From Hyphomicrobium sp. (GTDB lineage: Bacteria > Pseudomonadota > Alphaproteobacteria > Rhizobiales > Hyphomicrobiaceae), in assembly GCA_003987725.1 (NCBI GenBank), contig RXJH01000008.1:62001-126000 (forward strand): DNA of 64,000 nt, given 5' to 3'. The position numbers and the translations under genes are program-made. Below, one piece after another: positions 1 to 64,000 of this stretch (position 1 is the first letter of the stretch; every line of letters begins with the position of its first letter). A model generated the notes under the pieces. The model searched no databases. It had not been told where the DNA came from and saw only the letters and a list, made by a program, of their open reading frames with translations.

Positions 1-1169
1 TCCTTGAGCGTCGGAAGCTTGTCCAGAACGCCCAGCGCAGCACCACGGCCAGCCCGAAGCACGACGCTGTCGATCGCAAAGGCGCGATTGATTCCATCGT
101 AGAGCGATGCCGACATCGCGGAATCGAAACGGCGCCAGCGCTGGTAACGCTCGAGATGCGTCCCATTGCCGAAATCGATCCCGAGACGGCCCGCGTCGGC
201 CAATACCTCGATCAACGCTGCCGCATCGCGCAGCGCGAGATTGACGCCCTGCCCCGCAACCGGATGCACGCCATGCGCGGCGTCACCGACCAGCGCAAAC
301 CTTGGCGCGATGAGCCGGCGCGCGATACGCACATCGAGCGGCCACGACTGACGCGGTCCGTCGAGCGTGATCGCGCCGAAGCGGCCACCGATCCGCCGGT
401 CGAGCTCGGCGAGAAAAGCTTCGTCATCGAGCGCCGTCACGCGCGCAGCTTCGTCTTTATCGGCACTCCACGTAATACACGCGCGATTGTGCGGCAGCGG
501 CAGGATAGCGAAGGGACCGCCCGGCAGAAAATGCTGGATCGCAACACCGCCATGCGGCTCTTCGAATTTCACGCGCGCCACGATGCCGGTTTGCGGATAG
601 GGCCAGCCGATCGTCTTGATGCCGGCGTCGTCCCTGAGCTTCGAATTTCTTCCGTCGGCCGCAATGGTGAGCGCAGCGCTGATCGCCCGTCCATCTCGAA
701 GCGTGAGTTCGCTCGCATATTCACCGAGCAGCAACCCATCGATTTCCGCCGGAGCCAACCAGGTAATGGCCGGATCATTCGCAATCGTCTTGTAGAGAGC
801 CGCCGCAAGCGATGCCGCCGGCACGATGTAGGCGGCGGGCGCGCCATCCTTCGTATGCGCGTCGTACGTCACCTTCGCGGACCGGAAGGCGTCGTCGATA
901 TTGGAATCCGAAATCTCGATCGAAGTGACAGCCTGGGCGTCAGCGCTCATCGCCTCCCACGCGCCAAGCCCTTCGAGGATCGTCTTCGTCCCGGCCCAAA
1001 TGGCGAATGCCCGGCTGTCCGGGGCGGCCTTCGCCATTTCGGGATTGGTACGGTCGATGATGGCCAGCCGGATATCGGGGCCAAGCGCCTGCGTCAGGCC
1101 CCGCGCCACCGCCATGCCTGCGAAACTACCGCCCGCAATCGCCACATCGAACTTCAATTTACGCACCAC
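1..1169 (-). CDS. UbiH/UbiF/VisC-type FAD-dependent hydroxylase (3' end outside window)
   Basis: Flavoprotein monooxygenase of the ubiquinone-biosynthesis hydroxylase family, which hydroxylates the aromatic ring of ubiquinone precursors. The reverse-strand frame is open from 1169 to the window edge, about 389 residues, so the C-terminus is missing. The N-terminus reads DVAIAGGSFAGMAVARGL, the FAD dinucleotide fold. Near the end LVGDAAHGVHPVAGQGVNL is the second FAD motif (GD plus HPxxGQGxN). No ATG precedes the fold: the candidates are two adjacent GTG codons at 1169 and 1166, with an in-frame TAG at 1187-1185 upstream. It is divergent from tesB. The exact ring position hydroxylated cannot be told from sequence, so no symbol is given. 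Confidence 0.85.
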   Translation of the reverse strand, partial: MVRKLKFDVAIAGGSFAGMAVARGLTQALGPDIRLAIIDRTNPEMAKAAPDSRAFAIWAGTKTILEGLGAWEAMSADAQAVTSIEISDSNIDDAFRSAKVTYDAHTKDGAPAAYIVPAASLAAALYKTIANDPAITWLAPAEIDGLLLGEYASELTLRDGRAISAALTIAADGRNSKLRDDAGIKTIGWPYPQTGIVARVKFEEPHGGVAIQHFLPGGPFAILPLPHNRACITWSADKDEAARVTALDDEAFLAELDRRIGGRFGAITLDGPRQSWPLDVRIARRLIAPRFALVGDAAHGVHPVAGQGVNLALRDAAALIEVLADAGRLGIDFGNGTHLERYQRWRRFDSAMSASLYDGINRAFAIDSVVLRAGRGAALGVLDKLPTLK

Positions 1170-1283
1170 CGATTGCTGTCTGCTCTACCGCAACTTGCTT
1201 TTCGTGCCGCCCATGACAGCCTAAGTATCTACGCGCCGTCTTTCTGGGTTCATCTCACTACAACTTCTCTACGAAAGTCCACC

Positions 1284-2180
1284 ATGACAGCTTTGTCTTC
1301 GCCGCACCCGGCCCTGGATAAGCTTATCCAGACGCTGACCCTCGAACCGCTTGAAGACAACCTGTTCCGCGGGCCAAAGGCGAGCGAAGGCTGGCAACGT
1401 GTTTACGGCGGCCTCGTGCTCGGCCAGGCCCTGGTTGCAGCCGCATCGACGGTCGACGAAAATCGCCCGATTCACTCCCTGCATGGTTACTTCCTGCTCG
1501 CCGGCGATCCCGAGCGCGAGATCGTCTACGACGTTGAACGGATCCGGGACGGCGGCAGTTTCACGACCCGGCGCGTTCGCGCCATCCAGCACGGCCGCGC
1601 CATTTTCTCGATGAGCGCGTCGTTTCACAAGCCGGAAACGGGGTTCGAACATCAGTCGAAGATGCCCGCCGTTCCGCCGCCGGAAGCCTTGCCGAGCAGC
1701 CAGGAGCTTCTGAGCGCCGGCAATTCCGACTTGCCCGAGAGCATGCGCGCTTACCTGAGCCGTGACCGGCCCATCGACGTGCGCATCGTCGACCCGTCCC
1801 GCTATGCGAGCCGCGAACCGCGGCCGCCGGAGCAGTCGATCTGGCTGAGATCTAACGGCCCCCTGACCAGCAACGCCTACATCCACCAGGCCGTTCTCGC
1901 CTACGCGTCTGACTTCACCCTGCTCGACACCGCCCTGGTCGCCCACGGCAAGCTCCTGTTCGACACCGACGTGCAACTCGCGAGCCTCGACCACGCCATG
2001 TGGTTCCACCGGCCGTTCCGCGCCGACGACTGGCTGCTCTACGTTCAGGACAGCCCCAGCGCCTCGGGCGCCCGCGCCTATTGCCGTGGAACCATCTTCG
2101 ATCGCGAAGGGCGGTTGGTGGCATCTGCAGTCCAGGAAGGACTGATGCGCCCCAGAGAGACCGCATTCCTGCCCAAATAG
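1284..2180 (+). CDS. tesB: Acyl-CoA thioesterase II (TesB)
   Basis: Hydrolyses acyl-CoA to free fatty acid and CoA in the cytoplasm. The 298-residue length is normal for TesB, a tandem (double) hotdog protein. Recognisable blocks are the N-terminal FRGPKASEGWQRVYGGLVLGQAL and, in the second half, HQAVLAYASDFTLLDTAL, which covers the region of the family's catalytic Asp. The ATG at 1284 is the start that matches the family N-terminus (MTALSSPHPALDKL). The frame is open far upstream, but that stretch is antisense to the neighbouring flavoprotein gene. It ends just before the nitrogen-control promoter region of glnK. Confidence 0.92.
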   Translation: MTALSSPHPALDKLIQTLTLEPLEDNLFRGPKASEGWQRVYGGLVLGQALVAAASTVDENRPIHSLHGYFLLAGDPEREIVYDVERIRDGGSFTTRRVRAIQHGRAIFSMSASFHKPETGFEHQSKMPAVPPPEALPSSQELLSAGNSDLPESMRAYLSRDRPIDVRIVDPSRYASREPRPPEQSIWLRSNGPLTSNAYIHQAVLAYASDFTLLDTALVAHGKLLFDTDVQLASLDHAMWFHRPFRADDWLLYVQDSPSASGARAYCRGTIFDREGRLVASAVQEGLMRPRETAFLPK

Positions 2181-2198
2181 CGTTCAATCAGCCAAAGA

Positions 2199-2215
2199 TG
2201 CACATTTTTTGTGCT
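2199..2215 (+). promoter_or_regulatory. NtrC-type enhancer site upstream of glnK
   Basis: The palindrome TGCACATTTTTTGTGCT has the GCAC-N7-GTGC architecture of NtrC (NRI) binding sites. It lies about 100 bp upstream of the sigma-54-like promoter at 2301-2318, a normal enhancer distance. Binding by NtrC is inferred. Confidence 0.6.
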
Positions 2216-2257
2216 CCCTTTGTATGCTGAGCAGGCGGCCTTCCCGCCCGCCCGTAA

Positions 2258-2752
<495 letters not shown>

Positions 2753-2795
2753 GCCGAGATTTCGCTTTTCGAACGTCAATCAGGGAGCACACAAC

Positions 2796-4310
2796 ATGGA
2801 GTTTCGTACCATGGCGCGGTGTGCAGGGGTCTTGGGGGCCCTTGCTACCATCGCGCTCATTATCGACCCGGCGTTGGCCCAGGAAGCAGCGACTGCTGCT
2901 GCCCCTGCGGCTCCTGCCGCGGCCGCACCACCAGTACCGAATAAGGGCGACTCGGCCTTTATGTACATCGCATCCGTCCTCGTTCTTCTAATGACGGTTC
3001 CGGGTCTCGCACTGTTCTACGGCGGCCTCGTCCGCTCCAAGAACATGCTGTCTATGATGATGCAGGTGTTCGCAACACTCTGCCTCGTCGCCATCCTTTG
3101 GGTGCTCTACGGCTACTCCATGGCCTTCACCAATGGCGGTACCCTCAACGATTTCGTCGGTGGCTTCTCGAAAGCTTTCTTGAAGGGCGTCGATTCAAAC
3201 TCGCTCGCCGCGACCTTCTCGAATGGCGTCTACATTCCTGAGTACACCTACATCATCTTCCAGATGACGTTCGCGTGCATCACGCCGTGCCTCATCCTGG
3301 GTGCCGTTGCCGAGCGCTTGAAATTCTCGGCAATGCTCGTCTTCATGGCCCTCTGGGTCACCTTCATCTACTTCCCGATCGCGCATATGGTCTGGTACTG
3401 GGGCGGTCCGGATGCGTTCGGTAACGCTGCCAAGGCCGTCGCGACCGCATCGGGCGACGCCAAGGTGCATGCACAGGCGGCCCTCGATGCCGTACTGAAG
3501 GATGCGGGCATCGGCTTCCAGTGGGGTGCACTCGACTTCGCCGGCGGCACCGTCGTTCACATCAACTCCGGTATCGCAGCCTTCGTCGGCTGTCTGATCC
3601 TCGGCAGACGCGTCGGCTACGGCAAAGAAGCCATGCCCCCGCACTCGCTGGTGATGACAATGATCGGCGCCGCTCTTCTGTGGGTTGGCTGGTTCGGCTT
3701 CAACGTCGGTTCGAACCTCGAAGTCAACCAGTTCGCGGGCGTTCCGTTCATCAACACGTTCATCGCGACCTGCGCTGCAGGCCTATCCTGGACGCTCGTT
3801 GAGTGGATCGCCAAGGGCAAGCCCTCGGCACTCGGCATGGCGTCGGGCGTCGTTGCCGGTCTGGTTGCGATCACACCGGCTTGCGGCTTCTCCGGGGTCA
3901 TGGGCTCGATCATCCTCGGCCTCGTCGTCAGCCCGATCTGCTTCTTCTTCTGCTCGGCAGTGAAGAGCGCGCTCGGTTACGATGACAGCTTGGATGTCTT
4001 CGGCGTCCACTGCATCGGCGGCATCGTCGGCGCCATCGGCACGGGTCTTCTCGTCAATCCGGATTGGGGCGGAGCCGGCATCGCCGACTACCTCTCGAAG
4101 CCCGGCGAGATGGCTTCTGGCACCTACGACATGGCCGCTCAGGTGATCAGCCAGGCGAAGATGGTCGGCATGACGCTCCTCTGGAGCGGCATCGGCTCCG
4201 CCATCCTCTTCAAGCTGGTCGATATCGTCATCGGTCTTCGCCCGTCCGAAGAGAAAGAGCGCGAGGGTCTCGATCTCGTCGATCATGGCGAGAGCGCATA
4301 CCACTACTAA
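2796..4310 (+). CDS. amtB: Ammonium transporter AmtB
   Basis: Inner-membrane ammonium/ammonia channel of the Amt/MEP/Rh family, 504 residues. The N-terminus has a signal peptide ending near PALAQ, followed by an Ala/Pro-rich linker. It then runs into the first core helix with the family block LALFYGGLVRSKNMLSMMMQ. The twin pore histidines are visible in PIAHMVWYWGG and VFGVHCIGGIVG. The cytoplasmic C-terminal tail, the docking site for GlnK, follows the last helix. The ATG at 2796 begins the signal peptide. It is co-transcribed with glnK, and a strong terminator follows at 4390. Confidence 0.96.
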   Translation: MEFRTMARCAGVLGALATIALIIDPALAQEAATAAAPAAPAAAAPPVPNKGDSAFMYIASVLVLLMTVPGLALFYGGLVRSKNMLSMMMQVFATLCLVAILWVLYGYSMAFTNGGTLNDFVGGFSKAFLKGVDSNSLAATFSNGVYIPEYTYIIFQMTFACITPCLILGAVAERLKFSAMLVFMALWVTFIYFPIAHMVWYWGGPDAFGNAAKAVATASGDAKVHAQAALDAVLKDAGIGFQWGALDFAGGTVVHINSGIAAFVGCLILGRRVGYGKEAMPPHSLVMTMIGAALLWVGWFGFNVGSNLEVNQFAGVPFINTFIATCAAGLSWTLVEWIAKGKPSALGMASGVVAGLVAITPACGFSGVMGSIILGLVVSPICFFFCSAVKSALGYDDSLDVFGVHCIGGIVGAIGTGLLVNPDWGGAGIADYLSKPGEMASGTYDMAAQVISQAKMVGMTLLWSGIGSAILFKLVDIVIGLRPSEEKEREGLDLVDHGESAYHY

Positions 4311-4317
4311 GGCACGC

Positions 4318-4424
4318 ATTCCCGCGGCCGGAAACGGCCGCGGATCTCTCCTCCCGAGCACGCGTCTCCACCTAGACGTGCTCAAACTTGGGCCCGGCGT
4401 TTCGAGCCGTCGGGCCCTTTTTTC
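4318..4424 (+). ncRNA. Structured amtB 3' region with exposed CCUCC motif; candidate small RNA
   Basis: Directly after amtB the RNA can fold as follows. A 9-bp GC stem (4322-4330 with 4335-4343) is closed by a GAAA tetraloop. A single-stranded pyrimidine stretch TCTCTCCTCCC lies at 4345-4355. A bulged hairpin (4356-4367 with 4374-4383) has loop CCACCT. The terminator hairpin at 4390-4423 closes the region. The motif CUCCUCCC is complementary to Shine-Dalgarno sequences. It could be a 3'-UTR-derived RNA or just a stabilised message end. No promoter of its own was identified. Confidence 0.4.
4390..4423 (+). terminator. Rho-independent terminator of glnK-amtB
   Basis: GGGCCC at 4390-4395 pairs with GGGCCC at 4412-4417; the flanking GGCG and CGTC bases extend the stem imperfectly. 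Six T residues follow at 4418-4423. It sits 80 bp past the amtB stop, before the convergent transpeptidase gene. Confidence 0.85.
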
Positions 4425-4430
4425 ATGTCT

Positions 4431-4979
4431 TCAAATTGAAACGACGATTTCGCAGTCGCGCGGCAGCATCGACAAGAGCAGCCGAAGATCCTTCGCCCTG
4501 AGCGCGACGCATCCTTCCGTCGGCTTCAGATCCCCTCGCGCGATATGCATGAAGACGGCGCTGCCGCGATTGCGTACGCGCGGCACATCGTTATAGCTGA
4601 GCACCACGACGACATCGTAGAGACCATCGGCGCGCCAGAGACGCTCGGCGCTCGCCGGATAGGGAAGCTTCACCGGACGGTTGTAGTTGCGGTCGAGAGG
4701 ACTGTCGCACCAACCGTCGTCACGTCGAATGGCATGAAGCGCGAGCGCCGTGCGCGGCCGCCGCGTTCCCGGTCGATAAAATGCATAGCGCACGGCAAAC
4801 CGGCCTCGCGGCGTCGCACCGTCACCCTCGCGTTTTAATGCCTTGATGCCCGAACGGCCCAACGCGCATGGCGCGCTGAAGCAGCCGAATTCCAAACGGC
4901 CCTGCCGCGCGCCCTGGGATAATGCCCTGACGATCAGCTTCGCCGCCGGCTTCGAACCTCGGGCCTTCCACGCCGTCAT
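4431..4979 (-). CDS. L,D-transpeptidase family protein (YkuD domain)
   Basis: Small YkuD-fold protein of 182 residues, whose family forms 3-3 peptidoglycan cross-links or anchors proteins to the wall with a catalytic cysteine. The active-site region reads FMHIARGDLKPTEGCVAL, with the conserved His and the GCVAL cysteine. No clear signal peptide or LysM domain is visible, unlike the larger exported LDTs, so its localisation is uncertain. ATG at 4979. It is convergent with amtB, and a response regulator starts 110 bp away on the other strand. The family assignment is good; the cellular role is inferred. Confidence 0.8.
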   Translation of the reverse strand: MTAWKARGSKPAAKLIVRALSQGARQGRLEFGCFSAPCALGRSGIKALKREGDGATPRGRFAVRYAFYRPGTRRPRTALALHAIRRDDGWCDSPLDRNYNRPVKLPYPASAERLWRADGLYDVVVVLSYNDVPRVRNRGSAVFMHIARGDLKPTEGCVALRAKDLRLLLSMLPRDCEIVVSI

Positions 4980-5089
4980 TCAAGGAACTACCCATTCCCC
5001 TTGCCTGTTTGCTTGCAGAGCCTATGTTGCCGCCGCGCGCGATGCTAGTGTCCCACGCTAAAAGCAGGCAAGAAACTGGAGCCCCGTCC

Positions 5090-5776
5090 ATGAGCACGGC
5101 CCGAAAGGTCCTCCTCGTCGACGACGATGAAGATCTGCGCACGTCGTTGAAAGATCAACTCGTCCTACACGATGAATTCGAGGTTTCGGAAGCAGCGACC
5201 GCGAGCAAGGGCATAGAAGCGGCGAAGACAGGCCGTTTCGATCTCGTTGTCTTCGACGTTGGCCTGCCCGATATGGACGGCCGCGAGGCGGTGAAGCTGC
5301 TTCGCAAATCGGGATTCAAAACGCCGATCGTAATGCTGACCGGCAATACGTCGGACGCCGACCAGATCTTAGGGCTGGATGCCGGCGCCAACGATTACGT
5401 TCTGAAACCGTTCAAATTCGCAGTTCTTCTCGCGCGCATTCGCGCACAACTCCGCCAGCACGAGCAAAGCGAAGATGCCGTCTTCGCGATCGGCAGTTAC
5501 ACCTTCAAGCCCGCATCGAAGCTTCTGATCGACCAGACGGGAAGCAAAATTCGACTGACGGAAAAAGAGACTTCGATTCTGAAGTACCTTTATCGTTCCG
5601 GCGATAAGGTCGTGTCGCGAGATGTCCTCTTGCACGAGGTCTGGGGCTATAACGCCGGCGTCACCACCCACACACTCGAAACGCACATCTATCGGTTGCG
5701 CCAGAAGATCGAAAAAGATCCTTCGAATGCCGAGCTGCTGATTACCGAGAGTGGTGGGTACAAGCTCGCGCCTTAG
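5090..5776 (+). CDS. OmpR-family two-component response regulator
   Basis: Receiver domain plus winged-helix DNA-binding domain, 228 residues. The receiver has the acidic pocket VDDDED, the phosphorylated aspartate in VVFDVGLPDMDG, and the conserved Lys in LKPF. The C-terminal trans_reg_C domain contains RLTEKETSILKYL and the recognition-helix region TTHTLETHIYRLRQKIE. The ATG at 5090 matches the receiver start (STARKVLLVDDDEDL). No histidine kinase is adjacent, so this is an orphan regulator in this window. The next gene encodes a cNMP-binding-domain protein. Confidence 0.9.
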   Translation: MSTARKVLLVDDDEDLRTSLKDQLVLHDEFEVSEAATASKGIEAAKTGRFDLVVFDVGLPDMDGREAVKLLRKSGFKTPIVMLTGNTSDADQILGLDAGANDYVLKPFKFAVLLARIRAQLRQHEQSEDAVFAIGSYTFKPASKLLIDQTGSKIRLTEKETSILKYLYRSGDKVVSRDVLLHEVWGYNAGVTTHTLETHIYRLRQKIEKDPSNAELLITESGGYKLAP

Positions 5777-5986
5777 CGCTGCTCAATGGCAGTTCATGCC
5801 GTTTTGTGAGCGCCAGATCCGTTGCTGATCCGTCGCAGAATGGATGCGTCCACAGCCGCCTTCTCCGTTTGGCGTTGCGGTTGTTTCAGGCTGCTCGGAC
5901 TCATGTATTAAATTGCGTTCGCATGCGGCAACACTTCGCCACCGCTGCGTCCCGCGTTGTCCTGACGGCATGGAGTTTCTCACACG

Positions 5987-6511
5987 ATGGCTATCGACGC
6001 CCTCGTCAAACCGCTTTTGGCCTTACCGCTCTTTAAAGGTCTCACTCCGCTGCAATTGACCGAGATCGTTCGGTGCGCGGAGCGCATCATTTATAGACCC
6101 GGCGATGTCATCATCGCGGAAGATGAGGCAAGCGATGCGGCGATCGTCATCGTTTCGGGGAACAGCATTCGCATCAACGACAACGGCGACGCTCCGCAAA
6201 AATCCGGCGGCGAAACGCTCCCCGAAGGCGTCATGATCGCTGAGTTGGCGATGTTCATCGAGATTGTTCACGCGACGACGGTGATAGCCCAGGGCCAGGT
6301 CAAGGCGCTTCGGCTCACGCGCCAGAAAATGCACGAGATGATGGAAGCCGATGCCAGCCTCGCGCAGCACTTCTCCTCATGCATCGTCACGCGGCTGAAA
6401 CTCTTGGCCAAGGACGTGAAAGCTGTTGATACGCTGATCGGCGCGGTCACCACCGCCCCACAGTCACCTCCAACGCGGGCTAATGTCCCCGTCGAGGCAC
6501 ATCCGGCCTGA
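5987..6511 (+). CDS. Cyclic nucleotide-binding (Crp-like) domain protein without DNA-binding domain
   Basis: A 174-residue protein whose first 130 residues resemble the cNMP-binding beta-roll (LPLFKGLTPLQLTEIV, then YRPGDVIIAEDEASDAAIVIVSG). No helix-turn-helix follows: the C-terminus is a short helical segment and a Pro-rich tail. The usual cAMP phosphate-binding cassette (GE...A with Arg) is not clear, so nucleotide binding is not assured. Family members like this are often stand-alone sensor modules. It follows the OmpR-type regulator by 210 bp on the same strand. The function is unknown. Confidence 0.7.
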   Translation: MAIDALVKPLLALPLFKGLTPLQLTEIVRCAERIIYRPGDVIIAEDEASDAAIVIVSGNSIRINDNGDAPQKSGGETLPEGVMIAELAMFIEIVHATTVIAQGQVKALRLTRQKMHEMMEADASLAQHFSSCIVTRLKLLAKDVKAVDTLIGAVTTAPQSPPTRANVPVEAHPA

Positions 6512-6583
6512 TGCCGGTGGTATGCCACGGCAAGACCACACCCGGAAATGCGAGTTTTGAAAAACCGGGTTTAAAACGGGGCT

Positions 6584-6725
6584 GGAAAAGAGTGCGCCCA
6601 GTCCCGGGGGGAGGAACTGGGCGCTATGCGCTTGTCGCGCTCGGCACCGGGAGGGAAGCCGGTACCAGAGGTAGCGTCTTCGGCTAGACGGGGGGCACTA
6701 CCGAATACAGGGTGACGCTACCTGC
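6584..6725 (-). ncRNA. Candidate three-hairpin small RNA with C/U-rich loops
   Basis: Read on the minus strand, three consecutive hairpins occur. The first is AGGTAGCGTC pairing 6714-6723 with 6669-6678, with an inner stem and loop TGCCCCCCGT. The second pairs 6659-6666 with 6643-6650 around loop CTTCCCTC. The third pairs GCGCCCAGT (6616-6624) with 6594-6602 around TCCTCCCCCCGGG, followed by ACTCTTTTCC, a terminator-like tail. In the second stem one pair is U-G on the minus strand but C-A on the plus strand, which supports minus-strand transcription. The loops resemble the CUYCCUCCC loops of alphaproteobacterial stress RNAs (CcsR, alpha-r14). No clear promoter was found. Confidence 0.5.
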
Positions 6726-6807
6726 ATGCTTGGACTTAAGCGCAAGCAGAAAGAATTCAATAGTGCCTGCGCGGGCACATCACGAAATTGTGATCAGGCT
6801 ACCGGGT

Positions 6808-6816
6808 TTATCCACA
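6808..6816 (+). promoter_or_regulatory. Isolated consensus DnaA box
   Basis: TTATCCACA, a perfect match to the DnaA-box consensus, lies in the gap between the cNMP-domain gene and lolA, about 85 bp upstream of the candidate small RNA on the minus strand. A single 9-mer can occur by chance. Confidence 0.35.
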
Positions 6817-6870
6817 GGTTGGGTATTGCATCGGGTTCAGAATGCAACAGCCTGATTTCCTTCGAAAAAC

Positions 6871-7626
6871 CTACTGCGGCATCGCCTTTTTGGGGCCAAG
6901 AGGTTGAATTTTAAACAAATTTCCATCGAGATCGTCGCTTTTGACAAGCTGCGATAATTCGATTCGCGTGTCTTGACCCTGGGCGTCCGTAGTCACCCAT
7001 TCCTTCAATTCCAACGCCGGCTTGGTCGCGAGGAAGAGTTTTATCTTGCCCGGAGAATTCGGGTCTTTGTCTTCGATCGTGAGGACGATGAGATCGTCGG
7101 ACTGCTGCACCTCGATGATGTGCGCATCGCGGATGAGATCGACATCCTTGCGCAACAACAGCCGGAACGGCGTCTGATCGAGAGAGACGCGATCCTCGTT
7201 GTTGAGATCGAGATCCTGAATGGCGAGGTTCTCACCGTCCGAAACGATCACTTGTTTCGAGGGCAGCGCATAATCGAAGCGGAAACGCCCCGGCCGCTTG
7301 ACGAAGAACTTGCCCTTCATCCGCTTGTTGGCAGCATCGATCTGAACGAACGAACCCTTGAGACTCTGCAGCGATTCGAAATACGCGCTGACCTGATGAA
7401 CGAGTTCGGTTTGATGCGCATCGAGCGTGATGCCATCGGGGCTGTTCGCCGGTGAAACCTGTCCTGTCCAACCCTTCACGGCCGTCTTGTCCGCATTGGC
7501 CGGCGGGTTGACAATCGTATTCGTTGGACCGTCCGGGTCCTGTGCCGTGGCAGCCCCAATCGATGCGAGGGCAAAACCCATCGCCATGGCGCCCACGCGC
7601 AAAATTGTGCTCATGCTTCTTCCCAT
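6871..7626 (-). CDS. lolA: Outer-membrane lipoprotein carrier LolA
   Basis: Periplasmic chaperone that takes lipoproteins released by LolCDE and passes them to the outer membrane. The 251-residue protein starts with a signal peptide (VGAMAMGFALASIGAATAQ). A roughly 40-residue linker follows, then the LolA fold with LVHQVSAYFESLQSLKGSFVQ and GKFFVKRPGRFRFDY, the family's hallmark block. A second ATG four codons in (7614) is an equally possible start. It lies downstream of ftsK on the same strand, a common alphaproteobacterial order (ftsK-lolA). Confidence 0.9.
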   Translation of the reverse strand: MGRSMSTILRVGAMAMGFALASIGAATAQDPDGPTNTIVNPPANADKTAVKGWTGQVSPANSPDGITLDAHQTELVHQVSAYFESLQSLKGSFVQIDAANKRMKGKFFVKRPGRFRFDYALPSKQVIVSDGENLAIQDLDLNNEDRVSLDQTPFRLLLRKDVDLIRDAHIIEVQQSDDLIVLTIEDKDPNSPGKIKLFLATKPALELKEWVTTDAQGQDTRIELSQLVKSDDLDGNLFKIQPLGPKKAMPQ

Positions 7627-7813
7627 CGTGGCCCCCCAAAGCCCCGAAAGCCCCGTCAGCGGGGCTCTGAAAGCAGATTACGGTTTCGGCAAAGATTGCG
7701 TCCAGAACTAGGCAGAAACGCTATTGCATTCGTTGCGTACGGCCAATGACATGTGACAGGCAAGCCGCAGGAGAATTGACGCAGCGATTATCCTCAACCG
7801 CCTGGTCGGGCAT

Positions 7814-10588
7814 TCACGCGGCAGCGTCGGTACCACCACCGCGCGGAACGAGAATTTCGCGCTTTCCGACAGAATTTGCTGCCGAAATGAGCCCCTCCCG
7901 CTCCATACGCTCGATCAAATCAGCGGCGCGGTTATAGCCGATCGAAAGCCGGCGCTGGACGTAGCTCGTCGAAGCCTTGCCGTCCCTGAGAACGATTGCA
8001 ACGGCGCGATCGTAGAGATCGTCGTCGCTCGCTTCCCTGACCCCGCCCGCAACCTCGGACTGCGGCGGAGTGTCCGTGATGCCTTCGACGTACTTCGGTG
8101 AGCCTTCCTGCCGGAGCGCCTCGGCGAACGCCACGACTTCCTCGTCGGAGACGAACGCGCCGTGCACGCGCACGAATTGTCCGGCTCCCGTCGAATAGAG
8201 CATGTCGCCTTGGCCGAGAAGTTGTTCGGCGCCCTGCTCGTTGAGAATGGTGCGGCTATCGATTTTCGACGTCACCTTGAACGAGATGCGCGTCGGGAAG
8301 TTGGCCTTGATCGTGCCCGTGATGATATCGACCGACGGCCGCTGCGTCGCCATGATGAGATGGATGCCCGCGGCCCGCGCCATCTGCGCCAGACGCTGCA
8401 CCGAAGCTTCGACCTCACGTCCCGCGACGATCATCAGATCCGCGAACTCGTCGACGATGATTACGATGCGCGGCAACGGCTCGAGATCCATCTTCTGCGT
8501 TTCGAACCGCGCCTGGCCGGATTTGTCGAAGCCCGTTTGAACCGTCCGCGACAGCAACTCACCGCGCTTCTTCGCGTTGCGCACCCGGTTATTGAAGACA
8601 TCGATGTTGCGCACCGAAAGCCCGGCCATGCGCTTGTAGCGCTCTTCCATCTCGCGCACGGCCCAATTGAGCGCGGCGACGGCCTTGTGCGGATCGGTGA
8701 TGACGGGCGTCAAAAGATGCGGAATGCCGTTGTAGACCGAAAGCTCGAGCATCTTCGGATCGATCATCAGCACGCGGCAATCGTCGGGCGAATGACGATA
8801 GAGAAGCGACAGCACCATCGAGTTGATGCCAACGGACTTGCCCGACCCTGTCGTGCCAGCAACGAGGAGATGCGGCATGCGTGCGAGATCGGCGACGACC
8901 GGATCGCCGCTGATCGATTTGCCAAGACCGAGCGGCAGGGCCGCGCTATCCGACTTGAACGCATCGGCTTCGAGAATCTCGCGAAGAAGCACGGTTTCGC
9001 GCCGCGAGTTCGGCAATTCGAGACCGATGGCATTGCGGCCGGGCACGACGGCAGCCCGAACGCTCGCCACGCTCATGGAGCGCGCGATATCTTCAGCAAG
9101 CCCAATGACGCGCGAGGATTTCGTGCCGCGCGACGGCTCGAGTTCGTACAGAGTCACGACCGGACCCGGACGGATATCCTTGATCTCGCCTTTGATGCCA
9201 AAGTCGCCAAGCACGTCCTCGAGCAATCGCGCATTGCCGCGCATCACGGTCTGCGACAGCTCCGGACGCGGCTTTTGCGCCCCCGGACGCTTCAGCATGT
9301 TGAGAGACGGACGCTTCCATTGCGGCTGAATGCGCGTGCGGGCGATACCCGCAAGAATGCCGTTGGTCGCCCCGGCCTTGCCTGCCGGAGTGACGCTTTG
9401 CGCGGCAGCAGGAGCCTGCGCCGCCGTGGCCGCCGGAATCGGCGGTGGCATGGCAGCCTTTGGCCTCTCGGAATCCCGCTCGAACTCGCGTCTTTCAGCA
9501 TCACGCCCAAGCGCCGATGCAGGCGCGAAACGCGCAGCGATCTGACGGCTGGAATTATCTATGGCGTCGTCGAACTCGAAATCATGGCTGAGAAGATCGT
9601 CAGCAGCATGCCCGCGAGAAATGTGCTCGATTGCTCCGTCGGCCGTAGGAAGATCCAGTTCGCCCTGCGCAGCGCCGTGGTGCAGGCCATGGCCGTCCTG
9701 ACGAGGAGCAACGTCGAGCGACAGATTGGAATTCTCGGCTGCATCCCGGCCCACATCCCGATGAGCGCGCGCGCTGCGCTCCGGATTGAGATCGAGCGTC
9801 GGTGTCGTCTCGCCCGAAAACGCTTCGAGAGAGGAATAGCCTGTGGCAGGTTCGGCGGTCGCCGCCTCAGAGGATTTCTTGAACCAGCCGCGACGCACGC
9901 GGTCGGCGCCGGCGGCAAGTGTCGGACCGAGAGCAGCTGCTTCTTCCCAGCGGCGCTTGCTCGTCGCGAAGCGCAAACCGGAACTCAGCGAACGCAGAAT
10001 CGACTTGAAAACGGCCTCGGCCTCGAAGCCGATCGCTTTCCCTGACGTCTGAACGGCCGCCGCGATAAGTACGCAGCCCGCCGCAAGTGGCGCCCGCTCT
10101 TCGTTCAGCGACGCGAAGATTTTGAGAATGAGATGATAGACGCCATCGCCCAGCAACCCGCCGTACCCATGACGCAGCGGCCAGCCGCTCAGCATCGGTA
10201 GCGCGGAAATCGCCCCAGCGAGCGCCAAAATGGAAAGCGGATAAAACCCGAGCCGCACGCGGCCATCGGTGATGCGTTCGGACTTCAGCATCTCGATGCC
10301 CCAGACGACTGGCGCGATGAGGGCGAGAACCGCGCCGAAGCCCAGCATCTGGAACAGAAGATCGGAAATGATCGCGCCGACGGGGCCCGCGAAATTGCGC
10401 GCGGCGGCGGTCGTCGTGTGGGTCAGGCTCGGATCGAGCACCGACCACGACACAAGACTGATCCAGATGAGCGCCGTCGAGCCGAGCAAAATTGCTCCGC
10501 CAAAGCGGCCTACCCAGCCTAACAGCCGGTCCTCCAGAGACTGCGGAAGCAGACGCTGAGGATCCAATCCACGCGTATCAAGCGACAT
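7814..10588 (-). CDS. ftsK: DNA translocase FtsK
   Basis: Septum-anchored ATP-driven DNA pump that clears and aligns chromosome termini at division and activates XerCD. The 924-residue protein has about four N-terminal membrane segments (for example AILLGSTALIWISLVSW and MLGFGAVLALIAPVVW), a linker rich in Ala, Asp and Arg to about residue 400, and the motor. Its Walker A motif AGTTGSGKS is near residue 580, and Walker B is IVIIVDEFADLM. The C-terminal gamma winged helix (YVQRRLSIGYNRAADLIERM) recognises KOPS. The ATG at 10588 (MSLDTRGL) is preferred over a 59-codon upstream extension that runs into the aminotransferase gene. Confidence 0.96.
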   Translation of the reverse strand: MSLDTRGLDPQRLLPQSLEDRLLGWVGRFGGAILLGSTALIWISLVSWSVLDPSLTHTTTAAARNFAGPVGAIISDLLFQMLGFGAVLALIAPVVWGIEMLKSERITDGRVRLGFYPLSILALAGAISALPMLSGWPLRHGYGGLLGDGVYHLILKIFASLNEERAPLAAGCVLIAAAVQTSGKAIGFEAEAVFKSILRSLSSGLRFATSKRRWEEAAALGPTLAAGADRVRRGWFKKSSEAATAEPATGYSSLEAFSGETTPTLDLNPERSARAHRDVGRDAAENSNLSLDVAPRQDGHGLHHGAAQGELDLPTADGAIEHISRGHAADDLLSHDFEFDDAIDNSSRQIAARFAPASALGRDAERREFERDSERPKAAMPPPIPAATAAQAPAAAQSVTPAGKAGATNGILAGIARTRIQPQWKRPSLNMLKRPGAQKPRPELSQTVMRGNARLLEDVLGDFGIKGEIKDIRPGPVVTLYELEPSRGTKSSRVIGLAEDIARSMSVASVRAAVVPGRNAIGLELPNSRRETVLLREILEADAFKSDSAALPLGLGKSISGDPVVADLARMPHLLVAGTTGSGKSVGINSMVLSLLYRHSPDDCRVLMIDPKMLELSVYNGIPHLLTPVITDPHKAVAALNWAVREMEERYKRMAGLSVRNIDVFNNRVRNAKKRGELLSRTVQTGFDKSGQARFETQKMDLEPLPRIVIIVDEFADLMIVAGREVEASVQRLAQMARAAGIHLIMATQRPSVDIITGTIKANFPTRISFKVTSKIDSRTILNEQGAEQLLGQGDMLYSTGAGQFVRVHGAFVSDEEVVAFAEALRQEGSPKYVEGITDTPPQSEVAGGVREASDDDLYDRAVAIVLRDGKASTSYVQRRLSIGYNRAADLIERMEREGLISAANSVGKREILVPRGGGTDAAA

Positions 10589-10605
10589 AACGGCGAACGT
10601 ACTCT

Positions 10606-11817
10606 TTAACGCAGCACGGAAATCGTGCGTTCGAGCGCTTCCCGGATCGTCGTGGAGTCTTGGACCATGGCGACGCGAACATAGTCCGCGCCGGGGTTGG
10701 TGCCGTCCCTTCCCGTCTGAGCCAGAAAGCTGCCGGGAATGACTTTGACGCCTGCACGTTGCCATAAGGTTACCGCCGCCTGAGCGCCGCCGCCGAATTG
10801 GCTCAAATCAAGCCAGAGGCAGAAGCCGCCCGCGGGCCGCTTGTAACCGTAGCGGTCACCTAACACATTGTCGGCAATAATAAATTTCTCGCGATACGCG
10901 TTTCGAGAAGCCTCAACATGAGCCTCGTCACGCCAGATGGCGGCTGACGCATGTTGTACCGGCAGCGGCACGGTCGGAGCGCACATGTTCCGCACCTCGC
11001 CGTAGGCCTCGAGGAAAGCCTCATCGCCAGCACAAAAGCCGGACCGAAGCCCGGGCAGGTTCGAGCGCTTCGACAACGAATTGAACACGACGAGATTGCG
11101 AAAGCGCTCCGGCGTCTGGATCGCGACCTCGAGACCACCCGTCGGCGCCGCCTCCGTGTAAATCTCCGAATAGCACTCGTCGAGAAACAGCATGAAGTCG
11201 TGCGCGCGGGCAAGCTCGAGCGCCTTTAGGATGTATCGGCGATCCGCGACGGCGCCCTGCGGATTGGCCGGCGAATTGATGAAGAGCGCCGCGGTGCGCG
11301 CAAGCAGGCTCTTGTCGCGCGCGATCTCATCGAGATCCGGAAGGAAGCCCGTCGCCTTCGTCGCATTGAGATACACGGGCTCGGCCCCGACCGCCAAAGC
11401 GCCCGCGACATAGGCGGAATAATAGGGATTGCACATCAAGATCGCGGGACGCCCTTTGATCTCTTTGCGTCCGACCGCCGGAAGGCAGGAGAAGAACAAC
11501 CCTTCCCGCGAGCCGCTGAGCATCAGCACTTCCCGCTCGGGATCGACCGCTGACGGCAGCCCATAACGCTTTCCAAGCCACTCGGAAATCGCGAGCCGTG
11601 CGTCCGCCGCGCCGCGGATCGGCGGATATTTCCCGTAAAGCGCCGTCGCCTCGTCGAGCTTCGCCGCGATGAAATCCGGCATCGCCTCGCGCGGCTCGCC
11701 GATCGTCAGCTCGATCGGCTTCGCATGACCGGACGGAATACCGGCGAGAAGCTTCCGAAGCTGCGTGAACGGGGAGGAAATCGCGCCGGAGGTGAGAGAA
11801 GAAAGCGGGTGAGTCAT
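10606..11817 (-). CDS. Class I/II PLP-dependent aminotransferase (DapC-like)
   Basis: Fold-type I aminotransferase of 403 residues. The PLP lysine lies in NSLSKRSNLPGLRSGF, the Asp that pairs with the pyridine nitrogen in FLFLDECYSE-like context (DFMLFLDECYSEIY), and the cofactor loop in INSPANPQGAV. The C-terminal Arg region (DYVRVAM) is also present. Overall it resembles succinyldiaminopimelate aminotransferases of the lysine and peptidoglycan pathway annotated in alphaproteobacteria, but the substrate cannot be fixed from sequence. The ATG at 11817 (MTHPLSSL) is favoured over one 14 codons upstream. It ends 17 bp before the ftsK start. Confidence 0.85.
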   Translation of the reverse strand: MTHPLSSLTSGAISSPFTQLRKLLAGIPSGHAKPIELTIGEPREAMPDFIAAKLDEATALYGKYPPIRGAADARLAISEWLGKRYGLPSAVDPEREVLMLSGSREGLFFSCLPAVGRKEIKGRPAILMCNPYYSAYVAGALAVGAEPVYLNATKATGFLPDLDEIARDKSLLARTAALFINSPANPQGAVADRRYILKALELARAHDFMLFLDECYSEIYTEAAPTGGLEVAIQTPERFRNLVVFNSLSKRSNLPGLRSGFCAGDEAFLEAYGEVRNMCAPTVPLPVQHASAAIWRDEAHVEASRNAYREKFIIADNVLGDRYGYKRPAGGFCLWLDLSQFGGGAQAAVTLWQRAGVKVIPGSFLAQTGRDGTNPGADYVRVAMVQDSTTIREALERTISVLR

Positions 11818-11886
11818 CTGGAACGGTCGATGCTGCGGACGAGCCGCTATCGCACGCAACGGGCCCGGAGGGAAGCGCCGGAACCC

Positions 11887-12699
11887 TCAGGACCTGACTC
11901 CGGCGAGGCTCCTCGATGCGGGCGCGCCGAAAATCCTGCGGAATTCATGCGCAAAGTGCGGCTGATCGTAAAAACCGGCGGCATGAGCGGCCTTGGTGAA
12001 GTTGTTGCCTTTCACGATCTCCGCCACAGCCGCCCGCATCCTGGCCCATGCGGCGTACCGGCGATACGGAACGCCGGTCTCCTGCTTGAAGAGATGCTGA
12101 AAGCGCGACGTCGAGAGCCCTGCGGCGCGTGCGGCGCTGACAACAGTTGGCGACCGCACCAGATCGCTTTCCGCAGTCCTGCTCTCGCCAATCGTTGCGA
12201 TGGCAGACGCCACCCGATAGTCGATCGTTTGCCGAACCTTGGCTTTCGAAAATCCAATGAGGTCGGCCATCGCGTCATCCGCCCAGCGGAGACTGGCAGC
12301 ATCCTCGTAGAGGGCACGAAGCAGAGCGAGATCTGATTGCTGTCCAATCAGTGCGCCATGTTCTTCGCGCGTCTCACAAAGCAGTGCGGCGAGACCTTCG
12401 GCCGGCGCCTCAGTGGGCTCGACATAGACGACCGCCAACGGCTGCCCGCCAGCATCGAATTCGTACGCGTCTCCGGCGCGGATGACCGCGGCACGGCAGG
12501 AGAACCATGCGTCGTCGCGAAGTTTCAAACGAAAATCATCGTAGAGCCCGGCAAGCAGTACCGGCACGCTGTGGCTATGCAGCGCGTTGCGGTGCAGGCA
12601 ACCGGCGAAAAGCATGCGCCCGTCGCCGACGTGCCACAGCGGCTTGAGGCTGTCAGACGGGGCCGCAGCAGGTTCGTACAAGCGCGCCTCCTCTCTCAC
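11887..12699 (-). CDS. AraC-family transcriptional regulator
   Basis: A 270-residue regulator with an N-terminal cupin-like sensor region (residues 1-100, HRNALHSHSVPVLLAGL) and two C-terminal helix-turn-helix motifs. The first HTH includes VVSAARAAGLSTSRFQHLFK. The second ends in FTKAAHAAGFYDQPHFAHEF, the usual AraC signature. The start is GTG at 12699. It is divergently arranged with the metallo-beta-lactamase-fold gene at 12744, separated by only 44 bp. This suggests it may control that gene, though the effector is unknown. Confidence 0.88.
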   Translation of the reverse strand: MREEARLYEPAAAPSDSLKPLWHVGDGRMLFAGCLHRNALHSHSVPVLLAGLYDDFRLKLRDDAWFSCRAAVIRAGDAYEFDAGGQPLAVVYVEPTEAPAEGLAALLCETREEHGALIGQQSDLALLRALYEDAASLRWADDAMADLIGFSKAKVRQTIDYRVASAIATIGESRTAESDLVRSPTVVSAARAAGLSTSRFQHLFKQETGVPYRRYAAWARMRAAVAEIVKGNNFTKAAHAAGFYDQPHFAHEFRRIFGAPASRSLAGVRS

Positions 12700-12743
12700 G
12701 GTCTAGCCTAGCCCAAACTTTAACACCTCCACAGGGCGCTGAA

Positions 12744-13775
12744 ATGTCGAAGACGACTGCAAACGAAATCTCGGGCAACTTGCCCGCCGCCATGAACTTC
12801 GACCGCCGCAACCTTCTCGCGGCGGGCCTCGGCCTTGCTGCCATGCCCGCGTTGACACTGGCGACAACACCGCGTGCGGAAGCTTCGGCCGCGCCGCTCG
12901 GCGGCTGGCAGCCGAAATTTTACCGGTTCAAGCTCGGCGATTTCGAAATCACCACGATCTCGGACTCGGAAGTTTTCATCGACGGCCCCTTCCCGCTCAT
13001 CGGCGCGAACGCCGATGAAGCCAGCGTCCGCAAGCTCATGCGCGACAATCTTCTTCCTGAACAAAAATATCAGCCGGGCTTTTCGCCGACCCTGATCAAC
13101 ACGGGAAAGGAAATCGTCCTGATCGATACCGGAAACGGCGCGAATGGCTTTGTTCAGCGCCCAAACGGCGGTTGGCTTGCGGCTCAGCTCGGCCCGGCAG
13201 GCTTCAAGCCGGAAGATATCGACATCGTCCTTTTGAGCCATGGGCACCCCGATCACATCGGCGGCGTCATCGAGAACGGCAAGCCGCTTTTCCCGAACGC
13301 GCGCTACGTGATCGGCGCGATCGAGCACGACTTCTGGGCCCCGGAAGGCAAATTCTCAGGCGACCTCGAAAAGTTCGCGAGCGTCTATCGGGCCAACTCA
13401 AAACCGATCGTCGGTAAGTACACGTTCATCAAGCCCGGCGACGATGTCGTGAGCGGCATTCGCGCTATTGAAGCCCACGGCCACACGCCGGGGCATCTCG
13501 CCTACATGATCGAGAGCGGCGGCAAATCGATATTGTTCTGGGGAGATTGCGCCCATCATCAGGTCGCGTCGCTGGCGCATCCCGATTGGCACTGCGTCTT
13601 CGACACCGACAAAGAAAAGAGCGCCGTGACGCGCCGGCGCATCTTCGATATGGCGGCGACGGATCGTTTGCCGGTCATCGGCTATCACATGCCGTTCCCG
13701 TCGCTTGGGTATGTGGAGACGATCACGCCCGGCAGCTATCGCTGGCTGGCGCACAGCTACCAGCTCAACCTGTGA
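12744..13775 (+). CDS. Tat-exported metallo-beta-lactamase-fold hydrolase
   Basis: A 343-residue MBL-fold enzyme with a twin-arginine signal peptide (DRRNLLAAGLGLAAMPAL at residues 20-37), so it is predicted periplasmic. The zinc-binding motif is LLSHGHPDHIGG near residue 165. Further ligands are in EAHGHTPGH and FWGDCAHH. The GHPDHIGG variant and overall layout resemble quorum-quenching lactonases and related hydrolases, but the substrate is unknown. The first ATG (12744) places the RR pair at residue 21; an internal ATG just before NFDRRN would give a more typical Tat leader. It is divergent from the AraC regulator. Confidence 0.85.
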   Translation: MSKTTANEISGNLPAAMNFDRRNLLAAGLGLAAMPALTLATTPRAEASAAPLGGWQPKFYRFKLGDFEITTISDSEVFIDGPFPLIGANADEASVRKLMRDNLLPEQKYQPGFSPTLINTGKEIVLIDTGNGANGFVQRPNGGWLAAQLGPAGFKPEDIDIVLLSHGHPDHIGGVIENGKPLFPNARYVIGAIEHDFWAPEGKFSGDLEKFASVYRANSKPIVGKYTFIKPGDDVVSGIRAIEAHGHTPGHLAYMIESGGKSILFWGDCAHHQVASLAHPDWHCVFDTDKEKSAVTRRRIFDMAATDRLPVIGYHMPFPSLGYVETITPGSYRWLAHSYQLNL

Positions 13776-13788
13776 CGCGTGCGGACGA

Positions 13789-14181
13789 TCACTCCGGCAG
13801 ATGCGTCACGGCTTCGATATTGTGTCCGTCGGGATCGATGACAAAGCCGCCGTAATAGTTGGCGTGATAATGCGGCCGAAGCCCGGGCGGCCCGTTGTCC
13901 TTGCCGCCGGCCGCGATGGCCGCATCGTAGAAGGCTTGGACTTCCTGCCGGTTTTGCGCAGAGAAAGCCACGTGCAGGCGACCCTTCAAGGGCGTGCCGG
14001 TGCCGATCCAGAACTGCGGACGCTGCCGGCCAAACCCGGCGTAGCCATCCTCGTCCTCTTCTGAGAACTTCACTTCCTTAAGGAGAACGATGCCGAGCGG
14101 CGCCAGCGCTTTAGTGTAAAAATTCAGCGACCGCTTGTAGTCGGTGATCGGGAAGCCGATGTGATCGAGAATATCCAGCAC
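13789..14181 (-). CDS. VOC (glyoxalase/bleomycin resistance-like) family protein
   Basis: A 130-residue vicinal-oxygen-chelate protein. The expected metal-site residues are visible: His in LDHIGF at the N-terminus, a central His in GRLHVAF, and Glu in the C-terminal PDGHNIEAV. Proteins of this size act as dimers and include lactoylglutathione lyases and resistance proteins. The substrate cannot be inferred. It lies between the MBL hydrolase (convergent) and sdhB, 46 bp downstream of sdhB on the same strand. Confidence 0.82.
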   Translation of the reverse strand: MLDILDHIGFPITDYKRSLNFYTKALAPLGIVLLKEVKFSEEDEDGYAGFGRQRPQFWIGTGTPLKGRLHVAFSAQNRQEVQAFYDAAIAAGGKDNGPPGLRPHYHANYYGGFVIDPDGHNIEAVTHLPE

Positions 14182-14227
14182 GCGGTGCTCCTATCGACTG
14201 GCTGATCTGACCGACGGCGCGAATGGC

Positions 14228-15007
14228 CTAGACGCGGCGTTCCACCATCAGCTTCTTCAACTCCGCAATGGCCTTCGCAGGCGATAGCCCTTTCGGGCAG
14301 GCCTTCGCGCAATTCATGATCGTATGGCAGCGGTAGAGGCGGAACGGATCTTCCAGATTGTCGAGCCGTTCACCCGTCGCTTCGTCGCGGCTGTCGATCA
14401 CCCAGCGATAGGCCTGCAAGAGGATCGCGGGACCGAGATACCGGTCGGAGTTCCACCAATAGCTCGGGCACGACGCCGAGCAGCAGGCGCAAAGAATGCA
14501 CTCGTAAAGACCATCGAGCTTCTCGCGATCGTCGCGCGACTGCCGCCACTCTTTTGGCGGCGTCGGCGTATCCGTCTTGAGCCACGGCTCGATCGAGGCA
14601 TGCTGTGCGTAGAAGTTCGTGAGATCGGGCACGAGGTCCTTCACGACCTGCATGTGTGGCAAAGGATAGATCTTTACCGCGCCCTTGACCTCCTCGATGC
14701 TCTTCAGGCAGGCGAGCGTGTTCGTGCCATCGATGTTCATCGAGCACGAGCCGCAGATACCTTCGCGGCACGAACGGCGGAACGTCAACGTCGGGTCGAT
14801 CTCGTTCTTGATCTTGATCAGCGCGTCGAGCACCATCGGCCCGCACTGCTTCTGATCGATATGGTAGGTGTCGATGCGCGGGTTCCGGGCGTCGTCCGGG
14901 TTCCAGCGATAGATGCGGAACTCCTTCCAGTCGCCGTCATGGTCCGGCCTGTTCCAGGTCTTGCCCTCGGAAATCTTCGAGTTTTTTGGAAGCGTGAGCT
15001 GAACCAT
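14228..15007 (-). CDS. sdhB: Succinate dehydrogenase iron-sulfur subunit SdhB
   Basis: Electron-transfer subunit of respiratory complex II, 259 residues, peripheral on the inner membrane. The [2Fe-2S] cysteines are in [16 protein letters not shown] plus a downstream Cys (NTLAC). The 4Fe-4S and 3Fe-4S ligands are in [16 protein letters not shown] and [20 protein letters not shown] at 15007. It belongs to the sdhCDA cluster but is separated from sdhA by an unrelated gene of 199 codons and a palindromic repeat. Confidence 0.97.
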
Positions 15008-15111
15008 GAGACTTCGGGGTCCCGTCTGCGGAGAAATGAACTTTCAGATGACAGAAGCTTGAACAAGCCTCCAGTGTCAACATGCGCGGCCGCCGCGTGC
15101 GGTTCTTTCGC

Positions 15112-15711
15112 TCAACCGGCCTTCTGGTGCTTTTTGAGCTCCCGGACGAGCGCGATCAGCTGATCGGAGATCTCGGCCCCCGTATCGACGGCAACCCTGA
15201 GCGGCACCCGCGACTGAATGATTTCGTTGAGCCGTTCCTGCTGCTCGCCGAAGCCGAAAAAGATCTCCTCGGGCGCGTCGATGTCGCCGTCCTCGATGGC
15301 CGTCATCACGTCGAAGGCATTCTGGGCGGCCAGAACGAGCATGGACGCGATGTCGTTCATCAGTTGCAGATAAAGCCGTTGGGCGTCGGCCCGGATGCGC
15401 TGGCCGTGCACCCCGAATTTGAGCGGGGCCGAAGCCTGGCCACCCTCTCCCGCAAACACGCGGGGATGCCGCTGGAAGCGGCGGAAAATCTCGGAGAGCC
15501 CGATACAGCACGTTTCGAGGTCTTTAAGCGCGGCGCCCGTTTTGCGCTTGGTTCGCGTCCGCGTCGCGAGCTTTCCCTCCCCCGACCAGTTTATGGAGGC
15601 AATGGAGGCGACGGCGCCGAGCGCCGCCAACGCCGGCAGGACCGCCGCGAAAGGATCGGGCGACATCCGGGTGTCGGTTTCGTCGAGATCTTCTCTAGGA
15701 CTTTTGCTCAA
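15112..15711 (-). CDS. Hypothetical protein between sdhA and sdhB
   Basis: I do not recognise this 199-residue protein. A hydrophobic Ala-rich segment near residues 18-45 (FAAVLPALAALGAVASIASI) may be a signal anchor or one membrane helix. It is followed by a basic stretch (ATRTRTKRKTG) and then a mainly helical acidic region without obvious motifs. The longest frame uses TTG at 15711; ATG at 15666 (MSPDPFAA) is an alternative that puts the hydrophobic segment at the very N-terminus. Its position inside the succinate dehydrogenase cluster, on the same strand, may mean co-transcription; a functional link is only inference. Confidence 0.6.
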   Translation of the reverse strand: MSKSPREDLDETDTRMSPDPFAAVLPALAALGAVASIASINWSGEGKLATRTRTKRKTGAALKDLETCCIGLSEIFRRFQRHPRVFAGEGGQASAPLKFGVHGQRIRADAQRLYLQLMNDIASMLVLAAQNAFDVMTAIEDGDIDAPEEIFFGFGEQQERLNEIIQSRVPLRVAVDTGAEISDQLIALVRELKKHQKAG

Positions 15712-15784
15712 GTCTGGTGCGCCCCTTGATTAGCGCCGCACCATAGGCGAGTTCCTGTGACGGCGCTATTTCTACTCGCCCGGA

Positions 15785-15827
15785 GCGCTTCCGGAAAAGT
15801 GGGCACCGGTTTTCCGATAAGAAGCGC
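15785..15827. repeat. Dispersed palindromic repeat, copy A
   Basis: GCGCTTC (15785-15791) pairs with GAAGCGC (15821-15827), and CGGAAAA (15792-15798) pairs with TTTTCCG (15810-15816), around a conserved core AAGTGGGCACCGGTT. It shares the core and the nested-stem layout with copies at 39414 and 47881, but with different paired bases. It is located between the sdhA stop and the hypothetical gene. Confidence 0.8.
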
Positions 15828-15851
15828 GACCAAACAATATGCCCGAACGGT

Positions 15852-17699
15852 TCAATAAACGCGGGCCTTGGGCTCGATGTACTTGACCTCGTTGGTCATC
15901 GTCCGAGTGTGCACCGGCCTGTCGTCGAGCGTGACGGTCTTCGCCGCATAATCGGCCCAGGTGAGCGTGTGCTTCATCCAGTTGACGTCATCGCGCTTCG
16001 GAAAATCTTCGCGTGCGTGCGCGCCGCGGCTTTCCTTGCGGTTTTCGGCCCCGACGACCGTGACCGCAGCCTGCGCGATCAGGTTGTCGAACTCGAGCGT
16101 CTCGACGAGATCCGAATTCCAGACGAGCGAGCGATCGGTGACCTGAATGTCCTCGGCGTCGCGCCACACGGCGTGGATCTTTTCGACGCCTTCCTTCAGC
16201 ACCGGCCCATCGCGGAAGACCGCGCAGTTCGCCTGCATGATCTTCTGCATGCGAAGCCTGAGCGCAGCCGTCGGCGTCGAGCCCTTGGCGTAGCGGAAGC
16301 GATCAAGACGTGCGAGCGTCGGCTCGTTCGCGTCCTTCGGCAGATCTGGCTGTGCAACGCCCGATTCGATCGTCTCCGCGCAGCGAAGCCCGGCGGCTCG
16401 GCCGAAAACCACGAGATCGATGAGCGAATTCGAACCGAGACGATTGGCGCCATGCACCGAAACGCAGGCCGCTTCGCCGATCGCCATCAAGCCCGGCACC
16501 ACGTGATCGGGATCGCCGTTCTTTTTCGTCAGAACCTCGCCGTGATAATTCGTCGGGATGCCGCCCATGTTGTAATGGACGGTCGGCAGCACCGGGATCG
16601 CCTGCCGCCGCAAATCGACGCCAGCGAAAACTTTCGCGTTCTCCGTGATGCCAGGCAAACGCTCGGCCAAGATTTTCGGATCGAGGTGGTCGAGATGCAG
16701 ATAGATGTGATCGGCCTCCGGGCCAACGCCGCGGCCCTCGCGGATCTCGATCGTCATTGAGCGCGAGACGACATCGCGCGACGCCAGATCCTTGGCGTGC
16801 GGCGCGTAACGCTCCATGAAGCGTTCGCCCTTGGAATTCGTGAGGTACCCGCCTTCGCCGCGCGCGCCCTCGGTGATCAGCACGCCCGCGCCGTAAATGC
16901 CCGTCGGGTGGAACTGCACGAACTCCATGTCCTGGAGCGGCAACCCAGCGCGCAGCACCATCGCGTTGCCGTCGCCGGTGCAAGTATGCGCCGACGTGCA
17001 CGAGAAATACGTGCGCCCATATCCGCCCGTCGCCAGAATGGTCTTCTTCGCGCGGAAACGATGCAGCGTGCCGTCGTCGAGATTGAGCGCGATGATGCCC
17101 CGGCAGGCGCCGTCGCGATCCATGATCAGATCGAGCGCGAAATACTCGATGAAGAACTCCGCCGACTGGCGCAGCGACTGCCCGTAGAGCGTATGCAGCA
17201 TCGCATGGCCGGTACGGTCGGCGGCGGCGCACGTGCGTTGCGCGGGCGGCCCCTCGCCGTAATCCGTCGTCATGCCGCCGAACGGCCGCTGATAGATTTT
17301 GCCGTCTTCGGTGCGCGAGAACGGAACGCCGTAGTGCTCGAGCTCGTAAACCGCGGCCGGAGCGTTACGGCAGAGATATTCGATCGCGTCCTGATCGCCG
17401 AGCCAGTCGGAGCCCTTGACCGTATCGTACATGTGCCAGCGCCAGTCGTCGCGACCCATGTTGCCGAGCGCGGCAGCCACGCCACCCTGCGCCGCGACGG
17501 TGTGCGAACGCGTCGGAAAAACCTTCGTCACGCACGCTGTCTTGAGGCCCGCCTCGGCACAGCCGAGCGTTGCGCGAAGTCCCGCGCCGCCCGCGCCAAC
17601 GACGACGACGTCGTAGACATGATCCTGGACGGGGTAAGCCTTACCGGCTTGGGAAGGCGCGGCCATCGCACCATTGGCTTTGCCATTCGCTGCCGGCAT
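15852..17699 (-). CDS. sdhA: Succinate dehydrogenase flavoprotein subunit SdhA
   Basis: Catalytic subunit of complex II that oxidises succinate to fumarate and reduces covalently bound FAD, 615 residues. The FAD fold is [16 protein letters not shown]. The flavinylated His is in [14 protein letters not shown]. The substrate-site and family blocks [14 protein letters not shown] and [19 protein letters not shown] are all present. The ATG at 17699 ([10 protein letters not shown]) is chosen; the longer open frame to 18101 overlaps sdhD and sdhC. It lies 5 bp downstream of sdhD. Confidence 0.97.
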
Positions 17700-17704
17700 C
17701 GGGC

Positions 17705-18088
17705 TCAGGCTCCAAAACTCAGTTTCAAAACGGCGAACACGCTCGAGAGCGCAACGAAGATCGCGAAGAACGTGTTCAGCATCAGCGCGAGAAGCTTCGG
17801 CCCCTCCGCGTGCACATAATCTTCGATGATCGTTTGCATGCCGAGCCGCATGTGGATCGTGGCCGACAGGATCAGCGCCAGCAGCGCGAGGGCGATCAGC
17901 GGGTGCGCGAGCTTCTGACGGACGGTCACGTAATCGGCGCCAAGCAGCGAGGCGATGAGCCAGACCAGGAATATTCCGAGAAATACGTTGGCGACCGCCG
18001 TGACGCGTTGCTTCCAGAAGTGATCCGCACCTTCTTTCGCCGATCCGAGATAGCGAACTTTCTTGAGCGGGGTCCGCATCGTTTTCAT
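17705..18088 (-). CDS. sdhD: Succinate dehydrogenase membrane anchor SdhD
   Basis: Hydrophobic anchor subunit of complex II, 127 residues, with three predicted membrane helices ([59 protein letters not shown]). The His in [11 protein letters not shown] and the following DY motif (IIEDYVH) match the heme- and quinone-site region of the family. The ATG at 18088 overlaps the sdhC TGA by one base, so translation is coupled. Confidence 0.92.
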
Positions 18089-18498
18089 CAGGCGCCCCCA
18101 AGAGCGACGAACGCCCAGATGATTGCGGTCAGCGTGAAGGATGCGGCGAGCGTTCCCCACGAAAGAATGTCGATCGTCCTGAGGTCGTAGCCGTGGCCGG
18201 TGTCCCAGATGAAATGGCGGATCCCGCCCACCATGTGGTGCATCAGAACCCAGGTATATCCGAGAAGCACAACCTTCCCGGCCCAGGTGGCGAACCAGCT
18301 CGAGACGTAGTTGTAATAGTCAGGCCCCGTGGCAGCCGCGATCAGCCACCAGGCGACCAGCAGCGAACCGACATAGAGCGCCGCCCCGGTGATGCGATGC
18401 ATGATCGACATCACCATGTTGACGAGCGGAGAATAGATTTGAAGGTGAGGCGAGAGCGGCCGCTCGGGTCGCACGCCGCGGCCTGATGTGGCTTCCAT
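18088..18498 (-). CDS. sdhC: Succinate dehydrogenase cytochrome b556 subunit SdhC
   Basis: Cytochrome b anchor of complex II, 136 residues, three membrane helices. The N-terminal signature [12 protein letters not shown] and the [14 protein letters not shown] block with the quinone-site Ser/Arg region are typical. [14 protein letters not shown] contains the histidine that ligates heme b. It is the first gene of the sdhCDA(-B) cluster. The 186 bp upstream, towards sodC, should hold the promoter, though no clear element was seen. Confidence 0.95.
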
Positions 18499-18684
18499 CG
18501 GACGTCCTTCTGGTGCGTGTGAAGCAAACGTGTAGCGGCTCGGGGCGAGCGCGGCAATTCGCCAAATGCCACAGAGGCTAGGGCGTGACCAGCGAATTGA
18601 CGGTTGCCTGTCCTAGCTGCGCACGGCTTTCGAAGTCGGGCTCGACGGACCCACTACGGCAGCGAACGCCAACGGCGCCGCGAC

Positions 18685-19212
18685 CTACTTCGAATTCAAG
18701 ACGCCGCATGCAACTCTCGAACCGGCATCTCCCTCGGGATCGGTCTGGTAATCGTCGGCTTTTTCGAACAATACGAGCGATGACCCGTCGGCATCGAAAA
18801 GCGTGTCTTCGGTATCTTTGTTGAGGTGCAGATAGGGGCTCAAAACCTCGGCCAGAGCCGAGCCGTCGGCGCCTGCGACGACGTTCGGCAAATCCCCGGC
18901 CATCGGACCTTCCTCATTGAGGAACCCATGCTTGGCTCCGAGGGGATTGTAGATTGCGCCCGCCGACGAGAAGTCGCCTTCGCATTTGCCGGTCTCATGC
19001 AGGTGCAGGCCATGCGCGCCGGGCGTCAGTCCTTTGAGGTCGAACTTCAGAAGCACGCCCGCGGCGATTTCCGTCAGCGTGATCGTGCCGGCGCTGGTGC
19101 CGTTGGCGAGCTTGATTTCGGCAACCGCCGTCTCCCCCATGGCTTCCGCCCTGTGAGTTGCCGCAAAGAGAAGGATCGCTACCGCTGCGGCCGCCGTCTT
19201 TTGGATTTTCAT
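18685..19212 (-). CDS. Cu/Zn superoxide dismutase-like protein with metal ligands missing
   Basis: A 175-residue exported protein with signal peptide (AVAILLFAATHRAEA) and the SodC fold. Compared with family knowledge, the first two Cu ligands remain in GLHLHETG, and one Zn His in GAKHG and the Zn Asp in AGDLPN also remain. However, the bridging His of the GGHFNP-type motif is Ile (SAGAIYNP), the HAGD His is Met (GPMAGDLPN), and the last Cu His is Phe or lost (SLVLFEKADDY). The disulfide cysteines (GKCEGD and RVACGV) are kept. The fold is probably intact but classical dismutase activity is doubtful. No gene symbol is given for that reason. Confidence 0.82.
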   Translation of the reverse strand: MKIQKTAAAAVAILLFAATHRAEAMGETAVAEIKLANGTSAGTITLTEIAAGVLLKFDLKGLTPGAHGLHLHETGKCEGDFSSAGAIYNPLGAKHGFLNEEGPMAGDLPNVVAGADGSALAEVLSPYLHLNKDTEDTLFDADGSSLVLFEKADDYQTDPEGDAGSRVACGVLNSK

Positions 19213-19280
19213 GCGAGTGCTCCCTTACGCACCGCCGGACGGCCTTGCCCCCCGGTCCGGCTACACGGTAGCCGGTTCGC

Positions 19281-20345
19281 TCAACCCCGGCGAGGCAGCA
19301 CAAGCCACGTATCGAGATCGAGAACAACCCCCTCGGCATACTCGCCCGACGGGGTTTTGAGCGGTAGTGACGCGCAGTCCTGATTTTTGACCCCGACGAG
19401 CCGCACCCGGAGGGCGCCGACATCCTTCCTGCCGGGGATCTCGGCTTTTTCAAGCACCTCGGACCAGGCGTAGATCGTATCCCCGGCAAAGGTCGGGGCC
19501 ACATGGCGGCCACCGTTGATGGCAGCCAGGTGAAAGGCGTTGCCGAGACCGTTGTAAGAAAGCGCCCGGACGAGCGAAATCACGACGCCGCCATAGACGA
19601 TCCGCTTGCCGAACCGGCCCTTCGATTCCGTATGCTGATTGAAGTGCACCTTGGCGGTGTTCTGATAGAGGCGCGTCGCCGTCTGATGCTCGGCTTCTTC
19701 GAGCGTCATGCCGTCGACGTGGTCGATTTTCTCGCCGGGCTCGTAGTCTTCCCAGCGATGCGGCGACCCCGAAAGCGCAAAATCGTATTTGCTGACGTCG
19801 AGCGGGGGCACGGCGCCGGCGAGATCATTGGGATCGACGCGTTCGGGGAGCTTCGGAACCACCGCTTCCGGTGCTGGCGAGCCCTTCGAGCGCTTGCGCA
19901 CCATCACCCAGCGGCAATACTCGAGCACCGTTTCGCCGTCTTGGTTGCGCCCCGTCGAGCGCACATAAACGGTGCCCGTCTCGCCGTTCGAATTCTCCTT
20001 GAGGCCGATCACTTCCGACGTCGAGGTCAGCGTATCACCGGGATAGACCGGCTTCAGAAACCGGCAGTCCGCATAGCCGAGGTTGGCGATGGCGTTGAGC
20101 GAGATATCGGGCGTCGTCTTTCCGAAGACGACGTGAAACGTCAGCATGTCGTCGAGGGGCGCCTTCGGATATCCAATCGCCGTTGCGAACGTGTCCGCCG
20201 ATTGAACGGCGAAGCGTGAGCCGTAAAGCGCCGTATAGAGCGCGACGTCGCCATCGGTGACCGTGCGCGGCGTCGCGTGATGGATGACTTGGCCGAATTT
20301 GAAATCTTCGAAGAAATTGCCTGCGTTGGTCTTTGTTCCGGCCAT
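19281..20345 (-). CDS. mch: Mesaconyl-CoA hydratase (beta-methylmalyl-CoA dehydratase), MaoC family
   Basis: Double-hotdog enoyl-CoA hydratase of 354 residues. In the ethylmalonyl-CoA pathway it interconverts mesaconyl-CoA and beta-methylmalyl-CoA. The sequence closely follows the Rhodobacter-type enzyme, as I recall it: FFEDFKFGQVIHHATPRTVTDGD, FHVVFGKTVPDISLNA-like block (VVFGKTTPDISLNAIAN), and FLKPVYPGDTL with SEVIGLKENSN. ATG at 20345. It follows the malyl-CoA lyase/thioesterase-type gene by 159 bp on the same strand, which supports the pathway assignment. Confidence 0.88.
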   Translation of the reverse strand: MAGTKTNAGNFFEDFKFGQVIHHATPRTVTDGDVALYTALYGSRFAVQSADTFATAIGYPKAPLDDMLTFHVVFGKTTPDISLNAIANLGYADCRFLKPVYPGDTLTSTSEVIGLKENSNGETGTVYVRSTGRNQDGETVLEYCRWVMVRKRSKGSPAPEAVVPKLPERVDPNDLAGAVPPLDVSKYDFALSGSPHRWEDYEPGEKIDHVDGMTLEEAEHQTATRLYQNTAKVHFNQHTESKGRFGKRIVYGGVVISLVRALSYNGLGNAFHLAAINGGRHVAPTFAGDTIYAWSEVLEKAEIPGRKDVGALRVRLVGVKNQDCASLPLKTPSGEYAEGVVLDLDTWLVLPRRG

Positions 20346-20504
20346 CGTCCCCGCCTTGAATTTTTCGGGAAGCCCATAAAGCTGGGCTTCGGCTGTTTCA
20401 GCCTTTTTCGGCCAGTCTTTTTCGGGATATCCACCCCGAACCGCAACTTTTTTCGCCGATTGCAGACGCGCTTTAGGGCCGCAGAAGGACGGGGCCCCCA
20501 GCGC

Positions 20505-21404
20505 TCAGAACCAGGGTTCTTCGACCTTGGAGCGGGCGTTGATCGCCTCTGCGATCGCCGCCACCCGCTTCGCCATCACGAGGTGCAACCGTTCGACCAT
20601 TCGGCCTTCGACCGTGATGACGCCCTTGCGCGCATTCTCGGGCTCTTCGAAAGACTTGATGATCTTTCGCGCCCACGCAATTTCATCACCGGTCGGCGAA
20701 AAGACCTCGTTGCACGGGATCACCTGCGACGGATGGATGAGCGTCTTGCCGTCCATCCCGAGCGTCCGGCCGTGCTCGCATTCCGCCCGAAATCCGAGAT
20801 CATCCTTAAAATCGTTGTAGACGCCATCGATAACGTCGAGCCCGTAAGCCCGCGCCGCGACGAGCGTCATTGCGAGCCACGGAACGACCGCGAACCGGTT
20901 GCTGCTGGCGAGCGCCCGGCTTTCCTTCAACAGGTCGTTCGTACCGAGCACGAAGCAGGCGAGCCGATTGTCGGGATCTGGGCCGCATGCCGCGATCTCC
21001 CGGGCGTTGATGATGCCCATCGGCGTTTCGATCATCGCCCAGAGCCTGATGCGCGGATCGGCTTCTGCAGCTTTCACGACCTTGGCCGTGCCAGTGATGT
21101 CGCCCGGCGTCGAAACTTTCGGAACGAGGATGGCGTCCGGTACCGCAGCGATGGCCGCGTGGAGATCCGCCATTCCCCACGGCGTTTCGATGGGGTTGAC
21201 GCGCAGGACAACCTCTCGCGATCCGAAACCCGCCTCATGGATGGCGTCCGTCGCCTGATTTCGTGCCTTTTCTTTGTTTGCCGGGGCAACTGAATCTTCA
21301 AGATCGATGATGATGGCGTCTGCCGGCAGTGATCTGGCTTTTTCCAGCGCGCGCTCGTTGTCACCTGGGAGATAAAGGACGCTGCGTCTCGGTCTCATGA
21401 CCAT
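20505..21404 (-). CDS. mcl2: HpcH/HpaI (CitE-like) family, probable (3S)-malyl-CoA thioesterase Mcl2
   Basis: TIM-barrel CoA-ester enzyme of 299 residues. Motifs: RSVLYLPGDNERALEKA, IIDLEDSVAP with the catalytic acidic residues, LVPKVSTPGDI, AMIETPMGIINA and LGTNDLLKE, then GKTLIHPSQ. The IETPMG and LGTNDLxKE forms are nearer the Rhodobacter Mcl2 thioesterase than the Mcl1 lyase (which has IIESAAG and LGAADF). Mcl2 hydrolyses (3S)-malyl-CoA to malate, the last step of the ethylmalonyl-CoA pathway. The neighbouring mch supports this. A lyase role is the alternative. ATG at 21404, or 21398. Confidence 0.78.
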   Translation of the reverse strand: MVMRPRRSVLYLPGDNERALEKARSLPADAIIIDLEDSVAPANKEKARNQATDAIHEAGFGSREVVLRVNPIETPWGMADLHAAIAAVPDAILVPKVSTPGDITGTAKVVKAAEADPRIRLWAMIETPMGIINAREIAACGPDPDNRLACFVLGTNDLLKESRALASSNRFAVVPWLAMTLVAARAYGLDVIDGVYNDFKDDLGFRAECEHGRTLGMDGKTLIHPSQVIPCNEVFSPTGDEIAWARKIIKSFEEPENARKGVITVEGRMVERLHLVMAKRVAAIAEAINARSKVEEPWF

Positions 21405-21564
21405 CGCATAGGCTCCGAGATTTGGTTCAGTTGATTGTGCATTGCACCATCTATCTTTGCAACATCGCCGCCGGCCAAACGTGCGAATAAGTCACTGGTG
21501 ACGCGCGCCATCTCCTATGTCCGCCCTCTTATGCGTTTCTCATCACTCCTGCTAAATCAGGCTT

Positions 21565-22416
21565 ATGCGCCAAATCCTGATGATTTCATCCTATGTCGCC
21601 CGCGATCCGGTGGGCCTGGCCGCCGCCATCCCGCCGCTGGAGCAGGCCGGCATCGAGGTGGTGGGCCTGCCGACGGTTGTGCTCTCCAACCACCCTATAC
21701 GCCCGCACATCGCCGGCATGAGGCTCGATCCGGCACTTCTCGAAGATATGATCGGCGCCCTCGATAAGAACGGCTGGCTGGGATCATTCAACGCTGTTTT
21801 CTCAGGGTATCTGCCATCCGCCGAGCACGTCGAAATCGTCGCCGCCGCGGTGAAGCGCCTGCGCGAGCTGAACCCGTCGATCGCCTACGTTTGCGACCCG
21901 ATTTTCGGCGACGATCCGAACGGCCACTACATTGACGAAAAGGCGGCCGTGGCAACCCGCGATCTCCTGGTTCCGCTGGCCGACGTGCTGACGCCCAACC
22001 GCTTCGAGCTCTCCTGGCTTTCGGGCCTTGACGTCAGGTCGCCGCCGGACGCCGTCGAGGCAATAGGCAGGCTGGGACGCCCCCTCGTCGCTGGCACCTC
22101 GATACCCGATGGACCGTCGCGGCTGGCAACGGTGCTCGTCACCGGCAAACAGGCCTACATCGGCACCGTCGACAAATGGAACGACGTTCCCCATGGCACT
22201 GGAGACGTCTTCGCGGGCTGCCTGACAGCCAAACTAATGCACGGACATTCGCCCGAAGACGCCCTGGCATACGCGATCGCAGGCGTACGGCGCGCCCTCG
22301 AAGTCAGCCGCGGCCACGACCGTCTGCTGCCGCACCTAGTAGACTGGAAAAACGGCATATCGCCCGTCGCAATCGAGGCGCTTCCACTCGCAAAGTCCGC
22401 GCGGAGCGTCTCGTAG
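21565..22416 (+). CDS. Pyridoxal kinase-like protein (PfkB/ribokinase superfamily)
   Basis: A 283-residue kinase resembling PdxY/PdxK, which phosphorylate pyridoxal in vitamin B6 salvage. Key blocks are YVCDPIFGDDPNGHYI (conserved substrate and metal region), VLTPNRFELSWLSG, and the anion-hole and catalytic Asp motif HGTGDVFAGCLTAKL. The ATG at 21565 gives MRQILMISSYVARDPVGL, matching the family start (SSxVxxGxVG-like). It is divergent from the mcl2-type gene; nhaA follows after 68 bp. Confidence 0.85.
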   Translation: MRQILMISSYVARDPVGLAAAIPPLEQAGIEVVGLPTVVLSNHPIRPHIAGMRLDPALLEDMIGALDKNGWLGSFNAVFSGYLPSAEHVEIVAAAVKRLRELNPSIAYVCDPIFGDDPNGHYIDEKAAVATRDLLVPLADVLTPNRFELSWLSGLDVRSPPDAVEAIGRLGRPLVAGTSIPDGPSRLATVLVTGKQAYIGTVDKWNDVPHGTGDVFAGCLTAKLMHGHSPEDALAYAIAGVRRALEVSRGHDRLLPHLVDWKNGISPVAIEALPLAKSARSVS

Positions 22417-22484
22417 CGCTTGCTGCAACCGTCTTCGGATTGCATACCTGCCTGAAATCATTTGTCTCGAAGGGTCCCGCCGGA

Positions 22485-23672
22485 ATGAAGCCAGAGACAA
22501 GCGCCGCAGGCGTGAACCGAGAGGCGGCAGCAGGATTGACGCTGCTTGGCGCCGCCGTGCTCGCGCTGATCATTGCCAACTCTCCCCTTCGCGAAATGTA
22601 TCAGCACCTGCTTTCAATGCACGTGCAGATCGGAGTTGCTCCCTTCGCGCTGACGAAAGAAGTGATCCACTGGATCAACGACGGACTGATGTCCGTCTTT
22701 TTCTTCCTCGTCGGGTTGGAGATCAAACGCGAAGCGATCCGCGGCGCACTCTCGAACCGCCGGGCGGCAATGCTCCCGATCATCGGCGCCTTGGGCGGCA
22801 TGGTTGTTCCCGCGTTGATCTACGCCAGCATCAACTGGGATAACGACATCGCGCTCCGCGGCTGGGCGATCCCTGCCGCCACCGACATCGCCTTTGCCGT
22901 CGGCGTCATGGCGGCACTCGCCAGCCGGCTGCCGCCTGCCCTCAAGGTCTTTTTGCTCGCCCTTGCCATTATCGATGACCTCGGCGCGATTCTGATCATT
23001 GCCTTCTTCTATACGGCCGAACTGTCGCTGCTGGCTCTCGCGCTTGCAGCGGTGGGTATTGCTGGCCTGATCCTCCTCAATCGATCGGGCGTCATGCGCG
23101 CGTGGCCCTATTTGTTGATTGGCGCCTTCGTCTGGCTTTGTGTTTTGAAATCCGGTGTTCACGCCACATTGGCTGGCGTCGCAACCGCCCTCGCCATACC
23201 GCTATCCGGCACGAAAAAGGGCACCAACGGACCTCTAATCGGCCTCGAAGAGGCGCTGAGCCCCTGGGTCAGCTTCCTCATCGTACCGATTTTCGCCTTC
23301 GCCAATGCCGGACTGACGCTCACGGACCTTTCGACGAATGACATCCTGTCGCAAATCCCGATTGGGATCGCGTTAGGTCTTTTCGTCGGCAAGCCTCTCG
23401 GAATATACGGCGCCTCCAGGGCCGCCATCGCGACGGGTCTTGGACAAATGCCCCACGGAGCTTCCCAAGTGCAGCTTTTCGGCACAGCCATTTTGGGCGG
23501 CATCGGTTTTACGATGAGTCTATTCATCGGCATGCTGGCATTTCCCGATCCCGACTCGAGCGCGGAAGTCCGTCTGGGCGTTCTGGCGGGTTCCCTGATG
23601 TCGGCGATTGTCGGCTACATCGTTCTCGTGAGAAGCGCGTCGGATCGAGAATTCAGGAGCAGAGAGCATTAA
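22485..23672 (+). CDS. nhaA: Na+/H+ antiporter NhaA
   Basis: Inner-membrane sodium/proton antiporter of 395 residues and about 12 helices. The ion-binding aspartates are D164 and D165 in LAIIDDLGAIL, and the assembly motif is AATDIAFAVGVMA near residue 131. The family blocks INDGLMSVFFFLVGLEIKRE and GIGFTMSLFIG are intact. The ATG at 22485 matches the family N-terminus; the frame is open upstream only because it overlaps the preceding kinase in another frame. The stop overlaps the carbonic anhydrase start (TAATG), implying coupling of pH and bicarbonate functions. Confidence 0.96.
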   Translation: MKPETSAAGVNREAAAGLTLLGAAVLALIIANSPLREMYQHLLSMHVQIGVAPFALTKEVIHWINDGLMSVFFFLVGLEIKREAIRGALSNRRAAMLPIIGALGGMVVPALIYASINWDNDIALRGWAIPAATDIAFAVGVMAALASRLPPALKVFLLALAIIDDLGAILIIAFFYTAELSLLALALAAVGIAGLILLNRSGVMRAWPYLLIGAFVWLCVLKSGVHATLAGVATALAIPLSGTKKGTNGPLIGLEEALSPWVSFLIVPIFAFANAGLTLTDLSTNDILSQIPIGIALGLFVGKPLGIYGASRAAIATGLGQMPHGASQVQLFGTAILGGIGFTMSLFIGMLAFPDPDSSAEVRLGVLAGSLMSAIVGYIVLVRSASDREFRSREH

Positions 23673-24310
23673 TGAGCAGTTTCCCCGAGTCCCTCACCGA
23701 CCGCTACCGTCGCTTCAGGCACCGCCACTTCGTTCTCAACGCCGACCACTATGAAGAGCTGGCAACCTACGGGCAAAGCCCGGAGACGATGGTGATCTCC
23801 TGCTCGGATAGCCGCGTCGATCCCGAGACGATCTTCAGCGCGATGCCGGGCGAACTGTTCATCGTCCGCAACGTGGCGAACCTCGTGCCGCCCTACGAAA
23901 CAGGCGGCAAATATCACGGCGTCAGCACGGCCGTCGAATTTGCGGTGATGAACCTGCGCATCAAAAATCTGATCATCATGGGCCACTCCGGCTGCGGAGG
24001 CATCAAGGCGGCTCTCGATCAAAGCGCGGCCATCCAGACGGAAGCACAGTTCATATCGCGCTGGATGTCGATGCTCGACGACGCCCGCCTGTCCGTCTTG
24101 GCGTCGCATCAAAACAGCCCGCAAGCTGTCCGGCAGGAAGCGCTCGAAAAGGAAGGCATCAAGCAGGCCATCAAAAACCTGCGAACCTTCCCGTTCGTCC
24201 GCGATCAGGAAGAACGCGGCCGGCTCGCGCTCCACGGCGCCCACTTCGACATCAGAACTGGAACGTTGACGGTGCTCAACCACTCGCGCGGCATGTTCTA
24301 TCCGCTCTGA
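23672..24310 (+). CDS. can: Beta-class carbonic anhydrase
   Basis: Zinc enzyme that interconverts CO2 and bicarbonate, 212 residues, cytoplasmic. The zinc ligands lie in CSDSR (residues 44-48, Cys and the Asp/Arg dyad) and HSGCGG (near residue 105). Other conserved blocks are FIVRNVANLVPP and GVSTAVEFAV. The ATG at 23672 shares one base with the nhaA stop, so the two genes form an operon. It is convergent with ccmG. Confidence 0.95.
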   Translation: MSSFPESLTDRYRRFRHRHFVLNADHYEELATYGQSPETMVISCSDSRVDPETIFSAMPGELFIVRNVANLVPPYETGGKYHGVSTAVEFAVMNLRIKNLIIMGHSGCGGIKAALDQSAAIQTEAQFISRWMSMLDDARLSVLASHQNSPQAVRQEALEKEGIKQAIKNLRTFPFVRDQEERGRLALHGAHFDIRTGTLTVLNHSRGMFYPL

Positions 24311-24334
24311 CTTCTGGCTGGATGCCGGCGGCCG

Positions 24335-24913
24335 TTAAGACGCGGCGCCGGCTTTCGCCTTCTCGATGATCGGCAGAAGCTTCGTCTTCAAAGACTCTGC
24401 CGAGATCGGGCCGACATGCTTATAGACGACTTCACCTTTGCCGTTGACGATGAAGGTCTCGGGCGTGCCGTAGACGCCCCAATCGATGGCCGCCCGCCCG
24501 CTTACATCCGTTCCGACGGCTGAATACGGATTGCCGTACCGGCCGATGTAGCGGCGCGCCGCATCCGTCTGATCCTTGTAGTTCACGCCGTAAAGATCGA
24601 CGCCCGCCTGCTCTTTGAGCTGTTCGAGAAACGGATGTTCCTCGACGCACGGCTGGCACCAAGACGCCCAATAATTGACGACGGAGACTTTGCCCTTGGC
24701 GAGATCGGCGGAGCTGAACCCGGCTTCGGGTTTGCCGCCCGATTCAAGCCCTTCGAGCGGGGGAAAGACGGTTTCCGGAACAGGCTTGCCGACCAGCGTC
24801 GACGGCAGCCGCGACGGATCGCCGGACCGCAAGGCCATCGCAAAAAATCCGGCGACGACCGCGAAAACGACAACCGGCATTAAGCGGAGCAAAGGGAACT
24901 TGCCTGCGGCCAC
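24335..24913 (-). CDS. ccmG: Cytochrome c maturation thiol:disulfide oxidoreductase CcmG/DsbE
   Basis: Membrane-tethered periplasmic thioredoxin that keeps apocytochrome c (or CcmH) cysteines reduced, 192 residues. One N-terminal helix (LMPVVVFAVVAGFFAMAL) is followed by a thioredoxin fold with the active site YWASWCQPCVEEHP and the cis-Pro region YGTPETFIV. The start is GTG at 24913, one base after the ccmD stop; the longer frame to 24997 overlaps ccmD. It is the last gene of the ccmC-D-G run. Confidence 0.92.
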   Translation of the reverse strand: MAAGKFPLLRLMPVVVFAVVAGFFAMALRSGDPSRLPSTLVGKPVPETVFPPLEGLESGGKPEAGFSSADLAKGKVSVVNYWASWCQPCVEEHPFLEQLKEQAGVDLYGVNYKDQTDAARRYIGRYGNPYSAVGTDVSGRAAIDWGVYGTPETFIVNGKGEVVYKHVGPISAESLKTKLLPIIEKAKAGAAS

Positions 24914-24914
24914 T

Positions 24915-25088
24915 CTATCGTACTCCTGGAGATGACGAACGGCGCTTGACGCCCTGCCGCTCGAGAGCTTCGAGATCGGCAGCCTGTTTCCGGCCATCCG
25001 CGATCAGCCAAAGAATGAGCCCGGTGACGGTCACCGTCACGGCAGCATAAGAAATCCAGATGAAGGCGGCGTGCGGTCCGAGATCCAT
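24915..25088 (-). CDS. ccmD: Heme exporter small subunit CcmD
   Basis: A 57-residue small membrane protein needed for release of holo-CcmE. It begins MDLGPHAAFIWISYAAV, a hydrophobic helix continues (VTVTVTGLILWLIA), and the tail is basic (DGRKQAADLEALERQGVKRR), the standard CcmD layout. ATG at 25088, TAG at 24917-24915. It is 6 bp after ccmC and 1 bp before ccmG. The gene is easily missed because of its size. Confidence 0.9.
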   Translation of the reverse strand: MDLGPHAAFIWISYAAVTVTVTGLILWLIADGRKQAADLEALERQGVKRRSSSPGVR

Positions 25089-25094
25089 GCTCGA

Positions 25095-25847
25095 TTACTC
25101 CGCCCCTTGTGCAGCTAGCCTGTCGCGCCCCGCGACGGCCTGGGTTCTGAGAGCCTTGACTCGCCGCCGCAGAATTTCATTCCGCATGGCCTTGAGGTGC
25201 ATGGCGAAGAACAGCAGCGTGAACGCAACCGCCATCACGAGAAGCGGCAGCCGCATGCTCGGATCGACGGTCGAGGTGAAATCGGTTGAGGGCTGATGCA
25301 GCGTATTCCACCAGTCGACCGAGAACTTGATGATCGGCAGAATGGTGACGCCGACAAGCGCCAGGATCGCCGTCAGCTTGGAGGCAGCACTCTCGTCTTC
25401 CAGCGCCGAACGCAGTGCAATCAATCCGAGATAGAGAAAGAACAGGATCAGCACCGACGTCAGCCGCGCATCCCAGACCCAATAGGTGCCCCACATCGGC
25501 TTACCCCAGAGCGAGCCCGTCAGCAGCGCCAGGAACGTGAAGGCCGCCCCGAGTGGCGCTGCAGCCTTGGCCGACACGTCCGCCAACGGATGCCGGAAAA
25601 CGAGAAGCCCGAAGCTCGAGAGCGCGATCAGCGCATAGACCATCATCGCGAGCCACGCGCACGGAACGTGGATGTACATGATCCGCACCGTCTCGCCCTG
25701 CTGGTAGTCGGCGGGCGACGCGAAGAAAGCGAGATACAGCCCATAAGCCAAGAGGACCGCAGCCGCCGCCGAAATCCACGGCAAGAGGCGCGCGGAAAGC
25801 TCCATGAAGCGGGTCGGGTTGGCGAGGCGTTGCGTCAGCGTCTGCAT
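25095..25847 (-). CDS. ccmC: Heme exporter/heme-handling protein CcmC
   Basis: Six-helix inner-membrane protein of 250 residues that loads heme onto CcmE in the periplasm. The tryptophan-rich heme-binding WWD domain reads WGKPMWGTYWVWDARLTS. The conserved histidines flank it in YIHVPCAW and WWNTLHQPS. ATG at 25847. It starts the ccmCDG run. Unlike typical operons it does not directly follow ccmB; 334 bp intervene. Confidence 0.96.
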   Translation of the reverse strand: MQTLTQRLANPTRFMELSARLLPWISAAAAVLLAYGLYLAFFASPADYQQGETVRIMYIHVPCAWLAMMVYALIALSSFGLLVFRHPLADVSAKAAAPLGAAFTFLALLTGSLWGKPMWGTYWVWDARLTSVLILFFLYLGLIALRSALEDESAASKLTAILALVGVTILPIIKFSVDWWNTLHQPSTDFTSTVDPSMRLPLLVMAVAFTLLFFAMHLKAMRNEILRRRVKALRTQAVAGRDRLAAQGAE

Positions 25848-26195
25848 GTGCGGGATCTAAGGCTTTCAGGGGAAAGGCGCAATCAATTCACCGTTGCGAT
25901 TCGTTAATGCTCGCGGCTGTTTTCGCGGAAAACAGCACGATGAATGGACCATTGAAATGAACATCTAGACGTACAGATCCAAGATGAACTTCGAGTAAGA
26001 ACGCGATTGCGATCCCCCAATACCAAAGGCCCCTCGTCTCTTGATTTTTTTTTGCCATTGGTACCCTCCGTCCGGCCCGGTTGCTGCCCCATTCTATGGG
26101 AGCCGCGGTGCCGTCAATCCGAGGGTGCGTTTTGCCAATTATCTCCGGTCTCTAGCAAAGTTCCGATGTCAATTGGAGGGAGCCTACCCGAACCA
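25848..26195. other. Intergenic gap splitting the ccm operon
   Basis: Between the ccmC start and the ccmB stop there is no convincing gene. A 62-codon frame on the minus strand lacks any recognisable feature. The region contains a run of nine T residues on the plus strand (26046-26054), a small CCCAT/ATGGG hairpin near 26090-26102 and outer ACCCTC/GAGGGT complements that could enclose it. A promoter for ccmCDG is expected here, but I could not define one. Confidence 0.4.
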
Positions 26196-26861
26196 TTATT
26201 GAAGGTGAACCTTGAGCGCGGCAGCCGCGGCGAGCGGTCCCAGCACAATTGTCACAAGCGAGATCGCCGCCAGAATGAGAAACGACGCCGCGAGCCCCGT
26301 TGGCCCGGCCCCCGCACTCACCGCCGATATGCCGAAGATCAAAGTCGGCACATAAAGTGGCAGCACGATGAGCGCCAGCAACAGACCGCCGCGACGTGTT
26401 TTCATCGTCAACGCCGCCCCGATGGCGCCGAGAAAGCTGACGGCGGGCGTACCGACCAGCGTCGTTGCAACCAGGATCGGATAGGCCGCGAGATCGAGGT
26501 TCAAGAGAATACCGAGCACCGGCGCCATGATTGCGAGCGGTATGCCGGTCGTCACCCAGTGGGCCAAGGATTTGGCGGCGGTAACCAATTCCAGCGGTAA
26601 AGGGCCCGTCGCGAGCACATCGAGCGTCCCATCCTCGTGGTCCGCCTCGAAAATCCGGTTGAGCGATAGAAGAGCCGCGAGCAGCAGCGCGATCCACAGG
26701 ATCCCCGCCGCGATCCGCGACAGCAGATTGAGATCCGGCCCGAGCCCGAGAGGCATCAGCGAGACGACCACGAGGAAAAAGCCGAGCGCTGTTCCGATCG
26801 CGCCGCCTTCGCGGATCGCAAGCGTGACGTCCCGGTGAAGGAGAGCCCAGAAGCTCTTCAA
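26196..26861 (-). CDS. ccmB: Heme exporter protein CcmB
   Basis: Membrane subunit of the CcmAB ABC complex that, with CcmC, releases holo-CcmE, 221 residues and six hydrophobic segments. The family start FWALLHRDVTLAIREGG and the motif IFEADHEDGTLDVL are present. The start is TTG at 26861, overlapping the ccmA TGA, so the length matches the family; longer frames run into ccmA. Confidence 0.92.
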   Translation of the reverse strand: MKSFWALLHRDVTLAIREGGAIGTALGFFLVVVSLMPLGLGPDLNLLSRIAAGILWIALLLAALLSLNRIFEADHEDGTLDVLATGPLPLELVTAAKSLAHWVTTGIPLAIMAPVLGILLNLDLAAYPILVATTLVGTPAVSFLGAIGAALTMKTRRGGLLLALIVLPLYVPTLIFGISAVSAGAGPTGLAASFLILAAISLVTIVLGPLAAAAALKVHLQ

Positions 26862-27481
26862 GCCGGCACCTTTTGCGCTGCGAGGTTGAGTGTACGCGCG
26901 CGTTCGAGCGCCAATGGCAAATGGGTGGCGATGACGGCAAGTCCGCCGCTGTTCGTATGATCGTTGACGGCAGCAGCGAGCCGTTCCGAGGATGCGGTAT
27001 CGAGCGACGCGGTCGGCTCGTCGAGCAGCCAAACCGGCCGCCGCGCGACGAGAAGCCGGGCGAGGCCCAGCCGCCGCTTTTGCCCGGCCGACAAATAGGC
27101 AGCCGGAAATTCGCTGAGATCTTCAAGCCCGAAATGCCGAAGCGCCGCGTCGACGCGCAATTCGGCATCCGCACCGCCATCGAGATACGAATTCCAAAAG
27201 CCGGCGTTTTCGGCAACCGACAGGCTCAATTTGACCGCGTTGGTGTGCCCGACGACGTGGGCCTGCTCTGCGACCGTCAGCTCATCGTCGCCGCCCTCGA
27301 CGCGGACGAGGCCGCGAAACGGGCGGATATAGCCGGCAAGCGTCCGCAGCAGGGTCGTTTTCCCGGCACCGTTCGGACCCGTCAAAAGCAGGGCCTCCCC
27401 GGCCTTGACGGCAAACGACAGCCCGTCGATGACCCTGCGCGCGCCCCGGTCTATGGCTAAGTCTTCGGCAATCAGCTGCAC
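26858..27481 (-). CDS. ccmA: Heme exporter ATP-binding protein CcmA
   Basis: ABC ATPase of the cytochrome c maturation system, 207 residues from the GTG at 27481. Walker A is TGPNGAGKTTLLR, the signature motif is YLSAGQKRRLGLARLL (a CcmA-type SAGQ variant), and Walker B is WLLDEPTASLD. A TTG at 27514 would add 11 residues. Its stop overlaps ccmB. It is divergent from acnA with about 236 bp between. Confidence 0.93.
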   Translation of the reverse strand: MQLIAEDLAIDRGARRVIDGLSFAVKAGEALLLTGPNGAGKTTLLRTLAGYIRPFRGLVRVEGGDDELTVAEQAHVVGHTNAVKLSLSVAENAGFWNSYLDGGADAELRVDAALRHFGLEDLSEFPAAYLSAGQKRRLGLARLLVARRPVWLLDEPTASLDTASSERLAAAVNDHTNSGGLAVIATHLPLALERARTLNLAAQKVPA

Positions 27482-27552
27482 AGCGATGAGATTCCGTGAC
27501 CTCGGATTAAGCAAGACGGTGGCATTTGCGCGCTAATTTGCCCGTCCGGTAA

Positions 27553-27581
27553 TTGGTGTTTTCTTTTTTTCACGATTATAT
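27553..27581 (+). promoter_or_regulatory. Sigma-70-type promoter of aconitase
   Basis: TTGGTG (27553-27558) and TTATAT (27576-27581) are spaced 17 bp, with a T-rich spacer. They lie upstream of the aconitase gene in the divergent ccmA-acnA region. Transcription would start near 27588. Confidence 0.5.
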
Positions 27582-27717
27582 AGAAGGCACGTTGTATCCT
27601 TCGCTAGCGCAAAAGCGAGGGGTCGCGCGGACCGATAAGCTCGTGCCGCGGGACATCCTCGATCCGCCGGCACTCCGGCGGCGCAGCCCTTCGTCTTAAT
27701 CTTTCGGAGGCCTGACC

Positions 27718-30432
27718 TTGAGCGCCCATACACCCATTTCCGACGACAGCTTCAAATGCCGTAAAACCCTCACCGTCGAGGGCAAGGACTACATTTACTA
27801 TTCGCTGCCCGATGCCGAGGCGAATGGCCTCGCAGGCATCTCCCGCCTTCCCTATTCGATGAAGGTGCTACTCGAAAACCTCCTGCGCCACGAAGACGGC
27901 CGCTCGGTCCATAAGGCCGACATCGTCGCCATGGCCGCATGGCTCGAAAACAAGGGCAAGACCGAACAGGAAATCGGCTTTCGCCCGGCGCGCGTCCTGA
28001 TGCAGGATTTCACCGGCGTTCCCGCCGTCGTCGATCTCGCAGCCATGCGCGACGGCATGACGAAGCTCGGCGGCGACCCGACGAAAATCAACCCGCTCGT
28101 TCCCGTCGATCTCGTCATCGACCATTCCGTCATTGTCGATGAGTTCGGCACGCCGAAGGCTTTGTCCGACAACGTCGCGCTCGAATATGCCCGCAACGGC
28201 GAGCGCTACAACTTCCTGAAATGGGGCCAGGGCGCCTTCCAGAATTTTCGCGTCGTGCCGCCCGGCACCGGCATCTGCCACCAGGTCAATCTCGAGTATC
28301 TCGCGCAGACGGTCTGGACCAACGAGATGGCCGACGGCAAAACCGTCGCCTATCCCGATACGCTCGTCGGCACCGACAGCCACACGACCATGGTCAACGG
28401 TCTAGCCGTGCTCGGTTGGGGCGTTGGCGGCATTGAAGCCGAGGCTGCGATGCTCGGCCAGCCGCAGTCGATGCTCATCCCGGAAGTCATCGGCTTTCGC
28501 CTGACCGGCAAGCTCAAGGAAGGCGTGACCGCGACCGACCTCGTGCTGACCGTCACGCAGATGTTGCGCAAGAAGGGCGTCGTCAACAAGTTCGTCGAAT
28601 TCTATGGCCCCGGCCTCGACTCGATGTCTCTCGCCGATCGCGCGACGATCGCGAACATGGCGCCCGAATACGGCGCAACGTGCGGGTTCTTCCCTGTCGA
28701 CAAGGAAACGATCAACTACCTGACGATGTCGGGACGCGACTCGCATCGCATCGCGCTTGTCGAAGCCTACTGCAAGGCCCAGGGCCTCTATCGCGACGCC
28801 GGCTCCGCCGATCCGGTCTTCACCGATACGCTCTCGCTCGAATTGGGTGACGTCGTCCCGTCGATGGCGGGTCCGAAACGCCCCGAAGGCCGCATCGCCC
28901 TGACCGACATCAAGAGCGGCTTTGAAACAGCCCTCGCCGGCGAATACAAGAAGCCGGACGAACTCGGAAAGCGCGTCCCGGTCGAAGGCGAAAAGTTCGA
29001 CATCGGCCACGGCGACGTCGTCATCGCCGCGATCACGAGCTGCACCAATACATCGAACCCGAGCGTCCTCATCGCGGCAGGTCTTCTCGCCCGCAATGCC
29101 GCGAAGCGAGGCCTGAAGAGCAAGCCGTGGGTGAAGACGTCGTTGGCGCCGGGATCGCAAGTCGTCGCCGCCTACCTCGAGAAATCGGGCCTCCAGCCCT
29201 ATCTCGATGAAATCGGCTTCAACCTCGTCGGTTTTGGCTGCACCACCTGCATCGGAAACTCTGGCCCGCTCGCGCCAGAGATTTCGAAGGCGATCAACGG
29301 CAACGGCATCGTCGCCGCCGCCGTGCTTTCCGGCAACCGCAACTTCGAGGGACGCGTCAGCCCGGACGTCCAGGCGAACTACCTGGCGTCGCCCCCGCTT
29401 GTCGTCGCCTACGCGCTTGCAGGCTCCGTGCAGAAGGATCTCACCACCGAACCGCTCGGACAGGACAGCAACGGCAAACCCGTCTTCCTCAAGGAGATCT
29501 GGCCGACGACGCAGGAAATCCAGCAGTTCATCATCGAGAACGTCACGCGCGAGATGTTCAAATCGCGCTATGCCGACGTCTTCAAGGGCGACAATAACTG
29601 GCAGGGCATCGCGACCAGCGGCGGCCTGACCTACGGCTGGAACGGAGCTTCGACCTACGTTCAGAACCCGCCCTACTTCCAGACCATCTCGCGCGAAGCG
29701 AAGCCGATCGGTGATGTCGTCAACGCCCGCATCCTTGGCCTGTTCGGCGACAAGATCACGACCGACCACATCTCGCCCGCTGGCTCGATCAAGGCGGCAA
29801 GCCCAGCAGGCAAGTATCTCCTCGACCACGGCGTTCAGCCTGCCGACTTCAACCAGTACGGCACGCGGCGCGGCAATCACGAGGTGATGATGCGCGGCAC
29901 GTTCGCCAATATCCGCATCAAGAACCACATGGTGAAAGATGCGAACGGCAACGTGAAGGAAGGCGGCCTGACGATCCATTATCCGTCGGGCAAGGAAATG
30001 CCGATCTATGACGCCGCGATGGAGTACGAAGCGGAAGGCGTGCCGCTCGTCGTCTTTGCCGGCATCGAATACGGCAACGGCTCATCGCGCGACTGGGCGG
30101 CGAAAGGCACGAACCTTCTCGGCGTGCGCGCCGTGATCGCGCAGTCGTTCGAGCGCATTCACCGCTCGAACCTCGTCGGCATGGGTATCGCTCCGTTCGT
30201 CTTTACCGAAGGTGCCTCGTGGCAGTCCCTCGGTCTCAAAGGCGACGAGCGCGTCACGATCCCGGGCCTGGCGACCGTGAAGCCGCGCGAAGTCGTAACG
30301 CTGACGATTACCCGCGCCAACGGCACCTCGGTTCCCGTGCCCGTTCTCTGCCGGATCGATACCCTCGACGAGCTCGAGTACTTCAGAAACGGCGGCATCC
30401 TGCACTACGTGCTGAGAAACCTGGCGGCCTAG
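27718..30432 (+). CDS. acnA: Aconitate hydratase AcnA
   Basis: Citric-acid-cycle enzyme that isomerises citrate to isocitrate with a 4Fe-4S cluster, 904 residues, the usual AcnA length. Cluster cysteines are in [11 protein letters not shown] and [13 protein letters not shown]. Substrate-binding blocks include [21 protein letters not shown] and [18 protein letters not shown] near the C-terminus (swivelling domain). The start is TTG at 27718, preceded by a good ribosome binding site (CGGAGG); the protein begins [18 protein letters not shown]. Confidence 0.97.
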
Positions 30433-30443
30433 AACCTCCCGCG

Positions 30444-30471
30444 GCCCGGCTGAAGCTTCGCGAAGCCGGGC
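30444..30471 (+). terminator. Hairpin after aconitase, possible terminator
   Basis: GCCCGGCT (30444-30451) pairs with AGCCGGGC (30464-30471) just past the acnA stop. No T tract follows, so it may instead be an RNA-stabilising or Rho-associated hairpin. Confidence 0.4.
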
Positions 30472-30677
30472 CCGTTACCCACCGCACCGGATATCCTCGG
30501 GCTCGTGGTTGCATATCCCCAATAGCGCCGGTAACGATCAGCCTTCCGACAGCGAACCTCAAAATACTCACCCGTTCGTGACAAGGCTTTCGCGCCTTTC
30601 ACTTTTTCAATCCGGGTCCGCAAGCTAGATTAGGAATTGTGGCCGCTGCCACTCGAGACTCGAAGGCTGACCTCGCT

Positions 30678-31445
30678 ATGCGTCTCCGCGACATCACATT
30701 GGTGGTTTTGACTGCCTGCGCCGCAGCTTTGTCGCTTCCGGCATCCGCACAGGAAGTTTCCATTGAACCTCCGCCGGAGACACCGCTGAAGGGAGTCGTT
30801 GAACTCTTTACCAGCCAGGGATGCGCGTCGTGCCCCCCGGCCGATGCCCTTCTCAAGACTCTCGCCGACGATCCATCGATCATCGCACTCTCGCTGCCCG
30901 TCGACTACTGGAACTATCTCGGCTGGAAGGACACGTTCGGCTCGCCCCGCAATAGCGAGCGTCAGCGCAATTACGCCCGCAACCGGGGCGACGGCGCGAT
31001 CTATACTCCGCAGGCAATTGTCAATGGTATCGCGCACGTCAATGGCGCATCGAAACCCGCAATCGAACAGGCCATCAACGACACGTCGAAAACCGGCGGC
31101 CCCAATCAGGTTCCGGTCCGCTTTTGGCAGGAACGCAATACCTTGAACTTCGCAGTGGCGGGTGATCCGCCCGGACACAACCCGCGCGAAGCGACGGTCT
31201 GGCTCGGCGTCGTCCAAATGACCGGATCGGTGCCGATCAAGGAGGGCGAAAACGCCGGCAAAACGCTCACCTACACCAACGTTGTCCGCGAGCTGACGCC
31301 GATCGGCATCTGGAAGGGCACGCCGCTCAAGGTGCAGTTGCCGCGAGCCGCGATGATGCAGGCCGACGTGCAAAAAATCGTCGTGCTCGTTCAGGAAGGC
31401 CGAAGCGGTCCAATCATCGGCGCGACGATGGCGGGTCTCTGGTAA
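30678..31445 (+). CDS. DUF1223 family thioredoxin-like secreted protein
   Basis: A 255-residue protein with signal peptide (LVVLTACAAALSLPASAQ), then the DUF1223 core that begins GVVELFTSQGCASCPPADALL. The CASC pair is a thioredoxin-like CxxC. The block YWNYLGWKDTFGSP and QRNYARNRGDGAIYTPQ is typical of the family. The function is not established; a periplasmic redox role is inferred from the CxxC. The ATG at 30678 sets the signal peptide at the N-terminus. It is convergent with the M3 peptidase. Confidence 0.85.
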   Translation: MRLRDITLVVLTACAAALSLPASAQEVSIEPPPETPLKGVVELFTSQGCASCPPADALLKTLADDPSIIALSLPVDYWNYLGWKDTFGSPRNSERQRNYARNRGDGAIYTPQAIVNGIAHVNGASKPAIEQAINDTSKTGGPNQVPVRFWQERNTLNFAVAGDPPGHNPREATVWLGVVQMTGSVPIKEGENAGKTLTYTNVVRELTPIGIWKGTPLKVQLPRAAMMQADVQKIVVLVQEGRSGPIIGATMAGLW

Positions 31446-31474
31446 CCGAAGACCCGCCCGCCGCTATAGAGGCT

Positions 31475-33553
31475 TCACGCGGCGAGTCCGCGTTTCTTCA
31501 ACAGTCCATCGATCTTCGGCGGGCGGCCGCGAAATGCGACATACGCCGCGTGCGGATCGCGCCGGTTTCCGGCGGAATAGATGAACTCGTGAAGCTTCTT
31601 CGCCGTGGCCGGATGAAACACGTTGCCGGTTTCCTCGAAGGCGGCGAACGCGTCGGCGTCCATCACCTCCGACCAGAGATAGCTGTAATACCCCGCCGCA
31701 TAGCCCGACATGATGTGCATGAAGTGCGGCAGGCGATGCCGCATGACGATCTCTTTCGGCATATCGATCTCATCGAGCGTCACCCGCTCGAAACCTTCGA
31801 CGTCGCCGACCGATCCCGTCTCGGCGGAATAAAGCGCCATGTCGACCAGCGCCGACGACGTATACTCGACCGTGGCGAAGCCCTGATTGAAATTGCGCGC
31901 CGCGGCGAGCCGCTGCCGCAAAACCTTCGGCATCGGCTTGCCGGTCTTGTAATGAAGGGCATGCTTTTCGAGAACATCGGGCGTCGAGAGCCAATGCTCG
32001 TAAAGCTGTGACGGCAGCTCCACGAAGTCGCGCGAGACCGACGTCCCGGAAATCGACGGGTAGGTCACGTTGGACAGCAATCCGTGCAACCCGTGACCGA
32101 ATTCGTGAAAAAGCGTCCGCGCATCGTCGAAAGACAAGAGCGCCGGTTCGCCAGCCGCGCCCTTCGTGAAGTTCAGCACGTTGACGATGATCGGGCTTTG
32201 CCCCTTCCCGAGCTTGTGTTGCGAACGGAACGCCGACATCCAGGCGCCCGAGCGCTTCGTCGGCCGCGCAAAATAATCGCCCATGAAAATGCCGACGTGC
32301 GCGCCCTTCTTGTCGAGAACCTCCCAGACCCGAACTTCGGGATGATAGCCCGGCAAGTCCTTGCGCTCCTGGAACTTCAATCCGAACAAGCGTGACGCCG
32401 TGTCGAACGCCGCCTTGATCATATGGTCGAGCTCGAGATAGGGCTGAAGCTTCGACTCGTCGAAATCGTATTTCGCCTTGCGCACCTTCTCCGAATAATA
32501 CCGCCAGTCCCAAGGCATGATCTCGGCATTGTCGCCGGAATTCTGCGCCTCGGCCGCAAGCGCATCGCGTTCCTCTCTCGCGCGCACGACCGCTTTCTCC
32601 CAGACCGCGCGGAGAAGCTCGTCGACCGACCCCGGCGTTTTCGCCATCGTGTCCTGCAGGCTGAATTCCGCGAACGACGAAAAGCCCATAAGTCGTGCGT
32701 ATTCTCCGCGAAGCGCCACGGCCTCGGCGACGATCTGCCGGTTGTCCGTCTCGCCCTCGTGCGCGCCGCGCCTCGTCCACGCATTGAAGGCCTGCTCACG
32801 CAAATCGCGCCGGCTCGAATACGTGAGAAACCCTTCGACGCTCGAACGCGCGAGCGTGATCATCGCCTTCCCCTGAAACCCCGCATCGGCCGCGGCGCGT
32901 TCCGCGCTTTCCTTGAGCGTCTCAGGCAGTCCTGCGAGATCGTTTTCGCCTTCGAGAATAAGCCGCCACGACTGCTCGTCCTTCAGCACGTTCTGCATGA
33001 ACTGCGTGACGAGGGTCGCCAGCCGCGCATTGATTTCCTTGACGCGAGATTTATCCGCCGCCGAAAGCCTGGCGCCGGCGCGAACGAATTCGAGATGATG
33101 TCGCTCGAGAACGCGCAGATCTTCTTCGTTGAGCTTCAGCGCATTTCGCCGCTCGTAAAGATCATCGATGCGTTTGAAGAGTCGCTTGTCGAGCAGGATC
33201 TGGGTTTCATGCGCCGCAAATCGGGGCGCCATATCACGCGCAATTTCCTGGAATTCCGGAGTCGAATCGGACCCCTCGAGATTCCAGAATACGGACGCCA
33301 CGCGCGAAAGCTGCCAGCCGCTCTTTTCCAGAGCCACGATCGTATTCGCGAATGTCGGCTTCGCCGGATTTTTTGCGATCAGCTCGATCTCGGCCTTGTG
33401 CTCGCGAAAGGCCGCATCGAGTGCAGGCTTGAAGTGGCGCGCTTCGATCTTTCCGAACGGCGGCATCGCAAACGCGCCATTCCACTTTGCGAGAAGCGGG
33501 TTGAAACTGGGTTTGGATCGCGGCTTCGGGGCCGCTTTGCGCTTTGCTGTCAT
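31475..33553 (-). CDS. M3-family oligopeptidase / peptidyl-dipeptidase Dcp
   Basis: Zinc metallopeptidase of 692 residues that degrades short peptides in the cytoplasm. The zinc motif HEFGHGLHGLLSN lies near residue 483. The downstream Glu is in the FVELPSQLYEHWL block typical of M3 enzymes, and SGYAAGYYSYLWSEVMDADAF is the C-terminal substrate region. No signal peptide is seen. The N-terminal Lys/Arg/Pro-rich stretch (TAKRKAAPKPRSKPSF) is unusual but short. OpdA and Dcp cannot be separated by eye; the layout favours Dcp. Confidence 0.9.
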   Translation of the reverse strand: MTAKRKAAPKPRSKPSFNPLLAKWNGAFAMPPFGKIEARHFKPALDAAFREHKAEIELIAKNPAKPTFANTIVALEKSGWQLSRVASVFWNLEGSDSTPEFQEIARDMAPRFAAHETQILLDKRLFKRIDDLYERRNALKLNEEDLRVLERHHLEFVRAGARLSAADKSRVKEINARLATLVTQFMQNVLKDEQSWRLILEGENDLAGLPETLKESAERAAADAGFQGKAMITLARSSVEGFLTYSSRRDLREQAFNAWTRRGAHEGETDNRQIVAEAVALRGEYARLMGFSSFAEFSLQDTMAKTPGSVDELLRAVWEKAVVRAREERDALAAEAQNSGDNAEIMPWDWRYYSEKVRKAKYDFDESKLQPYLELDHMIKAAFDTASRLFGLKFQERKDLPGYHPEVRVWEVLDKKGAHVGIFMGDYFARPTKRSGAWMSAFRSQHKLGKGQSPIIVNVLNFTKGAAGEPALLSFDDARTLFHEFGHGLHGLLSNVTYPSISGTSVSRDFVELPSQLYEHWLSTPDVLEKHALHYKTGKPMPKVLRQRLAAARNFNQGFATVEYTSSALVDMALYSAETGSVGDVEGFERVTLDEIDMPKEIVMRHRLPHFMHIMSGYAAGYYSYLWSEVMDADAFAAFEETGNVFHPATAKKLHEFIYSAGNRRDPHAAYVAFRGRPPKIDGLLKKRGLAA

Positions 33554-33640
33554 TCTGAGGTCGGTCTCTGAATTGCCCCCGTATATGTAACTTTATATAC
33601 GCACAAAACAGCCCGTCCGCTAATGAAACAGTTGCAATGC

Positions 33641-33678
33641 AAAAAGCCGGGAACCAGTCTTTCGGACTGGTTCTCCGG
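33641..33678 (-). terminator. Rho-independent terminator of the candidate small RNA
   Basis: On the minus strand CCGG-A-GAACCAGT pairs with ACTGGTTC-CCGG (12 bp, one bulged A) around a CCGAAAG loop and is followed by CTTTTTG. No protein gene ends here on this strand, so it must terminate an unannotated transcript or one from further right. Confidence 0.75.
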
Positions 33679-33800
33679 AAGTTTTCTGACAGTCGGAGAG
33701 TAAGCTTGGACGGGGAGCCAAGCTGCAGGAGGGAAAGCGTTGCCTGTGGATCGCCCTTCGAAACTATGGCCCCGGGGGGCTGGGGGGCTATGAGTCCAGA
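33641..33800 (-). ncRNA. Candidate small RNA with pyrimidine loops and its own terminator
   Basis: On the minus strand this gap holds, 5' to 3', four elements. A C-rich hairpin (33784-33791 with 33766-33773, loop CCAGCCCCCC) has one C-A mismatch on this strand. Next comes a pyrimidine stretch TTTCCCTCCTGC near 33735-33726, then a hairpin GCTTGG/CCAAGC (33718-33723 with 33704-33709) with loop CTCCCCGT. A strong terminator closes the region. The layout and CCUCC motif resemble the candidate at 6584-6725. Ends are estimates, and no promoter was defined. Confidence 0.45.
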
Positions 33801-34013
33801 GCCGGTCCTTTGAAGTTTGACCCAAAGGCAACGGTTATCTTTATTGCCATTTATTACGGCTGTTTATGGCCCCGCGGGAGTCGCGATTTTGTCAGCCTCA
33901 CGGTCTTTCCGTGCCCCCTCGATGAACTTTCAGTCATAAGATAATCAACCATACGCTCTTGCATTCCGCGAGCGTTGGCGCGATCCTTCATCGACTAGCG
34001 ATGGACGGACGAT
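33801..34013. other. Rest of the M3 peptidase-DUF2794 gap
   Basis: No gene is evident. It is relatively AT-rich around 33830-33880 and 33935-33960. It should contain promoters for the DUF2794 gene and for the minus-strand candidate RNA, but none matched well enough to call. Confidence 0.4.
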
Positions 34014-34397
34014 TTGAGCGAAACAACCGACCCGATAGTTTTTCGCCCGCGTCAGGCGGGCATTCCTGGAGCCTCCGACAGCGCCACGGAGCCAAGCCGG
34101 CACACCACTTTTGATCGATATGAGCTGACCGCGATCCTGGATCTTTATGGCCGCAAGGTTGCCTCCGGCGCTTGGCGCGATTACGCCATCGACCTTTTGC
34201 GCGACAAGGCGGTCTTCTCGGTTTATCGAAAATCCAGCGAATACGCGCTTTACCGCATCGAGAAGGATTTGCGGCTGGCGCGCAAGCAGGGCGCTTACAG
34301 CGTCATCGCGGCGGGCGGCCTGATCATGAAGCGCGGCCAGGATCTGAAGCGCGTTCTGAGTGTGCTCGAAGATCGCCCCGGGGTCATCGGGATCTAA
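34014..34397 (+). CDS. DUF2794 family protein
   Basis: A 127-residue protein of unknown function found across alphaproteobacteria. The family core FDRYELTAILDLYGRKVASGAWRDYAID and VFSVYRKSSEYALYRIEKD is clear, followed by LRLARKQGAYSVIAAGGLIMKRG. No signal peptide or membrane segment. The start is TTG at 34014. It is a single-gene unit closed by a terminator at 34422. Confidence 0.88.
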   Translation: MSETTDPIVFRPRQAGIPGASDSATEPSRHTTFDRYELTAILDLYGRKVASGAWRDYAIDLLRDKAVFSVYRKSSEYALYRIEKDLRLARKQGAYSVIAAGGLIMKRGQDLKRVLSVLEDRPGVIGI

Positions 34398-34421
34398 ATC
34401 ACACGCCCGCCGAACCCAAAC

Positions 34422-34450
34422 AAAAAAGGCCCCGGAAACCGGGGCCTTTC
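34422..34450. terminator. Bidirectional terminator between DUF2794 and BI-1 genes
   Basis: GGCCCCGG (34428-34435), loop AAA, CCGGGGCC (34439-34446), preceded by six A and followed by TTTCT. It serves both convergent genes. Confidence 0.85.
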
Positions 34451-34469
34451 TCGATTCTCGAATTAGGAA

Positions 34470-35231
34470 TTACGAACGATTCGCCATTCCCAAGAGATTG
34501 AGGATGTGGATGAACAGCGTGACGAACGAGCCGTAGAGCATGAAGGCGCCGAAAATCGACGAACGCTTCAGCTGGGCTTCATTGCCGTAAGACGCCTGCT
34601 CAATGTACATCGACTTGATCGCCTGCGTTTCGAAGGCGGTGATGACCGAGAAGAGCAGCACGACGACGGCCGAGATACCCATGCTCATCATCTTGCTGGT
34701 GCCGGGGTCGTTGATGAAGAAGTAGCTGCCCAGCATGACGATGATCAGGCCGATCGATGCCATCGACAGGAAACCGCTCCAGCCGGTCATGTCCTTTTTC
34801 GTCGTGTAGCCGATGAGGCTCGTCACGCCGAAGGTCGCGGCGGCGATGAAGAAGGCCTGACCGACGAGGCCAGCCATACCCATGCCGACGTAAAGCGAAA
34901 CCATCGGAGCGATCAGCGCGCCCCAGAGCGCGCAATAGAGCCAGTAGGCGCCCTGCGCCATGACTTCACTGCCGCCGAAGAAAAGCCGGGGTGCGAACCA
35001 GCCAAGGCCGAGGACGCCAGCAAACACGACCCACTTCATCGGGCCGAGAGCAATCGCCGCCATAACCTGCGGGTTTGCCATGAGAAGCATAACTACAACC
35101 GCGGTCCCGGCTACGCCGAGCGCCATATAGTTGTAGGTGCCGAGCATGAACGAGCGCAATCCCTGGTCGATCGCGCCAGATGTCCGTGCGCCGCCGTACG
35201 GGCTATTAGGGCGCGTAAAAACTTCAGCCAT
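34470..35231 (-). CDS. Bax inhibitor-1 (BI-1/YccA) family membrane protein
   Basis: Seven-helix inner-membrane protein of 253 residues in the BI-1/TMBIM family, whose members include a pH-gated calcium leak channel and the FtsH modulator YccA. It has the conserved SLYVGMGMAGLVGQAFFIAA and AATFGVTSLIGYTTKKDMTGW blocks and a C-terminal acid-poor helix (FMLYGSFVTLFIHILNLLG). The N-terminus carries a short polar tail. Its role here is unknown. Confidence 0.9.
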   Translation of the reverse strand: MAEVFTRPNSPYGGARTSGAIDQGLRSFMLGTYNYMALGVAGTAVVVMLLMANPQVMAAIALGPMKWVVFAGVLGLGWFAPRLFFGGSEVMAQGAYWLYCALWGALIAPMVSLYVGMGMAGLVGQAFFIAAATFGVTSLIGYTTKKDMTGWSGFLSMASIGLIIVMLGSYFFINDPGTSKMMSMGISAVVVLLFSVITAFETQAIKSMYIEQASYGNEAQLKRSSIFGAFMLYGSFVTLFIHILNLLGMANRS

Positions 35232-35334
35232 TGTCGTCGTTTCCTCGTGTTGTCCGGCAAACGCCGGTCCCGCGTATCCATATGTTATTCGGGTGCAAGT
35301 CTTTCAAGACCCCGTAAACAAAAGACTTATTCTT

Positions 35335-37911
35335 TTATTCTGATCGGAGATAAGGCGCTGGCGGGGCCCGCAGAATTGCCCAGGTGCCGATACCTCCGAA
35401 CGCGGCAATCATTGCCGCCGCGATTCCAAGGCTAAACCCGACGGAACCGAGCGAAAAGACATAATCGAGCTCCATGACCCGGGTGACCGCCACCCAGGCG
35501 ACCGCGCTCCCAAGCAGGATCGCCACGAGCGCCGCAATCAGCGCGAGCAACGCGTATTCCCACGCATGAACTTCGAGGATCTGCCGCCGCCGGGCCCCGA
35601 TGGTCTTCAGGATGACGGCTTCGAGAACGCGGCGGCGCTGGGCTGTCACCAAAGCCCCGGCCAGCACCAGCGCACCCGCTGTCAGCGTGACGCTTCCCGC
35701 CACCTGCACCGCGACCATGACCTTCGCGAAGATCTTGCTGAACTGATCGATCGCGTCGCGGACCCGGATCGCGCTGACCCCCGGATAGGCCCGGCCAAGA
35801 TCGCGCACCATGTCGGATTCCGCGCCCGGCGCGCCTCCTGGAGGCAAACGCACGGTTGCCAGCAGGTTATGCGGAGCCGCCCTGAGCGTATTCGGCGAAA
35901 ACACCATGATGAAGTTCAACGCGATGCTTTCCCATTTGACGTCCCGAGTGCTTGCAACCTTCGCCTCGATGTTGCGGCCGAGCACGTTGACGGTAATGCT
36001 GTCGCCCAGGCCGATCCCGAGCTTTTTGGCAATCTCGCCCTCGAACGAGACGAGCGGCGGACCGCTGTAGTCCTTGGCCCACCAAGTCCCGCCCGAAACG
36101 CTCGAACCCTCCGGAACGGTTTCCGAGTAGCTGAGGCCCCGATCGCTATTCAGAACCCACTGCGTGTCCGCCGGGAACGTCAATTCCTCGACGGGCTTGC
36201 CCTTGAGCGCGACAATCCGGCCCCTGAGCATCGGCGCCTCGACGAGCGTCGCGCCGGGGATGTGCCGCGAAACGCGGTCCTTCAGCCCGTCGAAGTCCGC
36301 GGGGGGAATGTCGAGCAGAAAGTAGGAAGGAGCTTCCGCCGGCAGCCGCTCCTGGAGATCGGCGACCAGCGCCGCGTTGGCGAGCCCCACGGCAACCAGC
36401 AGCGATAGCCCCGTGCCGAGCGATAGGAGCACCGACCGCGTCAGGCCATCGGGAGACGCGATGTTTCTCAAGGCAAGGTTGAGTTCGGGCCGCCGGGACC
36501 GCGGCAGCTTGCCGGCGAGGCGCGAGAGATAACCGCCGAGCCACCCGAAGACGGCAAGCATCACGACGAGACCTGCGATCACGTAAAGCGCAATCGAACG
36601 CGGATCGGACGTCGCGACGGCAACGCCAACGAGAAGCGCGGCAAGCACACTGATGATCGCGATCAGCCCCGCACGCGGCCTCCCGCCGGGCGAATTGACG
36701 GAATCACGAAAGAGCACGCTCGCTTTGACGTTCTCGGCCCGCCCGAGCGGCCAAAGTGCGAACAGCAACGCGATGAGCGTGCCGTAGAGAGCGGCTATCC
36801 CCAAGCTCCGCGGGGACACCTGAATGTCGATGCGGACAGGCAGGAGATCGCCGTAGAACGCATCGATGAGCGTTGGAACCAAAACGCCAAGCGCCAAACC
36901 GATGGCGATGCCGATCGCGGTCATCAGCCCGAGTTGAACGAGGAAGATGCCCATGATTTGTGCGCCGGACGCGCCAACGCTCCGCAGCGTCGCGATCACC
37001 TTCATGCGCTTGTCGACAAATGTCGAAACCGCATTCGCGATTCCAACGCCGCCAACGAGCAGCGACGCGAGCCCGATCAGAATCAGGAACTGACGCAGCC
37101 TTTCGAGAACGCGGGTGATTTGCGGCGATGGATCGAAACGGTCACCACTTGAAAAGCCGCCATCGGCAAGCTTTTGCGCCACCTTCGTTCGCAGATCGGC
37201 AAGGGCTTGTTTGTCGGCCGCCGCCGCCTCGGGAAGCTTGATTGCATAGCGCCACCGGATCAGCGTCCCTGGCTTGACGAGACCTGTCTTCTCGAGCGTT
37301 GCAAGAGAAACGAAAATGCGCGGCCCATACGTCATCCGGTCCGCAACCGCATCGGGTTCGGAATCGAGAATGCCGCCGACGGTAACCTCGGCCTCGCCGA
37401 TCCGCATCTTGTCGCCAATCTTGAGACCGAGCCGTTCGAGCAGCATCGCGTCCGCAACGGCGCCATCGCCCGCAATCGCATGCGCGAACGACCCGCTGCT
37501 TTTGAGCGTGACGTCGCCCGCAAGTGGATAGCCGTCGTCGACACCTTTGAGTTCGGCCAGCGCCTGATCCGATCCGTCGACACGGCGCGCCATCGTACGC
37601 ATGGTTGCGGTTTCGCTCACCCGGCCGAGATTATCGAAAACCTCGCGCTCGGCCGCAGTCGCGCGAACGTGCGCGCGCGCAAACATCACGTCGCCGCCGA
37701 GGATCACCTCTCCTTGCGTCACGAGCCCGGCGCGCAACGCATCCGCAAGCGCACCGACCGCCGCAATCACCATGACGCCCAGCGCCAGGCATGCAATGAA
37801 TATCCGGAAGCCGTCGAAACCGTTGCGCAACTCTCGCATGCCGAGACGCAGGATCGTGCGCAAGCCAGCGCGCCGCTGCGGACTAGCGCTGTCCACTGCC
37901 GCCACCGTCAC
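35335..37911 (-). CDS. FtsX-like ABC transporter permease (YbbP type)
   Basis: An 858-residue permease with a first helix near residues 36-60 (IFIACLALGVMVIAAVGAL), a large periplasmic MacB-like domain, then two FtsX-type three-helix blocks (LILIGLASLLVGGVGIANAVSTFVDKRMKVIATLRSVG and the C-terminal AGALVLAGALVTAQRRRVLEAVILKTIG). It is encoded with the ATPase at 37908 (4-bp ATGA overlap) and beside a TesA-like esterase, the same trio as E. coli ybbAP-tesA. It is probably an exporter or lipid/lipoprotein extruder; the substrate is unknown. Confidence 0.88.
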   Translation of the reverse strand: MTVAAVDSASPQRRAGLRTILRLGMRELRNGFDGFRIFIACLALGVMVIAAVGALADALRAGLVTQGEVILGGDVMFARAHVRATAAEREVFDNLGRVSETATMRTMARRVDGSDQALAELKGVDDGYPLAGDVTLKSSGSFAHAIAGDGAVADAMLLERLGLKIGDKMRIGEAEVTVGGILDSEPDAVADRMTYGPRIFVSLATLEKTGLVKPGTLIRWRYAIKLPEAAAADKQALADLRTKVAQKLADGGFSSGDRFDPSPQITRVLERLRQFLILIGLASLLVGGVGIANAVSTFVDKRMKVIATLRSVGASGAQIMGIFLVQLGLMTAIGIAIGLALGVLVPTLIDAFYGDLLPVRIDIQVSPRSLGIAALYGTLIALLFALWPLGRAENVKASVLFRDSVNSPGGRPRAGLIAIISVLAALLVGVAVATSDPRSIALYVIAGLVVMLAVFGWLGGYLSRLAGKLPRSRRPELNLALRNIASPDGLTRSVLLSLGTGLSLLVAVGLANAALVADLQERLPAEAPSYFLLDIPPADFDGLKDRVSRHIPGATLVEAPMLRGRIVALKGKPVEELTFPADTQWVLNSDRGLSYSETVPEGSSVSGGTWWAKDYSGPPLVSFEGEIAKKLGIGLGDSITVNVLGRNIEAKVASTRDVKWESIALNFIMVFSPNTLRAAPHNLLATVRLPPGGAPGAESDMVRDLGRAYPGVSAIRVRDAIDQFSKIFAKVMVAVQVAGSVTLTAGALVLAGALVTAQRRRVLEAVILKTIGARRRQILEVHAWEYALLALIAALVAILLGSAVAWVAVTRVMELDYVFSLGSVGFSLGIAAAMIAAFGGIGTWAILRAPPAPYLRSE

Positions 37912-38663
37912 GACGACACCGCATGCATCGCCGAGTTCGTACTCTCGTCGGAAACGACGGACCCGTCCGCCATGCGAATGACGCGATCGGCCATCGCCGC
38001 CAGCTTGTTGTCGTGGGTCACGATCACGAGCGTCGCCTTGCGCCGTTCGCGAAGCCCGAACAGGAGATCAATGATCTGCCGGCCCGTGCGGCCGTCGAGA
38101 TTTCCGGTCGGCTCGTCGGCGAAGATGATTTCCGGAGAACGGCTGAGCGCCCGCGCGATGGCAACGCGCTGCTGCTCGCCCCCCGAAAGTTCGGCCGGAA
38201 AGTGATCGACGCGCGCCGAAAGCCCGACCTCGGCCAGAAGACCCCGCGCCGTATCGAATGCCTTGCTGTCGCCCGCAAGTTCCATCGGCAAAGCGACGTT
38301 CTCGATCGCTGTCATCGTCGGGACAAGGTGGAATGATTGGAACACGATGCCCATCTCTGCGCCACGCAGTATCGCCAGCTCATCCTCCGACAGAGGCCCG
38401 ATGTTCCGCCCCGAGACGATAATCTCGCCGCTCGTCGCGCGTTCGAGGCCCGCCATTGTCATGAGCAGCGACGTCTTCCCGGATCCCGAAGGTCCGACGA
38501 TCGCCGCCGACTGTCCTCGCGGGATGGCAAGGGACACCCCGCGTAGAATATGGACTGAGCCTGCGCGGCTCGTCAGAGAGAGATGCACATTGTCGAGTTT
38601 GATGATGGGTTCGCTCAAGCTAAGATGCCTTGCATTGTCGTGGCGGGCTTGTACCGATCGCAT
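37908..38663 (-). CDS. ABC transporter ATP-binding protein (YbbA/LolD type)
   Basis: ATPase partner of the FtsX-like permease, 251 residues. Walker A is VGPSGSGKTSLL, the signature motif is ELSGGEQQRVAIARAL, Walker B is IIFADEPTGNLD, and the H-loop is VIVTHD. The MacB/LolD subgroup is supported by GIVFQSFHLVPTMTAIENV. The ATG at 38663 has AGAGG four bases upstream; a TTG at 38618 (LSEPIIKL) is a tighter family start. It is divergent from the tesA-like gene. Confidence 0.9.
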   Translation of the reverse strand: MRSVQARHDNARHLSLSEPIIKLDNVHLSLTSRAGSVHILRGVSLAIPRGQSAAIVGPSGSGKTSLLMTMAGLERATSGEIIVSGRNIGPLSEDELAILRGAEMGIVFQSFHLVPTMTAIENVALPMELAGDSKAFDTARGLLAEVGLSARVDHFPAELSGGEQQRVAIARALSRSPEIIFADEPTGNLDGRTGRQIIDLLFGLRERRKATLVIVTHDNKLAAMADRVIRMADGSVVSDESTNSAMHAVSS

Positions 38664-38711
38664 GAAGCCTCTACGTCAACTTATGAAATGCGAGATGTGT
38701 GGGGCCGAAAA

Positions 38712-39407
38712 ATGAATTTGAAATTTTCCCTCACTTCCGGTTGGACTGCGAAAGCGGCACTCTGCCTCACAATGATTTTTTCCTGCATGGCCTCTCCCGG
38801 CATCACAGTCCCGGCTGCCGGTCAAACGCGACCGACAACCATTCTAGCTTTCGGGGACAGTCTTACCGCCGGCTACGGCCTCAAAACCAATGAATCGTTC
38901 CCCGCTCAGCTTCAGATGGCGCTTGAAGCGAAGGGACACAAGGTCAACGTCGTCAATGCCGGTGTTTCCGGCGATACAACATCCGACGGCCTGGCGCGGC
39001 TCGATTGGGCCCTCGACCCGAAACCGGACGCCGTCATCATGGAGCTTGGCGCCAACGACGCGCTCCGCGGCATCGACCCGAAAGTGCCGCGCGCCAATCT
39101 CGACAGTATGCTGGCCGCGTTGAAAGCCAAAGGCCTTCCCGTGCTCCTCACCGGCATGAAGGCGCCGAACAATTGGGGTGCGGACTATGCCAAGAACTTC
39201 GACGCAATCTATCCGGATCTTGCCTCGAAATACGGCGTTCCCCTCTACCCGTTTTTCCTGGACGGCGTAGCTCTCGATCGCTCGTTCACTCAGCCGGATG
39301 GACTGCATCCGACGGCAGCCGGAGTGGCTGAGATCGTCAAACGCATTCTGCCCGTCGTCGAAACGCTGGTGCAAAACGTTGAGCACAAGGAAGCGTTGGG
39401 AAAGTAA
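38712..39407 (+). CDS. tesA: Arylesterase / multifunctional lysophospholipase TesA-like (SGNH hydrolase)
   Basis: Exported SGNH-fold esterase of 231 residues. The signal peptide region is ALCLTMIFSCMASPGITV. Block I is LAFGDSLTAGYGL with the nucleophilic Ser, block III is ELGANDALRG, and the catalytic Asp/His pair is in PDGLHPTAAG. It is probably active on thioesters, aryl esters or lysophospholipids in the periplasm. The ATG at 38712 is chosen for the signal peptide. It is divergent from the YbbA-type ATPase, as in E. coli. Confidence 0.9.
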   Translation: MNLKFSLTSGWTAKAALCLTMIFSCMASPGITVPAAGQTRPTTILAFGDSLTAGYGLKTNESFPAQLQMALEAKGHKVNVVNAGVSGDTTSDGLARLDWALDPKPDAVIMELGANDALRGIDPKVPRANLDSMLAALKAKGLPVLLTGMKAPNNWGADYAKNFDAIYPDLASKYGVPLYPFFLDGVALDRSFTQPDGLHPTAAGVAEIVKRILPVVETLVQNVEHKEALGK

Positions 39408-39413
39408 CCCAGA

Positions 39414-39457
39414 GCATTTTCGAGCGAAGTGGACACCGGTTCGCGTGAAGAAAATGC
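39414..39457. repeat. Dispersed palindromic repeat, copy B
   Basis: GCATTTTC (39414-39421) pairs with GAAAATGC (39450-39457), and GCGAA (39424-39428) pairs with TTCGC (39440-39444), around the core AAGTGGACACCGGTT. It lies 7 bp after the tesA stop. Confidence 0.85.
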
Positions 39458-39473
39458 GATGAAACAAAGAAAG

Positions 39474-39513
39474 AGCGCGCCGATCCTGATTCTGTCAGGA
39501 CCGGAGGCGCGCT
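39474..39513. other. Strong inverted repeat between tesA and thpR
   Basis: AGCGCGCC (39474-39481) pairs with GGCGCGCT (39506-39513), with an inner CCTGA/TCAGG stem. No T tract follows. It may end tesA transcription or stabilise a message. It is distinct from the neighbouring repeat copy B. Confidence 0.5.
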
Positions 39514-39549
39514 AGACCTTCGATTTCGTCTGCGTGCAAGGACACTCCG

Positions 39550-40122
39550 ATGCCCCGCCTGTTCACCGCCATCGAGCTGCCCGACGATGTTCGCGAGGAG
39601 CTTTACCAGCTCCGCATTCCCCTGCCCGGCGCGCGCTGGATGTTGCCCGAGAGCTATCACATCACATTGAGGTTCATGGGCGATATCGGCAACGCTGAAG
39701 CGCGCGAACTCGTCGCCAACCTGGCCAGTATCGAACCCGACGGCTTTGAGCTCCGCCTTTCAGGGCTCGGCGCGTTTGGCGGCGATGATCCCCGTTCCAT
39801 CTACGCCGCCGTCGTGCCGTGCCCGAAACTCGAGGAATTGGCGCGCGCCCACGAGAAAGCCGCGCGAAATGCCGGTCTGCCGCCCGATACGCGCGCATTC
39901 AAGCCGCACGTCACGCTCGCGAGGTTGAAGCACTCGAATGCCGCCGTCGTCGCGGACTTCCTTTCGCGGTACAGTGGCTATCGGTCCGAACCGTTCTTCG
40001 TCACGCGCACACTGTTGATGTCCTCGCGCCCGAGCGTCGGCGGCGGCCCCTATGGGATCGAAGATCGCTTTCCGATGCGCGGGCTTGGATTTCTCGCTGA
40101 CGACAACGAAGCGAGTTGGTGA
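39550..40122 (+). CDS. thpR: RNA 2',3'-cyclic phosphodiesterase ThpR
   Basis: 2H-phosphoesterase of 190 residues that opens 2',3'-cyclic RNA ends (formerly 2'-5' RNA ligase). Both HxTx motifs are present, HITLRFMG and HVTLARL, in FKPHVTLARLKHS. The N-terminus RLFTAIELPDDVREEL matches the family. ATG at 39550. It is convergent with the DUF2865 gene. Confidence 0.92.
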   Translation: MPRLFTAIELPDDVREELYQLRIPLPGARWMLPESYHITLRFMGDIGNAEARELVANLASIEPDGFELRLSGLGAFGGDDPRSIYAAVVPCPKLEELARAHEKAARNAGLPPDTRAFKPHVTLARLKHSNAAVVADFLSRYSGYRSEPFFVTRTLLMSSRPSVGGGPYGIEDRFPMRGLGFLADDNEASW

Positions 40123-40129
40123 CGGGGTT

Positions 40130-40720
40130 CTAACGAACGGCCTTCTGCGATCGTGCTTCGGATGCAAAATAGTTCCGTATCGTAGCGGCCGAAATCGCAC
40201 CGCGCGCTTTTCCCGCCCTCGCTGCTTCGAGACGCGATCGCTGAGCCGCTTCAATTGAATATTTCTGATGCCGCGCCGCCGCCTCACGCGACCAGGGAGC
40301 CGGTTTGCAAGCGCATCCCCGCACCATCGCGCGCTTGAATTCGAAGGCGTGCGGCTCATCCGCATACCTCTGCCCAGCGAGATTGATCATCGTTCCGGGA
40401 TTGCCCGCAAAGGACGGAAAATAGAAAAGCGTGGCCTCCGGCCCGCATGCGGATGCACATGCCTGCGCGTCCCGCTGAAAGTTCTGCGGACGCTCGTTCT
40501 GGTGCAGTGGAAAGTAGAAGCCGTCGCAGCTTCGGACGCACATCGTCGTATAGGGTGCGGCCTTGTCCAGTTCCAATGCATCGACGGGCACCGTTGTTTG
40601 CCCGCGGAACGGGTCCACAACCGGACGATGGGCAACCGTTTGCGCCGGCGCGCTGCAATTGACGGCGCAGAGAATGGCGAGAATCAAAATGCCTCGCCTC
40701 ACGAATGGGAAAATAAGCAT
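40130..40720 (-). CDS. DUF2865 family secreted protein
   Basis: A 196-residue protein with signal peptide (GILILAILCAVNCSAPAQ), then the DUF2865 core TTMCVRSCDGFYFPLHQNE and ACASACGPEATLFYFPS. It has several cysteines likely to be paired in the periplasm. The C-terminal third is Ala/Arg-rich. The function is unknown; the family is largely alphaproteobacterial. Confidence 0.8.
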   Translation of the reverse strand: MLIFPFVRRGILILAILCAVNCSAPAQTVAHRPVVDPFRGQTTVPVDALELDKAAPYTTMCVRSCDGFYFPLHQNERPQNFQRDAQACASACGPEATLFYFPSFAGNPGTMINLAGQRYADEPHAFEFKRAMVRGCACKPAPWSREAAARHQKYSIEAAQRSRLEAARAGKARGAISAATIRNYFASEARSQKAVR

Positions 40721-40840
40721 CGCGAGCGCTCAATATGCAGCGCGCGGCACCCCTCGTAAGCGAATGTCGCCACACGATACGAACGCCGGCCGAAAAAAAT
40801 CTTCGCGATAGAAGAACGGAATGGCCGGCGTGCGGACGGC

Positions 40841-41821
40841 TTATGAACCTATCGTCAATACGACCTTACCGGTCGCTTCACGCCGCTCCAGCACGCCCAA
40901 GGCTTCGCGGATGCGCTCGAGCGGATAGAGCGCGTGGGTGCGAGGCTTGAGACGCCCCTCGCGAACCCAGTTCACGACCTGCAACATATTGCGGCGATGC
41001 CCGGCGGGATCGCGCCTCACGGCTTCGCCCCAGAAGACACCCGCCATTTCCGCACCCCTGAGCAAAAGCAGATTGATCGGAATTTTCGGAATTTCGCCTG
41101 CCGCAAATCCGACGACCAAAAAGCGCCCCTGCCAATTCAATGCGCGCACCAGAGGCTCCGCCGCCTCTCCGCCGATGCAGTCGTAAACGACGTCGGCGCC
41201 TTCGCCGTTGGTCAATGCCCGGACCTCGGCCTTGAGATCGGAACCGGGAAAGAAAATCAGCTCATCGGCGCCTGCCGCCTTGGCGATGGCGCCCTTCTCT
41301 TCCGAAGACACGACGGCGATGACCCGAGCGCCCATCAGCTTCGCGATTTCGACGGCAGCTTGCCCAGCGCCCCCCGCGGCACCTGTGACGACGACCGTCT
41401 CACCGGGTTTCAGACGACCGCGATCGGCAAGCCCATGCATCGCCGTGCCGTAGGTCACGGAAAGCCCCGCCGCAATCGTCAACGACACGTCGCCGGGAAT
41501 GGGAATGAGCTTCTCGGCGTCGACAGCAATCTTCTCGGCCGCGCCGCCCCAGTTCACATACGCCATGACAGCGTCGCCCAGCGTGATATCGACCACGCCC
41601 GCGCCGACGCTTTCGACGACGCCCGCAACCTCCGCGCCCGGCGAAAATGGCAAGTCCGGCTTGAATTGATATTTGCCGCGCGTGATCAGCGTATCGGCAA
41701 AATTGAGCCCGACGGCCGCGACCCGGACGAGCACCTGCCCCGGACCGGCAGACGGTTCCGTTACCGTTTCGACGACGAGACCATTTGCTCCGTCAAGGCT
41801 CTTGCAAAGAGCTGCCTTCAT
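40841..41821 (-). CDS. Zinc-independent quinone oxidoreductase (MDR superfamily)
   Basis: A 326-residue NADPH:quinone oxidoreductase-like enzyme. The N-terminal GroES-like domain has VGLNFADTLITRGKYQ. The Rossmann motif is VTGAAGGAGQAAVEIAKLMGA. No catalytic-zinc Cys/His set is seen, consistent with the QOR branch. The ATG at 41821 (MKAALCKSLDG) is preferred to one 24 codons upstream. It is divergent from the TrmH-family gene. Confidence 0.88.
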   Translation of the reverse strand: MKAALCKSLDGANGLVVETVTEPSAGPGQVLVRVAAVGLNFADTLITRGKYQFKPDLPFSPGAEVAGVVESVGAGVVDITLGDAVMAYVNWGGAAEKIAVDAEKLIPIPGDVSLTIAAGLSVTYGTAMHGLADRGRLKPGETVVVTGAAGGAGQAAVEIAKLMGARVIAVVSSEEKGAIAKAAGADELIFFPGSDLKAEVRALTNGEGADVVYDCIGGEAAEPLVRALNWQGRFLVVGFAAGEIPKIPINLLLLRGAEMAGVFWGEAVRRDPAGHRRNMLQVVNWVREGRLKPRTHALYPLERIREALGVLERREATGKVVLTIGS

Positions 41822-41873
41822 GTGTGACGTCCCACTCGCTGCATAACCCTCTGACACACACGAGCGGAACCCA

Positions 41874-42380
41874 ATGTCAAGAAAAGCGACCACATGGCCG
41901 CCGCACCCGAAGGGCTATTTCGCTATCGGCGCAGAGCGGATGTCCAAGTCGCTCAACCTCGGGAACCTGATGCGTTCGGCGCACGCTTTCGGCGCCAGCT
42001 TCACGTTCACCGTCGGCGCCACCTATAAGGCCATGGAGGCCCACGCCGATACCTCGAAAAGCCAGTTGCACTTGCCCCACTACAATTGGTCCACTCTTGA
42101 CGATATGGCGTTGCCCGGCGGCTGCAAGCTGGTCGGCATCGAGCTGCTCGACGACGCGATCGACCTTCCGAGCTTCCGCCATCCGTTGCGCGCGGCCTAT
42201 GTGCTCGGACCCGAGCTTGGATCTCTCTCCGAGCCGCTGATCGAACGCTGCGACTATGTCGTCAAGATCCCGACGTCCTTTTGCGTCAATGTTGCGATGG
42301 CAGGCGCAATCGTGATGTACGATCGCATCAAGAGCCTGGCACGGTTCGCCGATCGCCCGATCGGCGAGGGGGGACCTTGA
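41874..42380 (+). CDS. SPOUT (TrmH/SpoU family) RNA methyltransferase
   Basis: A 168-residue SAM-dependent 2'-O-methyltransferase core. Motif 1 is LNLGNLMRSAHAFGA, motif 2 is AAYVLGPELGSLS, and motif 3 is IPTSFCVNVAMAGAIVMYD, forming the trefoil knot. The target RNA (tRNA or rRNA) cannot be told. It lacks the N-terminal substrate-binding domain of RlmB-type enzymes, so it resembles TrmL in size. The stop overlaps the next start by one base. Confidence 0.85.
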   Translation: MSRKATTWPPHPKGYFAIGAERMSKSLNLGNLMRSAHAFGASFTFTVGATYKAMEAHADTSKSQLHLPHYNWSTLDDMALPGGCKLVGIELLDDAIDLPSFRHPLRAAYVLGPELGSLSEPLIERCDYVVKIPTSFCVNVAMAGAIVMYDRIKSLARFADRPIGEGGP

Positions 42381-42901
42381 TGGCGAAGCAGAATGTGCGG
42401 AACATTTTGTTTGGGGCTTTCTGTCTCGTGCTCGCCGGGTGGGGCCCAGCGCTCGGCGCCGAGTCGATGACGCAGGCGAATACCTACGGCGACTGGTCAC
42501 TTTTTACCGACGCCAACGACCCGCACCTGTTCTGCTTCGTAACAAGCCAGCCGAAAACGAGTGAGCCGTCGGACGCGCCCCGCGAGTCACCGCGCGCCTA
42601 TATTTCCGCCTGGCCCAAGGATGGCATTCGCGCCGAAGTCAGCTTTCTTATGGGCTTTCGCGTCAAAAAGAATTCTCAGGGCACCGCCACGGTCAGCCCA
42701 TCCGATTTCAAGCTTTTCGGCTCGAGCGACCGCGCCTACGTCACCGATTCAACGCAGGAGCTGAAGCTCGTCGAAGCCATGCGGAAAGGCAATTCGCTGA
42801 CGATCGCGATCGCCTCCGATCGCGGCGTCAACGTCGTCGACACCTATTCTCTGAACGGCATCGGACAGGCACTGCAGAAGCTGCAGGAAACCTGCTTTTG
42901 A
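42380..42901 (+). CDS. Invasion-associated locus B (IalB)-like exported protein
   Basis: A 173-residue protein with signal peptide (FGAFCLVLAGWGPALGAES), then the IalB-type beta domain (YGDWSLFTDANDPHLFCFVTS; SFLMGFRVKKNSQGTA). Paired Cys residues (one after the signal region, one at the C-terminal ETCF) are typical. The family is widespread in free-living alphaproteobacteria, so a virulence role should not be assumed. It is translationally coupled to the methyltransferase gene. Confidence 0.78.
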   Translation: MAKQNVRNILFGAFCLVLAGWGPALGAESMTQANTYGDWSLFTDANDPHLFCFVTSQPKTSEPSDAPRESPRAYISAWPKDGIRAEVSFLMGFRVKKNSQGTATVSPSDFKLFGSSDRAYVTDSTQELKLVEAMRKGNSLTIAIASDRGVNVVDTYSLNGIGQALQKLQETCF

Positions 42902-42905
42902 CGGG

Positions 42906-43550
42906 CTAAAGCCGGTTCTTCGATCGCAAATGCACGTAAATGGCGCCTTCGCCGCCGTGCTGAATGGCGGCGGCCGTGAAGCTGACGACGATGGCCCGCA
43001 ATTCCGGTTCATCGAGCCAGCGCGGAACGTTGCGCTTGAGAACGCCACGCTCGCGCTCGCTGTAGACCTCTTCCGAATGTGATCCGCCGTTTGTTTTGCC
43101 CTTGCCGGTGATGACGAGGACGAACCGCAGCCCTCGTCTCTGGCAGCTGAACAGAAAACGGCGAAGCTCCGCGTGGGCCTCGTCCTGGCGCATGCCGTGC
43201 AGGTCGACGCGGGCTTCGATGCCGGCGCGGCCGCCGCGCAATTTCCTGACACTGTTGCGATCGAAGAGCTGAAGCTCCGGTGTTTTCACGGCCGCAGGCT
43301 TTGTTAGCGGAACATCGGGCCGCGGCACCTGCCCCGCACGAGACTTGACCGGCGGCCTTTCCGGTTCAGGGCCAAGCTTCGGCCTCGGAACCCCGGCCTT
43401 GATCGCATCGCTCGCCGGGTGGAAGCGAGGCTTGCCACGCTTCAAGGGTTCGATGGTCGCCGCAGTATGCCGCCAGATGTCTTGATCGGGATCGCCGTCT
43501 TCGCGCGGGCCGCGGCCCTTGCCACCCCCCTGGCCGTGTTGCTTCTTCAC
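42906..43550 (-). CDS. Smr/MutS2-type domain protein
   Basis: A 214-residue protein with a basic, Pro-rich N-terminal half and a C-terminal Smr domain (residues 110-210): ARVDLHGMRQDEAHAELRRFL with the LDLHG-type motif, and VLVITGKGK (TGKG-type loop). Smr domains can act as RNA or DNA endonucleases; here the role is unknown. Its start overlaps the mltA stop (ATGA), and the two form an operon. Confidence 0.88.
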   Translation of the reverse strand: MKKQHGQGGGKGRGPREDGDPDQDIWRHTAATIEPLKRGKPRFHPASDAIKAGVPRPKLGPEPERPPVKSRAGQVPRPDVPLTKPAAVKTPELQLFDRNSVRKLRGGRAGIEARVDLHGMRQDEAHAELRRFLFSCQRRGLRFVLVITGKGKTNGGSHSEEVYSERERGVLKRNVPRWLDEPELRAIVVSFTAAAIQHGGEGAIYVHLRSKNRL

Positions 43551-44854
43551 GGTCCCCCGCTCACGGTTCTATGCGCGTGAGAACGATCGATGGGCAACAG
43601 CGCGTAAAGATGGCCCGGATGCTTCGTAATACCCGCGAGCCGTCCCGCCTTGTCACCGGAGCCGAAGTATATGTCACCGCGTTCCGATCCCTTGATCGCG
43701 GAGCCGACGTCATGCGCGACCATCAGCCGGTGGAAGTGCCCCGACGGCGTCGCGTGCATCAGTTGCGGGGCATCGACATAGATCGGCGTACCGATCGAAT
43801 AATAGGACGTATCGACGGCGAGGCTTCTGAGAGGCTGCAGCGGTATGTTGTTGACGCCGATCGGCGCCTTGGCCTCTTCGCCCGTCAGCTCTCTGAAGAA
43901 AACGTACGAGTGATTTTTCCGCATCACCGGCTTTGCCCGGTCTTTGTCGGCCTTCAGCCATTTTTTCAAAGTCTTCAACGACATTTCGTCCGCCGTCAGA
44001 TGGCCGTCATCGATCAGAACGCGCCCGATTGACGTATAGGGATAGCCGTTTTTTCCGTCATACGTAATCCGGACTTTTTCGCCGTTCGGAAGTTCGATGC
44101 GGCCCGACCCCTGCACCTGCATGAAGAAGGCATCGACCGCATCCTTGAGATACATGAGCTCGAGTCCGAGGCCGGAAAGACCGCCCTCCTCGATCTCGGT
44201 GCGCGTGAAATAGGGCTCGAGACCCCGGCTGGTTTTGCGCTTGTGCGTAAGAGCAGCCGACTTGGCGCCGCGCTCGCTTTCCGGAACCATATTCACGAGA
44301 TCCGGCGGCCGCCGGTAGATCGGTACCTTGAAGACCTCGTCCGGCGTTCGCGATCCCTTGATCACCGGCTCGTAATATCCCGTCAGTAACCCCGGGTGAT
44401 CGCTTCCGGTTACACGGTGCGGCTGAAAATGCGCCTCGAAAAACGTCCGCGCACCCTCGGGCGTTTGCGGCGCCTTCGATTTTGCGATCGCCATCGCCCG
44501 CGCACAAATATCGAGAAGCTCTTGCGGCGAACCTGCGCTGCCGGGCTTGGCGTCCTTCGGCCCGGCCTTCAGCACCTGTCCGCACGAAACCAGAAACGCA
44601 TTCCAGGCCGCGAGATGATCGTCATCCCGCCAGCCGGGAAGATCGTCGAACGAAATAGGCTCGAAGGAAATCGAGCTTGGTGTCATCGCAGGCGAAGCTT
44701 TGCTCTGAGAACTGTTGGACGACGTAGCGGCGAATGCCGGAGCGCCGCTAATCTGCATCGCTGCGAGACAGAATACCAGTGCTTCGAACGGGCCGGTTTT
44801 CACAGAAGTTGGGCCAAGAGCCCGTAAGACACTTGGCCCACGCATTACGATCAT
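43547..44854 (-). CDS. mltA: Membrane-bound lytic murein transglycosylase A (MltA)
   Basis: Peptidoglycan lytic transglycosylase of 435 residues with signal peptide (FEALVFCLAAMQISGAPAFAA), lacking an obvious lipobox Cys. The MltA domain includes SDHPGLLTGYYEPVIKG and FFMQVQGSGRIELPNG. The C-terminal 3D domain carries the catalytic Asp in MVAHDVGSAIKGSERGDIYFG. It stands next to Smr and timA, a conserved alphaproteobacterial neighbourhood near the origin. Confidence 0.93.
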   Translation of the reverse strand: MIVMRGPSVLRALGPTSVKTGPFEALVFCLAAMQISGAPAFAATSSNSSQSKASPAMTPSSISFEPISFDDLPGWRDDDHLAAWNAFLVSCGQVLKAGPKDAKPGSAGSPQELLDICARAMAIAKSKAPQTPEGARTFFEAHFQPHRVTGSDHPGLLTGYYEPVIKGSRTPDEVFKVPIYRRPPDLVNMVPESERGAKSAALTHKRKTSRGLEPYFTRTEIEEGGLSGLGLELMYLKDAVDAFFMQVQGSGRIELPNGEKVRITYDGKNGYPYTSIGRVLIDDGHLTADEMSLKTLKKWLKADKDRAKPVMRKNHSYVFFRELTGEEAKAPIGVNNIPLQPLRSLAVDTSYYSIGTPIYVDAPQLMHATPSGHFHRLMVAHDVGSAIKGSERGDIYFGSGDKAGRLAGITKHPGHLYALLPIDRSHAHRTVSGGP

Positions 44855-44909
44855 CCGTGTGTTGCGGCATTCGCAACTCCACGGTCACATCGCCACTTTT
44901 AATCTTTTG

Positions 44910-45665
44910 TTAATTTGGTGCCTGAGTTGCAACCAATCGCCAGTTCAAGTTGCTGCGCGCCTTGGCGCTCGAGATATCGCGGCTGAATGTCCAGATATCC
45001 GTCACATCTGTTATCTTCTGCGCGTCGCCCGCGATAACCTCGCCCGCTTTGTCGCGAGTTGTCGAGATGAGTTCGCTGAGGAACCGCACCGTCACCGAAG
45101 CCAGGCCATTCTTGAGTTCGGCTTCGACGATATCGGCTTTCCGGATGCCGACGAACTGCTGTTCAATCGTCTCTCCGCGAGCTTCGCGCTCCGCAATGGC
45201 GGCGGTGAATCCGTCGTAGACTTCTCTGCTCAAGAGATCCTTCAACGCCTTGCGGTTGCCTTCCGCGAACGCGGAAACGATCGTCTCGTAAGCCCGGCCG
45301 GCGCCAGCCAGGAAGGCGTCGGGGTCGAAACTCGGATCGACCTTCGCGATGTCGAGAAAACCCGTGGTGACGGACGGATCTGAAACGGGATAGGCCCGGA
45401 TCCGCGCCTCGACATTCGCCGGTGCGGTTTCAGCCGCAGGCACGGGCGCCATCTGTTCCCGGTCGCGCCGCGGCATCGTGATGACGTCGGCCGAAGCCGT
45501 TTCCGCGGCAGGGCGCTGTCCCGCTTCCCGCTCACGCGTTTTCAGACGCTCGACACGTTGTTCGTCGTCATCGGTACGATGACCCAGTACGCTCCGGAGC
45601 TTGATGATCGCCGCAACCGCCACAATGATGGCAATCAAGGTAATAAGATCGAATTGACCGTTCAT
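44910..45665 (-). CDS. Tim44/TimA-domain protein
   Basis: A 251-residue protein with one N-terminal membrane helix (FDLITLIAIIVAVAAIIKL), an acidic-basic linker, and the Tim44-like domain (residues 100-250): FLDIAKVDPSFDPDAFLAGAGRAYETIV and DVTDIWTFSRDISSAKARSNLNWRLVATQ. This is the bacterial relative of mitochondrial Tim44. It is divergent from fxsA and near secB, as in many alphaproteobacteria. Role: probably membrane-associated protein quality or export; not certain. Confidence 0.9.
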   Translation of the reverse strand: MNGQFDLITLIAIIVAVAAIIKLRSVLGHRTDDDEQRVERLKTREREAGQRPAAETASADVITMPRRDREQMAPVPAAETAPANVEARIRAYPVSDPSVTTGFLDIAKVDPSFDPDAFLAGAGRAYETIVSAFAEGNRKALKDLLSREVYDGFTAAIAEREARGETIEQQFVGIRKADIVEAELKNGLASVTVRFLSELISTTRDKAGEVIAGDAQKITDVTDIWTFSRDISSAKARSNLNWRLVATQAPN

Positions 45666-45948
45666 TCTTAAGGTCAGCGCCTCCGGGTGGAACAGAATGC
45701 CAGTAAGGCTTGTGCGTGATTGCCCGCCACCGTAGCACCTATCTAAGGGCGCGGACGGGCTATTTGAAGATGAAACCTCTATAACACCTTATGCCTTTTG
45801 CGTCTGCCGCCTCTCGCCGCTGGCCAAATTGGCAAATTTTTGGGGCGGGCAATGTGAATATCGTTGATCGCCCGGGGCTGCTTCCCGATGGTCGTTGGCC
45901 GCCAGCGGCCATCCGCGCTAAGGTGCCGCAATAGTCTTGCGAGCGCTT

Positions 45949-46479
45949 ATGTCTCAACCGTTCAAATTCGCCGTGATCCTGGCGTTCGCGGCCCTGCCGC
46001 TGCTGGAAATCGGGCTGCTGATCCGCCTTGGACAGGTGATCGGCATCTGGTGGCTCGCTGTAATCATCATCGGCACCGCCGTACTTGGAACCTACGTCAT
46101 TCGCCGGGTCGGCCTCTCCGTTTTCGAGCGCGCGCTATCGCGGCTGGGAACGGAACGCGAAGGCTTCCCGCCGCTCTTCGATGGATTTTTGCAGGTCCTC
46201 GCCGGCCTGCTGCTAATTTTTCCCGGTGTGATTTCAGATCTGCTCGGCCTGTTCCTGCTCGTTCCCCAAATCCGCCACCTCGTCATTCGAACCGGACTAT
46301 TGAAGCTCGTCACGCTGTTCCACTATCAGGCCGAGGTGAGCCGCGAGACTTTCCGCGCATCCTCCGGGGAAACCCCGACCGACGGCGAGGGTATAGTGAT
46401 CGAAGGCGAGTACGAACGCGTCAGCGAAAAGCCCATGCATCAGGCCAAAGCGGTGCAGCCGAGACGTTATCGCTCCTGA
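45949..46479 (+). CDS. fxsA: FxsA family membrane protein
   Basis: A 176-residue inner-membrane protein with four hydrophobic segments (FKFAVILAFAALPLLEIGLLI; IWWLAVIIIGTAVLGTYVI; LQVLAGLLLIFPGVISDLLGLFLLVP), the FxsA signature. E. coli FxsA affects phage exclusion when overproduced; the native function is unknown. ATG at 45949. It precedes secB in a conserved arrangement. Confidence 0.9.
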   Translation: MSQPFKFAVILAFAALPLLEIGLLIRLGQVIGIWWLAVIIIGTAVLGTYVIRRVGLSVFERALSRLGTEREGFPPLFDGFLQVLAGLLLIFPGVISDLLGLFLLVPQIRHLVIRTGLLKLVTLFHYQAEVSRETFRASSGETPTDGEGIVIEGEYERVSEKPMHQAKAVQPRRYRS

Positions 46480-46589
46480 CGTCAAGTTGAACGCCAACGA
46501 ACCGCGTCTCTCCATTGCGCGTGCGAGTTCGCCGTGCTAGCGACCGCGCACCGATTTCTCAACCAAATGCACAGCTTAAAGAGGGCACG

Positions 46590-47096
46590 ATGGCCGAGCA
46601 GGGAAAGAATGGAAACGGCGCTGCCGCAGCGGAAGCTCAGCTCGGCCAGAACCCCATTCAGGCCAAGATCGTCAACCAGTACATCAAGGACCTGTCGTTC
46701 GAAAATCCGAACGTCCATAAGCTGATCACCGGCGCGGGCGATCAGCCCACCCTCAAGGTCGAGGTCAACGTCGGCGCTCAGAAACTCGCCGACGACCTGT
46801 ACGAGTCCGCGATCGAGTTCAAGGCAACCGCCACGAATAATATCGGCACGATCTACGTGCTCGAAACGGTCTACGCTGGCCTGTTGAAGGTTGAAAAAAT
46901 GCCGGAAGGCGCGCTGGAGCCGTTCCTGCTGATTTCCGGCCCGGCGATGATCTTCCCGTTCCTCCGCCGCCTCGTCGCCGACATCACGCGCGAAGGCGGA
47001 TTCCCGCCACTCTTCCTCGATCCGATCGATTTCGGCGCGCTTTACGTTCGCCGCCAGCAGCAGCAAAGCCAGGGATCGGGCAAAGCCCTCGCCTGA
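46590..47096 (+). CDS. secB: Protein-export chaperone SecB
   Basis: Tetrameric cytoplasmic chaperone delivering unfolded preproteins to SecA, 168 residues. The family blocks YIKDLSFENPN, YVLETVYAGLLKVE and PRRL-type FPFLRRLVADITREGGFPPLFLDPIDF are intact. The ATG at 46590 follows AAAGAGG, a good ribosome binding site. It is convergent with dnaQ. Confidence 0.96.
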   Translation: MAEQGKNGNGAAAAEAQLGQNPIQAKIVNQYIKDLSFENPNVHKLITGAGDQPTLKVEVNVGAQKLADDLYESAIEFKATATNNIGTIYVLETVYAGLLKVEKMPEGALEPFLLISGPAMIFPFLRRLVADITREGGFPPLFLDPIDFGALYVRRQQQQSQGSGKALA

Positions 47097-47139
47097 GCCC
47101 GAGAATTCGTCTCGGCCTAAGTCATTACGCCGGCGCTAT

Positions 47140-47856
47140 TCAGCCCGCCGGCGTATTGCCCCAAAAATTCAGCCACAGCGCCGACGTCTTCATTTTCTCG
47201 ACGAACGAGCGGTGGGCGGCGATGTCCTCTTCACCAATCCGCGATGGTAGCGCCGCGGGCCGAACCATAGCAGCACCGCGCCGCGCGCCGCCACGCTGGC
47301 CAGCCGACGCGTTGGCGCTCGACGACTGCAGGCCGAACGTCGCTTGCCGCTCGCCGAGCAGCTCGACGTAAACTTCCGCGAGAAGCAGACTGTCGACGAG
47401 CGCGCCGTGCTTCGTACGCTGCGAATTGTCGATCGAATACCGTTTGCAAAGCGCATCGAGCGTATTGGGACCGGCCGGATGCCGGCGCCGCGCAATCGCG
47501 AGCGTATCGACCACGCGATCGAAGCTTAAAGCCCTCTCGCCGACAAGACCCAACTCGAAATTCAAAAACATGATGTCGAACTGGGCATTGTGAATGACCA
47601 GGACATCTTCGCCGACGAACGTCAGAAAATCCCTCACCACATCGCGAAACAGCGGCTTGCCGAAAAGGAACTCCGTCGAGATGCCGTGAATTTCTTGCGC
47701 TTCGCGGGGAACGTCGCGCTGCGGATTGATGAAACGGTGAAACTCTTTGCCCGTCGGAATGCGGTTGATCATTTCGATCCCACCGATTTCGATCAGGCGA
47801 TGACCCTTCTTCGGATCGAGACCCGTCGTTTCGGTATCGAGTACGATTTCACGCAT
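47140..47856 (-). CDS. dnaQ: DNA polymerase III epsilon subunit (3'-5' proofreading exonuclease)
   Basis: Proofreading subunit of the replicative polymerase, 238 residues. Exo I is VLDTETTGLDP, Exo II is VIHNAQFDIMFLNFEL, and Exo III is KHGALVDSLLLAEVYVEL with the His/Asp. The C-terminal stretch is the polymerase-alpha binding region. ATG at 47856. It is downstream of coaE, with repeat copy C between them. Confidence 0.95.
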   Translation of the reverse strand: MREIVLDTETTGLDPKKGHRLIEIGGIEMINRIPTGKEFHRFINPQRDVPREAQEIHGISTEFLFGKPLFRDVVRDFLTFVGEDVLVIHNAQFDIMFLNFELGLVGERALSFDRVVDTLAIARRRHPAGPNTLDALCKRYSIDNSQRTKHGALVDSLLLAEVYVELLGERQATFGLQSSSANASAGQRGGARRGAAMVRPAALPSRIGEEDIAAHRSFVEKMKTSALWLNFWGNTPAG

Positions 47857-47880
47857 TGAGATCAGTCCCCCGCCGGCAGA

Positions 47881-47924
47881 GCGTTTTCAAGCGAAGTGGA
47901 TACCGGTTCGCGTGAAGAAAACGC
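47881..47924. repeat. Dispersed palindromic repeat, copy C
   Basis: GCGTTTTC (47881-47888) pairs with GAAAACGC (47917-47924), and GCGAA (47891-47895) pairs with TTCGC (47907-47911), around the core AAGTGGATACCGGTT. It lies between the coaE stop and the dnaQ start, so it could modulate read-through in this operon. Confidence 0.85.
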
Positions 47925-47935
47925 GACAAACAAAT

Positions 47936-48550
47936 CTAGCGCCAGAACTTATCGTAAGCCGTGGCGCTGAGTGGCAGGAGCTTAGTGATGATGCGGTCGA
48001 TTTGGCTGTTACAGTTTTCGACCGATCCGTTGGTGTCCACAACGAAATCGGCGCGCGCTTGCTTTTCGTCTTCCGGAAGCTGCCGCGCAACCACGGCCTC
48101 GAACCTGGCATCCGTCATCCCCGCGCGCGCCAGCACCCGCTCGCGCTGCAGTTCCGGCGACGCCGTAACGACGACGATGGCATCGACATGCTCGTCGCGC
48201 CCGCCCTCGAAGAAGAGCGGAATTTCAAGAACCGCCATTGCCGCGCCATGTGTCTTCTCCTCTTGCAGGAAGCGGCGCTCCGCCTCATGAACGTGAGGAT
48301 GCACGATGGCTTCGAGATCCTTGAAGCGCTTGGGATCGGCAATGAGTTGCTCTGCAAGCTTGCTGCGATCGACCGCTTGACCCGTGATCGATCCTGGAAA
48401 TGCCCGTTCGATCTCGTCGTTCAGCGGTCCTTCATAAAGCCGGTGAACCTCCGCGTCCGCATCGAAGACGGAGATACCGCGCGCACGGAACCGCGCCGCC
48501 GCGGTCGATTTTCCCATACCGATCGACCCGGTCAAACCAACGACAAGCAT
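47936..48550 (-). CDS. coaE: Dephospho-CoA kinase CoaE
   Basis: Last enzyme of CoA synthesis, phosphorylating the ribose 3'-hydroxyl of dephospho-CoA, 204 residues from 48550. The P-loop is GLTGSIGMGKST, and FDADAEVHRLYEG and LEIPLFFEG are the substrate blocks. Two adjacent ATG codons (48553 and 48550) are both possible, and they overlap the aroE stop, so translation is coupled. Confidence 0.95.
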   Translation of the reverse strand: MLVVGLTGSIGMGKSTAAARFRARGISVFDADAEVHRLYEGPLNDEIERAFPGSITGQAVDRSKLAEQLIADPKRFKDLEAIVHPHVHEAERRFLQEEKTHGAAMAVLEIPLFFEGGRDEHVDAIVVVTASPELQRERVLARAGMTDARFEAVVARQLPEDEKQARADFVVDTNGSVENCNSQIDRIITKLLPLSATAYDKFWR

Positions 48551-49380
48551 CATGCCTCTCGAATATTCTCTGCAATCAGATCGTAGAGTTCGCGCGTGAC
48601 TTCGGGCCGAACCCCAAACCACTTCTCGAAACCGGGCACCGCCTGGTGCAGCAGCATTCCGAGACCGTCCACGCCCGTGAGCCCATATCGGCGCGCCGAG
48701 CTTAACAACGGAGTTTCCAACGGGACGTAAACGATGTCTGCGACAACTAAGTCTCTGCCCACCCTTGAAAAATCAATTTCTGGATCGCCCACCCCGTTCA
48801 TCCCGAGCGTTGTTGTATTGACGACCACCGAAACATCCGCAGTGTGATCATTACGGATATCCCACGCCCAGGCGGTAACTCGCGTGCCGAAGTGACGCGC
48901 AGTTTCTTGCGCCCGCTCGATCGACCGGTTGAAGACGCGGATGTCGTCGCGGCCGGCTTCCAGAAATCCATGAATCACCGCTCGCGCCGATCCGCCAGCG
49001 CCGAGGATCATGATCGGTCCCCGCAACGTCCGCCAATGCGGCGCCGACTGATCGAGGTTGGCCATGAAGCCGTAGGAATCGGTGTTGGTGCAGGCCAGCG
49101 CGTCGCCTTCAAACCAGAGCGTGTTCGCAGCCCCGACCGCGACCGCGGAAGACGACTTGATCTCCGCGAGAGAAAACACCTCTTCCTTATGAGGCACGGT
49201 AACATTGCAGCCCGCGAAGCCGCGCTCCTTCAACGATCCGATGAACGCTTTCAGCTCCTCAGGTCGAACCGCCTCTTTCGTATAAGATCCCTCGATCCCA
49301 TACGTGCGCAGCCAGAACTGATGGATAAGTGGCGAGCGCGAATGCGCGATCGGCCAGCCGATGACACAGGCACGCTTCAT
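48550..49380 (-). CDS. aroE: Shikimate dehydrogenase AroE
   Basis: NADP-dependent reduction of 3-dehydroshikimate in aromatic amino acid synthesis, 276 residues. Shikimate-binding blocks are IAHSRSPLIH and GCNVTVPHKEEV with the catalytic Lys. The nucleotide fold is ILGAGGSARAVIHG followed by VFNRSIERA. Its start overlaps the maf stop, and its stop overlaps coaE. Confidence 0.95.
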   Translation of the reverse strand: MKRACVIGWPIAHSRSPLIHQFWLRTYGIEGSYTKEAVRPEELKAFIGSLKERGFAGCNVTVPHKEEVFSLAEIKSSSAVAVGAANTLWFEGDALACTNTDSYGFMANLDQSAPHWRTLRGPIMILGAGGSARAVIHGFLEAGRDDIRVFNRSIERAQETARHFGTRVTAWAWDIRNDHTADVSVVVNTTTLGMNGVGDPEIDFSRVGRDLVVADIVYVPLETPLLSSARRYGLTGVDGLGMLLHQAVPGFEKWFGVRPEVTRELYDLIAENIREA

Positions 49381-49988
49381 GCTGTAATCATCTGTTCGAC
49401 GCGAAGCTGCGCGAGAAGAGGCAGCAGCGGAATGCCGAGGATCGTGAAGTAGTCGCCCTCGATCCGCTCGAAGAGCTGCACGCCAAGAGCCTCGAGCTCA
49501 TAGCATCCGACGCTTCCGAGGATGCGATCCCCGCTCCGTTCGAGATAGGCACCGATGAATTCGTCGGAATAATCGCGCATCGTCATCCCCGCCGTCGCCG
49601 TCGTTTGCCAACGGACGTTTCCACCCTGCGCCAGCGCTACCGCGGAAACGAGATCGTGTGTCCGTCCGCGGAGCATCACCAGGTGTTCGTGGGCTTCAGC
49701 GAGGCTTGCCGCTTTTGCGAAGATCTTGCCGCCGAGCGCCAAAACCTGATCGGCGCCGATGACGAGAGCATCAGGATGCGCGACGGAAACTACGCGCGCC
49801 TTTTCCGAAGCGAGCACGCTCGCGACGTCACCGGCTTCCGCGCCGGATGTCTTTTCCAGGATGGCATCGCGTATCGCGATTTCGTCGATATCCGCGGGAA
49901 TAACGTCGAACACGAGGCCCGCGGCTTTGAGCAACTCGCGGCGCGCCGCGCTACCCGAGGCGAGAATCAACCGGCTTGCTTCAGACAT
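49377..49988 (-). CDS. maf: Maf-family nucleoside triphosphate pyrophosphatase
   Basis: House-cleaning NTP pyrophosphatase, 203 residues, acting on non-canonical or modified nucleotides. The family start LILASGSAARRELLKAAG is clear, with DALVIGADQVLALGGKIFAKA and SGDRILGSVGCYELEALG further on. It overlaps the PPSR gene by 8 bp upstream and aroE by 4 bp downstream. Confidence 0.93.
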   Translation of the reverse strand: MSEASRLILASGSAARRELLKAAGLVFDVIPADIDEIAIRDAILEKTSGAEAGDVASVLASEKARVVSVAHPDALVIGADQVLALGGKIFAKAASLAEAHEHLVMLRGRTHDLVSAVALAQGGNVRWQTTATAGMTMRDYSDEFIGAYLERSGDRILGSVGCYELEALGVQLFERIEGDYFTILGIPLLPLLAQLRVEQMITA

Positions 49989-50832
49989 TGGCTGGGTCCG
50001 TCTCCGGTTTTGACCCCGCCTTGCGGTCGTGCAGCAGCTTCAAGATCATCGTGGCAGATTCTTCGATGGATCGCCGCGTCACATCGATGATCGGCCAGCC
50101 GTTTTGTGCGGCGATCTTCCGTGTGTAGGCGATTTCCGCCGAAATCGTATCACGATCGACATAGGTTTCGAGATCCCGATCCGCCATCAGGATCGCGCGA
50201 TTGCGCCGCACGTCCGCGATTCGATCGACATTTGCAATCAAACACACGACAAATGCGGAATGCTGCCGAAACAATTGTTCCGGCAACGGCACCTGCGGCA
50301 CGAGCGGCAGATTGGTCGTCTTGTACCCACGCTGCGCGAGATAGAGCGACGTCGGCGTTTTCGAGGTCCGCGAAATTCCGAGCAACACGATATCCGCGTC
50401 GCTGAGGTTATCCGGCAACCGGCCGTCATCATGCGCCATCGTGAAATTCATGGCGTCGATGCGCCGGAAGTAATCGGCATCGAGAACGTGCTGGCCCGCG
50501 ACCGTCGGTGTTTGCGGCGCGCCGAGATAGCTCTCGAACACCTGCATGATGGGGCGCAACACCGCAAGACAGGGAATCTTGAGCCGCTGGCAATGTTGCT
50601 CGAGCTCGTCCGCAAGCGCCTGGTTGACGACGGTATAAAGCACGATGCCCGGCTCCGCCTCGATGTCGGCAAGCACACGCTTCAGCTGACGCTGCGTGCG
50701 CACGAGCGGATGCATATGCTCGATCGCCCGGATATTCTGATATTGAACCGTCGCCGCTTTCGCGATCGCCACCAACGTCTCACCTGTCGAATCCGAGACG
50801 AGGTGCATATGGAACAGGCTTGGCAGCGTCAT
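49981..50832 (-). CDS. Pyruvate, phosphate dikinase regulatory protein (PPSR/DUF299)
   Basis: Bifunctional kinase/pyrophosphorylase that turns PEP synthase or PPDK off and on, 283 residues. The N-terminus MHLVSDSTGETLVAIAKAA and the nucleotide loop LLGISRTSKTPTSLYLAQRG are diagnostic. ATG at 50832. It is the first gene left of the putative origin, the position of the Caulobacter gene (RP001) beside Cori. It starts the PPSR-maf-aroE-coaE-dnaQ operon. Confidence 0.92.
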   Translation of the reverse strand: MTLPSLFHMHLVSDSTGETLVAIAKAATVQYQNIRAIEHMHPLVRTQRQLKRVLADIEAEPGIVLYTVVNQALADELEQHCQRLKIPCLAVLRPIMQVFESYLGAPQTPTVAGQHVLDADYFRRIDAMNFTMAHDDGRLPDNLSDADIVLLGISRTSKTPTSLYLAQRGYKTTNLPLVPQVPLPEQLFRQHSAFVVCLIANVDRIADVRRNRAILMADRDLETYVDRDTISAEIAYTRKIAAQNGWPIIDVTRRSIEESATMILKLLHDRKAGSKPETDPANV

Positions 50833-51265
50833 GACATCGATCTCTTGCGACTGACGGGCGGCAGCCTGTTCAAAACCCCGACCTTATCCCCGAACCCGGT
50901 GGACCTCTCTCGGGTTGAGAGAACAACCATAGGCTCACCCACGGCGATACCCACATCCGGGCAAAAGGGAAAGATGTTGTTCGACACGCGGCCATCCCAA
51001 GGAATAACCGTCCCCTCCAGCCTCTGTCCGGCGGTTTTCAACAAGGAGTCCTTCCGGGTTGTTGGTGCAGATCATTAGCAAGCCATTGATTAATAGACGA
51101 CTTGAACCCCTATTGCGCTCAAGGCTCAACAGACACTATCGCTCGTGCTACACGGCCGGACTGACTGAAACGTTGTGGACGAACTGTGGACGATCCAGCG
51201 ATCCCCACTCCTCGCTGCCCTAAGAGTCAAAAAAATAAGCTTCAAGAAAATTTATCTGATTTGAA
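50833..51265. other. oriC: Putative chromosomal origin of replication (oriC)
   Basis: This 433-bp non-coding region lies between the PPSR gene and hemE, the location of Cori in Caulobacter. Two identical TGTGGACGA 9-mers (51174-51182 and 51185-51193; complement TCGTCCACA, 7 of 9 to the DnaA box) sit 11 bp apart. Weaker matches are TTATCCCCG at 50884-50892 and ATACCCACA at 50947-50955. An AT-rich tract at about 51220-51262 could be the unwinding element. No consensus 9-of-9 box is present. Confidence 0.65.
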
Positions 51266-52339
51266 GTGAAGGAAAGAACTCCGTTGCGCGACCTGAACGC
51301 CAAACAGCCCACGAAGCACTTCCTGAAACCGTTTTCGGGCACTGCGGTTCAGCCACCACCCGTCTGGCTCATGCGCCAAGCCGGTCGCTATCTGCCGGAA
51401 TACCGCAAAGTCCGGTCGGAAGCCGGCAGCTTCCTCGACCTCTGCTACGCGCCGAAGCTAGCTGCCGAAGTGACGCTGCAGCCCATCCGGCGTTACGGCT
51501 TCGACGCTGCAATCCTGTTTTCAGACATCCTCGTCGTACCGGACGCGCTCGGCCAAGGCGTCCGTTTCGCCGAAGGCGAAGGCCCGCGTCTCGATCCCGT
51601 TAAAACGGTTGCCGACCTCCGCCGACTCGACCTATCGAACACCCACTACAAGTTCGCGAAAGTTTGCGAAACGGTCGCGCTGCTGAGCAAAGAGCTGCCG
51701 CGCGAGACGGCTTTGATTGGATTTTGTGGGGCACCTTGGACCGTTGCAACGTACATGGCCGAAGGCCGGGGATCGAGCGATCAGGCCGCGGCGCGCAGCT
51801 GGGCTTATCGCGATCGCGCGGGCTTTTCAGAACTCATCGACCTGCTGACGGAAGCCTCGATTGTCTACCTTTCGGGCCAAGTGGACGCGGGCGCCAACGC
51901 GCTGCAGATTTTCGACAGCTGGGCGGGTAGCCTCGCCGAAGACGAATTCGAGCGCTGGGTCATCGCGCCAACGGCCCGCATCGTCACCGAAATCCGGCGA
52001 CGCCATCCGCAAGTCCCCATCATAGGTTTTCCGCGCGGCGCCGCCGCCCTTCTGCAGAAATACATCGACGGCACGAACGTCGATGGCGTGAGCTGCGATA
52101 CGTCCTGCCCCTTGAGCGTCATGCAGGCGATCGCGAAAACCGGCACAGTCGTGCAGGGCAATCTCGATCCGCTCCTTCTCGTCACCGGCGGCGAAGCACT
52201 CGATGCCCGCGCCGGCGCAATCTGTGAGGCGATGGCGGGCTTGCCGTTCGTATTCAACCTCGGCCATGGCATCGTGCCTGAAACGCCGCCCGAGAATGTC
52301 GCCCGGCTTGTCCAAAGGATCCGTGAAACGGGAAACTAG
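51266..52339 (+). CDS. hemE: Uroporphyrinogen decarboxylase HemE
   Basis: Heme-pathway enzyme converting uroporphyrinogen III to coproporphyrinogen III, 357 residues from GTG at 51266. The signature PPVWLMRQAGRYLPEYRKVR and the GFCGAPWTVATYM block are intact. A TTG at 51284, spaced well from AAGGA, is a plausible alternative start. Its promoter must lie in the putative origin. It is followed 3 bp later by hemJ. Confidence 0.96.
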   Translation: MKERTPLRDLNAKQPTKHFLKPFSGTAVQPPPVWLMRQAGRYLPEYRKVRSEAGSFLDLCYAPKLAAEVTLQPIRRYGFDAAILFSDILVVPDALGQGVRFAEGEGPRLDPVKTVADLRRLDLSNTHYKFAKVCETVALLSKELPRETALIGFCGAPWTVATYMAEGRGSSDQAAARSWAYRDRAGFSELIDLLTEASIVYLSGQVDAGANALQIFDSWAGSLAEDEFERWVIAPTARIVTEIRRRHPQVPIIGFPRGAAALLQKYIDGTNVDGVSCDTSCPLSVMQAIAKTGTVVQGNLDPLLLVTGGEALDARAGAICEAMAGLPFVFNLGHGIVPETPPENVARLVQRIRETGN

Positions 52340-52342
52340 AGA

Positions 52343-52882
52343 ATGTCAGACGCGCCTTCTGCCTCGTCTCTTGCCGCCTCTCCCGGCCGCCGCGCCGCCC
52401 TCGCGCTGGCGGTAACGGTTATCCTGGCTGCGGCGCTCGTTTTCATCGTTCCTGGCGACGCCTATCTCTGGCTCAAGGCGTTCCACGTGATCGCGGTCAT
52501 CGCTTGGATGGCCACGATGCTCTATCTGCCGCGGCTATTCGTCTATCACGCCGAAGCGCCGGTCGGCTCTGCGCAGGCCGAAACCTTCAAGCTGATGGAA
52601 AGCCGGCTTTTGAACATCATCGCGACGCCGGCGATGATCATCGCCTGGGTGCTCGGCCTATGGCTGGCGACCACCAGCCATTTCTGGTCCGCCCCTTGGT
52701 TCCACGCCAAAATTACGCTCGTTCTCCTGCTTTCCGGGTTGCATGGCTACCTTTCGGCATCGGCCCGGGCCTTTCGTGAAGACCGCAACACGAAACCCGC
52801 GCGGCACTGGCGGATTATCAATGAGGTCCCGGCAGTGCTGATGATCGGCATTGTCATCCTTGTGATTGTAAAGCCATTTTGA
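52343..52882 (+). CDS. hemJ: Protoporphyrinogen oxidase HemJ
   Basis: Membrane enzyme that oxidises protoporphyrinogen IX, 179 residues, several helices. Typical blocks are YLWLKAFHVIAVIAWMATMLYLPRLFVYH and a helix run ending KPARHWRIINEVPAVLMIGIVILVIVKPF. The His in KAFHVIAVIAWM and HGYL are the conserved heme-site residues. It starts 3 bp after hemE, in one operon for heme synthesis. Confidence 0.92.
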   Translation: MSDAPSASSLAASPGRRAALALAVTVILAAALVFIVPGDAYLWLKAFHVIAVIAWMATMLYLPRLFVYHAEAPVGSAQAETFKLMESRLLNIIATPAMIIAWVLGLWLATTSHFWSAPWFHAKITLVLLLSGLHGYLSASARAFREDRNTKPARHWRIINEVPAVLMIGIVILVIVKPF

Positions 52883-53084
52883 GACTTTCCAGATCCACGC
52901 CGATCTGCTATGGAAAAACAGTCCTCATAGGATTTTGGCAGACGGCACGTTTCGACGTTTTGATGCGTCAACGCCCGCCGGTTCATGACGAGGCGCCCGC
53001 CTTGTCGCCGTCATGCCAGGCTCATTCATCCCACCTCACCACCCGATGCCGCTCAGATGCGGCGCTCCGTGGAGTTCTTTTTCA

Positions 53085-54350
53085 ATGAAGCAAATGAAGC
53101 TCGAGGATTTGAAGCGGAAATCCCCCGCCGAGCTCGTCACCTTTGCCGAAGAGGCCGGTGTCGAGAACGCCTCGACCCTGCGCAAGCAGGAATTGATGTT
53201 CGCAACGCTGAAGCAGCTCGCGACCCAAGAAACCGAAATTACCGCGACCGGTGTCGTCGAAGTCCTGCAGGACGGCTTCGGCTTTTTAAGATCGCCGGAC
53301 GCCAACTATCTGCCCGGCCCCGATGACATCTATGTCTCGCCCTCGCAGATCCGTCGCTTTGCCCTCCGCACCGGCGATACCGTTGAAGGCCAGATCCGCT
53401 CGCCGAAAGACGGCGAACGCTACTTCGCCCTCCTCAAGGTCTCGAACATCAACTTCGAAGACCCCGAGAAGGCCAAGCACAAGAGCCACTTCGACAACCT
53501 GACGCCGCTTTATCCGACGCAGTGGTTGAAACTCGAAATCGAAGACCCGACCATCAAGGACCTGTCGTCCCGCGTGATCGACATCGTCTCGCCGCTCGGC
53601 AAAGGCCAGCGCGCCCTGATCGTCGCCCCGCCGCGCACCGGCAAGACGGTTCTCCTGCAGAACATCGCCCACTCGATCACGGCCAATCATCCGGAATGCT
53701 ATCTGATCGTCCTGCTGATCGACGAGCGGCCGGAAGAAGTCACCGACATGCAGCGGAACGTCAAAGGCGAGGTCATCTCCTCGACGTTCGACGAGCCGCC
53801 GTCACGGCACGTCCAGGTGTCGGAGATGGTCATCGAGAAGGCTAAGCGTCTCGTTGAGCATAAGCGCGATGTCGTCATCCTGCTCGACTCGATCACGCGC
53901 CTCGGTCGTGCCTACAACACAGTCGTTCCGTCTTCCGGCAAGGTCCTGACCGGCGGCGTCGACTCGAACGCCCTGCAGCGGCCGAAGCGCTTCTTCGGTG
54001 CGGCCCGCAACATCGAAGAAGGCGGCTCGCTGACCATCATCGCGACGGCCCTCATCGATACCGGCTCGCGCATGGACGAAGTGATCTTCGAAGAGTTCAA
54101 GGGTACAGGCAACTCGGAAATCATCCTGGACCGCAAGGTCTCCGACAAGCGAGTCTTCCCGGCGATCGACGTTTCGCGTTCGGGCACGCGTAAGGAAGAC
54201 CTGCTCGTTCCGAAGGATCAGCTCAAGAAGGTCTACGTCCTCCGCCGCATCCTCAACCCGATGGGCACGATGGACGGCATCGAGTTCCTCATCGACAAGC
54301 TCAGGTCCACCAAGACCAACGGCGAGTTCTTCCAATCGATGAATACGTAG
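53085..54350 (+). CDS. rho: Transcription termination factor Rho
   Basis: Hexameric RNA helicase that ends transcription, 421 residues. It has the N-terminal helical and cold-shock RNA-binding domains ([16 protein letters not shown]). Walker A is [15 protein letters not shown] near residue 180, Walker B is [16 protein letters not shown], and the Q- and R-loops sit in [19 protein letters not shown]. The ATG at 53085 ([14 protein letters not shown]) is preceded by GGAG. It lies between the hemEJ operon and a parS-like site. Confidence 0.97.
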
Positions 54351-54406
54351 GGACGTCACCCTCGGCTTCATGCCGAGGGCAGCAATGGTAAAGTCGCCTC
54401 TACAAC

Positions 54407-54422
54407 AGATTCACGTGAAATG
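54407..54422. promoter_or_regulatory. parS: parS-like site 1
   Basis: AGATTCACGTGAAATG carries the full TCACGTGA core and matches 12 of 16 of the ParB consensus. It is between rho and the convergent desaturase gene. Confidence 0.5.
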
Positions 54423-54423
54423 G

Positions 54424-54454
54424 AAAAAGGCCGCCCAATCGAGCGGCCTTTTTT
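54424..54454. terminator. Bidirectional terminator after rho
   Basis: AAGGCCGC (54427-54434) pairs with GCGGCCTT (54443-54450); A and T runs flank the stem (AAAAA and TTTTTT). It lies between rho and the convergent hydroxylase gene. Confidence 0.85.
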
Positions 54455-54475
54455 GTTGTCCAGAGAACGGCGAAA

Positions 54476-55498
54476 CTACTCCGCCGCGTGAATGATCTGC
54501 TCGCGCGCTTCCTGCGCCGGCGTTTTGGCGGCAAGCTTTTTATAGCGCTCGGGCTCACCCTTGCCGGGCTCGTAGTAGAACGGCAGCAGCAGCTGCTCGA
54601 CATAGCCCTTCGGGAAATTCGGCAGCTCGTCGACGCCCATATCCTTGGACGTGATCTCACGCTTCGGCTTGTCGCTGAACGTGCCGAGCATCCTGTCCCA
54701 GATCGTCAGAAGCAGACCGAAATTGCAGTCGCCTTCCGTACCCCAGTTGACGTGGTGCATGTGATGCAGGCGTCCGATCGACAGGTGTTTTTGCAGCGGT
54801 CCAAGCCGCGCATCGACATTCGAGTGCTGCACGATCAGCGTCACCGAGATCACGAAGCCGAGCACCACCGCGACCGGCACAGGCATGCCGATGATCACGA
54901 GCGGCATGTTGCCGACGACCATGTCGATGACCTGATGGATGGGGTGGCGAATGACGCCGTTGTAGCCATAGAGCCGGCCGACCCCGTGATGAACCGCATG
55001 CAGCCTCCAGAGCGGCGCATACCGGTGGCTAAGATAATGCATCATCATGAAAGCGAAGTCGGCGACGAGGAACGCGATGAGCACCTGCGTCCACATCGGC
55101 CAGTGCGTCGGCCAAATGCCTTGGAACGGGAACAGCCAGCAGATGACCGGGATCAGGAAGACGCCATTCATCGCCGATATTTCATAGGCAGCGATGTGCG
55201 CAGTATTCGCGCCCATGTCCCCATGCGCGCCGTGATCGTTCCACTCATCGAAAAACGGCGCGATCTTCTCGGCCGCAAACGAAGTTGCATAGGCGATTGC
55301 CAGCAACGGCAGCAGCCAGAGGTATGCCCAGTGATTTCCTTGGGCGACGACCAGTTCGCTCACGACCCAGTAGGCGGCGAAGGTCAACCCGAACATCATA
55401 AATGGGGCGTAGCCGTATCGAACGACTTCCCGGAGATATTTCATGCGGAGCGGCCTTTCTACCCGACCTCTATATCGTTCTGAGGCTGTTTCAGCCAA
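54476..55498 (-). CDS. Fatty acid hydroxylase / sterol desaturase family protein
   Basis: Di-iron membrane enzyme of 340 residues with several helices. The histidine clusters are HYLSHRYAPLWRLHAVHH and LHHMHHVNWGTEGDCNFG, with another His in IRHPIHQ. The substrate (fatty acid, sterol-like lipid or carotenoid) is not known. The first ATG at 55498 adds 18 residues to a second Met (MKYLREVVRYGYAPF) that begins the usual family sequence. Confidence 0.87.
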   Translation of the reverse strand: MAETASERYRGRVERPLRMKYLREVVRYGYAPFMMFGLTFAAYWVVSELVVAQGNHWAYLWLLPLLAIAYATSFAAEKIAPFFDEWNDHGAHGDMGANTAHIAAYEISAMNGVFLIPVICWLFPFQGIWPTHWPMWTQVLIAFLVADFAFMMMHYLSHRYAPLWRLHAVHHGVGRLYGYNGVIRHPIHQVIDMVVGNMPLVIIGMPVPVAVVLGFVISVTLIVQHSNVDARLGPLQKHLSIGRLHHMHHVNWGTEGDCNFGLLLTIWDRMLGTFSDKPKREITSKDMGVDELPNFPKGYVEQLLLPFYYEPGKGEPERYKKLAAKTPAQEAREQIIHAAE

Positions 55499-55538
55499 GC
55501 GTTTGAACTCTGGGACGTTTCAACGCGGTAAAGAGTCA

Positions 55539-57569
55539 TCAGAAAGTTTCGGTCGCCGATCTCGCCGCCCGGAGCCGCGCGAGTAATTCGTCTGGCTCCT
55601 GCAAAGGCGTGCTACAGGTTGGCCCGACGCAGACGTAAGCCGTTGATTTGCCGCCGATGCCGGCTTTTCCAGCAAGCGGGGATTGGCTGGAGAGACTGGG
55701 CGCCGCAGCCGAGATGAACTCAACGGCTCCCGGTAGCGAAACCCGATTGAGCTCCGCTGCGAGATTATTGTCGCTGCCAATCACAGCAACTTGAACCAGA
55801 CGATCCAGATCAAGTTCCGCTGCGATCAGACCGCAGTGGCCAGTGGGAACGCGCGCCACGGCGCCCGAAAATGCGCTAACCAATTGCCGCGCCCGATTGT
55901 CGTAACGGCTATCGCCGGTGAGGGCGGCAAGCGCGATCAAGTTTGCAAGCTGGATGGCATTTGCACTTGGAACGGCATCATCCGATGCGGTCTTGAGGCG
56001 AACGACGACATCCGCCGTATCGTCGGCTGCCGTGAAGTATCCACCGCTCTCGCCATCCCAATAGTGCTGATCGAGGACATCGGCCCAGCGCTGGGCTTGA
56101 GCGAGATAGCTCTCCGATTGCGTCGCGCTGAAGAGCCGAAGCGCTGCCCATGTCATGTTCGCATAGTCGGATGCGGTGGCCGGCGCTTTGGCGAGACCTG
56201 CGCGATAGGAGTGAAAGAGACGATCGCCACCGGCCGAGAGCTTCGTCGTAATGCACGTGAAGGCACGTTCCGCGAGCGTCAGCCATTCCGGCTTTTGAAA
56301 TACTATCGCGGCGCGCGAAAGTGCGGCGATCATCAGACCGTTCCAATCGGCGAGGATCTTGTCGTCCCATCCCGGCCGCACACGCGATGCCCGCCGTTGA
56401 AGTAGCTTCGCACGCAGTCCCGCGAGACGCGCTTCTTCCGCATCCGAAAGCCAAGCGAGTGAGTCGAGACGATTGAGGATCGTATGGCCTTCGAAATTGC
56501 CGTTGGTCGTCACGCCATAGACGCGTGAGAAGAACGCGGCATCCTCCGCGCCGAGAGTGTCCGCGATTTCATCCGCGCTCCAAACGTAGAACTTGCCTTC
56601 TTCGCCTTCGCTGTCGGCATCAAGAGAAGCCGCGAAACCTCCGGCTTCACCGATCATCTCGCGCTCTAGCCAGGCGACGGTCTCGGCGATGCGGATCTTG
56701 AAGAGAGGCTCCTGCGTCTCGCGCCAAACCTCCGTCATGAGATCGATCAACAGCGCATTGTCGTAGAGCATCTTCTCGAAGTGCGGAACGAGCCAGAGCT
56801 CATCGACGGAATAGCGCGCGAACCCGCCGCCGAGATGATCGTAGATACCGCCCTGCGCGATATGGCGAAGCGTCGTGACGACCGCGTCCTTCGCACTCTT
56901 CTCGTCGTAGCGAATGGCGCCGCGCCATAGGAGCCAGAAGATATTCCATTGCGGAAACTTCGGTGCACCCGAAAGCCCGCCATGCTCGCGATCGACCGCG
57001 CGCGCGATGCGCTGCACGAGATCGCGAACATCTGGCCTCGGCACGTTCGCGCGATCGCTCGCGGCGCTATCATCCTTCAACGAAGCAATGAGCGCTTCGG
57101 TATTCTTGCGCACGTTGTCGGGCTGATTTTGATAAGCCTCCGAGATGCGCAGAAGCACCGTCACGAATGCCGGACGTCCGTATCGTGATTCACGTGGAAA
57201 GTAAGTTCCGCCCCAAAACGGTTTCGCGTCGCTGTCGAGAAACATCGTCAGCGGCCAGCCGCCCTGCTCGCCGAGCCGGTGCAGCGCGCCCATGTAGATC
57301 GCATCGATGTCGGGACGTTCCTCGCGATCGACTTTGATGTTGATGAAGAGGTTATTCATCACCTCCGCCGTCGCCGGATCTTCAAAGCTTTCGTGCGCCA
57401 TCACATGACACCAGTGGCACGCCGCATATCCGACGGAGAGTAGGATCGGTTGTCCCGTTCGCTTGGCTTCGGCAAGCGCCTCCGGACCCCAAGCCCACCA
57501 ATGCACCGGGTTGTCCTGGTGCTGTAGAAGATAAGGGCTGGTCTCATACTTCAGGCGATTTTCGCTCAA
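55539..57569 (-). CDS. DUF255 thioredoxin-domain protein (YyaL/spermatogenesis-associated protein 20 type)
   Basis: A 676-residue cytosolic protein with an N-terminal thioredoxin-like DUF255 domain ([38 protein letters not shown]) and a C-terminal (alpha/alpha)6 region resembling N-acylglucosamine epimerases ([31 protein letters not shown]). The start is TTG at 57569 ([16 protein letters not shown]); a longer frame overlaps the mnmE start on the other strand. The function is unknown. Confidence 0.85.
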
Positions 57570-57643
57570 TTCGCACCTGTCGGCGTTAGGAGGGATTTCG
57601 TGATCGAGTTGCGGTCGTCGCCGTCTACGAGTACGCGAAGCCA

Positions 57644-58957
57644 ATGAAAGAGGCTTCAACGATCTTCGCGCTTTCGAGCGCTCCAGGACGCGCCGGCGTC
57701 GCTGTCATCCGCGTATCGGGTCCCGCCGCTCGGAAGACGCTCGAAATGATGACGGGACCACTGCCGGAACCCCGCTTCGCTGCCTTCCGCACCATTAAGC
57801 ATCCAAAGACCGGCGACGTGCTCGACCGAGCTGTTGTCATCTGGTTCGCGGCGCCGAAAACCGAAACAGGCGAAGATATCGTCGAGTTCCAGGTTCACGG
57901 CAGCCGCGCCGTCATTGCCGCCTTGCTGTCGGCGCTGGGAGAGATCGCCGGATGCCGCTTAGCAGAGCCCGGCGAATTCGCCCGTCGCGCGTTCGAGAAC
58001 GGCAAGCTCGACCTGGCGGAAATCGAAGGCCTCGCGGATCTTATAGAAGCGGAAACAGAAGCCCAGCGCCGCCAGGCTCTCGCCCAGACGGCGGGCTCTC
58101 TCTCGAAGCTCTACGACGGCTGGCGAACCCGCTTGATCGAGATCGCCGCGCTGGTCGAAGCCGCAATCGACTTTTCCGACGAAGGCGACGTGTCGGCGTC
58201 GGCTTTCCATGAAGCGCGAAAACGCGCGGAAATATTGCAAAAGGAAATCGCCGCGCATCTCGATGACGGCCATCGCGGTGAGATTCTGCGCGAGGGATTC
58301 CGCGTCGCGCTTCTCGGGGCCCCGAATGCCGGCAAGTCCAGCCTTCTGAACGCTCTCGCGCGCCGTGATGCGGCGATCGTCTCGGCCGAAGCCGGAACCA
58401 CGCGCGACATCATCGAGGTTCGCCTCGACCTCGCTGGCCTCGCCGTCATCTTCTCCGACACCGCCGGCATTCGCGAAGCTTCAAGCGACGTCGAACGCGA
58501 AGGCATCCGGCGCAGCCTCGCTGCCGCCCGTGACGCCGACCTGGTGCTGTGGCTGGCCGAAAATCCTGAATCGATTCCGCCACTTAATTTTTCACGTGAA
58601 ACAAGTCTTGCAATCCGTTCCAAACAGGATCTTGCACTTGATTCCCGCTTTGACGGCCTCGCCGTCTCGGCCAAGACCGGCGCCGGCATCGACCAGCTCA
58701 TCGCGGAGATCGCAAAACGCGCGTCCGAAGCCGTCGGCTCTGCGACCGAACCGGCGCTGACCCGGGCCCGTCACCGGGAAGCCCTGGAAAATGCCTTGAA
58801 TGATATCGCCGTCTTCCTTAACGGCCCCCCGGGACCGATCGAACTTCGCGCCGAGGACGTGCGCCGCGCTGCTCAGGCGCTGGGCCGGATCACCGGCCGA
58901 GTCGATGTCGAGGACGTCCTTGACCAAATTTTCGGTCGATTCTGCATCGGCAAGTGA
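57644..58957 (+). CDS. mnmE: tRNA modification GTPase MnmE
   Basis: GTPase that with MnmG installs the carboxymethylaminomethyl group on wobble U34, 437 residues. It has an N-terminal folate-binding domain, a central helical domain, a G domain with P-loop [12 protein letters not shown] (near residue 225) and DTAG, and a C-terminal CIGK tail with the conserved Cys. The G4 motif is SKQD rather than NKxD. Residues 317-320 are SRET, encoded by a parS-like site (58588-58603) inserted just before G4. ATG at 57644. Confidence 0.96.
58588..58603. promoter_or_regulatory. parS: parS-like site 2, inside mnmE
   Basis: TTTTTCACGTGAAACA matches 15 of 16 positions of the consensus TGTTTCACGTGAAACA. It is read as S317-R-E-T320 by mnmE. 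Confidence 0.85.
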
Positions 58958-58965
58958 GTCCAAAA

Positions 58966-58981
58966 GGTTTCACGTGAAATG
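58966..58981. promoter_or_regulatory. parS: parS-like site 3, mnmE-mnmG spacer
   Basis: GGTTTCACGTGAAATG matches 13 of 16. It lies 9 bp after the mnmE stop and may also end up in the mnmG leader. Confidence 0.7.
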
Positions 58982-59079
58982 ATTCCCGGATTCGCAAGCC
59001 CTCATTTTTAGACTCCTGTGGGCAACGTCCGGCGACATACCGCCTTTTGCGCGACCCCCGGATGCGCTAGACCCCGCCA

Positions 59080-61044
59080 ATGAACCAATACGACGTCATC
59101 GTTGTGGGCGGAGGCCACGCCGGAACCGAAGCAGCCGCGGCTGCGGCGCGCATGGGCGCTCGGACGGCGCTCGTCACCCATGCCTTCGCAACGATCGGCG
59201 AAATGTCGTGCAATCCGGCCATCGGCGGCCTCGGAAAGGGCCATCTGGTCCGCGAAATCGACGCCCTTGACGGCCTGATGGGCCGCGTGGCCGACGCCGC
59301 CGGGATCCAGTTCCGGCTTCTGAACCGCTCGAAAGGCCCCGCCGTCCACGGTCCCCGCACCCAAGCCGACCGCAAGCTCTACCGTCAGGCCATGCAGGCC
59401 GAAATCGCCGCGATTCCGAACCTCGACGTCATCGAAGGCGGGGTCGAGGACCTAATTGTCGTCGATGGCCGGGTCGAGGGCGCCATCACCGCCAATGGCC
59501 GCGAGCTGCGCGCGGGCGCCGTCATTCTAACGACCGGCACCTTCCTGAATGGCCTCATTCATATGGGCGAGCAGAAGATTCCCGCCGGCCGGGCTGGCGA
59601 AGCCCCCGCCCTGAAGCTCTCCGAACGCCTCTACGGCCTCGGCCTGAAACTGGGGCGCCTGAAGACGGGCACCCCGGCGCGCCTTGACGGCAAATCGATC
59701 GATTGGTCGGGCCTCGAAATGCAAAAGGCCGACGACGACCCGGTGCCGTTTTCGTTTCTGACCGAAGCCGTCACGACACCGCAAATCGCCTGCGGGATCA
59801 CCTACACGAACGAAGCGACGCATGAGATCATTCGCGCCAATCTCGCGCGTTCGCCTATGTATTCGGGCCAAATCGAGAGCGTCGGCCCGCGCTATTGCCC
59901 GTCGATCGAGGACAAGGTTGTGCGATTCGCCGACCGCGCCGCGCACCAGATTTTCCTCGAACCCGAAGGCCTCGACGATGACACCATCTATCCGAACGGC
60001 GTCTCGACGTCGCTGCCGGTCGAAGTCCAGGACGCCTTTCTGAAAACCATGCCGGGGCTCGCCAATGTCGTGATCAAGCGGCCCGGCTACGCCATCGAAT
60101 ACGACTACGTCGATCCGCGCGAGTTGACCCCGGGCCTCGAGGTCAAGCGCCTGCCCGGCCTCTTCCTCGCCGGCCAGATCAATGGCACCACCGGGTACGA
60201 GGAAGCGGGAGCCCAAGGCCTTCTTGCCGGCATCAACGCCGCCCTGACCGCAAGCCGAACGACATGCGATTCAACCTCCAGTGATTCACGTGAAACGGAT
60301 TCACGTGAAACAGGAGCCCCAGTTTTTGGAGATTCGTTCGAGGATTCACGTGAAACGTACGCCATTTCGCGGACGGCCGGCTACCTTGGCGTCATGGTCG
60401 ACGACCTGATCACCCGGGGCGTTTCCGAGCCCTACCGGATGTTTACGTCACGAGCGGAATTCCGGCTGAAGCTCCGCGCCGACAACGCCGACCAGCGCCT
60501 GACGCCCGAAGGCATCGCCCTCGGCTGCGTCGGCCCCGAACGCCGCCAGAAGTTCGAGACCAAGGCCAAAGCCCTCGCCGAAGGTCTGGATCTCCTGAAC
60601 CAGCTCTCGCTGACCCCGACCGAGGCAGCCCGCCATGGCCTGACCGTCAATCGTGACGGCCGGCGCCGTACGGCCTTCGATTTGTTGGCTTTTCCCGAAA
60701 TCTCGCTCGATCGCCTGAAATCCGTTTGGCCCGAAATCGGCAACATCCAGCCGCGGATCGCCGACCAGCTCGAGGTCGACGCCCGCTACGCCGCCTATCT
60801 CCGCCGCCAGGACGAGGATGTCGACCAGCTGAAGCGGGACGAGGCCGTCCGCATCCCGGATGACTTCGATTACGCCGCCATTCCGAGCCTTTCAGCCGAG
60901 ATTCGCCAGAAACTGGCCCGTCACCGCCCCTCGACGATTGCCCAGGCCGGCCGCATCGAGGGCATGACGCCCGCCGCGCTTCTGACCCTGCTCGCCCGCC
61001 TCAAGGCAGCCAAGAGCGGCAAACGCGACCGCAAGAGCGCCTAA
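59080..61044 (+). CDS. mnmG: tRNA modification FAD enzyme MnmG (GidA) with parS-encoded insertion
   Basis: FAD/NADH-dependent partner of MnmE in tRNA wobble-uridine modification, 654 residues. FAD fold [19 protein letters not shown]; further blocks are [11 protein letters not shown] and [22 protein letters not shown]. Between GINAALTAS and [14 protein letters not shown], where I expect a short loop, there is an insertion (about residues 396-430) that includes three DSRET copies (402-406, 407-411, 422-426), each encoded by a parS-like palindrome. The stop overlaps rsmG (TAATG). Confidence 0.96.
60282..60297. promoter_or_regulatory. parS: parS-like site 4, inside mnmG
   Basis: TGATTCACGTGAAACG matches 14 of 16 of the consensus and encodes D402-S-R-E-T406 in mnmG. 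Confidence 0.8.
60297..60312. promoter_or_regulatory. parS: parS-like site 5, inside mnmG
   Basis: GGATTCACGTGAAACA matches 14 of 16. It begins 15 bp after site 4, so its reading frame stays the same (residues 407-411). Confidence 0.8.
60342..60357. promoter_or_regulatory. parS: parS-like site 6, inside mnmG
   Basis: GGATTCACGTGAAACG matches 13 of 16 and encodes D422-S-R-E-T426. It is 45 bp after site 5, again in frame. Confidence 0.78.
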
Positions 61045-61700
61045 TGGCGCCGGCCCGTATCGACACGCCGGAAGAGTTTCAACGCCGGTTCGAAGTTTCC
61101 GATGAAATCCGTGAAAAGCTCGAAACTTACGCTGCGCTTCTGAAGCGCTGGCAGAAAACCATCAACCTCGTCGCTCCGAGCACGCTCGACGAAGTCTGGC
61201 ACCGCCATTTCGCCGATAGCGCCCAGCTCTGGCGCTACCGCCCCGAAGGCGCCCGGACGTGGCTCGACCTCGGGTCCGGCGCCGGTTTTCCGGGCCTCGT
61301 CCTGGCGATCATGGCTTCCGAAACCGGTGGCACGCGCCACATACTGGTCGAGAGCGATAGCAGAAAGGCCGCATTCATGCGCGAAGTCGCGCGCGAAACC
61401 CGCGTTGCTGTGGACATTCTGGGCATGAGGATCGAAAATCCCGAGACTCAGGCTAAGGTAGGCAAGGCCGACTGCGTTACCGCGCGCGCACTTGCACCAC
61501 TCTCACGACTGGTCGAGATCGCGGCACCTTATTTTGCGTCTTCTACGCTTGGCATGTTCTTGAAAGGCCGTGACGTCTCGGCCGAACTCGAGAACGCAGC
61601 TCGAGACTGGCAGTTTGCCTTTGAGCTGATTCCAAGCGTTACGGAAGAGGCCGGCCGCGTTGTGTTGCTCAAAGCGTTGAACCCAAGGACGGAGGGATAA
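61044..61700 (+). CDS. rsmG: 16S rRNA m7G527 methyltransferase RsmG (GidB)
   Basis: SAM-dependent methylation of 16S rRNA G527, 218 residues. The SAM site is LDLGSGAGFPGLVLAIM, with VESDSRKAAFMREVARE next and DCVTARALAPLSRLVE in the middle. ATG at 61044 shares a base with the mnmG stop. It is followed 4 bp later by parA, the conserved rsmG-parA-parB order. Confidence 0.95.
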   Translation: MAPARIDTPEEFQRRFEVSDEIREKLETYAALLKRWQKTINLVAPSTLDEVWHRHFADSAQLWRYRPEGARTWLDLGSGAGFPGLVLAIMASETGGTRHILVESDSRKAAFMREVARETRVAVDILGMRIENPETQAKVGKADCVTARALAPLSRLVEIAAPYFASSTLGMFLKGRDVSAELENAARDWQFAFELIPSVTEEAGRVVLLKALNPRTEG

Positions 61701-61704
61701 ACCC

Positions 61705-62550
61705 GTGGCCGGCTACGTTTCAGGCACGGGCGGTGCGAACGCGGGACCGCGTGTCGTTGCTGTCTCCAATCAGAAAGGCGGCGTCGGCAAAACGACGACC
61801 GCGATCAATCTCGGCACCGCGCTGGCAGCGGTCGGCGAGCGGGTTCTTATCCTCGACCTCGATTCGCAGGGCAACGCTTCGACCGGTCTTGGCGTCGATA
61901 TCGAGCAGCGCTTCAAGACGACATTCGACGTTTTGACGGGCAACGCCGCGATCCTTGAGACCGTCCTGAAAACGGCGGTCCCGAATCTTTTCATCGTACC
62001 GGCGAACAGCGATCTCGTTGGTATCGACGCGGCGCTTGCGGCCGACCCGAACAAGGCGTTCAAGCTCCGCGACGCGATCACGGCAATGATCGGACATCTG
62101 CGCGCGCGCGATGCGGATCAGCAATTTACGTATGTGCTGATCGACTGCCCGCCGTCGCTCAATCTGCTGACTCTCAACGCCATGTCCGCGGCGCATGCGG
62201 TTCTCGTGCCGGTTCAATGCGAGTTCTTCGCGCTCGAAGGTATTTCGCAGTTGAAGGATTCCATCGAGCAGATCCGCGCGACGCTCAATCCGCGTCTCGA
62301 AATTCAAGGCGTCGTGCTGACAATGCACGACGGCCGCACATCGCTGTCGCGCGAAGTCGCCGACAACGTCCGCGCCTTCTTCGGCAACAAGGTCTACGAC
62401 ACGGTCATCCCGCGCAACACGCGCATTGCCGAGGCGCCATCGCACGGCAAGCCGATTCTTCTCTACGATTACGATTGCGCCGGCAGCCAGGCCTATATCC
62501 GGCTCGCCACCGAAATCATGGAGCGCGAGCGGCGATACAAGGCCGCCTAA
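61705..62550 (+). CDS. parA: Chromosome partitioning ATPase ParA
   Basis: Deviant Walker ATPase that pulls ParB-parS complexes during chromosome segregation, 281 residues. The deviant P-loop is SNQKGGVGKTTTAIN (Lys in KGGVGKT at about residues 25-31). Other motifs are ILDLDSQGNASTGLG and YVLIDCPPSLNLLTLNAMSA. The start is GTG at 61705. It forms an operon with parB 59 bp downstream. Confidence 0.97.
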   Translation: MAGYVSGTGGANAGPRVVAVSNQKGGVGKTTTAINLGTALAAVGERVLILDLDSQGNASTGLGVDIEQRFKTTFDVLTGNAAILETVLKTAVPNLFIVPANSDLVGIDAALAADPNKAFKLRDAITAMIGHLRARDADQQFTYVLIDCPPSLNLLTLNAMSAAHAVLVPVQCEFFALEGISQLKDSIEQIRATLNPRLEIQGVVLTMHDGRTSLSREVADNVRAFFGNKVYDTVIPRNTRIAEAPSHGKPILLYDYDCAGSQAYIRLATEIMERERRYKAA

Positions 62551-62609
62551 GCAGCTAGAAAACCGCCGGATCAAAACGACAAACCGACAAGCAGGGGACT
62601 GATAAGCAG

Positions 62610-63488
62610 ATGAACTCGATGGTGCCGAAGAGCCGCCTAGGCCGTGGCCTTGCCTCTCTCATCGGAGAACCGGCACCTCTCGGACATCGCCTTCCGCCCG
62701 AGGGCGAGCAGCGCATGGTCTCGATCGCCGAGGTCAAGTCGAGCCCGCTCAACCCGCGCAAGGATTTCCGCGACGATGAACTCGCGGAGCTGGCGGAGTC
62801 TATCCGCACCAAGGGTCTCGTCCAGCCGATCGTCGTTAGGCCGAACGGAATGTCGGGCGGCTACGAGATCGTCGCCGGTGAACGCCGGTGGCGCGCGGCG
62901 CAAAAAGCCGGGATGCACACCATCCCCGTGATCATCCGCGAGCTCTCCGACCGCGAAGTCCTTGAGCTTGCGATCATCGAGAACGTTCAGCGGCAGGACT
63001 TGAACGCCATCGAAGAGGCGTCGGGCTATCGCGAGCTCGTCGAGCGCTTCGATTACAGCCAGGAACAGCTCTCCGAAATCATCGGCAAAAGCCGCAGCCA
63101 CGTCGCCAACACGCTCCGGCTGTTGAAGCTCCCCGCCCCCGTCCAGTCGCTCGTCCAGCAGGGCCAGCTGACGGCCGGTCACGCGCGTGCTCTGATCGGC
63201 CGCGCCGACGCTGAATCGCTGGCGAAGAAGATCATCGACGACAGCCTGAACGTCCGCGACGTCGAAGCGCTCGTCCAGCAGACGTTCGGTCAAGAGGGCC
63301 CGACTGGCGGCAACCGGCGTGCGCGCGACAAGGATGCCGACACGAAGGCCTTCGAGAAAGAGCTGACCGATCTCTTGGGGTTGAAGGTCGAAGTTCGGCG
63401 CGGGTCGGGCGAAACCGGCACCCTTACGATCCGGTACGGCAACTTCGACCAGCTGGACTACATTCGCCAACGCCTTGGCGGAGGTTGA
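62610..63488 (+). CDS. parB: Chromosome partitioning protein ParB
   Basis: parS-binding CTPase that spreads and loads SMC, 292 residues. The N-terminal ParB/Sulfiredoxin domain has IVVRPNGMSGGYEIVAGERRWRAAQKAG (the GERRWRA box). The central HTH is in GKSRSHVANTLRLLKLP, and the C-terminal dimer domain ends in YGNFDQLDYIRQRLGG. ATG at 62610. Six parS-like sites lie 2.2 to 8.2 kb upstream. Confidence 0.97.
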   Translation: MNSMVPKSRLGRGLASLIGEPAPLGHRLPPEGEQRMVSIAEVKSSPLNPRKDFRDDELAELAESIRTKGLVQPIVVRPNGMSGGYEIVAGERRWRAAQKAGMHTIPVIIRELSDREVLELAIIENVQRQDLNAIEEASGYRELVERFDYSQEQLSEIIGKSRSHVANTLRLLKLPAPVQSLVQQGQLTAGHARALIGRADAESLAKKIIDDSLNVRDVEALVQQTFGQEGPTGGNRRARDKDADTKAFEKELTDLLGLKVEVRRGSGETGTLTIRYGNFDQLDYIRQRLGGG

Positions 63489-63603
63489 GTTTTTAAGCTT
63501 TCTGTCGCAATTTTAGAGCCGCCGCTTGACGCTCTCGCGGCGGCTTGATGCTGTGCGCGCCAAGGGGCTCGTGCGCTCGGGCCCAATAGCACGAGACACA
63601 AAC

Positions 63604-63936
63604 ATGAGTGATGTGAATACGTTGGAGCGTCTTGCCGCGCTCGTCCACTCGCGGCGTTCCGACACGAGTGGAAAGTCCTATACATCTCAACTGTTGACCG
63701 CCGGCACCGAGCGCTGCGCCAAGAAATTCGGCGAGGAAGCGGTGGAGGCCGTCATCGCTGCTTTAGGAAGCGATCCGGCGGCACTCAAGGCAGAAGCGGC
63801 GGACGTGCTTTATCACCTCCTCGTCCTGCTCGAATCCCGCAACATCTCTCTTCAGGAGGTCCTGAAGGTTCTGGACGGCCGCATGGGCACCTCGGGACTT
63901 GAAGAGAAGGCCTCCCGGACGCGAGGCGAATCGTGA
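63604..63936 (+). CDS. hisE: Phosphoribosyl-ATP pyrophosphatase HisE
   Basis: Second step of histidine synthesis, splitting pyrophosphate from phosphoribosyl-ATP, 110 residues. The alpha-helical NTP-pyrophosphatase core is TERCAKKFGEEAVEAVIAAL followed by AEAADVLYHLLVLLESRN, with the paired Glu/Asp metal residues. The ATG at 63604 is preferred to an upstream start at 63526. Its stop overlaps the next GTG. Confidence 0.93.
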   Translation: MSDVNTLERLAALVHSRRSDTSGKSYTSQLLTAGTERCAKKFGEEAVEAVIAALGSDPAALKAEAADVLYHLLVLLESRNISLQEVLKVLDGRMGTSGLEEKASRTRGES

Positions 63937-64000
63937 AAACGCGCGCCGCGGCTCGCAAGAAGGCGAAGGCGCAACCGCTGACGCAAGCGCAAGGCGAGGC
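63933..64000 (+). CDS. Start of an unidentified gene, cut by the window edge
   Basis: A GTG at 63933 overlaps the hisE TGA and opens a frame reading MKTRAAARKKAKAQPLTQ, a basic, Ala/Lys-rich N-terminus. The reading frame stays open to the edge. Too little is visible to name it; pantothenate kinase often follows hisE in related genomes, but that is a guess. Confidence 0.35.
   Translation, partial: MKTRAAARKKAKAQPLTQAQGE

Follow-up and report, generated by a model that had tools for sequence, protein, structure and literature searches.

The mnmG gene of a Hyphomicrobium sp. reads the pentapeptide DSRET three times over a DNA word that resembles parS. Is this stretch kept for its peptide or for its DNA, and how did it come to lie inside a reading frame? 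The window analyzed is a 64,000-nucleotide stretch in which the gene order is mnmE, mnmG, rsmG, parA, and parB, with the start of parA 0.7 kb downstream of mnmG. It was compared in a survey that covers 261 mnmG loci, made up of the window itself, 80 named loci, a further 20 from the genus, 60 from other genera of the family, 40 from other families of the order, and 60 hand-chosen from a search of the class. The genus set contained 22 genomes, and one (G014) had no mnmG match and was left out to give 21 loci. Ten of these 21 loci have an enlarged MnmG loop, all with two or three parS-like sites inside, and they are called the loop genomes here. The remaining 11 have neither the insert nor mnmG loop sites.

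Three parS-like sites in the mnmG frame

The features of the host gene are as follows.

59080..61044, + strand: mnmG (gidA), the host gene, 654 aa; NCBIfam TIGR00136, 816.6 bits against a cut-off of 524.85
60268..60357, + strand: lineage-specific loop insert, partly on 15-bp units, about residues 397–426; pLDDT under 50 at 398–424
60268..60282, + strand: possible decayed unit GATTCAACCTCCAGT (DSTSS), 7/15 identity to the parS unit
60283..60296, + strand: parS-like site A, GATTCACGTGAAAC, DSRET residues 402–406; D, S, R, and E codons identical in 10/10 loop genomes
60298..60311, + strand: parS-like site B, GATTCACGTGAAAC, DSRET residues 407–411; 15 bp from site A
60343..60356, + strand: parS-like site C, GATTCACGTGAAAC, DSRET residues 422–426; D, S, R, and E codons identical in 10/10 loop genomes

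The initial annotation had reported DSRET three times in the mnmG frame, and its positions and residues are exact: GAT TCA CGT GAA AC(A/G) is read at 60283, 60298, and 60343. It had also placed a ParB-site palindrome beneath each peptide. Each site is one mismatch (T to A, left half) from the symmetric word GTTTCACGTGAAAC and has an unaltered right half GTGAAAC, which is consistent with three candidate ParB sites.

The word is rare elsewhere. The window has nine matches to TTTCACGTGAAA at two or fewer mismatches compared to a mean of 1.80 (sd 1.41) after shuffling, and none of 100 shuffled windows reached nine. Ten places in the window's own genome (4.25 Mb, 15 contigs) match TTTCACGTGAAA at one mismatch or fewer. 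Six of them lie within 54409–60355 of the window, at most 9.1 kb from the end of parB, and the remaining four are on other contigs and are changed in or directly beside CACGTG. When the assemblies of all ten loop genomes, the window's own included, were searched, exact GATTCACGTGAAAC was found only in the mnmG loop.

Coding sites with the core TTCACGTGAA across the 261 loci, which are related and hence not independent samples, use the SRET frame 265 times, the FHVK frame 30 times, and the third frame never. The proposal that only two of the three frames avoid the TGA stop thus stands for the intact word, but it does not extend to two weaker sites that use the third frame with TGG or TGT replacing TGA. 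Both coding parS genes of the window had been assigned to the SRET frame, and this is the case: mnmE reads FSRET at residue 316 and mnmG reads DSRET.

The insertion tracks with parS

Loop length, counted from GYEE to the conserved Y-x-G block that follows, was measurable in 260 of the 261 loci. The distance is 23–36 residues in 250 loci and 48–58 in ten, and these ten are exactly the loci with parS in the loop. Whether the insertion follows parS had been left to an alignment of relatives. The insert is absent from 11/11 same-genus mnmG genes without parS at that place, and among the 260 loci only the ten with parS carry it. These data support an insertion that tracks with parS in the survey. 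The ten loop genomes form one clade with 100/100 support in a tree of 27 rows built from five concatenated proteins after removal of the loop, the mnmE site, and the start of rsmG. The clade contains lineage A1 with three sites (G000, G015, G018, G020, G003, and G001) and lineage A2 with two (G012, G007, G016, and G010).

The insert falls between conserved parts of the protein. The Pfam GIDA match (residues 5–392) stops just ahead of it, and the match to the C-terminal helical domain starts at 487. The best relatives with a solved structure, 3cp2 and 3ces, both of which we take to be Escherichia coli MnmG, align to residue 390, and the 3cp2 alignment restarts at 423. An AlphaFold2 model (35 sequences) has a mean pLDDT of 85.9 that drops below 50 at residues 398–424, flanked by helices 373–396 and 435–446. 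The initial annotation expected a short loop between conserved blocks and called for placement on an MnmG structure model. The model agrees: residues 398–424, past the GIDA end at 392, are predicted to be disordered, and the insert falls in a low-pLDDT loop between two predicted helices. The loop tolerates other inserts, because a locus of the same family outside the survey, L091 (G031), has a long MnmG loop insert with other content and without parS. The L091 insert contains PPSRPSPTRREGVGG and resembles an unrelated translated repeat.

The insert appears to be partly built from 15-bp units

The A2 insert reads as four contiguous 15-bp blocks that match GATTCACGTGAAACG at 10–11, 14–15, 7–10, and 14–15 of 15 positions. 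The same mnmG genes contain 2428 in-frame 15-mers, of which none matches at 11 or more positions, 0.04% match at 10 or more, and 3.4% match at 7 or more. The A1 insert has GATTCA of the first block, intact second and third blocks, a unit-less stretch, and then the last block. Its sites A and B are spaced 15 bp apart, and B and C are spaced 33 bp apart in five genomes or 45 bp in the window. No clear unit lies between B and C, a stretch of 18 bp in the five genomes and 30 bp in the window, where it is 4/15 and 2/15 identical to the unit. The presumed decayed first unit has 7/15 identity in the window, a value that 3.4% of in-frame 15-mers equal or better, and 10–11/15 in sister lineage A2. All ten loop genomes share its half word GATTCA (60268–60273) unchanged, and the remainder has diverged among them.

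Exact units also occur near mnmG outside this array. G019, a genome of the genus outside the clade, carries a pair of exact units in reverse orientation before mnmG, spaced 15 bp apart, and G008 and G017 each have two exact units 48 bp apart. These data indicate that the parS unit already existed next to mnmG.

The loop could instead have been enlarged by an unrelated insertion and acquired parS later by point mutation, a disordered loop tolerating many codons. The parS-free insert of L091 at the same place and the A1 B–C spacer without a clear unit, 18 bp in five of six genomes, speak for this order of events. Against it, none of the 21 same-genus loci has an enlarged loop without parS, and the 15-bp register together with the 10–11/15 identity of the first A2 unit favors unit multiplication. 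We consider an unrelated first insertion unlikely.

parS-like sites around parAB

Words close to that of the mnmG array stand in the neighboring genes and spacers.

54409..54420, + strand: parS-like site ATTCACGTGAAA, between a gene ending at 54350, presumably rho by resemblance, and the reverse-strand gene 54476–55498
57644..58957, + strand: mnmE; NF003661, 580 bits against a cut-off of 380
58589..58602, + strand: parS-like site within mnmE, FSRET residues 316–320
58967..58980, + strand: intergenic parS-like site in the mnmE–mnmG spacer, GTTTCACGTGAAAT
61044..61700, + strand: rsmG (gidB); TIGR00138, 120.7 bits against a cut-off of 99.5
61095..61109, + strand: usual position of parS in rsmG, here eroded to GTTTCCGATGAAATC (VSDEI)
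61705..62550, + strand: parA, a ParA-family ATPase by its place before parB and its ParA/MinD-family matches, all below curated cut-offs
62610..63488, + strand: parB, with ParB_N, HTH_ParB, and ParB_C domains

The spacer between mnmE and mnmG has a parS-like site in 10/10 loop genomes. A coding site in mnmE, whose place is not constant, was present in 18/18 same-genus loci with mnmE found and in 0/46 from other genera of the family. A two-mismatch parS-like site, ATTCACGTGGAA, lies at 57188–57199 in the reverse-strand frame 55539–57659, which we take from its resemblance to encode a thioredoxin-domain protein.

The ParB stretch KSRSHVANTLRLL is identical by eye across the 18 same-genus ParB proteins compared, eight of them from loop genomes. 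No sign of a changed ParB specificity in the loop clade was visible by eye in the HTH core of the 18 proteins. The asymmetry of the mnmG sites would suit another CACGTG-recognizing protein in place of ParB, but this reading is highly improbable given that the mnmG word is near-identical to the coding and intergenic parS-like sites that surround parAB across the survey, and that its right half GTGAAA is the part reported to be conserved among Caulobacter parS (PMC5815017).

Selection acts on the DNA word

Sites A and C are spelled GAT TCA CGT GAA in each of the ten loop genomes, as is site B in each of the six A1 genomes; site B is intact in 0/4 A2 genomes. The Thr codon at sites A and C varies among genomes, and its third base lies outside the 14-mer. 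Elsewhere in mnmG, invariant residues are encoded by a single codon in 6/26 Asp, 0/15 Ser, 2/41 Arg, and 4/26 Glu columns. The chance of eight frozen codons is roughly 5e-8 if codons are assumed to be independent. The mnmE site is TTT TCA CGT GAA ACA in 10/10 loop genomes, and single-codon columns elsewhere in mnmE are 4/15 for Ser and 3/33 for Arg. The codon evidence indicates that the DNA word is selected beyond the peptide alone, because the DSRE codons are fixed at their synonymous positions.

That the tandem DSRET repeat serves MnmG at the protein level, for example in binding or modification, and matches the DNA word incidentally, is hardly credible: the copies are in frame, hydrophilic, and within a loop, but their GAT, TCA, CGT, and GAA codons are frozen where the same residues elsewhere switch codon, DSRE in this spelling has a probability of 0.003 per site by local codon usage, and no other-codon spelling of DSRET was found in the ten loop genomes.

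The locus has four features of chromosomal parS, namely a close match to the near-palindromic consensus around CACGTG, clustering with parAB, an HTH-bearing ParB, and purifying selection at the DNA level. The word centromere for the mnmG array rests on sequence, constraint, and position beside parAB, and the array is best called a putative one. The proposal of the initial annotation that a centromere is embedded in a tRNA-modification gene and leaves a peptide scar gains support from the clade tracking, the frozen codons, and the predicted disordered loop.

The usual site in rsmG has eroded in the loop clade

The usual place of parS in most loci is past the mnmG stop, within rsmG. Counting sites with one mismatch or fewer and an unchanged CACGTG, it is present in 62/80 named loci (rsmG found in 76), 45/60 of the family (57), 30/40 of the order (38), and 50/60 of the class (59). 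Almost all of these sites are in the SRET frame and chiefly read VSRET or ISRET. Seven read FHVK (five named, one order, and one class), and one from the order lies in the third frame, with TGG.

The RsmG comparison was anchor-based and retained 225 sequences; 25 of 250 had no anchor and were dropped. SRET is at the usual place in 166/225, and 162 of these 166 carry TTCACGTGAA. The other four are one or two bases off the core. The core occurs with another peptide in 9/225 (seven VSRES and two ISREV), neither SRET nor the core in 46/225, and a site elsewhere in the N terminus in 4/225. The SRET peptide in RsmG follows the parS DNA, because 162 of 166 SRET peptides carry the core and the exceptions are one or two bases off it.

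At one mismatch or fewer, rsmG parS is present in 10/11 non-loop loci of the genus compared to 0/10 loop loci. The ten read VSRET or ISRET at the equivalent of window positions 61095..61109, and L123, the sole non-loop genus locus without the rsmG site, has GTTTCACATGAAACA. The site is degraded in 10/10 loop genomes. Intermediate states in the rsmG frame are ATTTCACGTGAAGTC (L114 and L115), ATTTCACGCGAAACC (L112), and ATTTCACGCGAAGTC (L113); the window has GTTTCCGATGAAATC, and erosion has gone further in L111 and L116–L119. The inner ten bases TTCACGTGAA survive in L114 and L115, where they might still bind ParB. These data, which go beyond the initial annotation, show that rsmG normally carries a translated parS in the loci surveyed and that the loop clade has only degraded forms of it.

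Among the 251 loci with rsmG, mnmG-internal parS (beyond residue 10, one mismatch or fewer) and rsmG parS (its spacer included) are negatively associated: 16 loci have mnmG only, 182 rsmG only, 17 both, and 36 neither (Fisher p = 1e-4). L133, counted among the 16, is a misassignment, since its site lies in a long frame that continues into rsmG, and 17/33 loci with mnmG-internal parS and rsmG retain a site in rsmG or the preceding spacer. The loop clade counts as a single event on the tree for the gain-loss link, and related loci are not independent samples. Gene-to-gene relocation as a class-wide rule is not supported: without the genus p = 0.26, and the signal is the loop clade.

Other sites in mnmG and beyond

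At two or fewer mismatches, 61 sites lie in the mnmG frame of 44/261 loci, and the ten loop loci account for 26 of these sites; matches with two mismatches may be due to chance, and the L133 site really lies in rsmG. The non-loop sites are at the N terminus (MFHVK), at the equivalents of residues 329, 352, 444, 486, 491, 501, and 505, and near the C terminus. The loop array was absent from all other loci of the 261 surveyed. L239, L285, and L286 have TTTCACGTGGAAC at the residue 444 equivalent, read as VSRGT in a strongly conserved part of MnmG. Four genomes of one family, the window's own (L132, L134, L135, and L136), have CTTCACGTGAAACG at the residue 352 equivalent, where it reads LHVKR immediately ahead of a conserved block.

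Two words lie farther away. Twelve genomes of the genus retain GATTCACGTGAAGC (L291–L301 and L304; e.g., L292:1009–1022), 64–104 kb from mnmG in the 11 of 12 with both on one contig. It reads IHVK just ahead of the HisB N-terminal peptide, identified by family search for L292 and by the same peptide in the other 11 loci, and it overlaps a possible GTG start. A distal parS is one possible reading of GATTCACGTGAAGC and a word of the start region another, and no parS role is assigned to it because of the HisB-start reading and the overlap with the possible GTG start. GATTCATGTGAAAC (L302 and L303) is a parS-like word with a central change about 36–38 kb from mnmG in G001, G018, G020, and G003, and it was not found in the window's own genome.

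Discussion

We consider it very probable that the three DSRET blocks are parS and that a 15-bp unit multiplied in the MnmG loop, after which the rsmG site eroded. The computed support is the sequence, the clade-specific insertion, the synonymous freezing, the rsmG degradation, and the predicted disordered loop. Weighing against it are the one-base departure of each site from symmetry, the single event behind the gain-loss link, the inner rsmG core that survives in two loop genomes, the loci that have sites in both genes, and the irregular A1 insert. The DSRET codon blocks would be ParB nucleation sites of the chromosomal centromere. In the clade ancestor, the 15-bp unit GATTCACGTGAAACN would have inserted into the disordered loop that separates the FAD domain of MnmG from its C-terminal helices and then, we infer, multiplied in tandem. 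Since 15 bp make five codons, each copy remains in frame and encodes DSRET. Two or three copies would have been retained by selection on the DNA word as the other copies decayed. With the mnmG cluster present, the usual translated rsmG parS probably became dispensable and eroded. ParB loads at parS with CTP. At the mnmG sites it is predicted to load in this way, slide into the DNA from mnmE to parB, and join ParA-driven segregation.

With less confidence, we favor a broader reading in which the translated centromere turns over among neighboring genes: parS in the mnmE, mnmG, and rsmG frames would dictate SRET or FHVK peptides in alphaproteobacteria, and in this clade a 15-bp parS unit would have been amplified in frame inside mnmG while the usual rsmG site decayed together with its peptide. 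If these readings are true, core RNA-modification enzymes bear peptide scars of chromosome segregation, and a protein-binding DNA word under selection shapes the sequences of conserved enzymes. VSRET-type motifs in RsmG would mislead if read as protein features, since the motifs follow the DNA. Because one 15-bp unit amounts to five codons, simple tandem duplication could also enlarge a centromere within coding DNA. The expansion of the centromere region over time is called an interesting biological question in the portion of the Caulobacter paper available (PMC5815017). Both states of parS gain and loss in this region, with intermediates, are found here within one genus.

Among the papers listed in a literature search, judged by title and start of abstract and with subscription journals mostly outside it, none was on a translated parS insertion. 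Rickettsia palindromic elements (RPEs) are dispersed repeats of palindromic DNA that lie inside protein genes and are translated. The mnmG array is like an RPE in that palindromic DNA is carried in a protein gene and translated. It is unlike the dispersed RPEs in that its site is 14 bp, the exact unit is confined in its own genome to the mnmG loop, and the mnmG codons are kept base for base. Proteins with RPEs are listed in the part of PMC2635572 available. The parS sites within repABC coding sequences of Rhodobacterales have a different parS word and belong to plasmids or chromids, whereas the array is on the main chromosome.

The closest likeness is to the intragenic chromosomal parS of Pseudomonas aeruginosa and Caulobacter crescentus, which also lie inside protein genes. 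Coding parS is on record for both in the available portions of the accounts (P. aeruginosa, PMC4368675; Caulobacter, PMC5815017), and P. aeruginosa parS3 is also termed intergenic in the corresponding portion of a later paper (PMC5521831). Those portions describe no lineage-specific in-frame repeated parS insertion with erosion of the site in a neighboring gene. Intragenic parS is known, and the proposed in-frame multiplication of parS in mnmG with rsmG erosion would be a new form of it.
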